From: a virus
Strand: one strand, 5' to 3'
Length of the DNA: 46,263 nucleotides
IMG/VR virus record: IMGVR_UViG_3300042731_004634
Span: 1 to 46,263 of that record
Part shown: piece by piece, positions 1 to 46,263 of the stretch
How the letters are laid out: each line of letters opens with the position of its first letter
Numbering within the stretch: position 1 is the first letter of the stretch
Made by a program: the position numbers and the translations under genes
The notes under the pieces: generated by a model
What the model was told of the DNA's origin: nothing
Seen by the model: the letters and a program-made list of their open reading frames with translations, nothing else
The model's database searches: none

Positions 1-69
1 TGAAAACAATTTTTGAAATAATGACCGATAAATGGAATAAAAAAGCAACCGACGAATTTTGTCATATTA
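1..69. repeat. Terminal direct repeat, left copy
   Basis: Bases 1-69 are identical to 46195-46263. The repeat lies inside one reading frame that continues across the junction, so it is the overlap left by assembling a circular or circularly permuted genome. Short fixed physical ends are a less likely alternative. Confidence 0.9.
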
Positions 70-710
70 AAATTGATGATAAAATTAAACAAAATTATAT
101 TGATTATTTAGGCGATATTGATCTGGAAGATAAAACAGTCATTGATTACGGATGCGGAGGCGGATATTTAGGAAAATATTTGTTTAAAGAAAAAGGTATT
201 AAAAAATACATTGGCTTTGATATTTGCGATAAATCGATAAAGGCAGCAAAGAAAAATCTTAAATCATACGATGCAAAAATATATAAGGTGACCGAACATG
301 TAGACTTCTCACAATATAATGCCGATATATTTCTATCTTTTGAATGCATACAGCATTTCCCAACAGCATTATATTTGAATACTTTTTTGCAGACTGTAAA
401 TGATTCTAAGATACCAGAAATATTATTACAAATAAGGACCGGTAAAGTAACATTTGTTAAAAATAATGTAATGACATATATGTGCAAAATTCCAGATACA
501 ATTATTACAGGAAGATTAAAAAAATATGAATGGATCAGAAAGCAAAAATTTCATGATGGTTTGATAAAAAAAATGTCAATATATTTGAAAAGTAAAATAG
601 AAATAATTGTTGACGAAGTTGAAAAGGAATCTAAAAAAATATATGGTGAAGTGATAGGCGAAGGCAGAGAAGATGTTGTAATCGGTGAGAGTGAGGGAAA
701 AAATGACTAA
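1..710 (+). CDS. Class I SAM-dependent methyltransferase (5' end wraps from the window end)
   Basis: The first ATG inside the window is at 21. The frame stays open to position 1, and the right-end copy shows the true start at 46194 (MKTIFEIMTDK) behind an AAGGAG site, giving 236 residues. A Rossmann methyltransferase motif I (VIDYGCGGGYLG) lies at about residues 47-58, followed by the acidic ribose-binding strand YIGFDICD and a motif IV-like LSFECIQHFP. The substrate is unknown. The gene is the second of the glycan island, directly after the Maf-like glycosyltransferase, so a sugar or lipid-carrier substrate is more likely than DNA. No DNA methyltransferase DPPY or PC motif is visible. Confidence 0.85.
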   Translation, partial: KTIFEIMTDKWNKKATDEFCHIKIDDKIKQNYIDYLGDIDLEDKTVIDYGCGGGYLGKYLFKEKGIKKYIGFDICDKSIKAAKKNLKSYDAKIYKVTEHVDFSQYNADIFLSFECIQHFPTALYLNTFLQTVNDSKIPEILLQIRTGKVTFVKNNVMTYMCKIPDTIITGRLKKYEWIRKQKFHDGLIKKMSIYLKSKIEIIVDEVEKESKKIYGEVIGEGREDVVIGESEGKND

Positions 711-1026
711 ACAGGAATATAAAAATAAAAGACATTTAGAGAGATTATTTAAAAATCCTGTTATCAGACTACAAAAATTCTCTGAATTAACAAAATCATT
801 ATTATTTTTGTCCGCTTTTCAATCAATAGTAATTGTAGCGACAATAGACAAAAAAGAGATAAAAGCTGAAAAAATTGCTAATACGTGGATTGATTTTGCA
901 AATAATATTGTAAGACTATGGAGTATGAATCCGGAAAATAATATAGGCATTAAATCTGTTAAAGACGTATATATTAAATCTATGATTAGCATATTAAATG
1001 AAATAAAAATAAAAAAAGAGGCATAA
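703..1026 (+). CDS. Hypothetical protein
   Basis: 107 residues. I chose ATG 703 because GAGGG lies just upstream; it overlaps the stop of the methyltransferase by 6 bases. An upstream GTG at 685 is also possible. The protein is mixed helical with a hydrophobic central stretch (SLLFLSAFQSIVIVATI) that looks like a buried strand or helix rather than a clear membrane anchor. It lies between two methyltransferases in the glycan island; no family recognised. Confidence 0.7.
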   Translation: MTKQEYKNKRHLERLFKNPVIRLQKFSELTKSLLFLSAFQSIVIVATIDKKEIKAEKIANTWIDFANNIVRLWSMNPENNIGIKSVKDVYIKSMISILNEIKIKKEA

Positions 1027-1542
1027 ATGATTAAAGCAAGATCAACCGTAAAATCATTACAAGGACTTAGAGACTTATGTAAATATATCAAAAATACAAA
1101 AGAAATGTCTATAATTGAAATAGGTAGCTTTTCTGGCGAAAGCTCTGAAATATTCGCACAGAATTTTAAAGAAGTTTGGTGTGTGGATCCATGGGGTATT
1201 AAAACAGCAGATCCGGTTTTAAAACCGTTTATAAAAGATGCTGAAATACAGTTTAATAAACTATGTAAAAAATACCCTAATATAAAAAAGGTTAAAGAAT
1301 ATTCAATTAAGTTATCTGAAATAATAAACAGAACATTTGATGTAATATATATTGATGGGCTACATGATTATAAAAATGTATTTGCAGATATTAAAGCATG
1401 GAAACCGTATATTAAGAAACACATAGCAGGACATGACTATAGAAAAAATAAATTTCCAGGAGTTATAAAAGCCGTTAATCAGGCATTAGGAAAACCAGAT
1501 AAAGTATTTTGTGACTTTTCCTGGATAAAAAAGGTAAAATAA
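1027..1542 (+). CDS. Methyltransferase, Methyltransf_24-like
   Basis: 171 residues starting next to the preceding stop. SAM-binding motif I (IIEIGSFSGESSE) is at residues 29-41, the acidic strand VDPWG at 53-57, and the motif YIDGLHDYKN near 109. A distal GHDY follows. This order is typical of the small-molecule/sugar methyltransferases grouped as Methyltransf_24. Nothing indicates a nucleic-acid substrate. It likely methylates a glycan intermediate made by its neighbours; that is inferred from context. Confidence 0.8.
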   Translation: MIKARSTVKSLQGLRDLCKYIKNTKEMSIIEIGSFSGESSEIFAQNFKEVWCVDPWGIKTADPVLKPFIKDAEIQFNKLCKKYPNIKKVKEYSIKLSEIINRTFDVIYIDGLHDYKNVFADIKAWKPYIKKHIAGHDYRKNKFPGVIKAVNQALGKPDKVFCDFSWIKKVK

Positions 1543-2211
1543 ATGTTGTTAATTTCTATTCCTAAATCGGCCAGTACTTCACTCATGCAGACAATTGCGA
1601 AAATATTAAATATAAAATATCAAAATGGGATTAGTCGAAAAAAGTATGATAAAAGTTTGTTTTGTAATGGTTTTGAAGAAATGCAGGAATACCATGGCAC
1701 AACTATAAAAAGATCGAAAGAATTTTTGAAATTGTGGATAATGCGAAAAGATGTTATATACAAAGAACACTTATTGCCTACAAAAGATCATATTGAATAT
1801 ATAAAAGAAATTGATAAGCCTATTGTAATCTTGTTAAGGGATGTTAATCATGTGATTGATAATTATCAAAGATCCGTAGAAAAATATAAATCCGGGAAAA
1901 TGGGAGCCAGAGAGCAAAAAGGTTTGATAATAAAAAAACTCTGTAAATTGGATTATAAAAAGCTAAAAGAAGAATATAAAGAATTCAACGGGAAATGGTT
2001 ATCGTCTGATTTGGGAAGTAGAGCATTATACATAACCTTCAATGATTTGATATTAAGATATTTTGAAACTATGCGTAATATATTAGATCATTATGGTTAT
2101 CCGAATGCAAAAATAATACCGTTAATGAAAGCAAAGGGAAATCGGGGAGATTATAACACTTATACTGGTATAGGTGAAAAAAGATTAAAAAATAGACAGG
2201 CAGATAGATAA
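1543..2211 (+). CDS. Sulfotransferase-like protein, copy 1
   Basis: 222 residues. The N-terminus ISIPKSASTSLM has the form of the 5'-phosphosulfate-binding loop of PAPS-dependent sulfotransferases. ILLRDVNHVIDNYQR at about 96-110 corresponds to the 3'-phosphate-binding strand and helix (RxxxxxxxSY-like). It shares with the gene at 2729 the motif Y(K/R)EHLLPT and a C-terminal YTGIGxKRLK, so the two are paralogues. Predicted role: transfer of sulfate to a carbohydrate hydroxyl. The acceptor is unknown, and loss of catalysis cannot be excluded. Confidence 0.7.
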   Translation: MLLISIPKSASTSLMQTIAKILNIKYQNGISRKKYDKSLFCNGFEEMQEYHGTTIKRSKEFLKLWIMRKDVIYKEHLLPTKDHIEYIKEIDKPIVILLRDVNHVIDNYQRSVEKYKSGKMGAREQKGLIIKKLCKLDYKKLKEEYKEFNGKWLSSDLGSRALYITFNDLILRYFETMRNILDHYGYPNAKIIPLMKAKGNRGDYNTYTGIGEKRLKNRQADR

Positions 2212-2229
2212 ATTTATGGAGGTAGAAAG

Positions 2230-2508
2230 ATGATTTTAAAAATTGAAAATTTAAATAAGAATGGTTATTTTTATTTTGAAGCAGATGAGTTTGAATATTT
2301 TTCAAATACAATACAAAATATTAAAAAAATGGATTTGAAAAATATAGGATGGTTTATGAAAAATGATAAAAAAGAAGATAAAGAAGATAAAGAAGTTTTA
2401 TTATTTTTTTTATATGCTGAAAATAGGATAAATTATAAAGCTATTGTAACTGATAGGATATGCTATGTTATGAGTAGCAATGGGAAAACAATAGAAAGAA
2501 TAGGTTAA
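2230..2508 (+). CDS. Hypothetical protein
   Basis: 92 residues with a good GGAGG site upstream of ATG 2230. It is a mixed alpha/beta protein with a lysine/acidic repeat (KKEDKEDKEV) in mid-sequence. The region YFEADEFEYFSNTIQNIKKM looks like a small globular N-terminus. It lies between the two sulfotransferase-like paralogues; no family recognised. Confidence 0.65.
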   Translation: MILKIENLNKNGYFYFEADEFEYFSNTIQNIKKMDLKNIGWFMKNDKKEDKEDKEVLLFFLYAENRINYKAIVTDRICYVMSSNGKTIERIG

Positions 2509-2532
2509 TTAAATTGCCTGTCTATTTAATTA
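2506..2532 (+). other. Intergenic hairpin
   Basis: TAATTAAAT (2506-2514) pairs perfectly with ATTTAATTA (2524-2532) around a 9-base loop TGCCTGTCT. The stem is A/T only and overlaps the end of the preceding gene. It lacks a downstream T run, so it is more likely an mRNA stability or spacing element than a terminator. Confidence 0.45.
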
Positions 2533-2545
2533 TAAAGGAAAATAT

Positions 2546-2728
2546 ATGAAAATAATAATAAACGATTATACAAAACAAAAAGAGTTAGAATTTTATATAC
2601 CAGACGAAACAAGGTTTGATAATATTGCTTTAAAATTTCAAGATAGTGAACCAATTCATTATGATAAAAAAGATATTATTAAAGTTTGTAAAATAATATT
2701 AGAATTATATAAGGGGAATGGGGAATAA
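2546..2728 (+). CDS. Hypothetical protein
   Basis: 60 residues, preceded by AAAGGA. It has an N-terminal beta hairpin-like stretch (KIIINDYTKQKELEFYIPD) and a C-terminal helix ending KIILELYKGNGE. Its stop abuts the start of the second sulfotransferase-like gene, suggesting co-translation. No family recognised. Confidence 0.6.
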   Translation: MKIIINDYTKQKELEFYIPDETRFDNIALKFQDSEPIHYDKKDIIKVCKIILELYKGNGE

Positions 2729-3304
2729 ATGTTAATAATATCACAAACAAAAAGCGCAAGTTCTTCATTATTATACACATTATCAGAAATGATGAAAATA
2801 AAGGCACATCCGGGAACAAAGAGAAAAGATTTTCATATTTTAGATGATGGTTATGAACAATTACAAAAATATCACACTCTTATATTTGAAAGATCGCCTT
2901 TGGATATAATGAAAATGATAACAAGCAAAAAATTATTATATAGAGAACACTTATTACCAACTCAAAGAGTGTTTAAAATATTGGATAAACATAAAAATTT
3001 TATTGTCTTGTTAAGAAATCCATTTGACAGTTATGATAATTACCGAAGGGTTTTAGAAAAAACAAACGAAATAAATGAGGCTGTCTTAGATGATCTAATA
3101 CATTTCAATGAAGGATATAAGGAATATATAAAAACTCGTCCTGACATATTGACAATAAATTATGAAGATCTAATTATCGATTACAATAAAACAATGGATA
3201 AAGTAAGAAAATACTGGAATATTAAATCTAAAATAATTAAATTAAAAAAAGTTAAGTATACCGGAATAGGTATAAAAAGATTAAAAGGGGGTTATAATGA
3301 ATGA
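2729..3304 (+). CDS. Sulfotransferase-like protein, copy 2
   Basis: 191 residues; GGGGA precedes ATG 2729. The P-loop-like IISQTKSASSSLL is at residues 3-15, the 3'-phosphate motif FIVLLRNPFDSYDNYRR at about 91-107, and the C-terminal YTGIGIKRLKG matches copy 1. The serine and tyrosine after LLRNP fit the sulfotransferase signature better than in copy 1. The two paralogues differ strongly elsewhere, suggesting separate acceptors. The end overlaps the next gene by 8 bases. Confidence 0.7.
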   Translation: MLIISQTKSASSSLLYTLSEMMKIKAHPGTKRKDFHILDDGYEQLQKYHTLIFERSPLDIMKMITSKKLLYREHLLPTQRVFKILDKHKNFIVLLRNPFDSYDNYRRVLEKTNEINEAVLDDLIHFNEGYKEYIKTRPDILTINYEDLIIDYNKTMDKVRKYWNIKSKIIKLKKVKYTGIGIKRLKGGYNE

Positions 3305-3896
3305 AACATTAGACGTTGAAAAATATGTAAAAGAACCGATAAAAGAGAATTTAAAAACTCTTTTTAGTCATCTTGGTCGTTATTATTATGCAATTAAGAA
3401 GTTAAAAATAGATAAAGACGATACTGTAATGGATATTGGATGCGGTGAAGGTTATGGAAGTTATTTGATAAGTAAAAAAGCAAAGCTTGTTTTAGGCGTC
3501 GATATAAAACACGAAGTTTTAAAAAAAGCAGCTGAAAACTTTGCGCATGAATACTTATACTTCTCAACATATGAATATTATAAGAAATTGAAATTAAAAA
3601 TCAATAAAATTATATGTCTTGAAACAATTGAACATATGACAAAAAAAAAGATAGAATTATTTTTAGAAAATATTTTATCCGGGTTTCAAGGTGAAATATT
3701 TTTGTCTTTTCCGGTCGGGAATAATAACCCATGCAAATATAATAAATATCATAAATGTGAACCTTCAATTGAATATATCGAATCATTATTGGCTAAAAAT
3801 AATTATACCGAAATAGAAATTGAAGTTGATGATTTTGAAAATAATTATGGTTATGAGCAGGTTTTTTGTTTCATAAAGGCAAAGGAATTGTCATGA
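3297..3896 (+). CDS. Class I SAM-dependent methyltransferase (Methyltransf_11/UbiG-like)
   Basis: 199 residues. Motif I VMDIGCGEGYGS is at 44-55, the acidic strand VLGVDIKHEVLKKA near 66-79, and motif IV-like IICLETIEHM near 102. This is the third and most canonical methyltransferase of the island. The C-terminal half contains FLSFPVGNNNPCKYNKYH, resembling the substrate-side loops of sugar and hydroxyacid methyltransferases. Starts inside the end of the preceding gene. Confidence 0.85.
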   Translation: MNETLDVEKYVKEPIKENLKTLFSHLGRYYYAIKKLKIDKDDTVMDIGCGEGYGSYLISKKAKLVLGVDIKHEVLKKAAENFAHEYLYFSTYEYYKKLKLKINKIICLETIEHMTKKKIELFLENILSGFQGEIFLSFPVGNNNPCKYNKYHKCEPSIEYIESLLAKNNYTEIEIEVDDFENNYGYEQVFCFIKAKELS

Positions 3897-4030
3897 AACT
3901 AATTGAGGAAATAGGATGTAATCATAAAGATAATCTTGATGAAATTGAAAAAGCATTGAGGTTCAAGCAAAAAGATATACTTGATTGCGAATTAAAACAA
4001 AGACAAAAATTAAAAAGGGTTATAAAATGA
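3893..4030 (+). CDS. NeuB N-terminal remnant (sialic acid synthase-like fragment)
   Basis: 45 residues. ATG 3893 overlaps the previous stop; the stop at 4028 overlaps the next start. The protein begins with IEEIGCNHKDNLDEIEKAL and continues RFKQKDIL. This matches the opening of N-acetylneuraminate synthase enzymes (IAEIGxNHxGD...AK...VKFQKRD), where the intact enzyme has about 340 residues. The rest of the TIM barrel and the antifreeze-like domain are missing, so it cannot be an active synthase. It precedes a cytidylyltransferase, the usual NeuB-NeuA order, so I read it as a deletion relic still carrying start and stop codons. It could alternatively be an unrelated small protein. Confidence 0.6.
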   Translation: MKLIEEIGCNHKDNLDEIEKALRFKQKDILDCELKQRQKLKRVIK

Positions 4031-4698
4031 ATATTGCTTTGATACCTGCCAGGGGTGGGAGTGAAAGAATAAAAAATAAAAATATAAAAAAGTTCAATAA
4101 AAAACCATTGATATATTGGATATGTAAATCAGTAGAGGAATCTATATTATTCGATGTGGGTTATGTTTCAACAGATAGCGAAAAAATTAAAAATACAGTT
4201 CTTGGATTTGGATTTAAAAAAATTAAAATTATAAATAGGTGTAAAGAAGCCTCGACAAATTATGCAACTGCACATCATGTAATATTAGATTTTTTAAATA
4301 ATATTGATTATAAATTTTCTTATTTAGCCTATTTAAATCCGACAAGTCCTTTTTTTACATATCAATATCTTGATGCTTCATTAAAAGAGCTTATTAAATC
4401 AACAAAAGATAGTCAATTATGCGTAGTTAAGCAAAATCGATTTCAATGGCATGAGACAGGATACCCAAAAAATTATAAAATATTTAATCGTCCTAGAACA
4501 CAAGATATGAAAGCTGATTTAATTGAAGTTGGCGCATGTTATATACAAACTTATAATAATTTAATAAAATTTAAAGATATTTTAGGTGGTGTTATAAATT
4601 TAATTGAACTTCCTGAATATTTTTATTTTGAATTAGACAATCCTTTGGAGTGGACAATAATGAGTACAATAAATAGAAAATTAGGATTATTAAAATGA
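4027..4698 (+). CDS. neuA: Acylneuraminate cytidylyltransferase (CMP-nonulosonate synthetase)
   Basis: 223 residues from ATG 4027, which overlaps the previous stop as ATGA; an in-frame start at 3985 would add 14 basic residues with no ribosome site. The N-terminal IALIPARGGSERIKNKNI is the signature nucleotide-binding loop of CMP-sialic, pseudaminic or legionaminic acid synthetases. LAYLNPTSPFF corresponds to the conserved LxPTSP segment. It would charge a nine-carbon acidic sugar with CMP for transfer to a glycan. The free sugar must come from the host, because only a NeuB fragment is present. The exact sugar cannot be told from sequence alone. Confidence 0.85.
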   Translation: MNIALIPARGGSERIKNKNIKKFNKKPLIYWICKSVEESILFDVGYVSTDSEKIKNTVLGFGFKKIKIINRCKEASTNYATAHHVILDFLNNIDYKFSYLAYLNPTSPFFTYQYLDASLKELIKSTKDSQLCVVKQNRFQWHETGYPKNYKIFNRPRTQDMKADLIEVGACYIQTYNNLIKFKDILGGVINLIELPEYFYFELDNPLEWTIMSTINRKLGLLK

Positions 4699-4997
4699 CA
4701 TTTGTTATAGATATTGACGATACGTTATTGCGATGTGATAATCAAATGTGTATGCACTGCGGAGATAAGAAATATCTTAATCCAAAGCCATTACAGCAAG
4801 AAATAGATTTGGTTAACAAGAAATACAAAGATGGGCATACAATAATACTGCATACGGGCCGGGGATGGGATCAATATGAAATAACTATTATGCAATTGAA
4901 AAAGTTTGGCATAAAATATCATCAATTAGTATGCGGAAAGCCGATTGGCATATATGTTGATAAAGATTCAATTACAAGCTTACGAGAATTGGATTGA
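4695..4997 (+). CDS. HAD-superfamily phosphatase
   Basis: 100 residues; ATG overlaps the previous stop. HAD motif I DIDDT is at residues 6-10, motif II-like ILHTGRG at 51-57, and a C-terminal lysine and acidic pair in KPIGIYVDKD at 82-91. It has no large cap domain, as in the small HAD proteins of capsule and nonulosonate gene clusters. It contains CMHC (19-22), an unusual cysteine pair. Likely role: removal of phosphate from a sugar intermediate. It is the last gene of the island. Confidence 0.8.
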   Translation: MTFVIDIDDTLLRCDNQMCMHCGDKKYLNPKPLQQEIDLVNKKYKDGHTIILHTGRGWDQYEITIMQLKKFGIKYHQLVCGKPIGIYVDKDSITSLRELD

Positions 4998-5002
4998 TTT
5001 TT

Positions 5003-5033
5003 TTGACTATTTATTATATATTTAGATTATAAT
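5003..5033 (+). promoter_or_regulatory. Candidate sigma70 promoter for the neck/tail operon
   Basis: TTGACT (5003-5008) and TATAAT (5028-5033) with a long 19-base spacer. A start about 7 bases after the -10 would fall at 5040-5041, exactly on the ATG of the next gene, implying a leaderless transcript. The spacer length lowers confidence; the -10 match is perfect. Confidence 0.45.
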
Positions 5034-5040
5034 TTGGTGC

Positions 5041-5442
5041 ATGATTCCTAAGCAGATCAAAGCCGGGTTAGTAGAGAGTGGAGAGCTTTCTATTGATCCG
5101 GTTTTTTCTGTTTTAAGAGGGCTTATGATTTACGGAACTGACAAAATAAAAATCGTTAATGTATCGACTGATAAATATGGAGTTAAAACAAGAACCGTAA
5201 ATGATGAAATAGACGCAAGGATTAAGGATACTAACAGGCTTATAATTAACAATCGAGGTGAGCAGGTAGTCGGATTTGCAGTTATTATGATAGAAAAAGG
5301 AAATACTGTAAATTATGGAGATGAAATACTCATAACTAAAAGATGGGGGAAAGATTACAAATTGAAAGATAAATATTTTAAAATACAAAAAATTGAAGAT
5401 ATTGGCGGTTTTTCATCTTCTTATATTAGGGTTACATTATGA
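5041..5442 (+). CDS. Neck / head-tail connector protein
   Basis: 133 residues, a beta-rich small protein directly after the head region and before the HK97 gp10-like gene, the slot of head-completion/connector proteins. No ribosome site is visible before ATG 5041; it may be leaderless (promoter at 5003). An alternative start, ATG 5126, has AAGAGG upstream but would remove a plausible N-terminal segment. Motifs such as RLIINNRGEQVVGFAVIMIEKG and RWGKDYKLKDKYFKIQKIED fit an OB/barrel-like fold. Family assignment rests mainly on position. Confidence 0.6.
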   Translation: MIPKQIKAGLVESGELSIDPVFSVLRGLMIYGTDKIKIVNVSTDKYGVKTRTVNDEIDARIKDTNRLIINNRGEQVVGFAVIMIEKGNTVNYGDEILITKRWGKDYKLKDKYFKIQKIEDIGGFSSSYIRVTL

Positions 5443-5948
5443 GTAATAATAGAGAAATAATTAACGAAATAGCAAATAAATTCCCGAAACTTGTAAGGCA
5501 AGAACAAAATGCAGCTGAAAAAGCAGCTGGCGCAGTAGGATTGCAGCTTCTTAATTTTTGCGCGAATGGGAGTCCTAACGAATCGGTACAGCCCCCGATT
5601 GATACAGGTTATTTGCGAGGCTCAGGGAGTGTTTTTGTCAATGGAAAGCACATTAGTTCAACACCGCCTGTTAATGGTCAGGGCGAGCCATTGGAAAGTT
5701 TTTCGACTTCAATAATAGACAATGAATATGCAATAGATATTATATACAATACAGAATATGCAGCCAGGATGCATGAAGGAGACTGGATACCCGGTGGAAA
5801 AGTACCTAGCAAAGCTTCAAAAAATAATCCGGCTATTTTGCAGAATGTCGGTAACAAATGGATAGAAAAACATCTACTCGCAGACGGTGAAGATCTTATA
5901 ATGTTGTTTGGGAATAGGATGTTTAAATATTTTTTTTCGAGGGGATAA
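5439..5948 (+). CDS. Minor tail/head-joining protein, HK97 gp10-like
   Basis: 169 residues. The core PIDTGYLRGSGSVFV followed by YNTEYAARMHEGDW and a C-terminal NKWIEKHL is the recurring pattern of HK97 gp10-like proteins (TGxLRxS, YAxxxHEG). These act at the head-tail interface or tail assembly. Overlaps the upstream stop as ATGA. The order gp10-like, tail terminator, major tail protein is the classic siphovirus arrangement. Confidence 0.8.
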   Translation: MSNNREIINEIANKFPKLVRQEQNAAEKAAGAVGLQLLNFCANGSPNESVQPPIDTGYLRGSGSVFVNGKHISSTPPVNGQGEPLESFSTSIIDNEYAIDIIYNTEYAARMHEGDWIPGGKVPSKASKNNPAILQNVGNKWIEKHLLADGEDLIMLFGNRMFKYFFSRG

Positions 5949-6358
5949 TGATATATCAATTGAGACAGGATATCGAAAATAATTTCCCGGGCGAAAATAT
6001 ATTTGCAAATTTGATCAACAAGATTGATCCTGAGTTGATATTACCTGATAGATTAGTACAGTTAAGGGAAGAAACGGGAATTGTACAGCCTCGTACGGGA
6101 TATACAACAAAAAGACTGCAAGTTATTTGCAGAGATATAGACCCTGTTAAGGCTCGAAAATTAGCATTAGATATTTTCAAATATCTTAATGATAAATATA
6201 GTATTACTTTGCCATCTGTCACAGTTGACGGAGATGTTTACCCGGAAGTTTTTATTTTACAAATTTCCGCAGATGCAGAACCGCAAATATTAGGTGAAGA
6301 TGAAGAAGGACGACCAGAGTTTACAACAAATTTTAGAATTATTTACAGGAGGACATAA
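5948..6358 (+). CDS. Tail terminator / tail completion protein
   Basis: 136 residues; its start and its stop each overlap the neighbouring gene by one base (TAATG). An alpha/beta pattern with PRTGYTTKRLQVICRD and a C-terminal strand FTTNFRIIYRRT resembles the small minor_capsid_3/tail terminator proteins that close the tail tube. Position between gp10-like and major tail genes supports this. Direct sequence evidence is moderate. Confidence 0.7.
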   Translation: MIYQLRQDIENNFPGENIFANLINKIDPELILPDRLVQLREETGIVQPRTGYTTKRLQVICRDIDPVKARKLALDIFKYLNDKYSITLPSVTVDGDVYPEVFILQISADAEPQILGEDEEGRPEFTTNFRIIYRRT

Positions 6359-6882
6359 TGTCTAATATTATAACAAAAGAATTGGCCGTTGTTGATTTGT
6401 TTTACAAAAAAACATATCTTGGAAAGACAAGTGGTGGAACTACCTGGACAATAGAAGTTGACGAAAAAGAAATAATGAAAGATCAGTTAGGCACTAAGCC
6501 GGCAGATCTATTAAGGACCGGTATAAGTCATATGATTACAACCTCGCTTTCGGAAGGTACACCGATAAGATTATCAACAGTTGATAGGAATATGATAACA
6601 ACAGGAGCAGGGCTTTCACTAGATTTTTCAGCAAAATTATTTACATCGTCATTAGAAGATGCAGGTCCGTTAGTATTGAAAGATATTAACGATAATTCAA
6701 TCGGTGGAAAACTTAAGTTTTATCTTGCGAGTGCAAAATTGACAGGTGAGGTATCTTTTGGCCCGGATCAACAAAAGATATACGGTGTTGAATTCTATTG
6801 TTTCAGAAATGAAGTCTATGATTCTTTCGGTTACTATGGCGATCCTGCGTCATTAGGTCTTGGTTCAATAGACGGAGAATAA
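6358..6882 (+). CDS. Major tail tube protein
   Basis: 174 residues. Beta-rich with TFDL-like strands, no cysteine-rich or catalytic motifs, and a glycine-rich acidic C-terminus (DPASLGLGSIDGE). It sits immediately before the tail assembly chaperone pair, the invariant position of the tube protein. The size fits a single tube domain. Packs as hexameric rings in the tail; that role is from family knowledge and synteny. Confidence 0.75.
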   Translation: MSNIITKELAVVDLFYKKTYLGKTSGGTTWTIEVDEKEIMKDQLGTKPADLLRTGISHMITTSLSEGTPIRLSTVDRNMITTGAGLSLDFSAKLFTSSLEDAGPLVLKDINDNSIGGKLKFYLASAKLTGEVSFGPDQQKIYGVEFYCFRNEVYDSFGYYGDPASLGLGSIDGE

Positions 6883-6883
6883 T

Positions 6884-7234
6884 ATGGCAAAATTTATTAT
6901 CGAAGATGCTTATGAACCAATAGAATTTGGTATCAAAAATAAAGAAGGTGAAATTTTTGAATGTCAAACACTATTTCGGACAACAGAAGAAAATATAAAA
7001 ATTGAAAAGTTAATGAGAGATCCTATACCTCATTTTGACAAAAACGATAACTTAATCAATGAAGACGAAATGAATAAAACAAAAAACGAAAGACTAATTA
7101 AGGCTATTGTAATTATGGCAGGAAAAGATGAAGTGTTTTGGAAACAGTTTTCAAATAATGCATTAAGTAGAGTATTAGATTATATAAGAGATAGTGAAGA
7201 AGAAAAATATAAAAAAAAACAGGGAAAGAAGTAA
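6884..7234 (+). CDS. Tail assembly chaperone, short form (gpG-like)
   Basis: 116 residues, one base after the tube protein. A small acidic/helical protein (IEDAYEPIEFGIKNKEGEIF... NALSRVLDYIRDSEEEKYK) placed between tube and tape measure genes. It ends after a run of nine adenines (7211-7219) where -1 slippage joins it to the downstream frame. Known function of the family: binding the tape measure during tail assembly. Confidence 0.8.
   Translation: MAKFIIEDAYEPIEFGIKNKEGEIFECQTLFRTTEENIKIEKLMRDPIPHFDKNDNLINEDEMNKTKNERLIKAIVIMAGKDEVFWKQFSNNALSRVLDYIRDSEEEKYKKKQGKK
7211..7219 (+). other. Candidate -1 frameshift slippery run (A9)
   Basis: Nine adenines read AAA AAA AAA CAG in the gpG-like frame. 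Slippage by -1 gives AAA AAA ACA GGG and enters the open frame running to 7593. The -1 frame has a stop at 7210-7212, so the shift must occur within this run or before the zero-frame stop at 7232. Confidence 0.75.
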
Positions 7235-7593
7235 ATACTTTAAAATGGATATGGATTTTAAGAAAAAGGTTTACGCTTGATGAGATAGAAAAAATACTTA
7301 AAACAAATGTAAATGTTATAAGATTTTTTTTAAATGAACATGAAGAAGAAGAAAAGAAAAAACGGGCTTTGTTTAGGCATGATATCGCAGAAGCTGTTTT
7401 TATGGCTTATTGTGGAGCGCAACCGGTTGAAAAAGGTAAAGCAAATAAATCTTTTAATAATTTTAAAAAGTTTTTAAAGGATCTTAAAAAAGAGTTTATG
7501 GATGGATTCGACGAATTGAATTATAAAAAAATGGTCGAAGAAGGTAAAAAAACCTGGGCAGAATTAAAAGGTAAAAGAAAGGTTAAATTTTAA
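7213..7593 (+). CDS. Tail assembly chaperone extension (gpT-like, made by -1 frameshift)
   Basis: This frame is open from 7213 to 7593 but has no plausible start codon or ribosome site of its own. Joined to the gpG-like frame at the A9 run it gives a fusion of about 236 residues. The extension begins TGKEVNTLKWIWILRKRFTL, continues with LDEIEKILKTN and an E/K-rich helix, and ends GKTWAELKGKRKVKF-like. It matches lambda gpGT in order, size and shift direction. The stop overlaps the tape measure start as TAATG. Confidence 0.8.
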   Translation, partial: KKTGKEVNTLKWIWILRKRFTLDEIEKILKTNVNVIRFFLNEHEEEEKKKRALFRHDIAEAVFMAYCGAQPVEKGKANKSFNNFKKFLKDLKKEFMDGFDELNYKKMVEEGKKTWAELKGKRKVKF

Positions 7594-10067
7594 TGGCTGT
7601 TTATGTTGGCGCTGTTAGGGGCCGTTTTATTATTGATGATTCAGATTTTGAAGAAGCTTCGAAAAGAAGTATTAAAACATCAAAAAAGGTTGAAAAATCT
7701 TTTGGTGGGATGACATCATCTTTGTTCACGGCTCAGTTAGCCTTTGACGCATTCAAGAAAGTTGTACAAGTAGCAAGTCAAGTAATTCAAAAAGGCATTA
7801 ACAGCGCAATATCTTACCAGGAAACGCTTAATAAATTTAAAGTTGTTTTCGGCGATGGAAATAAAGCGATCGATTCTGCAAATCAGGCATTAAAAAACCT
7901 TACAAGAAATTACGGATTAACAAAAAAATCAGCGACTGAAATGCTATCCAGCACCGGAGATCTTCTTACTGGATTAGGTTTCACAAAAGAAGAAGCAATC
8001 GGGCTTTCAGAGCAAGTACAAACATTGGCTGTTGACTTAACATCTTTTCAAAATGTTGAGGGTGGAGCTTCCAGGGCAAGTGAAGCTTTGACAAAAGCGA
8101 TTCTCGGTGAGACTGAAATGGCTAAGTCATTGGGTATAGTCGTACGTCAAAACACAAAAGAATTCAAGGCACAGGTAAGGCAGTTAGTTGAAACTAAGGG
8201 TATGACAGAAACACAGGCAAAAGCACAGCTTATATTATCGCAAGCTTATGCACAAAGTCAAAACGCTATTGGTGATTATGCAGCGACACAGAATTCACTT
8301 GCTAATATGCAAAAAAGACTTAAGGATGTAACTGACGATAATATAATGCAAATAGGATCGGTTTTTTTGCCTACCGTACAAAGAATAACACGAGCCTTTT
8401 TAGATGCTTCTATTGCAACAAATAATTTTTTGAATAATCAGAAAAATATAAATTCAATGATGGCTGGGATTGAAACTTTTGGAGCAATTGTCAAAGATCT
8501 TGCAATTTCAGGATTTGAAAAGCTAAAAGATACATTATCACCATTAACAATTCTTTTTGGCAAATCTGAAAAAAAAATAGGTTTTCTAAATAAGGCATTC
8601 ACAGTATTAAGTTATATTGTCAATGGCGTTTCAGCTTATATAAATATAAATCTAAAAATATGGAAACTTCTAATTACATTATGGGTTGATGTTATAAGAT
8701 CAGCAAAAAATGTCGGCGAGGCAATGGGTGTTATTATACAGGCCATTATTTCGGGTGATTGGGATAGTGTCCCGGGAAAGATGGCTAAAATAGGCGATTC
8801 ATTCAAATCTATGGGAATGGAAATAATTGATGTTGGAAAAGAAATCGGTCAAACGTCTGTAAACAGCATGAATAAATTAGTTAATGAATCGGGCCAGGGC
8901 CTTGATAAACTAAAAAAATTATATAATGATAAATACGCTGAAATAACTAATGTTGTAACAAATGAAACGGATAAAAGAAATAAAACTGAAATAGAAAAAG
9001 AACAACAAAATCTTGAAACAAAAAAGTCATTATTAGAACAATATAGAGAATTATATAAAAAGCAAAACGGAGAGCAGTTAAAAAACAGAGTTGATCATCT
9101 AAATAAATTAAGAGATGCAGCAATTAAAGCCGGTGAAGATGAAAAAAAAGCTACAAAAACAACAAGAGAAGAAATAGTAAAATTATATCAAGCAGCATTT
9201 CAAAAAATAGCGGCGTCTATATCATATTTTCTTAATCAAATTTCAAGTGCTTATCAATCAATATCCGAAGTAGTCGGGATGTTCTATGAGCAGGATTATA
9301 ACAATCTTGTCGCAGCGAATGAGGCAAAACTTGAAGAATTGCAAACGCAAAAAGAAAATGAGTTGTCATTGGTGCAAACAGATTATGAAGCAAAACTCGC
9401 GGAATTGCAATTACAAAGAGAAAGCCAGTTATTAACAGAAGAAGAATATAATGCAAGAAAAGCAATACTTGATGAAGAAAAGGCAAACAAAGAAGCGGCT
9501 ACCACAGCAATGATGGACGAAAAAATATCAAAGCAAAAAAAGAAAAATAAAGAAAAAGAAAACAAAGAGAAAAAAAGACAATTTGAAGCAAATAAAGCAA
9601 ATCAAATAGCGCAAGCCTGGATTAACTTTGCAATTGGAGCCATTGCAGCATATGTGGGAGCTTTTCAGGCCTTGGGTTGGATGCCGGTAGTAGGCCCTGC
9701 TCTTGCAATTGCCATGGGTACTGTTATGACTGGTCTATTGTTAGGGACAACAATTGCGCAAACAATTGCTATAAGCCAGCAAAAGTTCACGCCAGAAAAA
9801 TATATGGGCGGACGTGTAGATGCAGGAACAACTTACAGCGTTAATGAGAGAGGGCAGGAAATATTCACGCCTGGTGTCACCGGTTATATTTCACCAGCTT
9901 CTGTGACTGATAGAATAGTTGAAAATGTTCAAAATGAAAGCCAGGGAAAAACTGTTAATTATAATGTTTCATTTCGAGGTGCAAATATAACTGACAGAAT
10001 ATCATTGAAAAAGGCAACCGATTATGTGCTAAATAAATTACAAACAGATCTTGAAAGGGCTGGATAA
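7593..10067 (+). CDS. Tail tape measure protein
   Basis: 824 residues. The N-terminal third contains the TMP region (SYQETLNKFKVVFGDGNKAI... ATEMLSSTGDLLTGLGFTKEEA... LTSFQNVEGGASRASEAL), a familiar tape measure core. Residues about 470-690 are coiled coil rich in E, K, Q. A long hydrophobic stretch near 690-735 (alanine/glycine/valine) is the usual membrane-active segment. The C-terminus carries a YMGGRVDAGTTYSVNERGQEIF motif common in tape measures. It sets tail length; by rough rule the size predicts a tail near 120 nm. Confidence 0.93.
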   Translation: MAVYVGAVRGRFIIDDSDFEEASKRSIKTSKKVEKSFGGMTSSLFTAQLAFDAFKKVVQVASQVIQKGINSAISYQETLNKFKVVFGDGNKAIDSANQALKNLTRNYGLTKKSATEMLSSTGDLLTGLGFTKEEAIGLSEQVQTLAVDLTSFQNVEGGASRASEALTKAILGETEMAKSLGIVVRQNTKEFKAQVRQLVETKGMTETQAKAQLILSQAYAQSQNAIGDYAATQNSLANMQKRLKDVTDDNIMQIGSVFLPTVQRITRAFLDASIATNNFLNNQKNINSMMAGIETFGAIVKDLAISGFEKLKDTLSPLTILFGKSEKKIGFLNKAFTVLSYIVNGVSAYININLKIWKLLITLWVDVIRSAKNVGEAMGVIIQAIISGDWDSVPGKMAKIGDSFKSMGMEIIDVGKEIGQTSVNSMNKLVNESGQGLDKLKKLYNDKYAEITNVVTNETDKRNKTEIEKEQQNLETKKSLLEQYRELYKKQNGEQLKNRVDHLNKLRDAAIKAGEDEKKATKTTREEIVKLYQAAFQKIAASISYFLNQISSAYQSISEVVGMFYEQDYNNLVAANEAKLEELQTQKENELSLVQTDYEAKLAELQLQRESQLLTEEEYNARKAILDEEKANKEAATTAMMDEKISKQKKKNKEKENKEKKRQFEANKANQIAQAWINFAIGAIAAYVGAFQALGWMPVVGPALAIAMGTVMTGLLLGTTIAQTIAISQQKFTPEKYMGGRVDAGTTYSVNERGQEIFTPGVTGYISPASVTDRIVENVQNESQGKTVNYNVSFRGANITDRISLKKATDYVLNKLQTDLERAG

Positions 10068-10831
10068 TGGGGAGATGGACGTTAATGGATTTAGAAGGAA
10101 ACGAAAAAAACTTTCCTGATAAAACATTGTTTTTTTTAGAAGCTCAATTCAAAATAGATGCAGATTTCATTGAAAAATCTAATCGTGATGGTGCCGATAT
10201 TATAGGCCTTGATAGAGTTGAATCAAAAGAATTGCCTTTTCAATTTCAGGTATGGGGAAAAGAGCAGGATTTTAGAAAGAATCTTAATGAATTATTTTTT
10301 TGGTTTCGTAAAACCAAATATGTTATTGATACGGTAAATAAAATAAGAGCTAAGGTAAATATTTCAGAGCAATCATTGAAGTACATTATGGGAGGTTTTA
10401 ATCGGTTTTCTGACACGACTGTAAATTTTAAGATGCTATCCCCATATTGGGAAGATTCAGAGGAAACAGTAGAAAGCCTTTCATCAATTTCTACTGGTCA
10501 AATAGTTATTGAAAATGACGGATACGCACCGACTCCACCGATTTTTGAGATTGCAGCATTAGAGCCGACATCAAAATTTTCTATAATAATCCAGGAAACA
10601 ATCGAAGGAATTGCAATAAAAGATCTACAATTCGGAAATAACGGGTTAGATAATTATTATATTGATTGTGATGAAGGACTTGCTGAATTAGATAATAATA
10701 CTGATAGAAGCGAGTTTATCCGCGAAGGAACTGGCTTTTTTAATTTAATTGTCGGGACTAATACGCTTCTTATTTCAAGTAATGGTGAAATAGATGTTAC
10801 CGTGAGATACAGAAGAAGGTGGTGGTTATAA
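10067..10831 (+). CDS. Distal tail protein (Dit-like)
   Basis: 254 residues after the tape measure, overlapping both neighbours by one base. The N-terminal domain with LPFQFQVWGKEQDFRKNLNE (siphovirus tail component family) and a jelly-roll-like C-terminal half (PIFEIAALEPTSKFSIII... LLISSNGEIDVTVRYRRRWW) match Dit proteins forming the hub ring at the tail tip. The call rests on fold pattern and gene order. Confidence 0.75.
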   Translation: MGRWTLMDLEGNEKNFPDKTLFFLEAQFKIDADFIEKSNRDGADIIGLDRVESKELPFQFQVWGKEQDFRKNLNELFFWFRKTKYVIDTVNKIRAKVNISEQSLKYIMGGFNRFSDTTVNFKMLSPYWEDSEETVESLSSISTGQIVIENDGYAPTPPIFEIAALEPTSKFSIIIQETIEGIAIKDLQFGNNGLDNYYIDCDEGLAELDNNTDRSEFIREGTGFFNLIVGTNTLLISSNGEIDVTVRYRRRWWL

Positions 10832-12534
10832 TGGCACTGAAAGGGTTAGTATTAGGAAACGGTACTTATGGACGTGGAGTGCTAAGAGGCACTTATGAAT
10901 ATATACCAGAAGATATTATTATATTAGATGAAAATATAAAAATCGGGTTTTATTCTATATTAGGCGCTTATATTGGATCAATAACAAATCAAAATGATAA
11001 TTGCGGTTATATTCTGCTGAAAATGAAAGCCAAACGATATGGCGGATTAGACTCATTTGAATTTGATTTATCAAAACTTCCTAACTTTACTTTTTTTAAT
11101 CAGATGCTATGTAGATTTTTTATTAACGGAATTCATTGGTATACAGGTGAATTATCCTACAAGTCAGATCAGGGTGAAAGAAATCCAATCAAAAAGTTTA
11201 CCGGAGATGGATATACAAAATATTTTAAGAATATTAAAATTAAAACAACTTATACAAATAAAACAATTAAAGAAATAATTGAAGATGTATTAACAAATTA
11301 TATAATAACAGATACTCCTATTTCTTTCAATTCAGCTGACATCATACCGTATGATTATACGGTAAGCCAGATTGAATTCAACAATAAATCTATATTAGAT
11401 ATTATGAATACATTAGTTGAATTAAGTAATCAAAATTATACAAATCAAAAATACTATTATTATATTGATGAAAATATATTCTTCCATTTTGAGCAGCTTT
11501 CAAACGACATAAAAAAAGGATTTTTTGAAGGGTTTCAATTCAATAATCCTAAACCAAAAACAAACGATAAAAAAGTAGTTAATGAAATAGATATTTTTCG
11601 CAACAAATCAGATAGTCAGGAAAATGAATTTATATCAAGAATTATAGATGCTGAAAGTCAAGATAAGTATGGTATTCGACATGAAGATCTTAATTATAAT
11701 GACTTTGCAGATAAGAATACATGTGAAAAAATAGCCAGGGCAAGGATTGAGAGATTCAAAGAAGAAATTATTGAAATTAAAACACCAAATTTGTTAATCA
11801 ATGATAAATTAGATTTCGGATTATATAAAGTCGCGACAAGGAAGCAAAATTATATTATAAATATATCAGACTTTGCAGATTTCGCAGATTGGAATAAATT
11901 CGCTAATTATACAACATTGACAATTGATGATACGGAAGCATTAAGCGGAAAAAAAAGCATGAAAATAGAAACAACAGCCGGCAGTAATACTGAATATATA
12001 GAAAAAGTTTTAGACGAAGCTTTATTTTTTCCAAAAAAAATGTATTTGTATTTGAAGCAAAACTCAATAGGAAGTTATATTTTTATCCAGGCTATTGATG
12101 AAGACGGTAATGTAGTCGGATCGGGTCAGGTTTCGCCGGCTTATATTCTACTAGAATCAGGCGGATATATCTTGTTGGAATCAGGTGGACGGATAGAATT
12201 AGAATCTAATCAAAATACGTTGGGTGTTGATGTGATGATAATAGGAACCTGGTATAGATATGGATTTGACATTTCAGCATTAACAAATGTAAAAAAAATA
12301 AAAATTATTTTTTCAACAAACGAAAATATTACTTTCTGGCTTGATAGGCTTGAAATAGAGGCGGATATTTGGAAACACAATAAAATATTACTTGATGAAA
12401 TTGAATATACATTCGGGCGTACAGGCATGACAGCAGATGCAGTTTTCGGCGAAAAAAATCCTACAATAACAGATACGCTAAAAGAACTTAACGATAAAAA
12501 TACATTTATAAAAGAAATATTTAATAAGAGGTAA
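10831..12534 (+). CDS. Tail-tip / Tal-like baseplate protein
   Basis: 567 residues. ATG 10831 has AAGGTGGT upstream; an in-frame GTG at 10819 is rejected. The first ~350 residues resemble gp27-like tail-tip domains (KYFKNIKIKTTYTNKTIKEI, YYYIDENIFFHFEQL). A C-terminal carbohydrate-binding-like module follows (ESMKIETTAGSN-type strands), interrupted by a doubled ILLESGGYILLESGG repeat seen in many phage adhesins. No peptidase motif is evident. Anchors the following spike or fibre. Confidence 0.75.
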   Translation: MALKGLVLGNGTYGRGVLRGTYEYIPEDIIILDENIKIGFYSILGAYIGSITNQNDNCGYILLKMKAKRYGGLDSFEFDLSKLPNFTFFNQMLCRFFINGIHWYTGELSYKSDQGERNPIKKFTGDGYTKYFKNIKIKTTYTNKTIKEIIEDVLTNYIITDTPISFNSADIIPYDYTVSQIEFNNKSILDIMNTLVELSNQNYTNQKYYYYIDENIFFHFEQLSNDIKKGFFEGFQFNNPKPKTNDKKVVNEIDIFRNKSDSQENEFISRIIDAESQDKYGIRHEDLNYNDFADKNTCEKIARARIERFKEEIIEIKTPNLLINDKLDFGLYKVATRKQNYIINISDFADFADWNKFANYTTLTIDDTEALSGKKSMKIETTAGSNTEYIEKVLDEALFFPKKMYLYLKQNSIGSYIFIQAIDEDGNVVGSGQVSPAYILLESGGYILLESGGRIELESNQNTLGVDVMIIGTWYRYGFDISALTNVKKIKIIFSTNENITFWLDRLEIEADIWKHNKILLDEIEYTFGRTGMTADAVFGEKNPTITDTLKELNDKNTFIKEIFNKR

Positions 12535-12539
12535 AAAAA

Positions 12540-13856
12540 ATGTTCAATTATGATGATATTGCAGATGATAGATACAACCCACACAAACCAGCAGGTCAAC
12601 GGGAAAGTCCAAAAGCCATCGGTTATGGATCAAATCCAACCGAAAAATATACAATTGATAGTAAAGGTCAAATTTCATTATATGAATATATAAAAGAACT
12701 TAATCCCACAAAAACATATGCAAAAGATCTTACAACTGGGGAAGTATTATCGGAAACACCATCATCAAACCCATCCAAAAATCAATTTTGCCCCTGTTAT
12801 GATGAGAGGGGAAACGGAATTGTTCAGTTCCATTCAAGCCGTATAGGACATACAGTTGAGATGAAATATTATGGTACCGGTACAAGACCGCAACGAAGCA
12901 CGTTGAAATTTTCAATATTAGGATCTGGATATACAAAAGTGGTTGCAAGTTCTGACAGTGCAACGGGAAGCCAGGAAATAGCAGACGAAATTATATTAAC
13001 AACAGAAGATGCAGGAGCAAAAATAAAATCTCTATGTGCACAACTCAATGCAATTGGAGGGGGAAAAATAAAAATATTAGAAGGTACTTACAGTTGTAAA
13101 ACAGGAATAACCATGTCAGATTTTGTTGACATTGATGGTTCAGGGTATGGAACTGTCTTAAAAAGAGCTGGTAATAATACGTATATAATAGAAATGAATC
13201 CTTTTTGCAAAGTTAGTAATTTACGGATCGACGGCAACAAATCATTATATACAGGGGCAGGAATTAGTAATATATTTTACACTTCTCATATTGACAATGT
13301 ATGGGTGCATGATTGTAATTCATCAAATTTTCAAATTTGTTACAATGTTTCTTCATGTTATTCCTGGAATAGTAACAGTCTAGGGTTTAATGGTTCAAAA
13401 ATGATTACAAATTGTTATTCATATAATAATAGCAGTGACGGGTTTTATGATTGTTTTCAGGTTTCAAATTGCTATGCATATAATAACGGTCGATACGGAT
13501 TTAATGAAAATAATAACATTTCTTCGAGTTATGCATATCAAAACACAGATTCCGGTTTCTATAAATGCTATGAAATTTCAGCAAATTATTCATATTCAAA
13601 TTCAGGAAGCGGATTTGAACAATGCTATGAAATTTCAGCTAGTCGGGCAACTTCAAATAGTGTTGACGGATTTTTGGATAGTGAAAACATCACTAGTTGT
13701 AAATCGGTTGTTAATACTGGGAACGGATTTAATGGTTGTAAGGCCATGGGCTTTAATTATTCTACCGCAAACGGAACAAATTATAATAATTGTTTCGCTG
13801 ATAGAGCCGGACTTAATGCAGTAGATGACACAGCAGCCGGCGGGTATAACGGGTAA
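12540..13856 (+). CDS. Right-handed beta-helix tail spike
   Basis: 438 residues; AGAGGT precedes ATG 12540. Residues 1-150 form an attachment domain. From about 160 a pectate-lyase-like opening appears (INAIGGGKIKILEGTY-type, DFVDIDGSGYGTVLKR), then 10 or more ~22-residue coils of the form (I/V)xxCYxYNNxxxGFxxC. Aromatic and asparagine stacks are expected in a parallel beta-helix that binds or cleaves surface polysaccharide. No catalytic residues can be assigned. Repeats are also visible in DNA, so the region can expand or contract by recombination. Confidence 0.85.
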   Translation: MFNYDDIADDRYNPHKPAGQRESPKAIGYGSNPTEKYTIDSKGQISLYEYIKELNPTKTYAKDLTTGEVLSETPSSNPSKNQFCPCYDERGNGIVQFHSSRIGHTVEMKYYGTGTRPQRSTLKFSILGSGYTKVVASSDSATGSQEIADEIILTTEDAGAKIKSLCAQLNAIGGGKIKILEGTYSCKTGITMSDFVDIDGSGYGTVLKRAGNNTYIIEMNPFCKVSNLRIDGNKSLYTGAGISNIFYTSHIDNVWVHDCNSSNFQICYNVSSCYSWNSNSLGFNGSKMITNCYSYNNSSDGFYDCFQVSNCYAYNNGRYGFNENNNISSSYAYQNTDSGFYKCYEISANYSYSNSGSGFEQCYEISASRATSNSVDGFLDSENITSCKSVVNTGNGFNGCKAMGFNYSTANGTNYNNCFADRAGLNAVDDTAAGGYNG

Positions 13857-13869
13857 GGAGTTATAATAA

Positions 13870-14865
13870 ATGGCAAAAGAAAATAAAAAATATAGTGAAT
13901 TTACAATTGTTAAAAAAAATGACGAAATATATTTCCCAGGTCTATACAATAACGATAACGTAAGGGTAAAATCCGATGAAATGGGAAGAAAAGGAATTCA
14001 AGCATTATCCGCAAGCGGAACAATAAATAAACAATTAGTCGAAATAGATGCCTCTGTAACAAGAGTTATTGCAACATTACCGGATCGTGAGACATGGCTT
14101 GGAAAAAATATATATATTAAAAATAAAGAGATTGGGATTGGTCTTATTCAAAGATCAGGAACGGATGTTATTGGCGAAGGTTCAAAGACTTCAATTCCGC
14201 TTTATTGGGAAGGTGATTATTTAGAACTTTTTGCTGGATCTACTCGGTGGGAAATTAAATCAGGGAAAAGTAAAATTTGTGGCAGTCATAGGAACTCATC
14301 TGATTATACAGGAATTGATCTTGCAAGCATAATAGAAGTTGATATAGATGGCGGATCTTCACCGAGTCTAGGTTTTGAGATTGGTGAAATTGCGAGAGAA
14401 TCAGTGAGCGGATTTGATGCAAGGATATATGATATAACAGATAATGGTGATGGTACGGGTACATTATGGCTATATGATTGTGATGGAAATTTGACAGATG
14501 GAAGATCATTAACAGGACAAAATTCAGGGGCTTCTGCGGATGTTAATGAAGGATCAGGGACAACAAAAAATTTATCGACTATATTCAAATATAATTTAGG
14601 CGAATATCTAAGCGATGGGAATCTTAGTCATATAATGTATATTTCAAGCGATGGAACAAAAGATAATGACTTTGAAATAGTTGGCGGGGTGCAGGATAAT
14701 ACAATAGCGAAAGGATTAACTGTACATCAGGTTGATGCTGATAATTTACGGACTCCATTTGGCACGTCAGGTTATACAATAATTACCACAGCAGGGGCAA
14801 TTCAAAATATGAATGGTTTAGATTATTTCTTTCTGGATTGCGTAATATGGAAATATGGAGGTTAA
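13870..14865 (+). CDS. Tail fibre / receptor-binding accessory protein
   Basis: 331 residues, AAGGAG upstream. Beta-rich, with a glycine/serine/aspartate-rich middle (DITDNGDGTGTLWLYDCDG) and phage-fibre-like phrases (IYIKNKEIGIGLIQRSGTDVI). It probably forms trimers next to the beta-helix spike. No chaperone or enzymatic domain recognised. Confidence 0.65.
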   Translation: MAKENKKYSEFTIVKKNDEIYFPGLYNNDNVRVKSDEMGRKGIQALSASGTINKQLVEIDASVTRVIATLPDRETWLGKNIYIKNKEIGIGLIQRSGTDVIGEGSKTSIPLYWEGDYLELFAGSTRWEIKSGKSKICGSHRNSSDYTGIDLASIIEVDIDGGSSPSLGFEIGEIARESVSGFDARIYDITDNGDGTGTLWLYDCDGNLTDGRSLTGQNSGASADVNEGSGTTKNLSTIFKYNLGEYLSDGNLSHIMYISSDGTKDNDFEIVGGVQDNTIAKGLTVHQVDADNLRTPFGTSGYTIITTAGAIQNMNGLDYFFLDCVIWKYGG

Positions 14866-14867
14866 GA

Positions 14868-15227
14868 ATGGATGATAGATTAGTATTAGTAGATAATGGG
14901 AATGTGATTAGTTATGGACTACGTGATTATTCAAAAGAATTAGAAAAAAATCCAGGCTATAAAACAATAAAATTAAAAGATTTTGGATGGAATCTTATTA
15001 TAAAAAGAGGCGGGGAGTATGTAAAATTAAAATCAGAAAATGAAATATTAAATAATGATGTAGTTTGTGTTAAGAAAAAAAATAAAATAATTGTATATCG
15101 TGGTGGCGCGGAAATGCAGATTAAAAACGATCAATTAAATCCGAAAACAGATCATGTGATAAGACCACTATCAAAGTCAGAAATTCAAAATAATAATGGT
15201 AAAGTTAAAATAAAGGACAAAAAATGA
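14868..15227 (+). CDS. Hypothetical structural-operon protein
   Basis: 119 residues. ATG 14868 has GGAGG upstream and is preferred to an in-frame ATG at 14838 inside the previous gene. The N-terminus DDRLVLVDNGNVISYG and a lysine-rich tail are all that stand out. It lies between fibre and lysis genes, so it may be a small fibre-associated protein. Confidence 0.6.
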   Translation: MDDRLVLVDNGNVISYGLRDYSKELEKNPGYKTIKLKDFGWNLIIKRGGEYVKLKSENEILNNDVVCVKKKNKIIVYRGGAEMQIKNDQLNPKTDHVIRPLSKSEIQNNNGKVKIKDKK

Positions 15228-15721
15228 GTGAAGAAAAAATAAAAGATATTACAGTAGAACTGATATATGACAATATAAAAAATTTGCATCAAGATGTAAA
15301 AGATTTCAGAAAAGACGCAGAAATTAAATTAAATAATACCCGGACAATAATAAAAAAAGAAGTAAAATTACGATTTGATACACTTAAAGATAATGTTAAC
15401 GAATTGAAAAATCGGTTTGATAAATTAGAAGAAAAAAACGAGATCTTACAAAATCATCAATTTCAAATAGACAAGTTAAACAAAGATGTTAATACACTAA
15501 GTTCTGAATTTAAGAATGATATAAGGTTAATAAATAAAGTTCTTGAAACACATCTTGAAAAACATCAAGAGGAAGAACCTAAAAAAGCTGTAAATAAGTT
15601 TAAGCTTGTTTTGATCTGGTCGTTTTTTGGATTGTTGAGTACGACATTTGTAATAACAATGGTAGGTATAATTTTAAGTAATTTTCAAAAAATAATTTTA
15701 TTTATATCTAATTTATTTTAA
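15224..15721 (+). CDS. Coiled-coil protein with C-terminal membrane helix (XhlA-like)
   Basis: 165 residues, start overlapping the previous stop. Residues about 10-115 are heptad-rich coiled coil (LRFDTLKDNVNELKNRFDKL). Two hydrophobic segments at about 127-150 and 153-163 anchor the C-terminus. This is the layout of XhlA-type lysis accessory proteins found next to holin and amidase genes. Function inferred from architecture and neighbourhood. Confidence 0.65.
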   Translation: MSEEKIKDITVELIYDNIKNLHQDVKDFRKDAEIKLNNTRTIIKKEVKLRFDTLKDNVNELKNRFDKLEEKNEILQNHQFQIDKLNKDVNTLSSEFKNDIRLINKVLETHLEKHQEEEPKKAVNKFKLVLIWSFFGLLSTTFVITMVGIILSNFQKIILFISNLF

Positions 15722-15733
15722 TAAGGAATAAAA

Positions 15734-15910
15734 ATGAAAAAAAGAACAAAGTTATTATATATTTTAATTATTATTTTAATAATATTATTTTTTATTTTAT
15801 CGACTATCGTATTTAACAAATTTTTTGGGGCGCTATTTGGATTTTTATTTTTAACTTCCGTGGGTTTATTTTTATTTATGGTTTATTTAAAATTAAATGA
15901 CAAATTATAG
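15734..15910 (+). CDS. Small two-helix membrane protein
   Basis: 58 residues (MKKRTKLLYILIIILI...), with AAGGA before ATG 15734. It has a basic N-terminus, a transmembrane helix at about 8-27 and another at about 31-52. In a lysis cassette this is a candidate second holin or antiholin. Too short and hydrophobic for family assignment. Confidence 0.65.
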   Translation: MKKRTKLLYILIIILIILFFILSTIVFNKFFGALFGFLFLTSVGLFLFMVYLKLNDKL

Positions 15911-15920
15911 GAGAAAAAAA

Positions 15921-16559
15921 ATGAATATAAAAAAAGAATTATTGACTGTAAATCCTTATTCCAGGCCCAGTTACGAACTATTACAGGTCAATGGAATAAT
16001 TGTACATTGGGTTGCAAATCCAGGAACCTCAGCAATAGCAAATCGAAATTATTTTGAAAATAGAAAGTTTGGCCGAGTTGTTTGTAAGGATTGTGGAAAA
16101 GAAGTATACGGATATGAATTATTTTTTGATAGTTTCAATTGGCGATGTCGTGCTTGTAATTCTTATAATCTAACTTATAAGACCTGGAAAAACTTTGTAT
16201 CAACTCATTATATAATCGGCCAGGAAGGCGAAATAATTCAGAACATTCCGCTTAATGAAATGACATACCATACGGGTCGAATAACGAATAAGGAAACGAT
16301 GAAAATTTTAGGTCGTAGTCCAAACAAAAATACTATTGGTATTGAATGCTGTCATATTGATATGGAAGGCAGAATGCAGACAGAGACTTATAATTCATTA
16401 GTTGAATTAGTTGTTTATTTATTGAAAAAATATAATTTAGATCCTATAAAAAATCTATTTCTTCACTGGCATATATACGGCAAATTATGTCATAAGTGGT
16501 TTGTTAATAATCCAGATGAATGGATCAAATTTAAAAAAATAGTAAAGGAAAGGATATAA
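15921..16559 (+). CDS. Endolysin: N-acetylmuramoyl-L-alanine amidase with inserted zinc ribbon
   Basis: 212 residues; ATG 15921 follows AGGAG. Amidase_2 (T7 lysozyme) catalytic residues are visible: zinc ligands H29 (IIVHW), H182 (LHWH) and C190, catalytic Y97 (THYIIG) and K188, with the H182-K188-C190 spacing as in T7 lysozyme. Between the first helix (NRNYFENRK) and THYIIG lies an extra segment, residues about 52-92, with C55-x2-C58 and C76-x2-C79, a zinc-ribbon insertion the family does not normally have. No signal peptide, so release depends on the holin. Cleaves the amide between MurNAc and L-Ala. Confidence 0.92.
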   Translation: MNIKKELLTVNPYSRPSYELLQVNGIIVHWVANPGTSAIANRNYFENRKFGRVVCKDCGKEVYGYELFFDSFNWRCRACNSYNLTYKTWKNFVSTHYIIGQEGEIIQNIPLNEMTYHTGRITNKETMKILGRSPNKNTIGIECCHIDMEGRMQTETYNSLVELVVYLLKKYNLDPIKNLFLHWHIYGKLCHKWFVNNPDEWIKFKKIVKERI

Positions 16560-16562
16560 AAA

Positions 16563-16877
16563 ATGGAAATATTAAACATTTTACAGGATTATGGAATTTT
16601 AAATATCGCTGTCATATTTGCGATAATTGGGTTAATTTCAAAATTAAGAACTCAGTTTTTGGATAATATTTTGAATAAGATTTCTAAAAAATGGTTAAGA
16701 TGGATTATTTTAACATTGATTGCATTAACTTTAAGTTTTGGATTTACTGTTTTGAATTTTATTGCAAAATTTTCTATCCAGGAATATCTAAAACAAGCTT
16801 GTTTAAATTGGGTGTTTGCCTGGGTATTTCATGACACTGTGAAAAATTTATTTTTCAGGAATGAAAACAATGGATAA
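16563..16877 (+). CDS. Holin
   Basis: 104 residues. Transmembrane helices at about 12-26 and 46-66, and a further hydrophobic segment at 78-92 (ACLNWVFAWVFHDTVKNL). The pattern of two long helices, an amphipathic third and a charged tail right after the amidase is typical of phage holins. Confidence 0.75.
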   Translation: MEILNILQDYGILNIAVIFAIIGLISKLRTQFLDNILNKISKKWLRWIILTLIALTLSFGFTVLNFIAKFSIQEYLKQACLNWVFAWVFHDTVKNLFFRNENNG

Positions 16878-17097
16878 AATTATAAAAATATTAAAGATAA
16901 TAGGTATAATTATTTTAATTATTTTTTCAGCAATTGGATTTGTATTTTTGATTGTTTTGTTTTCAAAAAAAGATAGTAAAATGTTAAATGATTATACAAA
17001 AAAATTAAACAAATTATTACAGGAGAAAAAAGAAAATGAAGAAAATATTCATAATTCTAATTATGATGATTATAATAATAATGGGACTTCAAAGTAA
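16870..17097 (+). CDS. Membrane-anchored lysis accessory protein (possible i-spanin-like)
   Basis: 75 residues from ATG 16870; the in-frame ATG 16861 sits too close to its AGGA. A transmembrane helix at about 9-34 is followed by a hydrophilic K/E/N-rich domain with helical potential. The next gene starts inside its 3' end in another frame. N-terminal anchor plus embedded gene resembles Rz/Rz1 spanin pairs, but no further motif supports this. Confidence 0.55.
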   Translation: MDKIIKILKIIGIIILIIFSAIGFVFLIVLFSKKDSKMLNDYTKKLNKLLQEKKENEENIHNSNYDDYNNNGTSK

Positions 17098-17413
17098 TGA
17101 AAATGTTGAAAAAGTTGATAATATAATTACAACATTCCAACTTCAAAAAATTACTTATAATGGAGTTGATGGGTTTTTTATGCCTTTTACCGGGTTCAAG
17201 CAGATGCGAATTATTCTTAACGATTATGTCTATATGCAGGATCTTATATCATTGAAAGAAGAAAGAATTCAGCAGCTTGAAAAATATGAAATAATGAATT
17301 TTAAATTGAAAACCGGTTTAGGAATTTCAATTAGTTTCAATATTGGAATTAGCTTATTAGCCGTTGCATTAGGATTTTTAACTTATAATTTAGCAATTAC
17401 TCAATTTAAGTAA
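17036..17413 (+). CDS. Secreted/membrane protein (possible spanin partner)
   Basis: 125 residues; GGAG lies upstream of ATG 17036. A signal-peptide-like N-terminus (KKIFIILIMMIIIIMG) precedes a short soluble domain and a C-terminal transmembrane helix (about 96-117). No lipobox cysteine is present, so it is not a typical outer-membrane spanin. It overlaps the previous gene by 62 bases. A last-gene position in the late operon fits a lysis role. Confidence 0.6.
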   Translation: MKKIFIILIMMIIIIMGLQSNENVEKVDNIITTFQLQKITYNGVDGFFMPFTGFKQMRIILNDYVYMQDLISLKEERIQQLEKYEIMNFKLKTGLGISISFNIGISLLAVALGFLTYNLAITQFK

Positions 17414-17613
17414 CTCGCTTAAAAACACCTCTATTTTAATCAAAAATATTCATAAACAATTTATTTATCAATAACATGTAATTTAATCAATCTATCCCCT
17501 AATTTTAATATCTCAGGTCATTCTAAAACTTATATATAAAATATCTCTCTATACTAAGGAAGAAAAGCAAAATAAATATATAAAAAAATATATAAAAAAA
17601 TAGCAAAAAATAC

Positions 17614-17641
17614 TTGACAAAATAAATAAAAGTACTATACT
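17614..17641 (+). promoter_or_regulatory. Early sigma70 promoter
   Basis: TTGACA (17614-17619), a 16-base spacer and TATACT (17636-17641). The -10 lies in an imperfect dyad AAGTA-CTA-TACTT, a possible operator. Predicted start is near 17648, just before a hairpin, and AAGGAG plus ATG 17686 follow. Confidence 0.8.
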
Positions 17642-17651
17642 TATTATAACG

Positions 17652-17665
17652 GCTTAGAAATAAGC
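17652..17665 (+). promoter_or_regulatory. 5' leader hairpin with GAAA tetraloop
   Basis: GCTTA (17652-17656) pairs with TAAGC (17661-17665) around GAAA. Placed within a few bases of the predicted transcript start, it may protect the 5' end of the early mRNA. Confidence 0.5.
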
Positions 17666-17685
17666 TAAAAAACAAGGAGATTAAA

Positions 17686-18126
17686 ATGACTAAATTATTT
17701 GTAATAACAGATGAATATGATGGAAAAAGATTATTCATCAATCAAGAGGATGTTAGACAGGCAACTGTTCAAGATGCTATTGATTGTGATTGGAGCCTTG
17801 ATGATATTTATGGATCTTCATTGGATGAATATCTTGATGAAGATGGAGAATTATTAGAATCTGAATTAACAGAAGATTTGGATGAATATTATTTTGTTGA
17901 ATATTGGGATGGGAATAATTGGAGAAAAGAACTTCTGGATGTAAATAATATATCAGAAGTTGAGGGCATAATTACAGTATTAGATCCTCCATCTCCTGCA
18001 TTTTATTTTAATTATGAAATACAATTAGAAAATGGAGAAAAAATACAATGTACACAAAGTAATTGTAGTGGAAGTCTATCACCTTATTATGAAGAAAAAG
18101 AAATAATTCACTCTGACGAGTCCTAA
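17686..18126 (+). CDS. Acidic early protein of unknown function
   Basis: 146 residues, first gene after the early promoter, with ACAAGGAGATTAAA before the ATG. It is strongly acidic (DWSLDDIYGSSLDEYLDEDG, then ELLESELTEDLDEYY). This would suit a DNA-mimic or host-takeover protein, but that is speculation. The last six codons and the stop lie inside the hammerhead ribozyme; the stop codon is in the ribozyme stem II loop. Confidence 0.75.
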   Translation: MTKLFVITDEYDGKRLFINQEDVRQATVQDAIDCDWSLDDIYGSSLDEYLDEDGELLESELTEDLDEYYFVEYWDGNNWRKELLDVNNISEVEGIITVLDPPSPAFYFNYEIQLENGEKIQCTQSNCSGSLSPYYEEKEIIHSDES

Positions 18127-18157
18127 AAGGACGAAACGCCTCCGGGCGTCAGTGAAT
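18106..18157 (+). ncRNA. Type I hammerhead ribozyme
   Basis: All core elements are present. Stem I is ATTCACT (18106-18112) with AGTGAAT (18151-18157), 7 perfect pairs. CTGACGA is at 18113-18119. Stem II is GTCC/GGAC (18120-18123 with 18129-18132) with loop TAAAA. GAAA is at 18133-18136. Stem III CGCC/GGCG (18137-18140 with 18145-18148) is capped by UCCG, a UNCG-type tetraloop. The UC before stem I (18149-18150) supplies the GUC cleavage site, with cleavage predicted between 18150 and 18151. Stem I is the open helix, hence type I. It separates two genes that have near-identical ribosome-site leaders. Confidence 0.93.
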
Positions 18158-18176
18158 AACAAACAAGGAGATTAAG

Positions 18177-18455
18177 ATGACAAAATTAGAGAGAAAAGAA
18201 AAAATTGAAAAACAATTACAGAATGCGTATGCAGATATCAAAGATTATCGTGATATTGATTGTGGAGTATGGAGCATATTACAATCAATTATTAGTTGTA
18301 ACAAAAAAGTGAATAAGTTCAATGTATATCAAGAGCTTAAACCTTTTTCTGCAATGACAAGCCAATTAAAAAGAAGAATGTACACAAAAGTAAAAGCTTT
18401 TTTATCCGATTCAGGAATGCTTGATTATATAAAGAATTATAAATATTCAGAATAA
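18177..18455 (+). CDS. Hypothetical early protein
   Basis: 92 residues, basic and helical. The leader ACAAGGAGATTAAG and the first codons (MTKL) closely resemble those of the gene upstream of the ribozyme. After ribozyme cleavage the mRNA for this gene would begin with 5'-OH at 18151, 26 bases before ATG. No family recognised. Confidence 0.75.
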   Translation: MTKLERKEKIEKQLQNAYADIKDYRDIDCGVWSILQSIISCNKKVNKFNVYQELKPFSAMTSQLKRRMYTKVKAFLSDSGMLDYIKNYKYSE

Positions 18456-18464
18456 TAATTTATA

Positions 18465-18493
18465 GGAGATCTCATTTGTTAAGTGCGATCTCC
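18465..18493 (+). promoter_or_regulatory. Hairpin 1 of a tandem hairpin region
   Basis: GGAGATC (18465-18471) pairs with GATCTCC (18487-18493), loop of 15 bases. The 5' strand has a Shine-Dalgarno-like GGAG and the 3' strand its complement CTCC. Confidence 0.55.
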
Positions 18494-18498
18494 TTGTT

Positions 18499-18538
18499 AC
18501 GAGAGGCCATACCTCCCCGGTCAATGCCTCTCGTTTTT
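18499..18538 (+). terminator. Rho-independent terminator (hairpin 2)
   Basis: ACGAGAGGC (18499-18507) pairs with GCCTCTCGT (18526-18534), 9 perfect pairs, followed by a run of T to 18538. The 18-base loop contains ACCTCCCC, which is complementary to ribosome binding sites, so the RNA could also act in trans. Confidence 0.75.
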
Positions 18539-18555
18539 ATTAACAGGAGACGAGA

Positions 18556-18666
18556 ATGGAAAAGACTTATGACAATTTATATGTTGAGTATCAATCTCAA
18601 CTACGAATAACGATCAAAGAACTTTATAAGCACTTTGATTTAATGAAATATTACAAGGAGAAATAA
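18556..18666 (+). CDS. Small hypothetical protein
   Basis: 36 residues (MEKTYDNLYVEYQSQL...), with AACAGGAGACGAGA before the ATG. Predicted to be one amphipathic helix. Follows a terminator, so expression needs read-through or an unseen promoter. Confidence 0.55.
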   Translation: MEKTYDNLYVEYQSQLRITIKELYKHFDLMKYYKEK

Positions 18667-18669
18667 GTA

Positions 18670-19140
18670 ATGATAATAACAAAAAAAATGGCTATTAAAT
18701 TAGTAGCCAAATATGGATCAATCAATAAATTATGTCTAAAATTATCATTAAATAAAAGTGATATTTCAAAAATAATAAATGATAAAATAAAAATATATAG
18801 ACCGGGGATAAAAAAAAGATTACGAGATAGAAAGATTAACAAAAAAGTATTTGAGTATAAGTCTATTTACAATTTAGTCCATAAAGCTGCTTTTACATTA
18901 TCTTTATGCCATGGTTATAGAAAAGAACCTTTGTATGAAGATTTAAGAGATTATTTGTTGGACTTTTTTTATGGAAGATCTGCAAAACAGATAGAAAAAA
19001 TTCCAAAAAATAATAATTATATATATAAACTCTTTGTTATTGAAGGGTTTAGATTTATAAAAAATAAATATAGAAGAAAACATATGGAAATAACTTCATA
19101 TGAGGAAGTTTTAAAAGGAGATAAAAATGGAAAATTATAA
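18670..19140 (+). CDS. Possible HTH protein of unknown function
   Basis: 156 residues; AAGGAG precedes the ATG. Residues about 8-38 (KLVAKYGSINKLCLKL then SLNKSDISKIINDK) look like a helix-turn-helix similar to Cro/CI or homeodomain-like folds. The rest is helical and basic with no recognised domain. Could be an early regulator; specificity unknown. Confidence 0.6.
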   Translation: MIITKKMAIKLVAKYGSINKLCLKLSLNKSDISKIINDKIKIYRPGIKKRLRDRKINKKVFEYKSIYNLVHKAAFTLSLCHGYRKEPLYEDLRDYLLDFFYGRSAKQIEKIPKNNNYIYKLFVIEGFRFIKNKYRRKHMEITSYEEVLKGDKNGKL

Positions 19141-19414
19141 AAATAAAATGAAGATCTTATATGAAATAAGATCAAAAAAAACAAAAAGAAAAAATATGAT
19201 AAAAAAAATAAAAAATATATTACTATGGAATATTCTTATTATTATTATGTTAATAGCTATTCCATTTTTATTTTTATTATCATTTGATATTATGTTTGAG
19301 ATTACAGGAGGGATGAAAAATGTATCAATTATATTAGCAATAGCCTTGATGATATTGGTTATTACTTATAGTGTGCTGGCTGTTTACCTTTCCCAATATT
19401 GGAGTGGAGATTAA
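19127..19414 (+). CDS. Small membrane protein
   Basis: 95 residues, overlapping the previous end by 14 bases; AAAGGAG upstream. Basic N-terminus (about 1-30), then transmembrane helices at about 31-53 and 63-89. No family recognised. Confidence 0.65.
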   Translation: MENYKNKMKILYEIRSKKTKRKNMIKKIKNILLWNILIIIMLIAIPFLFLLSFDIMFEITGGMKNVSIILAIALMILVITYSVLAVYLSQYWSGD

Positions 19415-19436
19415 AAGAAGAAAAAGGAGAAATATA

Positions 19437-19562
19437 ATGAAATGTCCGATTTGTAAGAAACTTTTTGTAAATAAAACAGATAAAAATTATAAAAATATTA
19501 AGCATTACAAATGTGAAAAAGATAAGATTGATTTGAGAATAATGAAAAAGGAAACAAGATGA
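19437..19562 (+). CDS. Small zinc-ribbon-like protein
   Basis: 41 residues from ATG 19437 (AAAGGAG upstream). Begins MKCPICKKLF and has a later HYKC, so it could bind one zinc. An in-frame upstream ATG at 19371 lies inside the previous gene and lacks a ribosome site. Confidence 0.6.
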   Translation: MKCPICKKLFVNKTDKNYKNIKHYKCEKDKIDLRIMKKETR

Positions 19563-19843
19563 GTAAAAATAAATATAAAAAATGGACAATGAAAAACGGA
19601 GATAAAATAAAAGTTAAAAAAATGAAAACTAGTCATATAATAAATTGTGTTAAATTGCTTAAAAGAAATGGCTTTGAATCATATTCAATATTTTCATTTT
19701 ATATGAGCTGTAAGGGCCCATCTGGGGATATGGCACAATTAGCATTTGAAAAAGAACTTAATTATTGGATAGATAAAAAACCTACGAAATGGATAGACGT
19801 ATTTAACAAAGAATTGAAAAAAAGAGGGGTTGAAGAAATATGA
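19559..19843 (+). CDS. Hypothetical phage protein
   Basis: 94 residues, ATGA overlap with the previous gene. The opening KWTMKNGDKIKVKKMKTSHI is followed by NCVKLLKRN and SGDMAQLAFEKELNYW. This form (a measure of things to do at a residue, then an acidic helix) recurs in phages of low-GC bacteria, but I know no function. Confidence 0.65.
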   Translation: MSKNKYKKWTMKNGDKIKVKKMKTSHIINCVKLLKRNGFESYSIFSFYMSCKGPSGDMAQLAFEKELNYWIDKKPTKWIDVFNKELKKRGVEEI

Positions 19844-19965
19844 ACACCGGAGCTGACTTAAAAAAAGTTAAAATAATATTTCTCAAAGAGTATTGGGAAA
19901 TATTAAGATTAAAATATAGACTTACTAAATTAAAATATAATAAAAATAGGAGTAAATATGAGTAA
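19840..19965 (+). CDS. Small basic hypothetical protein
   Basis: 41 residues (MNTGADLKKVKIIFLKEYW...). AGAGGGG lies upstream of ATG 19840, which overlaps the previous stop. Highly basic C-terminal helix. Confidence 0.5.
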   Translation: MNTGADLKKVKIIFLKEYWEILRLKYRLTKLKYNKNRSKYE

Positions 19966-20170
19966 AGATTATGGTTCTATTACAGAACAAAAAAAACAAA
20001 AAGTATTGCAACACTGCCGGGTTATGCGATATCACGGCAGGAATGCAAAGATAATAATTGATGAATGTATTGAGCAGGTGAAGCTTGATAATCGTAAGTT
20101 ATCATGGTGGGATAGGGTTGATAATAATCATGTCCCGGGACAATTCAATCTAGGAGGGTTACATGGGTGA
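19958..20170 (+). CDS. Hypothetical protein
   Basis: 70 residues; AGGAG before ATG 19958. The motif HCRVMRYHGRNAKIIIDE and a C-terminal WWDRVDNNHVPGQFNLGG are distinctive, but I do not recognise a family. Confidence 0.65.
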   Translation: MSKDYGSITEQKKQKVLQHCRVMRYHGRNAKIIIDECIEQVKLDNRKLSWWDRVDNNHVPGQFNLGGLHG

Positions 20171-20534
20171 AACTTCAAGAATCGCAACAATCAATCACAA
20201 TGGAAGATCTATAATTTATGCTGATCATTCGGGATTGGCAGGAGACGAGCTACTTAATAATATCAAAGCAGCCACAAAGAAAGTTTTAGATTTTCCGCTT
20301 TCTGGGGTTTTGTTTTTAGCAAACTTCGAAGAAACTTATTTCAATAAGGAAGTTAAAGCTTATATTGAAATCTCAGAAGATTCAAAAAAGTTCAATGAAA
20401 AGTGCAAAAAACAGGGCTTTGTTGGATTAACAAAAGTGAAGAAACTTTTTTTTAATGCGTATTGCAAGATAACCGGAAAAGAAATGAAATCATGTGATAC
20501 GTTAGAAGAAGCGAAAGATTATTTAGTATCGTAA
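20163..20534 (+). CDS. STAS-like protein
   Basis: 123 residues; AGGAGGG upstream. The pattern INHNGRSIIYADHSGLAG, SGVLFLANFEETYFN, a mid helix with GFVGLTKVKKLFFNAYCK and a C-terminal DTLEEAKDYLV resembles STAS/SEC14-type bacterial proteins. In hosts these take part in regulation; a phage role is not known. Confidence 0.6.
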   Translation: MGETSRIATINHNGRSIIYADHSGLAGDELLNNIKAATKKVLDFPLSGVLFLANFEETYFNKEVKAYIEISEDSKKFNEKCKKQGFVGLTKVKKLFFNAYCKITGKEMKSCDTLEEAKDYLVS

Positions 20535-20539
20535 TGAAT

Positions 20540-20560
20540 CCACGGGATAACTTCCCGTGG
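20540..20560 (+). promoter_or_regulatory. Intergenic hairpin before the nuclease gene
   Basis: CCACGGGA (20540-20547) pairs with TCCCGTGG (20553-20560), loop TAACT. The following run is A, not T, so it is not a canonical terminator on this strand. It sits just before AAGGAGAGAGA and may affect translation or mRNA ends. Confidence 0.55.
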
Positions 20561-20578
20561 TAAAAAAAAGGAGAGAGA

Positions 20579-21364
20579 ATGTTAAAAGAAATAATTTATG
20601 ATTACTTTAATGAAAAAAAAGAAAAAGAAAATTATACAGAGAGAGAATTAAATTTTGCACCGAGTTACTTTCATAAGTGTAAAAGACAAATAGCTTATAA
20701 GAAACTAAATTATGAACCATCGAATCCGCTTACAGAGGCTAATTATGCTAAGTTCGAAATGGGTAATTCTGTACATGATTCAATTCAAAATATATTAAAA
20801 AAAATAGGTATATGGATTGAGGGCGAAGATTTTAAAAATATTGAATGGTGTGGTTTGAACTGGATATATCGAATAGACGGAAAAATCCAAAAAGGCGATT
20901 ATGTAGGAATCATAGAGATCAAATCTGTTTATGCCTCTGGGTTTACTTCTGTTGAAAAAGAAGCTAAACCAGAACACGAACTTCAATTATTATTATATAT
21001 GATATTTGAACACATTGAAAATGGAATACTGTTTTACATTGGCCGGGATAATGGGTTTATGGTTGAATATAATTACCGGGTTGATACACTTTATAATAAA
21101 TACGCAGATGAAATTGAGAATAAAATTAAAGATTTAACTGCGTTAAAAAGTGAAATTGAAAAAGGAATAATTCCGGATAGAGATTTTAATATATTATTGA
21201 AAAATAGTTCCGGTGTTATTTCATTTGATTTCCAGAAAGATAAAGTTAAATATAAATCTGATTGGCAATGTTCATATTGTCAATGGAAAAACTTGTGTTG
21301 GCAACAAGAAATAAAAGAAATTAAAAATCATAAGTTTTTTATTGATGGAAAATTCATTGATTAA
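20579..21364 (+). CDS. Cas4/RecB-like PD-(D/E)XK nuclease with iron-sulfur cysteines
   Basis: 261 residues. Nuclease core: H66, D100 (YRIDGKIQ), E113-I-K115 (IIEIKSV) and the QLLLY motif at 136-140. Four cysteines, C34 plus C231, C234 and C240 (CSYCQWKNLC), match the 4Fe-4S cluster of Cas4 and AddB. Such phage nucleases are 5' to 3' exonucleases used in recombination. No cas1, cas2 or array is nearby, so a CRISPR role is not supported. Replication genes follow. Confidence 0.9.
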   Translation: MLKEIIYDYFNEKKEKENYTERELNFAPSYFHKCKRQIAYKKLNYEPSNPLTEANYAKFEMGNSVHDSIQNILKKIGIWIEGEDFKNIEWCGLNWIYRIDGKIQKGDYVGIIEIKSVYASGFTSVEKEAKPEHELQLLLYMIFEHIENGILFYIGRDNGFMVEYNYRVDTLYNKYADEIENKIKDLTALKSEIEKGIIPDRDFNILLKNSSGVISFDFQKDKVKYKSDWQCSYCQWKNLCWQQEIKEIKNHKFFIDGKFID

Positions 21365-21377
21365 AAGGAGTAATATT

Positions 21378-21602
21378 ATGAGTGACCAGGATAAAATTGA
21401 AAAGAATTGCAATTATACAGCAGAGGCGCTGAAAAATGCAAATGACAAATTCATAGATTATGTAAAAGACTTACAGCTTGAAAATACTAATCTGAAAATA
21501 CAGAATGAAATACTAACAGAAAGTAACAAAAATTATCTAAGAATAATTGAAAGGTATGAAAAACTGGTTGACCGAGCTTACAATAAAATGATGGGGTTAT
21601 AA
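21378..21602 (+). CDS. Small coiled-coil protein
   Basis: 74 residues from ATG 21378 (AAAGGAG upstream; an in-frame ATG 21342 lies in the previous gene). Residues about 15-60 form a heptad helix (LQLENTNLKIQNEILTES). No family recognised. Confidence 0.6.
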   Translation: MSDQDKIEKNCNYTAEALKNANDKFIDYVKDLQLENTNLKIQNEILTESNKNYLRIIERYEKLVDRAYNKMMGL

Positions 21603-21603
21603 C

Positions 21604-21936
21604 ATGGAAAGGATTAAAAGTTGTAAGAATATATTCAAGATGTATTATAAATTTTTTAAGGCTTTTTTAAAATATTACAATTTTGAAAAAGAATATAATG
21701 AGTTTTATAATTATGAATATTTTACATTTTCGATGAAAATATTATACGAAAAAGAAAAAGGTGTTTTTTTTAGCTTAGAAAAAACATCAGAATTTATAAA
21801 TTTCATGAGACATTCTATTATCAATATGAAAAAAGGTCTAAAAATATATTATTTAAGAAAAATTGACGAACAAATTCAAAAATATAGAAAATTATTAAAT
21901 AAAAATAATATTGATTTAATTTTTAAATCTTTATAA
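21604..21936 (+). CDS. Hypothetical protein
   Basis: 110 residues, rich in K, Y and F, predicted all-helical. GGGG lies upstream and the ATG is one base after the previous stop. No motif. Confidence 0.6.
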   Translation: MERIKSCKNIFKMYYKFFKAFLKYYNFEKEYNEFYNYEYFTFSMKILYEKEKGVFFSLEKTSEFINFMRHSIINMKKGLKIYYLRKIDEQIQKYRKLLNKNNIDLIFKSL

Positions 21937-21952
21937 TTAAAAGGAATTTTTA

Positions 21953-22189
21953 ATGAACATGACTAAGCGACAAAGAAAAATAAAAAAGCTTAAAAATAAA
22001 GACGAAGTATTAAGAGAAATAATATCAATATGTCAAGCAAATGTAAGCTGTTATGAAGATGCAAAAAAAACAGAATATGGGCCGTCTGATATATCGTTTG
22101 CGAAATTTAGATTGTCTAAAAAAATACTTGAAATAATTAAAAAAGATCAATCTTTTGATGAAAGAATGAAGGAGCGTTACGGTGTCTAA
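21953..22189 (+). CDS. Small basic hypothetical protein
   Basis: 78 residues; AAAGGA upstream. Basic N-terminus (KRQRKIKKLKNKDEVL) that could contact nucleic acid, then a helix. No family recognised. Confidence 0.6.
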   Translation: MNMTKRQRKIKKLKNKDEVLREIISICQANVSCYEDAKKTEYGPSDISFAKFRLSKKILEIIKKDQSFDERMKERYGV

Positions 22190-22403
22190 TTTATTAAGTG
22201 ATATTGAAAACATATCTAATCAATTGCAAGGTGTTATTGAATATATAGAAGAAGATGAAGAAATTATGTTGGTCAATGAAGAAGTATATAATAAAAAAAA
22301 TATGTTAATTGAAATTAAAAAACTTATAGATAAAGCAATTGATAATGAAAATAAAAGAATAAATAAAATGTTGGAGGAATTAAATGCTAACAAAAAAGAT
22401 TGA
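22182..22403 (+). CDS. Small acidic helical protein
   Basis: 73 residues; GGAG upstream, 8-base overlap with the previous gene. Acidic core (IEYIEEDEEIMLVNEEV) then a helical tail. No family recognised. Confidence 0.55.
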   Translation: MSNLLSDIENISNQLQGVIEYIEEDEEIMLVNEEVYNKKNMLIEIKKLIDKAIDNENKRINKMLEELNANKKD

Positions 22404-22698
22404 AGAAAAATTATTAAATAGTGAAAATTATAATGATTATGAATTTCCTATGTTATATATTGATGATATGGAAGAATTAAAATCCATTGCAGAAAAACAA
22501 GAAAATTTGATGAATGAAATGCATGAAATAATTAAAATACAAATTAGTCAATTAAAGAAAGAATATTCAATGGCATGTCGTCCCTATTATTTCGGACATC
22601 CAGGACAAAGAATAAAGCTAAAAAAAGAATTAAATAAAAAAATAATTCATATAAAAAAAGTATTAAGAAAATACCAGGAGTTAAATAATGAAAATTAA
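22384..22698 (+). CDS. Helical protein, paralogue of the gene at 24279
   Basis: 104 residues; GGAGG upstream. Starts MLTKKIEEKLLN and contains LKSIAEKQENLMNEM; the gene at 24279 starts MITKKIEER and has LKPIAEKQEILL, so they are paralogues. Predicted coiled coil; function unknown. Confidence 0.6.
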   Translation: MLTKKIEEKLLNSENYNDYEFPMLYIDDMEELKSIAEKQENLMNEMHEIIKIQISQLKKEYSMACRPYYFGHPGQRIKLKKELNKKIIHIKKVLRKYQELNNEN

Positions 22699-23194
22699 AA
22701 TCTTAAAAATCAATCAAAGATTACCGGATATTACCGGCACTAACCAAAAAGGGTTCCCATATGTTGTTACGCAATGGAATTGTGATATATTAGTCAACGG
22801 TCAATCTTTGCAATTTCAAACAGTAAAAACGATGGAAAAAAATTTCTTAATTCAGCAAGGTAATGAATATGAAGTCAGGAAAGATGACTTCACTAATAGA
22901 CAGACAGGACAAAGAACAATATCTTATATGATTGAGAAGGAAAAAAAACGATGGGGAGCATCAAAAAAACCGTCTTATACCAAAAAAGAATATAATGATT
23001 TATTTTTGTATGCATTAAATAAGTGTGGTATTGTTGTGCCAGAATTAACACAAGAAAACAAATGTAAAATATTCGCAACTTATTTCATTGGGGCCAAAGA
23101 TGCAGGTGTTAAGATCCTTGATACAAAGCAATCAGAACCACCACAGCAAAATGAGAATGATACTTTTGATGATGAAGATTCAATACCATTTTAA
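22688..23194 (+). CDS. SSB-like protein with acidic C-terminal tip
   Basis: 168 residues; AGGAG upstream. The N-terminal ~80 residues form a beta-rich, OB-like domain (NCDILVNGQSLQFQTVKTM). The C-terminus ends DTFDDEDSIPF after a Q/N/E-rich linker, the same architecture as bacterial SSB with its DDDIPF tip that recruits repair proteins. The middle has an extra helical segment (residues 95-140). Sits in the recombination cluster between the nuclease and the HNH gene. Confidence 0.75.
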   Translation: MKIKILKINQRLPDITGTNQKGFPYVVTQWNCDILVNGQSLQFQTVKTMEKNFLIQQGNEYEVRKDDFTNRQTGQRTISYMIEKEKKRWGASKKPSYTKKEYNDLFLYALNKCGIVVPELTQENKCKIFATYFIGAKDAGVKILDTKQSEPPQQNENDTFDDEDSIPF

Positions 23195-23203
23195 GGGGAT
23201 TAT

Positions 23204-23929
23204 ATGAAAACTGAATACACGGTAAAAAAAGTAAAATGCACCCAGGAGCTTATAGGTCAAGATATTCTTATACCAGACTCAGAAGAAAGCCAAGAAGTTA
23301 TAAAGTCATTGCCATACGGAAAAAAGATGTATAATCAAACTGTTTATAATGCAAAACATAATATTGAACGTCATGATCTTTTTCATGCGTGTGTTAAGTT
23401 AATCGCCGATAATACCGGAAGGGATAAAGTAGAAATAAAAGAAAAATGCAAACTTGATTGCAGGCATATTGAAGGATATGTAACGTATCTTGATAAGAAT
23501 GGCAAATCACGGGTAAACGTAACAACAAAATCAATTGCTTTTTCAAAAATGAATATTCAGGAAGCTAACGAATTCTATTCAAAAGCTTTTCATGTATTAG
23601 CCAGGGAGCTTAATATAACAACTGATAAGCTTATTGATGAGGCAAAATTACGGATGAAAACAAAACATTATTGTTTGTTGTGTGGTAAGCCGGCGACTCA
23701 TAAACATCATCGTTTTTCACAAACAAAATGGGCTATTGAAAAATACGGAAGGAAGTTAATTGATGATGAAAAAAATATAGAATGGCTATGTCATGACTGT
23801 CATAGTAGTCATAATAAAATACCGGCAGAATTGATTTGGAGTGAGAAAAAATTTTGTGAAGCTTTGGGGATAACACAAAACAGCACAAAAGATAAAATAG
23901 TTAACATATTTGATGGTAAGGAGGTATAA
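23204..23929 (+). CDS. DUF1367-like domain fused to an HNH motif
   Basis: 241 residues; GGGGA upstream. Residues about 50-135 (RHDLFHACVKLIADN... TKSIAFSKMNIQEANEFYSK) match the DUF1367-type phage recombination domain. Residues 157-204 give C157-x2-C160, H168-H169, C196-x2-C199 and H203-N204, an HNH/zinc-finger nuclease fold. DUF1367 proteins are usually single-domain; the fusion suggests a structure-specific nuclease in recombination. Catalysis not proven. Confidence 0.7.
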   Translation: MKTEYTVKKVKCTQELIGQDILIPDSEESQEVIKSLPYGKKMYNQTVYNAKHNIERHDLFHACVKLIADNTGRDKVEIKEKCKLDCRHIEGYVTYLDKNGKSRVNVTTKSIAFSKMNIQEANEFYSKAFHVLARELNITTDKLIDEAKLRMKTKHYCLLCGKPATHKHHRFSQTKWAIEKYGRKLIDDEKNIEWLCHDCHSSHNKIPAELIWSEKKFCEALGITQNSTKDKIVNIFDGKEV

Positions 23930-23933
23930 ACCC

Positions 23934-24260
23934 ATGAAAGAAATTAAAGATTTATTAGATGAAGTTATGAAGGATGATTATTTAAAAAGTAAAATAAAAC
24001 AGGCTTTTTCTGATAAAATTATTGAAACAATCAAATATAATACGGATGATATGATAAATGAATGCGTTAAAAGTATATTTGATGAAAAATTTAAAATAAT
24101 TGTTCACGAAAAATTAAAAGAACAAAAAGATAATCTACAAAAATTGATTTTAGAAACTGTAAAAACCCAGATAGATAAAATAAAAGACAGAATTGAAATT
24201 AAATTAAGCAGATGGGATTTAAATAAAATATTTAATGATAGTATAAAATTTAAAGATTAA
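23934..24260 (+). CDS. Helical protein
   Basis: 108 residues; AAGGAGGT upstream of ATG 23934. Long heptad-like helices throughout (KLKEQKDNLQKLILETVK). No family recognised. Confidence 0.6.
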   Translation: MKEIKDLLDEVMKDDYLKSKIKQAFSDKIIETIKYNTDDMINECVKSIFDEKFKIIVHEKLKEQKDNLQKLILETVKTQIDKIKDRIEIKLSRWDLNKIFNDSIKFKD

Positions 24261-24278
24261 GATGATAAGAGGAATTAA

Positions 24279-24551
24279 ATGATAACAAAAAAGATTGAAG
24301 AAAGAATAAAACAGTTAAACGAAAAAATTGATAAAATGGATGAAAATCAGAATGAAATAGAAATAGATGAGTGTATAACAAGAATAGACGAATTAAGTAA
24401 ACTAAAACCCATTGCAGAAAAGCAAGAAATATTATTAACAGATTTCTATTATTTTATAGAAGGTTTAAATTATTCTCCTTTTTATCAAATAAAAATATCA
24501 AATGGAAGAAACAGAGAAGAATTATTAAAAATATATAAGGAGGTAAAATGA
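24279..24551 (+). CDS. Helical protein, paralogue of the gene at 22384
   Basis: 90 residues; AGAGGA upstream. Shares MxTKKIEE and LKxIAEKQExLL with the gene at 22384. Stop and next start overlap (ATGA). Confidence 0.6.
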   Translation: MITKKIEERIKQLNEKIDKMDENQNEIEIDECITRIDELSKLKPIAEKQEILLTDFYYFIEGLNYSPFYQIKISNGRNREELLKIYKEVK

Positions 24552-24691
24552 TTTTAAGGAGTAAAAAATCTTATATTATAGGCAGCGATTACAGGACGAC
24601 TATCAATCCTATGTTCGTTAATCCAGGTGACAAATTTACACAGCAAAAAAACGAAGATGGTTCTATATTATTGATACCAGAAAAAAAATAA
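24548..24691 (+). CDS. AbrB/MazE-like small protein
   Basis: 47 residues; AAGGAGGT upstream. The second half, FVNPGDKFTQQKNEDGSILL then IPEKK, follows the swapped-hairpin AbrB pattern (LGIKPGDKVxxxxxDGxIxLxP). The N-terminus lacks the usual TI(P)KxLR lead, so the domain is atypical or truncated. May bind DNA as a dimer; could autoregulate. Confidence 0.5.
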   Translation: MILRSKKSYIIGSDYRTTINPMFVNPGDKFTQQKNEDGSILLIPEKK

Positions 24692-24745
24692 CCCGGATAA
24701 ATAATCCCGTGTATCGGGATTACAATATTTACTATATGCCGGGTT
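24690..24745 (+). ncRNA. Nested hairpin A of the 24.7 kb structured region
   Basis: Outer helix AACCCGG/CCGGGTT (24690-24696 with 24739-24745). Inner helix AATCCCG/CGGGATT (24703-24709 with 24715-24721) around loop TGTAT. Both are perfect. The inner hairpin recurs in related form at 24847 and 34395. Confidence 0.6.
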
Positions 24746-24753
24746 TATTATAG

Positions 24754-24821
24754 GCATGCAGGGGTTTTTAATTTTTCTGCTCATAAACTCCTTTTAATGT
24801 TTGTTTCTTTCCCCTGCATGT
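24754..24821 (+). ncRNA. Long-loop hairpin B
   Basis: CATGCAGGGG (24755-24764) pairs perfectly with CCCCTGCATG (24811-24820), plus a G-U closing pair. The 46-base, T-rich loop contains CTCCTTTT, complementary to the AAAAGGAG ribosome sites common in this genome, so it might bind mRNAs or anti-regulate. No coding potential on the + strand. Confidence 0.5.
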
Positions 24822-24825
24822 CATA

Positions 24826-24936
24826 AAAAAACACAGGATCAAAAAAAGTCTCTGTGTAGCGGAGATTTTATTATTAAAACATGTAAATGAATATCTTAAC
24901 CTTATTATCAAATTAAAACCGATCCTGTGTTTTTTA
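24826..24936 (+). terminator. Long stem C: terminator-like structure
   Basis: A 15-pair helix joins 24826-24840 (ending ACACAGGATC) to 24921-24935 (GATCCTGTGT then T run). Inside lies AGTCTC/GGAGATT (24847-24852 with 24861-24867), loop GTGTAGC. The stable closing stem ending in T5 could terminate transcription from upstream genes. The 80-base insert suggests a structured RNA instead of a simple terminator. Confidence 0.5.
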
Positions 24937-24960
24937 TATTAAAATTTGGAGAGATTAAAT

Positions 24961-25152
24961 ATGGAAAATTTTAAAAAAATGAAATTATATAAAATAAAAT
25001 GTGAGACTAAAACTTATCCTGGAATAAAAAAAGTGAATATTTTTGTCGTAAGTGAAGATATGGAGAATGCAATTATTAAACTAAAAAAATATTACGAAAT
25101 AAATAAAATAATAAAAATTAAATATATCACAACTAAAATAATTTTATCGTAA
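24961..25152 (+). CDS. Small hypothetical protein
   Basis: 63 residues from ATG 24961 (GGAGAG upstream; a TTG at 24946 lies within the ribosome site). Mixed strand/helix pattern, LYKIKCETKTYPGIKKVNIF then FVVSEDMENAIIKLKKYY, like a small regulatory phage protein. No family recognised. Confidence 0.6.
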   Translation: MENFKKMKLYKIKCETKTYPGIKKVNIFVVSEDMENAIIKLKKYYEINKIIKIKYITTKIILS

Positions 25153-25164
25153 AAAGGATTAAAT

Positions 25165-25482
25165 ATGGATAAATATAAATACATGGAAATGGCAAAAAGC
25201 ATAATAAAAGAATTAAATATTTATAATCCGTATATTCATGCGGTTTCAAGTCATGGTAGCATATATATAAAATTTAAGAATTTGGCATTGTTAAGAACAA
25301 TAAGAATTGGAGATCATAACGGGAGATTTAAATATAGATATAAATGGAATTTAAGAAGCGATATATTAAAAAGTCATATCGAAATGGATAGATGGTTCGA
25401 AAGATTTTATTATACTTTTGAAGATACTGGAAAAATGGTTAAAGATATATGTAATTATTATAATAAAATATATAAGGATTAA
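25165..25482 (+). CDS. Hypothetical protein
   Basis: 105 residues; AAAGGA upstream. Contains VSSHGSIYIKFKNLALLRT and RIGDHNGRFKYRYKWNLR, a beta-rich core. This short form occurs in several phages of low-GC hosts but has no known role. Confidence 0.65.
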   Translation: MDKYKYMEMAKSIIKELNIYNPYIHAVSSHGSIYIKFKNLALLRTIRIGDHNGRFKYRYKWNLRSDILKSHIEMDRWFERFYYTFEDTGKMVKDICNYYNKIYKD

Positions 25483-25484
25483 AT

Positions 25485-25784
25485 ATGAAGTGTCCAATTT
25501 GCGAAAAAGAAATGAAAAAATTTGATTTTTCAATAACTAAAATGCCAGATGAACTGTTATTTCAATGTCGGAGTTGTATGTATACTTATCATTTGTTAGG
25601 GCAGGAATTAAATATTAGTATCAAGAATTATAATTATAAATTTAAGTTTAATTTAAATTATAAAGAAAAAGAAAGACGAACAAAAAAAGAAATAATAAAC
25701 AGGATTAACGCTTATCGGTTTTATATCTGCAAGGAAAAAATAAAAGATTATAATTTATTAGGAGGTAAAATCAGTGTTTTATAA
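25485..25784 (+). CDS. Zinc-ribbon protein
   Basis: 99 residues; AAGGA upstream. CPIC at residues 3-6 and CRSC near 29-32 form one zinc ribbon; the rest is basic and helical. May bind nucleic acid or protein. Confidence 0.65.
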   Translation: MKCPICEKEMKKFDFSITKMPDELLFQCRSCMYTYHLLGQELNISIKNYNYKFKFNLNYKEKERRTKKEIINRINAYRFYICKEKIKDYNLLGGKISVL

Positions 25785-26148
25785 AATATTAGGATTTATA
25801 TTATTTTATGGCATCTGGATGGTTATAATAACATTATGCGCTTTCAGTATACTTGTATTAAGAAATTCGAAACTTAATATAATTAGAAAGTTAATAACTG
25901 TTTTATTTGCGGTTTTTGCAATAAGTTTATTTATTTTATGTGCAATTTCAATAATACATGAGAGTGTAAAAAATGATGTTAATATACAGATATCCAGATA
26001 CGAAATAATGAATGATCCGGATTATAATAATATTTCCAGGATTCGTGAATATAATGAAACTTATTCAAAATACGCATTCTGGAATAATTCAATATTTGAT
26101 ATTTTTATATCAGATAAATATATTGAGAAAGGATATATAATAAAATGA
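25774..26148 (+). CDS. Membrane protein with GTG start
   Basis: 124 residues. AGGAGGT is well placed for GTG 25774, which overlaps the previous gene. Transmembrane helices at about 7-29 and 40-63, then a soluble 60-residue domain. A candidate superinfection or envelope protein by topology only. Confidence 0.65.
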   Translation: MFYKILGFILFYGIWMVIITLCAFSILVLRNSKLNIIRKLITVLFAVFAISLFILCAISIIHESVKNDVNIQISRYEIMNDPDYNNISRIREYNETYSKYAFWNNSIFDIFISDKYIEKGYIIK

Positions 26149-26549
26149 CTGATATAAACTGGAATGAGATAAAAGAAAAATATCCGAAAGGGTATGAAAA
26201 ATTTAAATATAGTTGTTATCCAACAGATTTAAAAGATTCAGAATTTTGGATTGATAATGACAGAGACGATAACCCTATTATATATTATGATGGAAAAGAA
26301 GAAAGGTCATATATTCAGTTGCCATTATATTTATATTATGGATTATTAGAAAAGTTTTTTGATGATAATGGGATAATAATTGATATATATTATAAATTTA
26401 ATTTTCATTTTTCTTATACTATATATTACAAAAATAGTATGGTCTTTAAAAGTTATTTTGAAGATAAAACAACATATAAACGAAACGAAGCTAAACCCGC
26501 AGCAATCTTTAAAGCATTCGAAATATTAGAAAAGGAGTTAATAAAATGA
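26145..26549 (+). CDS. Paralogue A1 of a duplicated two-gene cassette
   Basis: 134 residues. It shares INWNEIKEKY-like start, EKFFDDNGIII and KxxEAKPAAIFKAFEILEKEL with the gene at 30141 (DWNKIKNES, EKFFDDNNLII, DEAKQQAIYKAFEILEKEL). The C-terminal helix family is common in phages, with unknown function. Followed with ATGA overlap by a MKLSE gene, as at 30503. Confidence 0.65.
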   Translation: MTDINWNEIKEKYPKGYEKFKYSCYPTDLKDSEFWIDNDRDDNPIIYYDGKEERSYIQLPLYLYYGLLEKFFDDNGIIIDIYYKFNFHFSYTIYYKNSMVFKSYFEDKTTYKRNEAKPAAIFKAFEILEKELIK

Positions 26550-26977
26550 AACTATCAGAAGATATGAAAAGCTATCTTGAATATGTCGAAAATACAGGAA
26601 TGTCAAATATTCCAAAAAACGACATTCAGCTGTATATTTCCAAAGTTGAAAAGCTTGAAAAAGAGATAGATTATTTAAAAAAGCTAAATAAAGTATTAAC
26701 CGACGAATGTAACATTTATGCAAATAATGATATTAAACTGTATATTCACAGAGCAGAAGAACTCGAAAAAGAAAATGAAGAATTGAAAGAAAAATTAAAC
26801 GAATATTTAGGAAATATAATTCAGAAAATACTGTCTGAAAATAAGCAACTTAAAGAAAAGCTAAACAAATATTTGCATATGGCTTGTGAAAGCAAAAAAT
26901 CATGTAACTGTGAATGCCATAACTGCGAAATAGACAGTGACAGTGAAAGCCTTGAAAACTCCGGTGTTACCGGATAA
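26546..26977 (+). CDS. MKLSE-family coiled-coil protein with cysteine cluster
   Basis: 143 residues. Starts MKLSEDMKSYLEYV; three other genes (28568, 30503, 30786) carry MKLSE near the start. Two internal repeats, (D)I(Q/K)LYI(S/H)(K/R)(V/A)E(K/E)LEKE, occur at about 30-45 and 65-80. Residues about 114-130 (KSCNCECHNCE) form a CxCxxCxxC-type cluster, perhaps metal-binding. Mostly coiled coil; role unknown. Confidence 0.65.
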   Translation: MKLSEDMKSYLEYVENTGMSNIPKNDIQLYISKVEKLEKEIDYLKKLNKVLTDECNIYANNDIKLYIHRAEELEKENEELKEKLNEYLGNIIQKILSENKQLKEKLNKYLHMACESKKSCNCECHNCEIDSDSESLENSGVTG

Positions 26978-27017
26978 AAAAAATAAATATCGTTCATAAG
27001 CCGGGGAAAACCGGTTT
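26960..27017 (+). terminator. Tandem GC-clamped hairpins
   Basis: TCCGG-TGTTA-CCGGA (26960-26974) overlaps the end of the preceding gene. AAGCCGG/CCGGTTT (26998-27004 with 27011-27017, loop GGAAAA, including one G-U pair) ends in TTTATT. The second could terminate weakly or mark an mRNA boundary. Confidence 0.5.
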
Positions 27018-27039
27018 ATTAAAAAAAAAAGGAATGATT

Positions 27040-27120
27040 ATGATAACAATAGGAATAGTATTTATTTTGTATGGGATTGGTATTTTAATCTGCGCAATCG
27101 GCAGCATATTAGCAGGATAA
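27040..27120 (+). CDS. 26-residue membrane peptide
   Basis: MITIGIVFILYGIGILICAI... is a single hydrophobic helix. AAGGA lies at the correct distance from ATG 27040. Possible toxin-like or regulatory small membrane peptide; the size allows no homology claim. Confidence 0.5.
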   Translation: MITIGIVFILYGIGILICAIGSILAG

Positions 27121-27138
27121 AAATATGGTGAGGTAATT

Positions 27139-27327
27139 ATGAGTCAATATAAATGCATTGAATGTGATTATTGTGGAAAGTGGCAAATGAGTATGTCAAG
27201 AACATATCAAATATTTAGAAAATTCTTAGAAAAACATTTGGGGTGGAAAAATATGAAAGTAAAAAATAAGATATATGATTTTTGTTGTAAAGAATGTTAT
27301 GAGCTCTGGAAAAAGGGTGATTCATAA
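27139..27327 (+). CDS. Small zinc-finger protein
   Basis: 62 residues; GTGAGG upstream. CIECDYCGKW (three cysteines) near the start and DFCCKECYELW near the end form a treble-clef-like pair of knuckles. Likely binds one zinc; target unknown. Confidence 0.65.
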   Translation: MSQYKCIECDYCGKWQMSMSRTYQIFRKFLEKHLGWKNMKVKNKIYDFCCKECYELWKKGDS

Positions 27328-27329
27328 TT

Positions 27330-27455
27330 ATGAACTATTTAGAATCTCAGATGATTGAAATGTTTATTCAGTATTATAAAGAAGATCTAAAAAAAATTAT
27401 GTTAAATATTTTTTGGATCAGATATCTTGAATATATAACAAAAGATTGGCATTGA
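27330..27455 (+). CDS. Small hypothetical protein
   Basis: 41 residues (MNYLESQMIEMFIQYY...), one amphipathic helix. No clear ribosome site, probably coupled to the gene ending two bases before. Its stop codon overlaps the -35 of the RNA promoter. Confidence 0.45.
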   Translation: MNYLESQMIEMFIQYYKEDLKKIMLNIFWIRYLEYITKDWH

Positions 27456-27479
27456 CATTGTGTAACAATGTGTTATAAT
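27452..27479 (+). promoter_or_regulatory. Strong sigma70 promoter with palindromic operator
   Basis: TTGACA (27452-27457), 16-base spacer, TATAAT (27474-27479): both hexamers are consensus. The spacer contains the perfect dyad ACATTG-TGTAA-CAATGT, well placed for a repressor. Predicted start is near 27486, exactly at the base of the leader hairpin, so it probably serves the structured RNAs. Confidence 0.85.
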
Positions 27480-27485
27480 ATCAAA

Positions 27486-27568
27486 GAAGCGTTACAATGA
27501 GCCTTTAAGGCTGGTTTTTTGGGTTTGGTAACGCTTCCCCGAGACCGGCTTTAAAGGCTTTTTTCTTT
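27486..27568 (+). ncRNA. Structured leader with competing helices
   Basis: Helix 1: GAAGCGTTAC (27486-27495) with GTAACGCTTC (27528-27537), 10 perfect pairs from the predicted +1. Helix 2: GCCTTTAAGGCTGG (27501-27514) with CCGGCTTTAAAGGC (27545-27558), 14 pairs including two G-U, followed by TTTTTTCTTT (27559-27568). The two helices interleave, so they form either a pseudoknot or a switch. Local AGCC/GGCT pairing before T6 (27515-27520) is a third option. Reads as an attenuator or a stand-alone small RNA. Confidence 0.65.
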
Positions 27569-27569
27569 C

Positions 27570-27643
27570 CCGGGTGTCTAGTGGGAAGATGCACCCCTTG
27601 GCAGGGATTGTCAGTGTAGCAAGTTCGAGTCTTGTCACCCGGT
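27570..27643 (+). tRNA. tRNA-like RNA, isotype not assignable
   Basis: Acceptor CCGGGTG (27570-27576) pairs with CACCCGG (27636-27642). The T arm GCAAG-TTCGAGT-CTTGT is canonical. Total length (74) and order fit a tRNA. The D loop AGTGGGA has the conserved GG, but the D stem (TCT/AGA) begins directly at the acceptor without the usual two-base linker. Between them, no 7-base loop has both a 5-pair stem and U33: TTGGC/GTCAG closes AGGGATT, and CCC/GGG closes TTGGCA. No CCA is encoded. A decayed tRNA or tRNA mimic is most likely. Confidence 0.55.
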
Positions 27644-27648
27644 ATAAA

Positions 27649-27765
27649 ATAGTTGCTATGTGGCGGAAGATAGACGCTATGCATAATAGATGAGGATGAA
27701 GATTATGCGGAGAAAGTCCCATGGTTAACCATCGTGTAAGTATCGAATCTTATCATAGCAACTAT
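27649..27765 (+). ncRNA. tRNA-Leu-like element, copy 1
   Basis: Closed by ATAGTTGCTATG (27649-27660) and CATAGCAACTAT (27754-27765), 12 perfect pairs extendable to 14. TGGCGGAA and TAGACGC (27661-27677) match the D arm of bacterial tRNA-Leu. GTAAG-TATCGAAT-CTTAT (27736-27753) is a T-arm-like hairpin, and ATGGTTAACCAT (27721-27732) a variable-arm-like one. The anticodon position has an oversized arm: 7 pairs (GCATAAT/ATTATGC) with a 14-base loop. The D loop lacks GG. An active tRNA-Leu is unlikely; see findings. Confidence 0.7.
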
Positions 27766-27786
27766 TTATTATATATGGAGGAAAAT

Positions 27787-28092
27787 ATGAAAATTATAGA
27801 GTGTTGTAATATAACAAAAGAGCCATATTATATTAGATTAGATAAATTAAAAGAATTAAAACCGTTTTTAAAAGAATTAGATAATAATTTATGTCAATTA
27901 AGATCGATACGGATAGAATATAAAAGCAATGTAATTTCTTTATGCCATGATAATACATCAGGATTAAAAAACGTGATTGACAAATATGTAGACAAATTAA
28001 CTGATTCAATCAAAATAGCTTATTCTAATAGTAATAAAAATCAATTATATGAAAAGCTATTAAGAAAATCAATTAAATACTTAAAACGATAA
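27787..28092 (+). CDS. Hypothetical protein
   Basis: 101 residues from ATG 27787 (GGAGG upstream; an in-frame ATG at 27721 lies inside the RNA element). Contains LKPFLKELDNNLCQLRSIRI then long helices. First protein gene after the RNA array. No family recognised. Confidence 0.65.
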   Translation: MKIIECCNITKEPYYIRLDKLKELKPFLKELDNNLCQLRSIRIEYKSNVISLCHDNTSGLKNVIDKYVDKLTDSIKIAYSNSNKNQLYEKLLRKSIKYLKR

Positions 28093-28102
28093 AGGAATAA
28101 TT

Positions 28103-28564
28103 ATGCAAGTATTTTTTCCTACGCTTAATATGTTTGAAAATGCAAAAATATTAGATTATAGACGGCATAATAAGCAAATAATAGAAATCATTCAAATAAT
28201 CGCAGTTAATTCAAATGATTTATATCTATTAAAGAAATGGAATATTATTAAACCAATAGGAAATAAATATAGATTTAAATTATATAAATCAATAAAAAAT
28301 CATACAATAACAAAATTATATAAAAATCATACTGCTTTTTTATATTCATATTTAAATGTTTTAATTTATTCCTGGATATTTGAAAAAAAATATAACGGAA
28401 AAAAATATTTAGAAATTTATAATTATTTATATAAAAAATATAGAGATTCAGATATAACAACTGATTTACCAGAATTTATTACTGCGGAATTTTGCAAACA
28501 ACATCAAAATAAGTTATTGGAAAAAGACTATAATCATTATAGTAAATTTTTTAGAAAGGATTAA
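28103..28564 (+). CDS. Pyrimidine-dimer DNA glycosylase-like (MSMEG_6728 family)
   Basis: 153 residues; AAAGGA upstream. The opening FFPTLNMFENAKILDYRR then HNKQIIEIIQI (LDxRRxxKQxxE), a central NHTAFLYSYLNVLIYSWIFE, and the end FCKQHQNKLLEKDYNHYSKF (xHQxxLxxKDxxHY) follow a family annotated as pyrimidine dimer glycosylases. The insert after residue 60 is more lysine-rich than usual. Probably repairs UV damage in phage DNA; based on motif recall only. Confidence 0.75.
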   Translation: MQVFFPTLNMFENAKILDYRRHNKQIIEIIQIIAVNSNDLYLLKKWNIIKPIGNKYRFKLYKSIKNHTITKLYKNHTAFLYSYLNVLIYSWIFEKKYNGKKYLEIYNYLYKKYRDSDITTDLPEFITAEFCKQHQNKLLEKDYNHYSKFFRKD

Positions 28565-28567
28565 ATA

Positions 28568-28792
28568 ATGCAACCACGGGAGAAGAAATCAATGAAATTA
28601 AGTGAAGAAATAAAAGAAGATTTAGAAGGTTATTATAATAAAAGTAGCTATCCATATATATTATCTATATTAGAAAATTTTATTAACAATCAGACAGACG
28701 AAATAAAAGAATATATTTATAATGATTTGATAACAACTTATTATAAAAAATATAATAATTTAATATCAAAAAAAACATATAAAAAAAGGTGA
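28568..28792 (+). CDS. MKLSE-family small protein
   Basis: 74 residues; AAAGGATT upstream of ATG 28568. Contains MKLSEEIKEDL from residue 9, the same phrase that starts three other genes, so translation might instead start at 28592. Helical; no function known. Confidence 0.55.
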   Translation: MQPREKKSMKLSEEIKEDLEGYYNKSSYPYILSILENFINNQTDEIKEYIYNDLITTYYKKYNNLISKKTYKKR

Positions 28793-28796
28793 AAAA

Positions 28797-29630
28797 ATGA
28801 GCGATAATAAAAAATATTATTATTTAAAATTTAAAGAAAATTATTTTGAGCAGGATCAAATAAAAGTTATTGAATCTATGCCAAACGGATGTGAATATTC
28901 TTTAATAATTTTAAAGTTGTATTTAAAGTCGTTGAAATGGGAAGGTCAATTAAGAATAAATGAAATTATCCCATACCATGAAGATAAAATAGACCTATTG
29001 GCCGGTGTAATCGGGCATAAACCGGAGACTGTAAAATATACAATACAAATTGCAAAAGAATTAGGAATGATAAAAATAATTCAAACAGGAGAAATTTTTA
29101 TAACAGATATTCAAGATTTTATTGGTCATTCTAGTACCGAAGCAGATAGAAAAAGGGCTTATAGAAAGCGCCTTAAATCATGTAATAGAAATAAATTAAG
29201 CAAGTTAGACAATAAAGGGACATTTTTGGACAAACGTCCACCAGAGCTAGAGCTAGAGTTAGAGAAAGAGATAGAGATAGATAATAAAAAAGACAAGAAT
29301 ACTCTCTCTAAACAGCAATTAAAAAAAGAAGAATTAAATCAAGAAGTTGAAAAACTATATCAGTTATATCCCGGTAGAGACTCGATACAAAAATATTCAA
29401 CCGGGAAATGTAAAAAAAATAAAGAGCAGCTTAAAAAGCTATTGAAAAATAAATCATATGAACATATAAGACGGGTAATATTAGAATACCTGGAAGAAAG
29501 AAAGAAAGCTAAATTATCGATTAAAACTTTTTCTAATTTTTTAAATGAATTCCCGGATGTTGAAGAATATGACATCGAAAATATGTCGGTAGAAGAAATA
29601 GAAAAATTAGTTGAGGAGGGTAAAATATGA
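28797..29630 (+). CDS. Phage replisome organizer (initiator)
   Basis: 277 residues. The N-terminal ~120 residues (YYYLKFKENYFEQDQIKVIE, YSLIILKLYLKSL, then a winged-helix stretch with PETVKYTIQIAKELGMI) match the phage_rep_org_N domain. A linker of repeating EL/EI (ELELELEKEIEI) precedes a C-terminal helical domain (SYEHIRRVILEYL) likely to contact the host helicase loader or helicase. Known family role: bind the origin and recruit the host helicase. No phage helicase or polymerase is present, consistent with reliance on the host replisome. Confidence 0.85.
   Translation: MSDNKKYYYLKFKENYFEQDQIKVIESMPNGCEYSLIILKLYLKSLKWEGQLRINEIIPYHEDKIDLLAGVIGHKPETVKYTIQIAKELGMIKIIQTGEIFITDIQDFIGHSSTEADRKRAYRKRLKSCNRNKLSKLDNKGTFLDKRPPELELELEKEIEIDNKKDKNTLSKQQLKKEELNQEVEKLYQLYPGRDSIQKYSTGKCKKNKEQLKKLLKNKSYEHIRRVILEYLEERKKAKLSIKTFSNFLNEFPDVEEYDIENMSVEEIEKLVEEGKI
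29243..29278 (+). repeat. Hexamer repeats inside the initiator gene (candidate origin)
   Basis: Six tandem near-copies of AGAGNT (AGAGCT twice, AGAGTT, AGAGAA, AGAGAT twice). Just upstream, GGAC-...-GTCC pair (29219-29240). Origins of phages with this initiator type often lie within the initiator gene. The repeats also encode the EL/EI linker, so they could be only coding. Confidence 0.45.
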
Positions 29631-29782
29631 TATGTCCGCTAAGGGAAATTCAAGCAGCAATTATGTTATCAAATGACAAGATAAACAATAATGAGTATGA
29701 TGAAGAATGTATGTGTATAACTTTTGATTGTGCTTTATATAATTTTAGAAAAGAAAAGTGTGGTTTAATAAATGAAAGATAA
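29627..29782 (+). CDS. Small cysteine-rich protein
   Basis: 51 residues; GAGGAGGG upstream, ATGA overlap with the initiator gene. MICPLREIQAAIML, then CMCITFDCALYNF and KCGLINER, six cysteines in the pattern seen in short phage proteins next to replication genes. Probably binds zinc. Confidence 0.65.
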   Translation: MICPLREIQAAIMLSNDKINNNEYDEECMCITFDCALYNFRKEKCGLINER

Positions 29783-29799
29783 CATTATAGGAGTAATAA

Positions 29800-30102
29800 A
29801 TGAGTAAAGAACAAATAAGTGAAGAATTTGCAAGAGAAATATTATTAGAAACAAGTTTAATCAAAAGAGGTGATTTAAAATTATGTATAAAAAGAATCAT
29901 AAATGATTTGAAAGAAAAAGGTTATATAAAACAATCAAGAGAAGACGAATTAAAAGAAATTATAAAAGATTATGAAACTATGTTAAAAGGTAAATATTTC
30001 TATGATTTAGAAAATCATAAATATGTAAAATGTAATTATATAGAAAAGTATGTAGAATCAGTAAAAGAATTGATTGAAATATTAGAAAATAAATTAAGGT
30101 AA
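29800..30102 (+). CDS. Hypothetical helical protein
   Basis: 100 residues; AGGAG upstream. Opens with EQISEEFAREILLETSLIKR, then a K/E-rich helix. No family recognised. Confidence 0.6.
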   Translation: MSKEQISEEFAREILLETSLIKRGDLKLCIKRIINDLKEKGYIKQSREDELKEIIKDYETMLKGKYFYDLENHKYVKCNYIEKYVESVKELIEILENKLR

Positions 30103-30140
30103 AATGAAGAAATAAAAAGATTAACCCAGGAGAGTAAAAT

Positions 30141-30506
30141 ATGAAAATAGACTGGAATAAAATAAAAAATGAAAGCTTTTTAGCGTTAGAGAAATTTTTA
30201 TTTTGGCTTCAAAAAAATGATTATTTTCAAGGGTATAGAAGTGACTCCGCTTTCGCAATGCATCTATTTGAGTTATTGGAATTGAACCCTGTTTGCTATT
30301 GTGATCTTGAAAAATTTTTTGATGATAACAATTTAATAATAACCTATAAATATTTAGGTGGCTGGTATTGGATATATATAGAACAATCAGCAGATTGGAA
30401 AGGGTATTTATATTCTAATGTATCAGGAATTAAAACACGAGACGAAGCAAAACAACAAGCAATATATAAAGCCTTTGAAATATTAGAAAAGGAGCTTAAC
30501 AAATGA
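30141..30506 (+). CDS. Paralogue A2 of a duplicated two-gene cassette
   Basis: 121 residues; AGGAG upstream. Homologous to the gene at 26145 through EKFFDDNNLIITYKY and the C-terminal TRDEAKQQAIYKAFEILEKE. Shorter insert than its partner. Followed by a MKLSE gene in ATGA overlap. Confidence 0.65.
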   Translation: MKIDWNKIKNESFLALEKFLFWLQKNDYFQGYRSDSAFAMHLFELLELNPVCYCDLEKFFDDNNLIITYKYLGGWYWIYIEQSADWKGYLYSNVSGIKTRDEAKQQAIYKAFEILEKELNK

Positions 30507-30799
30507 AATTAAGTGAATTAAGTGAAGGAATAAAATACAAATGGAAAGATGAAAATAATGATGAACAATTAAATTCATTTATAGAAGATATTCTGCCAGA
30601 AATTGAAAAACAAGAAAATTTTATGAATGAAATGTTAAAAAATAAGATAGATCAATGTAAAAGAATAGAAAAAATAGTTACTTTCCCAGTAAAAAGTGAA
30701 TTAGAGGGTTTGCTTGCTGATATTTTTATTGAAAATAAAGAAATAATTGAAAAAACAACTGGTAAAATATGGGAGAAAATAAAAAATGAAATTAAGTGA
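30503..30799 (+). CDS. MKLSE-family protein
   Basis: 98 residues, helical, starting MKLSELSEGIKYKWKDEN. Contains EIEKQENFMNEML, also like the IAEKQENLM phrase of the gene at 22384, so these families may be mosaic. Unknown function. Confidence 0.6.
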   Translation: MKLSELSEGIKYKWKDENNDEQLNSFIEDILPEIEKQENFMNEMLKNKIDQCKRIEKIVTFPVKSELEGLLADIFIENKEIIEKTTGKIWEKIKNEIK

Positions 30800-31133
30800 A
30801 AGTATGAAAAATTATATGAAAATAATTAGTGAAGGTAAAAATAATCTAAATGCTTATGGAGTGTTAAAAAGTTACTTATCAGATGTGATGAAACTTGAAA
30901 ATAAAATAGAACAATTAAAAAAATATAAAAATGAATTTATAAAAAAACTGGAATCAGGATTTTTAGAATTATTATGGTTAACAGTTTATAATGCTGATTT
31001 TAGTAATGGTGTTAATTATAATGGTATTGACGAGGGTATTACAAAATCATATAAGATTATAGATGATATTTGTAAAAAAACTTTTAATAAAAATTATAAT
31101 GAGATATTAAAATTAAGGCAAAATAATGAATAA
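30786..31133 (+). CDS. MKLSE-family protein
   Basis: 115 residues; GGGAG upstream. Starts MKLSESMKNYMKIISEG, then a heptad segment (MKLENKIEQLKKYKNEF). The C-terminal half is not repeated in the other members. Confidence 0.6.
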   Translation: MKLSESMKNYMKIISEGKNNLNAYGVLKSYLSDVMKLENKIEQLKKYKNEFIKKLESGFLELLWLTVYNADFSNGVNYNGIDEGITKSYKIIDDICKKTFNKNYNEILKLRQNNE

Positions 31134-31695
31134 CATTATTGATAAATTAAGACAAAAATATCCGGATAAAGAATTTGTTGACGCAGATATAGAAATAATT
31201 GAAAAATGCATTGATGGTAATTATACAGAAGATGATTTTTTCTATGCATGTGAAAAATTATTCAAAACAACAAAAGCAAAATCTATTAAATGCTTTCAAA
31301 AGAAAAAAGTGTTTATTGATTATAGAAATATGCATAGAGATAATTTCCCTGCATGGGTTAGTAATTTATCTTATGATGATCAGTTTGCATTGAAAGAAAT
31401 ATATAGGGAAATAGTATCTAGGCTTATGTTAGAGCACGATTATTACAATTGTAATCATCCTGATATATTAGAGTTAATCCAGGCATATCACAAAGAGAGC
31501 GTTCCTTATTGGTGTATCCGGGCCTGCATTATTCATGAGCTTAATTATTATATTCCGATGAAAAAACAGCAACTGATTGAGTTTATGAATAATGCAAAAA
31601 TATTTAAAGAAAAGTGTAAAGAAATATATAGAAAAAATAGAGATTTTAAAAAAGAATCTCAAGAATATTTAAAAGAGATAGGAGTAATAAAATGA
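31126..31695 (+). CDS. Hypothetical protein
   Basis: 189 residues, overlapping the previous gene by 8 bases. Mostly helical with SVPYWCIRACIIHELNYYIPM and a pattern of cysteines (residues 26, 42 and others) without regular spacing. It looks like a globular DNA-metabolism accessory protein, but I recognise no family. Confidence 0.65.
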   Translation: MNNIIDKLRQKYPDKEFVDADIEIIEKCIDGNYTEDDFFYACEKLFKTTKAKSIKCFQKKKVFIDYRNMHRDNFPAWVSNLSYDDQFALKEIYREIVSRLMLEHDYYNCNHPDILELIQAYHKESVPYWCIRACIIHELNYYIPMKKQQLIEFMNNAKIFKEKCKEIYRKNRDFKKESQEYLKEIGVIK

Positions 31696-32075
31696 AAATA
31701 TATAAATCTATAATAATAACAATTAAAATAATTTATTATTATATAAAGATAATTATATTAAAAAATATAAAAAAGTTAATCTTGGTTAATTTCCCTTATA
31801 AAAAACATACTATTTTAATTGGGGATGAAACTGAAATTATAATTGATTATTCATTGAATGTAAAAAATATTCCAAATTGCTCATTTAATAAATTATTTAT
31901 AGGAAATTATAGATTTTATAAAAATGTGAATTGTATAAGAGTATACAATTTAAATTTAGGGAATTGTAAAAGTAGCTTTGTTAATTGTATAAATATTAAA
32001 AGTTGTATAAATTTTAATAATGTTAAAAAATTTAAACTAAGAGAAAAGAAATTATATTTTTGGAGTAAAAGATGA
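31692..32075 (+). CDS. Membrane-anchored hypothetical protein
   Basis: 127 residues, ATGA overlap. Hydrophobic N-terminal helix (about 5-30) with interspersed lysines. The second half has strand-like repeats (FYKNVNCIRVYNLNLGNCKS, INIKSCINFNNVKKFKL) similar to a short beta-solenoid. No family recognised. Confidence 0.55.
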   Translation: MKIYKSIIITIKIIYYYIKIIILKNIKKLILVNFPYKKHTILIGDETEIIIDYSLNVKNIPNCSFNKLFIGNYRFYKNVNCIRVYNLNLGNCKSSFVNCINIKSCINFNNVKKFKLREKKLYFWSKR

Positions 32076-32140
32076 AAATATTTGAACGACAAAAAACATT
32101 TAAAAGAAAAGCAAAAGAAGAATTAAATATAATAAAATAA
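32072..32140 (+). CDS. 22-residue basic peptide
   Basis: MKIFERQKTFKRKAKEELNI... begins in ATGA overlap with the previous stop. GGAG lies 9 bases upstream. Possibly a real micro-gene, possibly chance. Confidence 0.35.
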   Translation: MKIFERQKTFKRKAKEELNIIK

Positions 32141-32157
32141 AAAAAACAGGAAAAAAT

Positions 32158-32415
32158 ATGAAGTTGGATTATGAAAAAATAATTAAACAGGCTGAAAAGC
32201 TGAGCATATTCCCAGCATGTATAATTAAGAGAAAGCTTAATTACAGAAAGTCAAACGATAAAAAATGCTGTGGTAAATGCGCAAACAAAACAAAAGTTAA
32301 TTATAAAGACCGGGAAGCTATTCAATGTAAAATAATAGGCGAATATAATAATATTAACCATGATGTTGAATTAAATTATATTTGCTTAAAATATAAATAT
32401 GGAGGAATGCAATGA
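32158..32415 (+). CDS. Cysteine-rich small protein
   Basis: 85 residues; CAGGA upstream. KKCCGKCANK then QCKIIG and NYICLKY form a likely four-cysteine zinc site. This small family occurs in phage early regions; function unknown. Confidence 0.6.
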   Translation: MKLDYEKIIKQAEKLSIFPACIIKRKLNYRKSNDKKCCGKCANKTKVNYKDREAIQCKIIGEYNNINHDVELNYICLKYKYGGMQ

Positions 32416-32801
32416 TTGAACCTTTTAAAGGTGAGTTTGAATTATTTGATGTAAAAAGTCGAAGGAATGTGACTGACAAAAAATTAAGGCTGATTTTAGA
32501 ATGTCCTAGGGAAATTGAAAAAGATGAAGAGTTAACAGCGTATAAGTTCAAGAACGTTAAAGTTAACATCATCTTAAAGGGTAGCGAATCAACAAAAAAA
32601 ATTGAAGGTACATTTGAAGTTTACAATGTTGATACAAGAAGACTGAAAAACGGAAATAAGATTAGGCTTGTCTTAGAGCAGATGTATGATAAGGATCAAG
32701 ATCTAATTTGTACAGAGTTTAAGTTTTATGACGTAATTTTATCTATGGAGGCTTTACCGGACGATATGTTTGAGGACATTGAAGATCCGGAAGTGGAATA
32801 A
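32412..32801 (+). CDS. Protein with internal duplication
   Basis: 129 residues, ATGA overlap. Two halves align: GEFELFDVKSRRNVTDKKLR with GTFEVYNVDTRRLKNGNKIR, and TAYKFKNVKVNIIL with TEFKFYDVILSM. Each is a beta-rich repeat of about 50 residues. The tail is acidic (DDMFEDIEDPEVE). Perhaps a small OB or Tudor-like tandem; I do not recognise the family. Confidence 0.65.
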   Translation: MIEPFKGEFELFDVKSRRNVTDKKLRLILECPREIEKDEELTAYKFKNVKVNIILKGSESTKKIEGTFEVYNVDTRRLKNGNKIRLVLEQMYDKDQDLICTEFKFYDVILSMEALPDDMFEDIEDPEVE

Positions 32802-32807
32802 TTTATA

Positions 32808-32917
32808 ATAGTTGCTATGTGGCTGAAAAATGCTTATATCAGGGCGAGCGTCTGAAATCTGGAAATGAGTAATTATAGTTAAGTATCCAGAAACTTAATT
32901 ATAACCATAGCAACTAT
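32808..32917 (+). ncRNA. tRNA-Leu-like element, divergent copy 3
   Basis: Same closing helix ATAGTTGCTATG/CATAGCAACTAT (32808-32819 with 32906-32917), the same TGGC start, and TAAGTATC...GAA...CTTA like the T arm of the other copies. The T-arm helix is extended to 12 pairs with loop ATCCAGAA. TCAGG-GCGAGCG-TCTGA forms a 5-pair stem and 7-base loop with GAG at the anticodon position (a Leu anticodon) but C in place of U33. The middle has no close identity to copies 1 and 2. Confidence 0.65.
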
Positions 32918-32939
32918 TTATATTAAAGGGATGAATGTT

Positions 32940-33113
32940 ATGATTGATCAAAATGGAAATGAAATTATTTTAATGAGTAAAGAAGAAGCAGATGCATCGG
33001 TTGAAGAAATGACTAATATGATTGAATTTTTTGATGGTATATGTGAATATTGTGGAGAGAAAAGAATGAATTGTGATTATGAAACTTGTAAATCATTTGA
33101 TGAGTATAGATAA
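32940..33113 (+). CDS. Small cysteine-containing protein
   Basis: 57 residues from ATG 32940 (AAAGGG upstream at good spacing; ATG 32931 is too close). The tail CEYCGEKRMNCDYETCKSF carries CxxC plus two further cysteines, a likely zinc site. Located between RNA elements 3 and 2. Confidence 0.6.
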   Translation: MIDQNGNEIILMSKEEADASVEEMTNMIEFFDGICEYCGEKRMNCDYETCKSFDEYR

Positions 33114-33119
33114 TATTAT

Positions 33120-33236
33120 ATAGTTGCTATGTGGCGGAAGATAGACGCTATGCATAATAGATGAGGATGAAGATTATGCGGAGAAAGTCCCATGGTTAAC
33201 CATCGTGTAAGTATCGAATCTTACCATAGCAACTAT
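33120..33236 (+). ncRNA. tRNA-Leu-like element, copy 2
   Basis: 117 bases, identical to copy 1 (27649-27765) except T27753 to C33224, which turns a G-U pair of the T stem into G-C. The pairing-preserving change supports an RNA rather than a DNA element. Lies between two protein genes in the same orientation as copy 1. Confidence 0.7.
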
Positions 33237-33284
33237 TTATTTATATAAGGATTTTAAAGTATATTTAAAAAGGAGAATAATAAT

Positions 33285-33473
33285 ATGGTTAATTTTTATG
33301 TTGATAAAAAAAATATTTTTAAAAGCAGTGCAGGAAAAAATTTTTATGCTAAAAAAGGGGATATAATTATATTAAATAATATTAAATATCAAATAATTAG
33401 CATTAAAAAAGAATTTACTTTTGAAGAATTTAGCAGGGATGAAAATCAATTTGTATATTTGGAAAGTATTTAA
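33285..33473 (+). CDS. Small hypothetical protein
   Basis: 62 residues; AGGAG upstream. Beta-rich, basic N-terminus, with KKGDIIILNNIKYQIISIKK resembling a small barrel. No family recognised. Confidence 0.6.
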   Translation: MVNFYVDKKNIFKSSAGKNFYAKKGDIIILNNIKYQIISIKKEFTFEEFSRDENQFVYLESI

Positions 33474-33474
33474 C

Positions 33475-33873
33475 ATGAAAAATATAATAATATTATTTTT
33501 GTTTTTTATCACTTTATTTTGTTATGCTGATATGACAAAAGTCAAAATAATAAAAACTATGCCGGCATCCCAAAATAATAATTATACTAAAATAAATATA
33601 GTTAAATATCGGGGATATACAGGATTTAAGGTCGGAAATTTATATTTATTATCTTTAAGATTTTTTGATACTATAAATCATGAAAAGCAGATTTACAAAT
33701 GGTATATATTTACGGAATGTGGACAGGAATTTTTGAGGGTTAATGACAATGTATGGTGCTTGTCAGTTATCCAGGATGATTATATAGAGTTTATTTTTAA
33801 TTTAGATATATTTAAATATAACAAGTTAAAATATCTAAATTTGAAAGTTAAATTAAAGGAGGTTAAAAAATGA
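33475..33873 (+). CDS. Secreted protein with signal peptide
   Basis: 132 residues from ATG 33475, one base after the previous stop; weak ribosome site. A signal peptide MKNIIILFLFFITLFCYA ends near residue 18. A cysteine at 16 is too early for a clear lipobox. The mature part is beta-rich. Exported early phage proteins are often superinfection factors; here that is only a suggestion. Confidence 0.65.
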   Translation: MKNIIILFLFFITLFCYADMTKVKIIKTMPASQNNNYTKINIVKYRGYTGFKVGNLYLLSLRFFDTINHEKQIYKWYIFTECGQEFLRVNDNVWCLSVIQDDYIEFIFNLDIFKYNKLKYLNLKVKLKEVKK

Positions 33874-34394
33874 AAGTATATTGTGTAGACTGTATATATT
33901 ATTATGATCTTGATATCAGAAAAAAATGCCAATTTTCATTTTCTGAAAAAAAGAAAAATTGCAATGATTGGTTATATGACCCATTCTCAGAGTTAGAAAT
34001 ATGTGAAAAAATAAATAAAAATGGTAACTGTGAGAATTATAAAGAAGGAAAAGAAAGAAATAAACGTAAATATAAATATTGTTATCATTGTATTCATAGA
34101 ATTAAATCGCCTAGGGCTGCTGGTTCAAAATGTGAAGTCACAAAAATTAAAGAGAAAAAAATTGATTATGTTGAAAAAAAAGAAATAAATATATATTATA
34201 ATCAAGAATATTATGAATTGAATGAGAATGGTGATTGCAAATATTTTAGAACATATACGAAATATAAAGAATATTATCCAGATCAAAACGGTGAATTATC
34301 TATTATGGATGATAAAACTGGACAATTAAGCAATTGTGAAGAATATGGGAAATTATCAATATTTAAAAAAATAAAGAAAATTATAAAGGGTTAA
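33870..34394 (+). CDS. Cysteine-rich protein with two related halves
   Basis: 174 residues; AAAGGAGG upstream. VYCVDCIYYYDLDIRKKC, CEKINKNGNCENY and later YKYCYHCIHR, GDCKYFRTY show two CxxC...C...GxCxxY units. Likely two zinc-binding modules. Ends in a basic helix (FKKIKKIIKG). Confidence 0.65.
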   Translation: MKVYCVDCIYYYDLDIRKKCQFSFSEKKKNCNDWLYDPFSELEICEKINKNGNCENYKEGKERNKRKYKYCYHCIHRIKSPRAAGSKCEVTKIKEKKIDYVEKKEINIYYNQEYYELNENGDCKYFRTYTKYKEYYPDQNGELSIMDDKTGQLSNCEEYGKLSIFKKIKKIIKG

Positions 34395-34413
34395 AATCCT
34401 ATGTATCGGGATT
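34395..34413 (+). promoter_or_regulatory. Hairpin with RUGUAKC loop, third occurrence
   Basis: AATCCT pairs with GGGATT (34395-34400 with 34408-34413, one U-G) around ATGTATC. Stem and loop resemble those at 24703 and 24847. Confidence 0.5.
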
Positions 34414-34456
34414 AAAATAAATTAAAGTTTATTTTGAATTTATTTTATTATTTGTT

Positions 34457-34482
34457 CAAGGCAGGATTGATTTCTTGCCTTG
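34457..34482 (+). terminator. Candidate terminator hairpin
   Basis: CAAGGCA (34457-34463) pairs with TGCCTTG (34476-34482), followed by TTTATT. The 12-base loop is large for a terminator; it lies directly before the ribosome site AAAGGA of the next gene. Confidence 0.5.
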
Positions 34483-34500
34483 TTTATTAAAGGAATTATT

Positions 34501-34671
34501 ATGACACCATTTCAATTATTAGACAAAATTGAGGAAAAATCAAAGGTTTTACTACTCCCAGGAAAAGACCATGCCTTTTATCATGGATTTTATAGGGGTT
34601 TATTAAGTATTTTGATTAAAAAAAATAAAAAAGTAGAAAAATTTTTAAAAGAAAGGTATGAAATAAAATGA
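34501..34671 (+). CDS. Small hypothetical protein
   Basis: 56 residues from ATG 34501 (AAAGGA upstream; a TTG at 34480 overlaps the hairpin). Contains LLLPGKDHAFYHGFYRG, a distinctive motif in the middle of a helical protein. No family recognised. Confidence 0.6.
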   Translation: MTPFQLLDKIEEKSKVLLLPGKDHAFYHGFYRGLLSILIKKNKKVEKFLKERYEIK

Positions 34672-34919
34672 AAAAAAATTTAGTTTTAGAAGTTTTTTTT
34701 AAAAATACTTTAACAATTCAAAAGCAAGGAATAGCAATATTTTATGTGTATGATTTAGAGCATAATCTTGTGATAGAAAAAAAATATAAAATAAAAGAAT
34801 TTAAAGGTGTAGAATATGCTAATTTATTATTAAGTTTCTTAGAAGAAATGGATTATGATCTTATATCAATGATAGCGGCAGGTGAAGGATACGTATATTT
34901 AATACAGGAGGTCAAATAA
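34668..34919 (+). CDS. Hypothetical protein
   Basis: 83 residues, ATGA overlap. Beta strands then a helix, with EFKGVEYANLLLSFLEEMDY. No family recognised. Confidence 0.6.
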   Translation: MKKNLVLEVFFKNTLTIQKQGIAIFYVYDLEHNLVIEKKYKIKEFKGVEYANLLLSFLEEMDYDLISMIAAGEGYVYLIQEVK

Positions 34920-35110
34920 TGAAACATTTAAATAAATTATATATAAATAATCTTGACGAACTGTCTAATGTGATGAAACCATTTAACCGGTTTTTAGATG
35001 ATATTATTTATTTTAGCTTAGAGCAGAGAGAAAATAAAAGCGGTGAATATTGGGTTGTAGTTATTATTTTATCTGAAAGAATATTTAATTTGAAAGGATA
35101 TAGTTATTAA
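34919..35110 (+). CDS. Hypothetical protein
   Basis: 63 residues; GGAGGT upstream. Acidic/aromatic (DIIYFSLEQRENKSGEYWVV). One-base overlap with the previous stop. Confidence 0.6.
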   Translation: MKHLNKLYINNLDELSNVMKPFNRFLDDIIYFSLEQRENKSGEYWVVVIILSERIFNLKGYSY

Positions 35111-35111
35111 A

Positions 35112-35627
35112 ATGAATATTATATCAATAGATCCGTCATTAACAAGTACCGGGATATTTATCAATAAAGGACGAAAAAATCTAACAATATCGACAGCTAA
35201 ATTAAAATCAGAAAAAGAAAAATATAATTATATTCGAGAGTGTTTTGAGGTGATAATAGATGAAAATAAAATTGGTTTATGTTTGATGGAAGATTACGGC
35301 TATTCAACACAGAGAATGAAAACGCAAGCGGAAGTTAAGGGTATCATATTATCAATAATGTATAAGAATGATATACCGGTAATGAAAATTCCGATTAACA
35401 CCTGGAAATCTTTGATTGATTATTTACCAGATGAAAAAGATAAAAAAAAGAAAAAACCTTACATGCAAAAAATAAATGAACATTATAAAAAAGAGTTCAA
35501 AAGCACAGATGAATGTGATGCATACTTAATCATGCGAGCTTGTTATCTTGCTTATCAAGGGGCCTGTAAGATTGAATCACATTTGTTATTGCAACGAAAG
35601 TTAAAAGCGATGGGAGAATTATTTTGA
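35112..35627 (+). CDS. RuvC-like Holliday junction resolvase
   Basis: 171 residues. The RNase H-fold acidic residues are present: D7 (SIDPSLTSTG), E60 (LMEDYGY), and D133/D136 (STDECDAY). A basic stretch KDKKKKK (about 109-115) may contact DNA. It would resolve branched replication or packaging intermediates before headful or cos cutting. Last recognised early gene; starts two bases after the previous stop. Confidence 0.88.
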   Translation: MNIISIDPSLTSTGIFINKGRKNLTISTAKLKSEKEKYNYIRECFEVIIDENKIGLCLMEDYGYSTQRMKTQAEVKGIILSIMYKNDIPVMKIPINTWKSLIDYLPDEKDKKKKKPYMQKINEHYKKEFKSTDECDAYLIMRACYLAYQGACKIESHLLLQRKLKAMGELF

Positions 35628-35803
35628 TAGAATCAAGATTAGAGATTGAAACCAAAGCAGAAAAAGAAAAAGTGTTATATAATTTTTATAAAAAAATAAA
35701 TCAGGCATTGCAGGAAAATAACCCGATGGAAATAAGCCTGATAGTAGGTGCTTTTCATGTGTATGTTAATACAACGAAAACTTACAATTTAGATAAGAGT
35801 TGA
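35624..35803 (+). CDS. Small protein with TTG start
   Basis: 59 residues. TTG 35624 overlaps the resolvase stop, with GGGAGA well placed upstream. IESRLEIETKAEKEKVLY and SLIVGAFHVYVNTTKTYN suggest a helix-strand fold. TTG starts also occur at 38196, 38477 and 43400. Confidence 0.6.
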   Translation: MIESRLEIETKAEKEKVLYNFYKKINQALQENNPMEISLIVGAFHVYVNTTKTYNLDKS

Positions 35804-35876
35804 TTAAATAATTATAAAGTGTTATATTGTTAATAACTTCCCTCCCAGGGGAAAATCAAAAAATCTGTCATTTAAA

Positions 35877-35900
35877 GCCCGGGCTAAGCTCGGGTTTTTT
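35877..35900 (+). terminator. Rho-independent terminator ending the early region
   Basis: GCCCGGGC (35877-35884) pairs with GCTCGGGT (35888-35895), 8 pairs with two G-U, loop TAA, then T6 to 35900. Strong and correctly oriented, just before the late promoter. Confidence 0.9.
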
Positions 35901-35903
35901 ATA

Positions 35904-35930
35904 TTGAAAAAAAAGTAAAAATAGTATAAA
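35904..35930 (+). promoter_or_regulatory. Candidate late promoter
   Basis: TTGAAA (35904-35909) and TATAAA (35925-35930) with a short 15-base spacer. Weak match, as expected if a phage activator is needed. Positioned after the terminator and before the packaging genes. Confidence 0.45.
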
Positions 35931-35949
35931 ATAGAATTAAGAGCTTATC

Positions 35950-36102
35950 ATGAAAGATAGACAAGGCAAGTATTATTACAATGATTACAATTTCGAAAAC
36001 TATAATAATATTCCTCCCGGCAGTATGCACTTTTTAAGAGCAGATAATGAATATATAAGACTGAAAAATGAAATAGAGAGAGAAGATGAAGAAAATATAT
36101 AA
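35950..36102 (+). CDS. Small hypothetical protein, first late gene
   Basis: 50 residues (MKDRQGKYYYNDYNFENY...). No good ribosome site; the predicted transcript start is only about 8 bases upstream, so it may be near-leaderless. Contains NNIPPGSMHFLRADNEY. Unknown role before the terminase. Confidence 0.55.
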   Translation: MKDRQGKYYYNDYNFENYNNIPPGSMHFLRADNEYIRLKNEIEREDEENI

Positions 36103-36313
36103 TGGGTATATGGGCGGGTATATAATTGATTGTATAGAACTCAACAAAACTTTTGAATGTAAAAAATTTGGAGTTAAAGGCATAAATGTTCCGGTAAGGA
36201 TAAAAGAAATAGATATAAGACAAGGTGAAAAAAGATATTATCTAATTTTTGATAAATCGATAACAAGAATATTTGTGAAAAAAAATATAAATAATAGGCA
36301 GAGAAAAATATGA
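36086..36313 (+). CDS. Small hypothetical protein
   Basis: 75 residues overlapping the previous gene by 17 bases; GAGAGAGAAG upstream. Beta-rich with basic C-terminus (VKKNINNRQRKI). No family recognised. Confidence 0.55.
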   Translation: MKKIYNGYMGGYIIDCIELNKTFECKKFGVKGINVPVRIKEIDIRQGEKRYYLIFDKSITRIFVKKNINNRQRKI

Positions 36314-36780
36314 TTGACAGGAAACATGCAGGTGGAAGACCTCTATTATATAATAGTCCAGAAGATTTGGAAAAGGCTATACTAGAATATTATAAAGAAT
36401 GTAAAGATAATAAAAAAACTATAATAACCAAAGAAGGCAAAGAAATAAAAATAAGTTTTCCATTGATACCTACAATAGCGGGTTTAGCCTATCACTTAGG
36501 TATAGACAGGCATACGATATATAATTATGAAAAAAGAGATGAGTATTTCCACACTATAAAAAAGGCGAGAGATTATATATTATCACAGATGGAAAGTTCA
36601 TTGATGAATAGTGACGGAAATGTGACTGGAAAAATATTTCTTGCGAAGAATTATGGATATACGGATAAAAAAGAAATAGAACATTCAGGTGATTTAAATA
36701 TTTATCAACAATTATCTAATTTATCAGAAGATGAATTTAATAAGATGAAAAAGAAAATTAAAAATGCTAACAAAGAGTGA
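36310..36780 (+). CDS. terS: Terminase small subunit
   Basis: 156 residues. Opening HAGGRPLLYNSPEDLEKAI, helix-turn-helix TIAGLAYHLGIDRHTIYNYE (about 57-76) and a distal FLAKNYGYTDKKE are characteristic of small terminase subunits. Binds the packaging-start DNA and presents it to the large subunit. Overlaps both neighbours. Confidence 0.92.
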   Translation: MIDRKHAGGRPLLYNSPEDLEKAILEYYKECKDNKKTIITKEGKEIKISFPLIPTIAGLAYHLGIDRHTIYNYEKRDEYFHTIKKARDYILSQMESSLMNSDGNVTGKIFLAKNYGYTDKKEIEHSGDLNIYQQLSNLSEDEFNKMKKKIKNANKE

Positions 36781-38206
36781 TATCTGCGAATATGTTCTAG
36801 AAGTATCAGAGACTATAAGAAAAGCTAAGGATAATTTTTGGATATTCTGTAAATTGCTGCATGGATATAAAGATTATTGGTGGCATTTAAAAGAATTATG
36901 CAATATATTACAATCCTTTTATGAAAATAAGTTAATAAATAAAGAAACTGATTCGCCTTATAAAAAATTGATGATTAACTTACCTCCTAGACATTATAAA
37001 ACTAGAACACTTATATTATTTTCATGCTGGATTTTAGGGAAAAATATAGATGAAAAAATTATATCAACAGCTTACAATGATGATCTTGCAACTGAATTTT
37101 CGAGATATACAAGAGATGAAATATCAAGAGAAAAAAATTTCGACTATGAAGTAGTCTATTCAGATATATTCCCGAACACAAAAATAAAATATGGAGATTC
37201 TAGTCATCGAAAGTGGGCATTAGAAGGGAAGCATTTTTCATATAAAGGTGTAGGTATAGGAGGTTCAATTACAGGGAAAGGATGCAGCATGGCCGTCATA
37301 GATGATCAGATCAAAAATTATGAAGAAGCATGTAGTGAATTGGCACTTGAAAAAATATGGAATTGGTATACAGGTACATTTTTATCGAGGCTAGAAGAAG
37401 GAGCGAAGCAAATAATAGTTATGACAAGATGGACAGATAAAGATATTTGCGGGATGATTCAGGAAGATAAAGAAGAATCAAAAGAGTGGTATTATCACAG
37501 GAAAGAAGTGTGGACAAAAGAGGAAGGAATGCTATGCGAAGATATGCTATCTTATGAGACATATCTTGATAAAAAAAAGATAATGAATGAAAACATATTT
37601 TATTCAAATTATCATAATGTCACAATACAAAAAAAAGGAAGGCTATATAAAAAATTCTCTACATATGATGATTTTGTATATCAAAAAAATGGGACTTTAT
37701 GTTATAACCGGTTTATTGGGTATATAGATTACGCAGATGAAGGAGATAATTATTTATGCTGTATATTTGGGCTAGAATATTTAAAAGCTGGGTATGTCAC
37801 AGAAGTAATATACACACAAGAGCAGTCCGAAAAAACAGAAGATTTAATTGTTGACGCTATAATAAGAAATAAAACAATGAACATAAAAATTGAGAGTCAA
37901 TCAGGAGGGAAAGCTTTTGCAAGAAATGTTGAAAGGAAACTGAAAGAAAAAGGAATACATAATGTTAGCATTGAATGGTTTCATCAAAGCAAAAATAAAT
38001 TGAGTAGAATATTTAGTAATCAAACAAATGTAGAAAAAAGAGTATTATTCCCAAAAGATTGGGCTTATAGATGGACAGATTTTTTTAAGGCAGTTAGTAC
38101 TTTTATGAAAAGCAAAAAAAATAAATATGACGATGCCCCAGATGGTTTAACTGGATTTATTGAAATGATAGACGATGGGCAGGGAGGGGTATATTTTGAT
38201 TGGTAG
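36764..38206 (+). CDS. terL: Terminase large subunit
   Basis: 480 residues. ATPase: Walker A variant LPPRHYKTRT at 73-82, Walker B MAVIDDQI with D179-D180, coupling motif VMTRWTDKD. Nuclease: acidic residues in GYIDYADEGDN and near the C-terminus DDAPDGLTG. It starts within the small subunit gene. Motor and headful or cos nuclease; the type of end cannot be read from these motifs alone. Confidence 0.95.
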   Translation: MLTKSDICEYVLEVSETIRKAKDNFWIFCKLLHGYKDYWWHLKELCNILQSFYENKLINKETDSPYKKLMINLPPRHYKTRTLILFSCWILGKNIDEKIISTAYNDDLATEFSRYTRDEISREKNFDYEVVYSDIFPNTKIKYGDSSHRKWALEGKHFSYKGVGIGGSITGKGCSMAVIDDQIKNYEEACSELALEKIWNWYTGTFLSRLEEGAKQIIVMTRWTDKDICGMIQEDKEESKEWYYHRKEVWTKEEGMLCEDMLSYETYLDKKKIMNENIFYSNYHNVTIQKKGRLYKKFSTYDDFVYQKNGTLCYNRFIGYIDYADEGDNYLCCIFGLEYLKAGYVTEVIYTQEQSEKTEDLIVDAIIRNKTMNIKIESQSGGKAFARNVERKLKEKGIHNVSIEWFHQSKNKLSRIFSNQTNVEKRVLFPKDWAYRWTDFFKAVSTFMKSKKNKYDDAPDGLTGFIEMIDDGQGGVYFDW

Positions 38207-38429
38207 TAAAAATAAAATTTCTAATTTAGAGGAAATATTTAAAGATGAGCATAACTTAAAAATTAAAATAAAAGCACTACAAGAAATTGATAGATGGGCT
38301 TATGGAAAAAGAGAAATAATAATAACAAATAAAGGTAATTATTTAATTTATTACAATGATAATAAGATGATTACTGATATCTTTAAAATGTTAAAAAATG
38401 GACAGCGAAAATTGATGAAAACATTGTAA
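38196..38429 (+). CDS. Small hypothetical protein, probable TTG start
   Basis: 77 residues from TTG 38196, which has GGGAGGGG upstream; an in-frame ATG at 38175 lies within the terminase and lacks a site. Helical with GNYLIYYNDNKMITDIFKML. Sits between terminase and portal. Confidence 0.6.
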   Translation: MIGSKNKISNLEEIFKDEHNLKIKIKALQEIDRWAYGKREIIITNKGNYLIYYNDNKMITDIFKMLKNGQRKLMKTL

Positions 38430-38476
38430 TTGACTTATTTTAAGGTTTATTATATAAATAGTTCAGGGGAATAACA

Positions 38477-40039
38477 TTGAATCCATTTCAAAGAATTAAA
38501 CTTAAAATACAATCTTCCCAGGAAAGAAAAAAGTCAAGTAAAATATTATCTAATAGAGTTAAGGCAGTTGTTCAGGCATTTGGTGAATCAGGTCGAGAGG
38601 CGAGTATATTAACACCGGAAGTGCTTGAAGAAATATACAACCAAATAAAACAGCCTGACAAAAATAATTATAAAACATATGCTGCCCAAATCGAAGCGAT
38701 ATACAAAATGTATTATAATGAATCTGATTATGGTGGAGAGTTGCTTAGAGGGCTTATTGACATGCAGACTGCTATGTTATGCGGTGAAGGTATGAATGTC
38801 TGCGTTTTCGATTCTCCTGAATTTCTGGAAGAACAAAAAAAACAAGATGAAAAAAAGAAAGTTCAGCAAGGTTCTGCGAAGGGACCATTAGGTCAAATTG
38901 GTTTGGAAGGTCCGGAACAAAGGGACCAGGAAGAAGAAATAACAGATGAGAAAAAAGAGCAAGTAGAAACGTTTATAGAAAATTTCAAGGATTGGAATAA
39001 TTTGGAAGGTGAGGGGTTAATTGAAATGGGTGAGTGCATAAGCAAAGAAGGAAAGATCGCCCTTGTTTTGAATCCAATGAAAAAAGATGGAAAGACAATA
39101 ATCAAAGTTGATATATTTGAATGGTATTATAACAGGTATGATATTTACTTGGAAAATGGCGAAGCTGTGAAAATGACTTACACAGAAGAAAACAGCAATG
39201 AGCCTAAAACAATAACAAAAGACAGGCTTGTTTACATGCAGTTTTCCGGAACAAAAAAAGATACTTATAGAACGCCTCCTAAGGTTGCAAATGTACTTAC
39301 ACAAATTGAAAACTATTCAAGATGTGGCTATGATTTAAGAAAGAATAATCACTTGTTTGCAAAAAGTTTCTTGTGGTTTGAAACTCAAAACGCATCTGAT
39401 TCTAATTCGATAAAAAAAGATTTAGAATCAACACAATTCAGAACTGGCCGAGGCGGAGCAGGAACTGGGAGGCCTTCGATTGTATCACCCACAACCGGAG
39501 CGGCTGATAATATAGAAAAAGAAAGGGTTATGTTGATTAAAGACATTGCAACCGCTATGAGTTTCCCTGTGTTTTATCTTAATTATCCAGAGCTCCTATC
39601 TAATAGATCCGTAGCTGAAACAATGAAAGAAGCAGTTAACCAGGGATCAAAAAAAGACAGGCTTATTTTTGAATCTGGCATGAAAGAATTGATTGTAAAA
39701 GGCATGGCACTTGCAGCAAAAAATAATTTCGAAGGTGCTATATATGAACCTGATATGTTCGAGGTTAATATTCCGTTAATAACAATAGATACACTCAAAC
39801 AGTTGATTGATGTGTTTATTCCGCTTATGGACAAAAAAATAGTATCAAAAAGTTACGTTCAAGGAAAAATACCTGGTATCAATCCGGCAGATGAAGAAAA
39901 GCAGATTGAGCAGGAAACAAAAGAAAATATAATGAATAATCCAATTGTCCAGGGTACTATGAATGATGTAATGAGTCAACAGGCCCAGGATAAAAATATA
40001 AAACAGGAGAAAAAAAATGAAGTTGTCGTCTCACGTTAA
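38477..40039 (+). CDS. Portal protein
   Basis: 520 residues from TTG 38477 with CAGGGG upstream. DUF935/SPP1-like portal features include a wing region (YYNESDYGGELLRGLIDMQTAMLCG), the core FEWYYNRYDIYLENG..., and LIKDIATAMSFPVFYLNYPE with LLSNRSVAETMKEAVNQGSKK. Residues about 110-160 form a K/E/Q-rich insertion. The C-terminus is polar and Q-rich. Forms the dodecameric DNA gate. Confidence 0.92.
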   Translation: MNPFQRIKLKIQSSQERKKSSKILSNRVKAVVQAFGESGREASILTPEVLEEIYNQIKQPDKNNYKTYAAQIEAIYKMYYNESDYGGELLRGLIDMQTAMLCGEGMNVCVFDSPEFLEEQKKQDEKKKVQQGSAKGPLGQIGLEGPEQRDQEEEITDEKKEQVETFIENFKDWNNLEGEGLIEMGECISKEGKIALVLNPMKKDGKTIIKVDIFEWYYNRYDIYLENGEAVKMTYTEENSNEPKTITKDRLVYMQFSGTKKDTYRTPPKVANVLTQIENYSRCGYDLRKNNHLFAKSFLWFETQNASDSNSIKKDLESTQFRTGRGGAGTGRPSIVSPTTGAADNIEKERVMLIKDIATAMSFPVFYLNYPELLSNRSVAETMKEAVNQGSKKDRLIFESGMKELIVKGMALAAKNNFEGAIYEPDMFEVNIPLITIDTLKQLIDVFIPLMDKKIVSKSYVQGKIPGINPADEEKQIEQETKENIMNNPIVQGTMNDVMSQQAQDKNIKQEKKNEVVVSR

Positions 40040-40196
40040 CATTGAAACGAAAGACAAAGAAGTTATATGCGATGAAAAAAAAACAGAGAAAGAAGAAAAA
40101 ATGCAAAGCGCTACAATTAGTTCACATAATCTTATACCAAATAATATAAAAATCGAACCTCAAAAAATATTAAAAGGTTTGAAGAAAGGTAAATAA
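40017..40196 (+). CDS. Small basic/acidic protein
   Basis: 59 residues; CAGGAG upstream. Overlaps the portal end in another frame. Hydrophilic with no clear fold; contains CDEKKTEKEEKMQ. Unknown. Confidence 0.5.
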   Translation: MKLSSHVNIETKDKEVICDEKKTEKEEKMQSATISSHNLIPNNIKIEPQKILKGLKKGK

Positions 40197-40197
40197 A

Positions 40198-40305
40198 ATG
40201 GCATGTGGAACAAAATTCAAATCGAAAGAAGCGAAAAGAAAATATGAAGCTTACAAGCATATAAATCTTAAAAAGAAAGAAAAAAAAAGGAAAGTTAAAA
40301 AATAA
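40198..40305 (+). CDS. 35-residue lysine-rich protein
   Basis: MACGTKFKSKEAKRKYEAYK... begins one base after the previous stop and its stop overlaps the next start (TAATG). Very basic; short lysine-rich phage head proteins of this form occur next to scaffold genes. Confidence 0.5.
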   Translation: MACGTKFKSKEAKRKYEAYKHINLKKKEKKRKVKK

Positions 40306-41489
40306 TGAAAGAAAGAATTATCTTACAAGCTTTTTCATTTCAACAATTATCTCAGGATGAAATCATAAAGATGATACCGGAAGAAACATTGAGGGAAATT
40401 AAGCTGAAAGATGAACATCCTTACTTCCAAGTATATTCAATTTGTCATGACGGAATAAGTAACCCTAAACTTCTAAAAGATGGGGAGAAGAAAAACGAGA
40501 AAATACACTGGACAAAACAAGCTGTACAATCAATGAAGAATGTAATCAAAAAAGGGTTGAAATTTTTTCATTTGCATAATAAAGATAATTCTACTGTGAA
40601 TCGTAGAGAGATCGGAGAAATAATCGCGCATTCACAGCAAGAGATAAAAGGAAAATTGCATCAATTAGCAATTGGCTACTTTCCGCCAGAAACCCGGGAA
40701 GAAGCTAAAAAATATGATGTATGTTCACATGAAGGGGTGTGGGAGTTTATAATTTCAGCAGGGAAAAAAATAGCTGATAAAATAAGTGATCTTACAGGCA
40801 TTGCGCTTGGATCTTCCGACGAAGATATACCAGCATTCGCGGAGAGTAGACGGCTTGGTATGGTGCAGTGCTTTGCTGAATCAAGTGGAGAGCTTGATAA
40901 TAAAGAAGGTGGAGAGCCTTCAAAAAAAGAGGTAAAATTCATGAGTATTACTTTAAAAGATGTAATTGACTACATTGTGGAAAATAATGTACATATTACA
41001 CAATTACCGTTTGATATCGAGGATGTTAAAGCGGATAGGAAATTAGGGAAAATCATCACCGATTTAGAGGCCGAAAATAAAAGCCTTAAAACTTTTCAGG
41101 AAAATGCAACCAAAGAAAAAGAAGAGTTCGAAAAGAAAATAAAAGAATATGAAGGGAAAGAAAATCTTACAAAAGCAAAAACAATATTTTCAGAAATGTT
41201 GAAAACAGCAGAGGAAAAAAAGACTATCGGTGAGAGAGAAAAAAAGTTTATTGAAAAAAGGTTTGAAAAAGAAAGCATTGAAGACTTGACAGATGCAGGT
41301 TTAAAAAAATTTTTTGATGAAAAACTCGAAGAATATAAAACTGATATCGCGCCTCTGATTGGGGATGAGACAGAGATCTACAAACCTAACGGATCGGCCG
41401 GTAATGTTAAAAACAATGATCCTGCTGATATGACAAAGGCTGAAAATAATGAATTGTTGGAAGAAGATTATGACCCTTACAATATGTAG
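40305..41489 (+). CDS. Prohead protease-scaffold fusion
   Basis: 394 residues. The first ~190 (FQVYSICHDGISN... IHWTKQAVQSMKNVIKKG... REIGEIIAHSQQEIKGKL, ALGSSDEDIP) look like a capsid maturation protease domain with conserved histidine and serine candidates; catalytic residues cannot be certain. From about 213 a coiled coil (ITDLEAENKSLKTFQENATK) and a disordered tail form the scaffold. An internal in-frame start is at 40941. Confidence 0.75.
   Translation: MKERIILQAFSFQQLSQDEIIKMIPEETLREIKLKDEHPYFQVYSICHDGISNPKLLKDGEKKNEKIHWTKQAVQSMKNVIKKGLKFFHLHNKDNSTVNRREIGEIIAHSQQEIKGKLHQLAIGYFPPETREEAKKYDVCSHEGVWEFIISAGKKIADKISDLTGIALGSSDEDIPAFAESRRLGMVQCFAESSGELDNKEGGEPSKKEVKFMSITLKDVIDYIVENNVHITQLPFDIEDVKADRKLGKIITDLEAENKSLKTFQENATKEKEEFEKKIKEYEGKENLTKAKTIFSEMLKTAEEKKTIGEREKKFIEKRFEKESIEDLTDAGLKKFFDEKLEEYKTDIAPLIGDETEIYKPNGSAGNVKNNDPADMTKAENNELLEEDYDPYNM
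40941..41489 (+). CDS. Internal in-frame scaffold product (candidate)
   Basis: ATG 40941 is in frame with the protease-scaffold gene, with AGAGGT eight bases upstream. Translation from it would give a free 182-residue scaffold, as for lambda Nu3 inside C. Internal starts are inferred, not proven. Confidence 0.5.
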   Translation: MSITLKDVIDYIVENNVHITQLPFDIEDVKADRKLGKIITDLEAENKSLKTFQENATKEKEEFEKKIKEYEGKENLTKAKTIFSEMLKTAEEKKTIGEREKKFIEKRFEKESIEDLTDAGLKKFFDEKLEEYKTDIAPLIGDETEIYKPNGSAGNVKNNDPADMTKAENNELLEEDYDPYNM

Positions 41490-41499
41490 GAGGTAAATT

Positions 41500-41919
41500 A
41501 TGTTTTATCCGCGCGATCATCAAGTATACGATGAATCCTATGACGTGCAGCCGGCAGCGGCGGTTTTGAAAGGTCAACCACAGCAGATCGAAGATGTTTT
41601 CGGGTTTTGGTTGACTAATACAAAAAGAGATGTAGCCGGGACATTGTTAAGAAAATCAGACGGAACTTTTCCTGAGCAAACACTCATATACAAAATGAGA
41701 CAGGTAGAGGCTGACAAATTAACAGGAAGCGGTGAAGAAATACCAGCATTGGCGAAAGTGTATGCGGTTGTGGCACAAGCTCATTTCATAACAGCAAATC
41801 CGGTCGGTGTGGCTGGTGTAGACTATTACTATTGTGGAAGATCAAAGTTTGCAGCGAATGCAGATGATGAAACTGTTATCATTAACTTTGACGGTACACG
41901 ATACGACGAAAATATATAA
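41500..41919 (+). CDS. Head decoration / DUF2190-like protein
   Basis: 139 residues; AGGAGGT upstream. Beta-rich; opens FYPRDHQVYDESYDVQPAAA and ends IINFDGTRYDENI. Placed right before the major capsid gene, the usual position of decoration proteins. Confidence 0.65.
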   Translation: MFYPRDHQVYDESYDVQPAAAVLKGQPQQIEDVFGFWLTNTKRDVAGTLLRKSDGTFPEQTLIYKMRQVEADKLTGSGEEIPALAKVYAVVAQAHFITANPVGVAGVDYYYCGRSKFAANADDETVIINFDGTRYDENI

Positions 41920-41930
41920 GGAGGTAAGCA

Positions 41931-42962
41931 ATGAGTATATTAAAAGTCGATAAAAACGGAAATAACTTATTTTTTCAAGCCTTAGAAAAAGCGGCAGTTG
42001 ATAAAGACAAACAGTCAATGGAAAAATGTAAAATAGCATTGCAGGCCTTCATTGATAAACCACGAAAAAAAAGCAAACTTGTTAAAACGAAGTTAACAGA
42101 AAAAATACAGGCGTTTACTGTAAGCACTGATCTTCCTTTTCTTACAGGAGAGCCATTTAAACATACACATGAAGAAAATGAGTATGATATGGGATACGAA
42201 ATGGCGTTTGATAATGTGCCAAAAGTTAAAGGTAAAAGGTTTTGGTCATGGTTAACCACACAAGATGCATTGACAGTTAAAAAAGTTCCCGAAGGCGGAA
42301 GGATTGATGTTGTTGGAGCGTCCGGAGATAAAGTGTATTTTCATTGTAACAAATACGGTGGTGCGCTAGGTTGGACTTATGAAGCTATTGAAGGTCGTGA
42401 AATAATGCAGTTAATTAGACTAGCACGAAGATTCAGAAGTGTTCAATATGAAACAAAATCAAATATTGGATATTTGCTATTACAAACGGCAGCGGCTTCT
42501 AACCCAGTCACAGCATATCAAACAACAGGTGCAGGTCAATTACAAAATGATATTCTTACTATCAATCTAGCAATTTTGACATTGACAAAAAGATTGAAGG
42601 ACAAAGGGTATGGTGATATGGCTAACGCTCGTGTTATCATATATGCACATAGAGATCTTGAAAATAGAATCGGTGCAGCATTGAGAGCGACGACAAATGC
42701 GCTTGCAACGGCAGGAAGTTCAGGACAGCAGATTACATCAAGACCGATTGATATTATATATACATATAATTCAGCGATTTCCTGGGATAAACCAATCGTA
42801 TTAGTGCCGAAAAACGGGCTTATGAAAATGGATTATATGTTACCGACTGTTATGACAGACAAACAGGACATTCTCACATTGAATATAGCTCAAGCAGTTT
42901 GGGCTGATTATGGATTCGGCGTTGGTGATACAGAACAATGTCAGAACTTTTTAATGAGTTAA
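41931..42962 (+). CDS. Major capsid protein (HK97 fold)
   Basis: 343 residues; AGGAGGT upstream. Residues 1-65 may act as a delta-domain. A WSWLTTQDALTVKKVPEGGR E-loop/N-arm region, the long LLLQTAAASNPVTAYQT spine and ANARVIIYAHRDLENRIGAAL core resemble Mu gpT/HK97-type capsids. The size and the gene order (protease/scaffold, decoration, capsid, connector) support the assignment. Confidence 0.85.
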   Translation: MSILKVDKNGNNLFFQALEKAAVDKDKQSMEKCKIALQAFIDKPRKKSKLVKTKLTEKIQAFTVSTDLPFLTGEPFKHTHEENEYDMGYEMAFDNVPKVKGKRFWSWLTTQDALTVKKVPEGGRIDVVGASGDKVYFHCNKYGGALGWTYEAIEGREIMQLIRLARRFRSVQYETKSNIGYLLLQTAAASNPVTAYQTTGAGQLQNDILTINLAILTLTKRLKDKGYGDMANARVIIYAHRDLENRIGAALRATTNALATAGSSGQQITSRPIDIIYTYNSAISWDKPIVLVPKNGLMKMDYMLPTVMTDKQDILTLNIAQAVWADYGFGVGDTEQCQNFLMS

Positions 42963-42972
42963 GAGGGTAAAA

Positions 42973-43383
42973 ATGTTTCAAGTTGGCGTAAATAGTTGGA
43001 TATCAATAGCAGACGCAGACGAATATTTTAATGATATATGGGACGGCTCTTTTTGGTCGTCCCTTTCCCTTGCTAATAAGAAAAAATTATTGATAACTGC
43101 GAATAAATGGATATTGTCTGCCGGGTATTCTATTTCTCCGAGCTCAACTTCTCAAAAAGTAAAAGACGCTCAATGTGAATTGGCAATTGAAGTATATAAT
43201 TCATATGATGAATATAAGAAAAGAAAAACATTATACGGCTCCGGTGTTAGAAGTTTTAATTTCAATGGATGGTCGGAAACTTTGAAAAAGGCAGAATTGC
43301 CGGTTAATGTAGCGGATCTATTAGAAGATTTTGCAAGTAATTCGAATAACAAATTTTTTAATCTTTCCAGGGATTATGATTAA
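42973..43383 (+). CDS. Head-tail connector, DnaT-like fold family
   Basis: 136 residues; AGAGGG upstream. The form GVNSWISIADADEYFND... LLITANKWILSAGY... DAQCELAIEVYN matches small head-completion proteins annotated as DnaT-like or gp6-like adaptors. Located after capsid as expected. Confidence 0.75.
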   Translation: MFQVGVNSWISIADADEYFNDIWDGSFWSSLSLANKKKLLITANKWILSAGYSISPSSTSQKVKDAQCELAIEVYNSYDEYKKRKTLYGSGVRSFNFNGWSETLKKAELPVNVADLLEDFASNSNNKFFNLSRDYD

Positions 43384-43399
43384 AGACAGGGGTAAATAA

Positions 43400-43672
43400 T
43401 TGAGAAAATATGTATGTGATTTTTGTGGTGTTGAAAAAACAGAAAAAGATTTAAAATTTATATCACACCAAAATGACGATAAAATATGGGGTTATTTGTT
43501 AGAACGAAATGAAGAAAAACAAATATTATCAATTGAACATGCAAGATTTAATGAATGCGAAAATCACATTTGCTATAAATGTTTTTTTAAATTTTATGAA
43601 TGGGAAAGTAAAACAAAAGGTTTAGAAGATGGACGAAGCGACAAAGAAAAAAATAAAAGTATTGATGAATAG
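43400..43672 (+). CDS. Zinc-finger protein with TTG start
   Basis: 90 residues from TTG 43400 (CAGGGG upstream, as at the portal). CDFCGVEKT at 6-14 and CYKCFFKFY near 60-68 form one zinc finger. Its presence inside the head operon is unusual; perhaps a late regulator. The 3' end overlaps the next gene by 44 bases in another frame. Confidence 0.6.
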   Translation: MRKYVCDFCGVEKTEKDLKFISHQNDDKIWGYLLERNEEKQILSIEHARFNECENHICYKCFFKFYEWESKTKGLEDGRSDKEKNKSIDE

Positions 43673-44081
43673 AGTAGAAAGCGTACAGAATAGAATTGAT
43701 AATATCCTAAAAGAATGCGCAAAAAGCAATAATGAAACTTTGTTATTTTGGTCCGGTAAAGAAGAAGAGCTAAAAAAAGAATATCAGGTGTTAAAGACTG
43801 TATATAGTATTATAATAAAATATATAATTGAGAATGAATATTGGAAAAAAGCAAAGTCGGAAGTACAACGAGTTAATGGGCTAAAAAGCGTTAATAAACA
43901 CATAAGACAGGATTATAAAGAAAAACAAATACATACAAGGACAATAAATATATTATATCAAAATGCCTATAATAGCTTTGCTACTGCAATTGATACAGGG
44001 TTAAAAGAACGGGTTAAATTATTAAATAATATTCAGCAAGCAGTTGTTAAAGTAAACAGGGTAAAGGAATTAGAAGAATGA
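43629..44081 (+). CDS. Coiled-coil head-operon protein
   Basis: 150 residues, helical (ILMNRVESVQNRIDNILKEC-like heptads). Starts within the zinc-finger gene and overlaps the MuF-like gene (ATGA). May be the N-terminal helical part of a split minor capsid protein, since MuF proteins often begin with such helices. Confidence 0.6.
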   Translation: MDEATKKKIKVLMNRVESVQNRIDNILKECAKSNNETLLFWSGKEEELKKEYQVLKTVYSIIIKYIIENEYWKKAKSEVQRVNGLKSVNKHIRQDYKEKQIHTRTINILYQNAYNSFATAIDTGLKERVKLLNNIQQAVVKVNRVKELEE

Positions 44082-44479
44082 CACCAATCGAGAAACTTAA
44101 ACAATTAAGATCAGAAATAGTCGAGATGTCAATCAAAGGTGCTTTGATAACTATATTATGCAAAGATGGAAAATTTCGGGATTATAAAATAAAAGATTAT
44201 GCAAAACTATGTGTGTATGTAGAAGCCATGAGGGCACAATCAAAGGCAACTATCAATATTGCAATGGAATATGACAGCGATCTTATACAAGTCTCTAAAC
44301 ATAATTCTATTTGTGATGTGTGTAAAAATTACGACGGTAAGGTATTTTCAATAAGTGGTAATGATCCAGACTTTCCTTATTATGATGACTTCATCCCGGC
44401 GCATCCCAACTGCAAGCATACCACAACAGTAATATTCAGAGAAATTATTGATAAATATGGAGTTGAAAAATATAAATGA
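44078..44479 (+). CDS. MuF-like minor capsid protein (C-terminal type)
   Basis: 133 residues. The C-terminus SICDVCKNYDGKVFSISG then DDFIPAHPNCKH is the hallmark of phage Mu F/SPP1 gp7-type minor capsid proteins, with cysteines and histidine as probable zinc ligands. Much shorter than usual (250 or more), consistent with a split gene together with the preceding coiled-coil gene. Last head gene before the glycan island. Confidence 0.75.
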   Translation: MTPIEKLKQLRSEIVEMSIKGALITILCKDGKFRDYKIKDYAKLCVYVEAMRAQSKATINIAMEYDSDLIQVSKHNSICDVCKNYDGKVFSISGNDPDFPYYDDFIPAHPNCKHTTTVIFREIIDKYGVEKYK

Positions 44480-46191
44480 AAAAACTAAGTTCTGGGGATA
44501 TAAAATTACAAATACACAGAATACAAAGAAAGAATAAGAAAAGTAAAAAATTATCTTCTTTTGGGTTAAATATTCATAAAAAAAGTTTTGTGAATAATAC
44601 TTACTGGCAGGAAATGAAAGTGCTCAGAGAAACTATCGGTGATAAAAAAGGCCAGTTTTGTAATATAAAAGATGCTTGGAAAAATGAGCCTTGCTTTATA
44701 ATCGGTACTTCCCGGGCAATTGAAGGTTTTGATTTCAATTTACTTAATGGTTTTCATACAATAGGAATAAATCATTTGATTGAAGATTGGGACTTAATGG
44801 AATGGTTTATTTATTTGGATGAAAGATTTATCAAAAAAACAACATATGACTTAAACAAATTCAAGGGAAAAGTTTTTGGAGCGAGTCAGACTAATATTCT
44901 ACAAAGGAAAAATTATATTAGATTCAAGCAGATTTCAAGAATTTACAATGTTGATCTTAATATACAAAATGGGCTATTTGGAAAATTAACCGGTGTATGT
45001 GCTATTCACCTGGCTCTTATATCCGGGGCAAATCCAATATATCTTCTTGGAATGGATACAAAAAAAGAACATGCAAAAGCGGAAGAAAAAGAAAAAATAA
45101 ATCATCATTATAAGTCTGATTATACTTGGGAAATAAAAACCGGAAAATATCTACAAAAATATGTTAGAACATATAAAAGTTATTTGAAATTCAGCCCCTG
45201 GAAAAATAGGATCATAAACGTTTGTATAGATGGTACGGCGCCTGATATATTCAAAAGGATAAGCCAGGAAGAATTAAAAAAAGAAATCAAAAAATTAAGA
45301 AAAGAACAAAAAGAAAGAGCCCCAAAAGAAAAAGTTATATGTCATGTAACTAATTTTGAAGATATAAACAGAATGAACGAATTATCTAGACAGATATTTT
45401 CATTAACCGAGGGTAAGCATATAAGGGCCCATATAGATAATAAACTTCCGGATGCAGATATATATTTGTTAGAATGTATATTAAGGGATCGTCAAAAGTT
45501 TGTTCACTTCAAGCCTCATATGGGTAAGTTAATATCATTGATACATTCCAGGAATGTTTTTTCAAAATATAGCGATAAATGCGTTGTGTTAACAAAAAGT
45601 CAAAAAATTGGTAATGATGTAGTAATACCATGTGCAATTGACATGAAATATTACCAGCATGAAATTGATTATAATAACAAAGTGTTTGGCAGAATAACCC
45701 CATATTCAACCGGGAAAGTGCATCCAAAATTCAATGAAGTAGCAAATAATATAATGAGAAAAGTTAAAGACAGTAAATGTCTTATGATATCAAATAATGT
45801 GAGAAACAGGAAAGATCCAAATATTGAATATATTGAAGATATTGGAAGGCATGAGAATAAAAAAAAGGCAAAAGCATTGAGTAGAATTTCTATCTTTGCG
45901 GACATGCATAATACTTACTTAGAGACTTTTTCAATAAGCTTATTAGAAGCCATGGCGTCAGGTCATGCGATTGTATTATATTCTAAGATCCCCCAGGATG
46001 CAATGACAGAAGTTTTAGGTGATGCTGGTATTATATGCAAAACAATTCAAGAGTTTGAAGAAAAAGTAATTTATTTGTTAGAAAATCCAAAAGTTAAAAA
46101 AGGATATGGATTGAAGGCAAAAGAACGGGCTAGGTTATATTCAATAGAGAACCTGGTAAAAAAATGGAACTTATTATTTAAGGAGTTATAA
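44476..46191 (+). CDS. Maf/DUF115-like and GT4 glycosyltransferase fusion
   Basis: 571 residues; ATGA overlap with the MuF gene. Residues about 68-270 (CFIIGTSRAIEGFDFNLL, TIGINHLIEDWD, GVCAIHLALISGANPIYLLG MD) match the MptE/DUF115 fold of Maf flagellin nonulosonate transferases. Residues about 290-571 form a GT-B domain; ETFSISLLEAMASGHAIV carries the GT4 E-x7-E signature for NDP-sugar binding. A bifunctional glycosyltransferase, likely using the CMP-sugar from the NeuA-like enzyme in one half. The acceptor is not known. First gene of the island. Confidence 0.85.
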   Translation: MKKLSSGDIKLQIHRIQRKNKKSKKLSSFGLNIHKKSFVNNTYWQEMKVLRETIGDKKGQFCNIKDAWKNEPCFIIGTSRAIEGFDFNLLNGFHTIGINHLIEDWDLMEWFIYLDERFIKKTTYDLNKFKGKVFGASQTNILQRKNYIRFKQISRIYNVDLNIQNGLFGKLTGVCAIHLALISGANPIYLLGMDTKKEHAKAEEKEKINHHYKSDYTWEIKTGKYLQKYVRTYKSYLKFSPWKNRIINVCIDGTAPDIFKRISQEELKKEIKKLRKEQKERAPKEKVICHVTNFEDINRMNELSRQIFSLTEGKHIRAHIDNKLPDADIYLLECILRDRQKFVHFKPHMGKLISLIHSRNVFSKYSDKCVVLTKSQKIGNDVVIPCAIDMKYYQHEIDYNNKVFGRITPYSTGKVHPKFNEVANNIMRKVKDSKCLMISNNVRNRKDPNIEYIEDIGRHENKKKAKALSRISIFADMHNTYLETFSISLLEAMASGHAIVLYSKIPQDAMTEVLGDAGIICKTIQEFEEKVIYLLENPKVKKGYGLKAKERARLYSIENLVKKWNLLFKEL

Positions 46192-46193
46192 TT

Positions 46194-46263
46194 ATGAAAA
46201 CAATTTTTGAAATAATGACCGATAAATGGAATAAAAAAGCAACCGACGAATTTTGTCATATTA
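46194..46263 (+). CDS. Start of the wrapped methyltransferase gene (5' part)
   Basis: ATG 46194 follows AAGGAG; the frame MKTIFEIMTDK continues seamlessly at window position 1. This is the true N-terminus of the gene listed at 1-710. Confidence 0.88.
   Translation, partial: MKTIFEIMTDKWNKKATDEFCHI
46195..46263. repeat. Terminal direct repeat, right copy
   Basis: Identical to bases 1-69; trimming either copy closes the circle without altering any frame. Confidence 0.9.

Follow-up and report, generated by a model that had tools for sequence, protein, structure and literature searches.

The viral DNA analyzed here (the window, 46,263 bases in length) carries a complete type I hammerhead ribozyme motif at positions 18106-18157 of the plus strand, recognizable from its sequence, its predicted fold and covariance models. 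The motif is positioned between two co-directed plus-strand genes of the phage, which we refer to as genes A and B, and the stop codon of gene A falls inside it. In itself the ribozyme is ordinary, and hammerheads at phage gene junctions are already known from an earlier study and a review (PMC3088659; PMC6155905). The part worth following is a rule of placement rather than the single ribozyme: with phage type I hammerheads the preceding gene as a rule stops at the ribozyme or within it, this phage is not peculiar in that respect, and the same layout is present at hundreds of phage junctions. We propose that the role of this canonical type I hammerhead is probably to separate the two cistrons of a phage transcript.

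Genes A and B, together with the ribozyme between them, look like a self-contained two-gene unit of ~0.9 kb with the following features.

17614-17641 (+): promoter-like TTGACA-16-TATACT, upstream of the two-gene unit (consensus scan, 11/12 match)
17651-17666 (+): small hairpin GGCUUA-GAAA-UAAGCU at the putative 5' terminus of the unprocessed transcript (fold -5.7 kcal/mol, z -2.1)
17666-17697 (+): leader copy 1, with ribosome-binding site and gene A start (29/32 identical to copy 2)
17686-18126 (+): gene A, 146 aa, pI 4.05, charge -29 (ORF)
18106-18157 (+): type I hammerhead ribozyme (RF00163, 34.5 bits; phage model, 56.1 bits; fold)
18106-18112 (+): helix I 5' strand, AUUCACU (sequence)
18113-18119 (+): catalytic core CUGACGA (sequence)
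18120-18132 (+): helix II, GUCC 18120-18123 with GGAC 18129-18132, loop UAAAA (sequence)
18124-18126 (+): gene A stop codon (TAA), within loop II (ORF, sequence)
18133-18135 (+): catalytic core GAA of GAAA, which spans 18133-18136 (sequence)
18136-18149 (+): helix III, ACGCC 18136-18140 with GGCGU 18145-18149, UCCG tetraloop (sequence, fold)
18150 (+): C17, with predicted cleavage 3' of this base (hammerhead consensus position)
18151-18157 (+): helix I 3' strand, AGUGAAU; predicted downstream 5'-OH end at 18151 (sequence)
18157-18188 (+): leader copy 2 with gene B ribosome-binding site, unstructured (repeat, fold)
18177-18455 (+): gene B, 92 aa, basic, pI 9.4 (ORF)
18464-18536 (+): pair of stable hairpins with a T run after the second, a probable terminator (fold -33.1 kcal/mol, z -6.3)

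The ribozyme encodes the last six residues of gene A (I-H-S-D-E-S) and then its stop codon, which is how the first-pass annotation had read the junction, with the final codons inside the ribozyme and the TAA in loop II. The stop of A and the start of B are 50 nt apart, and the predicted cut divides this interval into 24 nt from the stop, the distance that had been given for the upstream RNA end, and 26 nt to the gene B start codon, where there is a good ribosome-binding site. The near-identical leader reported ahead of gene B does match that of gene A, at 29/32 positions, and this leader sequence has no further copy in the window. Over its first 65 nt, the predicted downstream product has a minimum free energy of 0, i.e. 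no structure. A bicistronic context had also been claimed for the junction, and it is backed by the promoter-like site at 17614-17641 and the terminator-like hairpins at 18464-18536; promoter-like sites in the region do not exceed the chance number, and the one at 17614-17641 is weak taken alone. The second of the two 3' hairpins has a long internal part, and the loop limit of the terminator scan missed the pair. A terminator-like call on the minus strand was merely helix III read in reverse. Leader copy 2 starts on the last base of the ribozyme, and gene A plus the ribozyme resemble a cassette between two leader copies.

By every feature that can be tested conclusively, the window hammerhead belongs to the type I family. 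The core elements CUGANGA and GAAA are present at 18113-18119 and 18133-18136; helices I, II and III comprise 7, 4 and 5 pairs, every one of them standard; GUC at 18148-18150 provides the NUH cleavage triplet 3' of helix III; and the topology, with helix I open and helices II and III closed by loops, is that of type I. The first-pass annotation had listed the core letters, three perfect helices, a UNCG-type loop on stem III and the GUC triplet, all of which hold in position and in letter, and its cleavage site after 18150 agrees with the predicted position C17 in the hammerhead consensus and in two covariance models. It had also suggested a search with the Rfam hammerhead models, and this recovers RF00163 just above the gathering score (34.5 vs 34 bits, a narrow margin; E 5.6e-5), with an alignment that spans model positions 1-45 in full and is the sole Rfam match at gathering level across the whole window. 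A phage-only covariance model, trained on 48 hammerheads from other phage contigs with the window and the similar locus L018 left out, scores the window hammerhead at 56.1 bits (E ~1e-11). The minimum free energy fold recovers all three helices (z = -3.6), and the full type I motif is present in one copy in the window vs none in 150 dinucleotide-resampled windows, both strands being counted. These results bear out the annotated complete hammerhead at 18106-18157. The bare core pattern without helices is expected 0.3 times per window and is hence weaker evidence.

The wider occurrence of such sites was surveyed in IMG/VR. A scan for the core plus helix II gave at least 120 loci and, as its pattern did not demand helices I and III, it affords an unbiased pairing test: among the matches listed, both helices form, in type I order, in 87 of 126 unique sites, vs 0.15 sites on average in a shuffled-flank control. 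Two further IMG/VR scans brought the catalogue to at least 412 non-redundant type I hammerheads from 356 loci, the window itself being locus L001. The three DNA patterns behind the catalogue bias the sample, its ORFs were called mechanically, and its covariation table is no independent proof of pairing, because the detector itself demanded pairing. Contigs with at least three type I sites in nearby gene junctions include L084, L009, L079, L316 and L163; at many of these sites the upstream gene stops at the ribozyme or inside it, and the long messages of such contigs may be cleaved one gene at a time. A degenerate hammerhead-like sequence in AP013540 (L357, Votkovvirus S28C10, 1194-1246) scores 32 bits and was not counted, since its helix II opens with a U-U mismatch. 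The annotated amidase gene of that phage also stops in loop II, in the same register as gene A, at a site that is either decayed or a variant.

The catalogue type I consensus, A-G-N5-CUGANGAG..UNAAU..CGAAAC..GUC-N5-C-A-A, is mostly kept in the window, and the exact core with a UAAAA loop occurs at only five IMG/VR loci. The nearest look-alike, L018, shares the UAAAA loop II and differs in loop III. Its helix I reads AUUCGUU/AACGAAU vs AUUCACU/AGUGAAU in the window, i.e. two compensated base-pair changes. In L018 the stop codon lies at the 5' edge of helix I, a ribosome-binding site and start directly follow helix I on its 3' side, with the start codon 23 nt past the cut, and the flanking genes are unrelated to A and B. 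Where the window departs from the consensus is in the features of the contact between stem I and loop II. In the consensus, A-7 and A+7 beside a 6-bp helix I, together with the loop UNAAU, probably make a loop II/stem I tertiary contact; the window keeps A-7 but has the loop UAAAA, and its helix I is 7 bp long with an A-U pair, whereas the consensus has a 6-bp helix with A opposite A. Because these contact features are only partly kept, the predicted cleavage at cellular magnesium could be slower than that of the consensus form. As a point of reference, 4 of 18 consensus hammerheads were inactive in vitro according to Perreault et al., 2011 (PMC3088659).

The placement survey covered the 382 catalogue type I members with enough flanking DNA, the upstream ORF being the longest one of at least 50 codons that ends no more than 200 nt before the ribozyme or inside it. 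The upstream stop falls within -10 to +18 nt of the CUGA core in 249 of these members (65%), vs 7% (maximum 9.4%) for a control at random positions on the same strands, and in 129/382 it lies at 0 to +18, that is, in the core or loop II. The registers come from a somewhat different selection of catalogue members (392): 98 stops at -6 to -4, on the 5' edge of helix I, 44 right before CUGA, 66 formed by the UGA of the core itself, and 21 in loop II at +14, which is the register of the window. When ORFs of at least 80 codons that are open into helix I are considered, none of 90 ends in helix III or passes the cut, as compared with 32% expected from three frames. Clustering by similarity of the upstream DNA yields 344 clusters, 318 of them with an upstream ORF; the stop lies between -10 and loop II in 227 of the 318, and ~29% of the clusters with an ORF show no stop overlap. 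Across the clustered catalogue the stop-to-cut distance is never below 20 nt, and the next ATG lies a median of 26 nt past the cut, as it does in the window.

Proteins that end in the +14 register, although otherwise unrelated, mostly terminate in (-T/S-)D/E-E-S/P/L-stop, as gene A does, and they share this ending because the ribozyme core encodes those residues. Protein databases might be searched for such junctions with the shared C-terminal ending as a possible signature.

Type III hammerheads from the same loci behave differently: in a small sample (n=56) the upstream stop mostly lies 25-40 nt before the ribozyme, with no overlap. Phage type III sites lie in leaders, often ~25-30 nt ahead of the next start codon. 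The difference in stop placement fits the anatomy of the two types, since cleavage leaves the ribozyme body attached to the upstream RNA in type I and to the downstream RNA in type III. We did not find this placement of stop codons reported in the literature searched, which covered few subscription papers; the term 'stop codon' is absent from the main texts of PMC3088659 and PMC6155905, and the rule measured here does not appear in the passages of them that were consulted.

We suggest that cleavage likely splits the bicistronic mRNA into two independent messages, by analogy with prophage hammerheads for which intercistronic processing into single-gene mRNAs has been proposed and whose native arrays cleave in E. 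coli as well as in vitro (Perreault et al., 2011; PMC3088659). Once RNA polymerase has moved past ~18157, and with no ribosome over the ribozyme, the transcript would cut itself after C18150. The gene A mRNA would then extend 24 nt beyond its stop codon, finish with the hairpins of stems II and III and a 2',3'-cyclic phosphate, and stay fully translatable with a structured 3' end. The gene B mRNA would begin with a 5'-OH followed by a 26-nt unstructured leader that carries the ribosome-binding site, and the two messages could from that point be translated and degraded independently. Placing the stop codon within the 5' half of the ribozyme would keep the junction short and leave the coding sequence untouched by the cut. 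Given the size of ribosome footprints, a terminating ribosome has room when at least 20 nt lie beyond the stop codon, and because the predicted cut is always at least 20 nt past the stop, the upstream mRNA would keep both its stop codon and this room.

The same geometry raises the question of whether the ribosome takes part. While terminating at 18124-18126, a ribosome would sit over stem II and the greater part of the core, and translation of A should for that reason delay cleavage. In a stronger form of this argument, ribosomes ending on A would hold the ribozyme unfolded, the message would stay bicistronic until translation of A stopped, and the ribozyme would in effect sense gene A translation. 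Such gating fits the layout of the junction, where loop II holds the stop and the ribozyme itself supplies six codons. In the catalogue, long ORFs never extend as far as the cut, and type I stops lie at or in the ribozyme, those of type III 25-40 nt before it. However, the type III comparison rests on the small sample of 56, gene packing alone would also place a stop at the ribozyme edge, many stops sit at that 5' edge rather than deep inside, and a single cut between two ribosomes suffices for mRNA processing without any switch; we consider a translation-gated switch at this junction unlikely. For stop-embedded type I hammerheads across many phage lineages, a physical coupling in which ribosome release from the upstream stop permits the cut is an idea that we hold as doubtful. 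If it were true, stop-coupled cleavage would be a widespread mechanism of ribosome-timed RNA processing in phages.

The ribozyme might instead serve the stability of one product, either as a 3'-end protector of A or by giving B a stable 5'-OH end. The upstream RNA would retain the ribozyme body, with helix III one base short of the 3' end, the downstream RNA has an unstructured leader, and an engineered ribozyme insulator lifts transcript levels ~twofold (PMC6206723). That insulator, RiboJ, leaves a hairpin on the downstream RNA, unlike the type I layout, which makes the analogy partial. We regard a one-sided role as a tentative possibility. The 32-nt direct repeat (29/32 identical) that flanks gene A and the ribozyme, with copy 2 beginning at the last base of the ribozyme, would be expected if this segment were a mobile or remnant cassette inserted between the promoter leader and B and had no function in expression. 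Intact pairing with compensated changes between phages, and distances to stop and start codons that stay the same although the genes differ, which argues for selection, make this improbable. The same compensated changes relative to L018, together with the matches to two covariance models and the lack of any full motif in 150 resampled windows, weigh against an inactive chance match, which we find scarcely credible even though a bare core is expected 0.3 times per window. We favor separation of the A and B messages as the function of the ribozyme.

Comparison with known systems places the window ribozyme close to several of them. It has the core, three helices, GUC site and open helix I of the RF00163 type I hammerhead, but the stop codon in loop II is a feature of the window and does not define the family. 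The phage and prophage hammerheads described in PMC3088659 and the review PMC6155905, which flank single genes, are likewise self-cleaving motifs between small uncharacterized genes in a phage transcript. In haloviruses HF1/HF2 a hammerhead likewise lies directly upstream of an early gene, a helicase, and the 5' end of an RNA was mapped no more than 3 nt from the cut; it differs in its variant core, its archaeal host and its position 13 nt ahead of the start codon (PMC3088659). RiboJ, derived from the sTRSV ribozyme, also self-cleaves between transcribed parts and standardizes the downstream 5' end, but it is engineered, its added hairpin stays downstream, and it sits after a promoter rather than at a gene-gene junction (PMC6206723). 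A hammerhead-like site of Agrobacterium phage OLIVR1 (MT234338) likewise falls between small genes and scores 58.4 bits with the phage model and 31.4 bits in Rfam, under the cut-off; unlike the window site, it has no annotated stop inside and lies ~130 nt past the previous gene.

The review PMC6155905 treats the purpose that hammerheads serve in bacteria and phages as an open question. The placement rule makes this question specific, namely whether translation acts on cleavage and whether cleavage acts on each mRNA separately. Should the two processes be coupled, the ribozyme would serve phages as a timed message separator; should they be uncoupled, the rule still identifies these hammerheads as sites of processing that are accommodated in very short junctions between genes.

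The two-gene unit sits after the lysis genes and before the exonuclease and replication genes, and from this genome position the 'early' status of genes A and B is plausible. No relatives of A or B were found in IMG/VR by exact 8-residue words, which distant kin would escape, in PHROGs/Pfam, or by tblastn against 50,697 phage records, and structure predictions made without an alignment are uninformative (pLDDT 36 and 53). DNA-mimic and anti-restriction proteins can be as extremely acidic as the gene A product. The DNA of the junction matches other phages over no more than the length of the core. No relatives emerged from IMG/VR either when the endolysin and a probable capsid-region protein served as queries, again by exact 8-residue words that distant kin would escape. 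Two loop-specific ribozyme core patterns had no exact match in 84,980 bacterial and archaeal genomes, a search of those loops only and without a positive control, and this hints at free phages rather than prophages.

The genome is AT-rich and belongs to a tailed phage; it encodes a terminase, a tape measure protein and an endolysin. The ends of the window are identical over 69 nt (1-69 and 46195-46263), and the IMG/VR record is a circular assembly that is probably complete. Positions 1-4997 and 44476-46191 hold a block of surface-chemistry genes, which encode three methyltransferase-like proteins, a cytidylyltransferase (PF02348, 4e-20), a HAD-like phosphatase and a glycosyltransferase, and in which there is also a weak sulfotransferase match.
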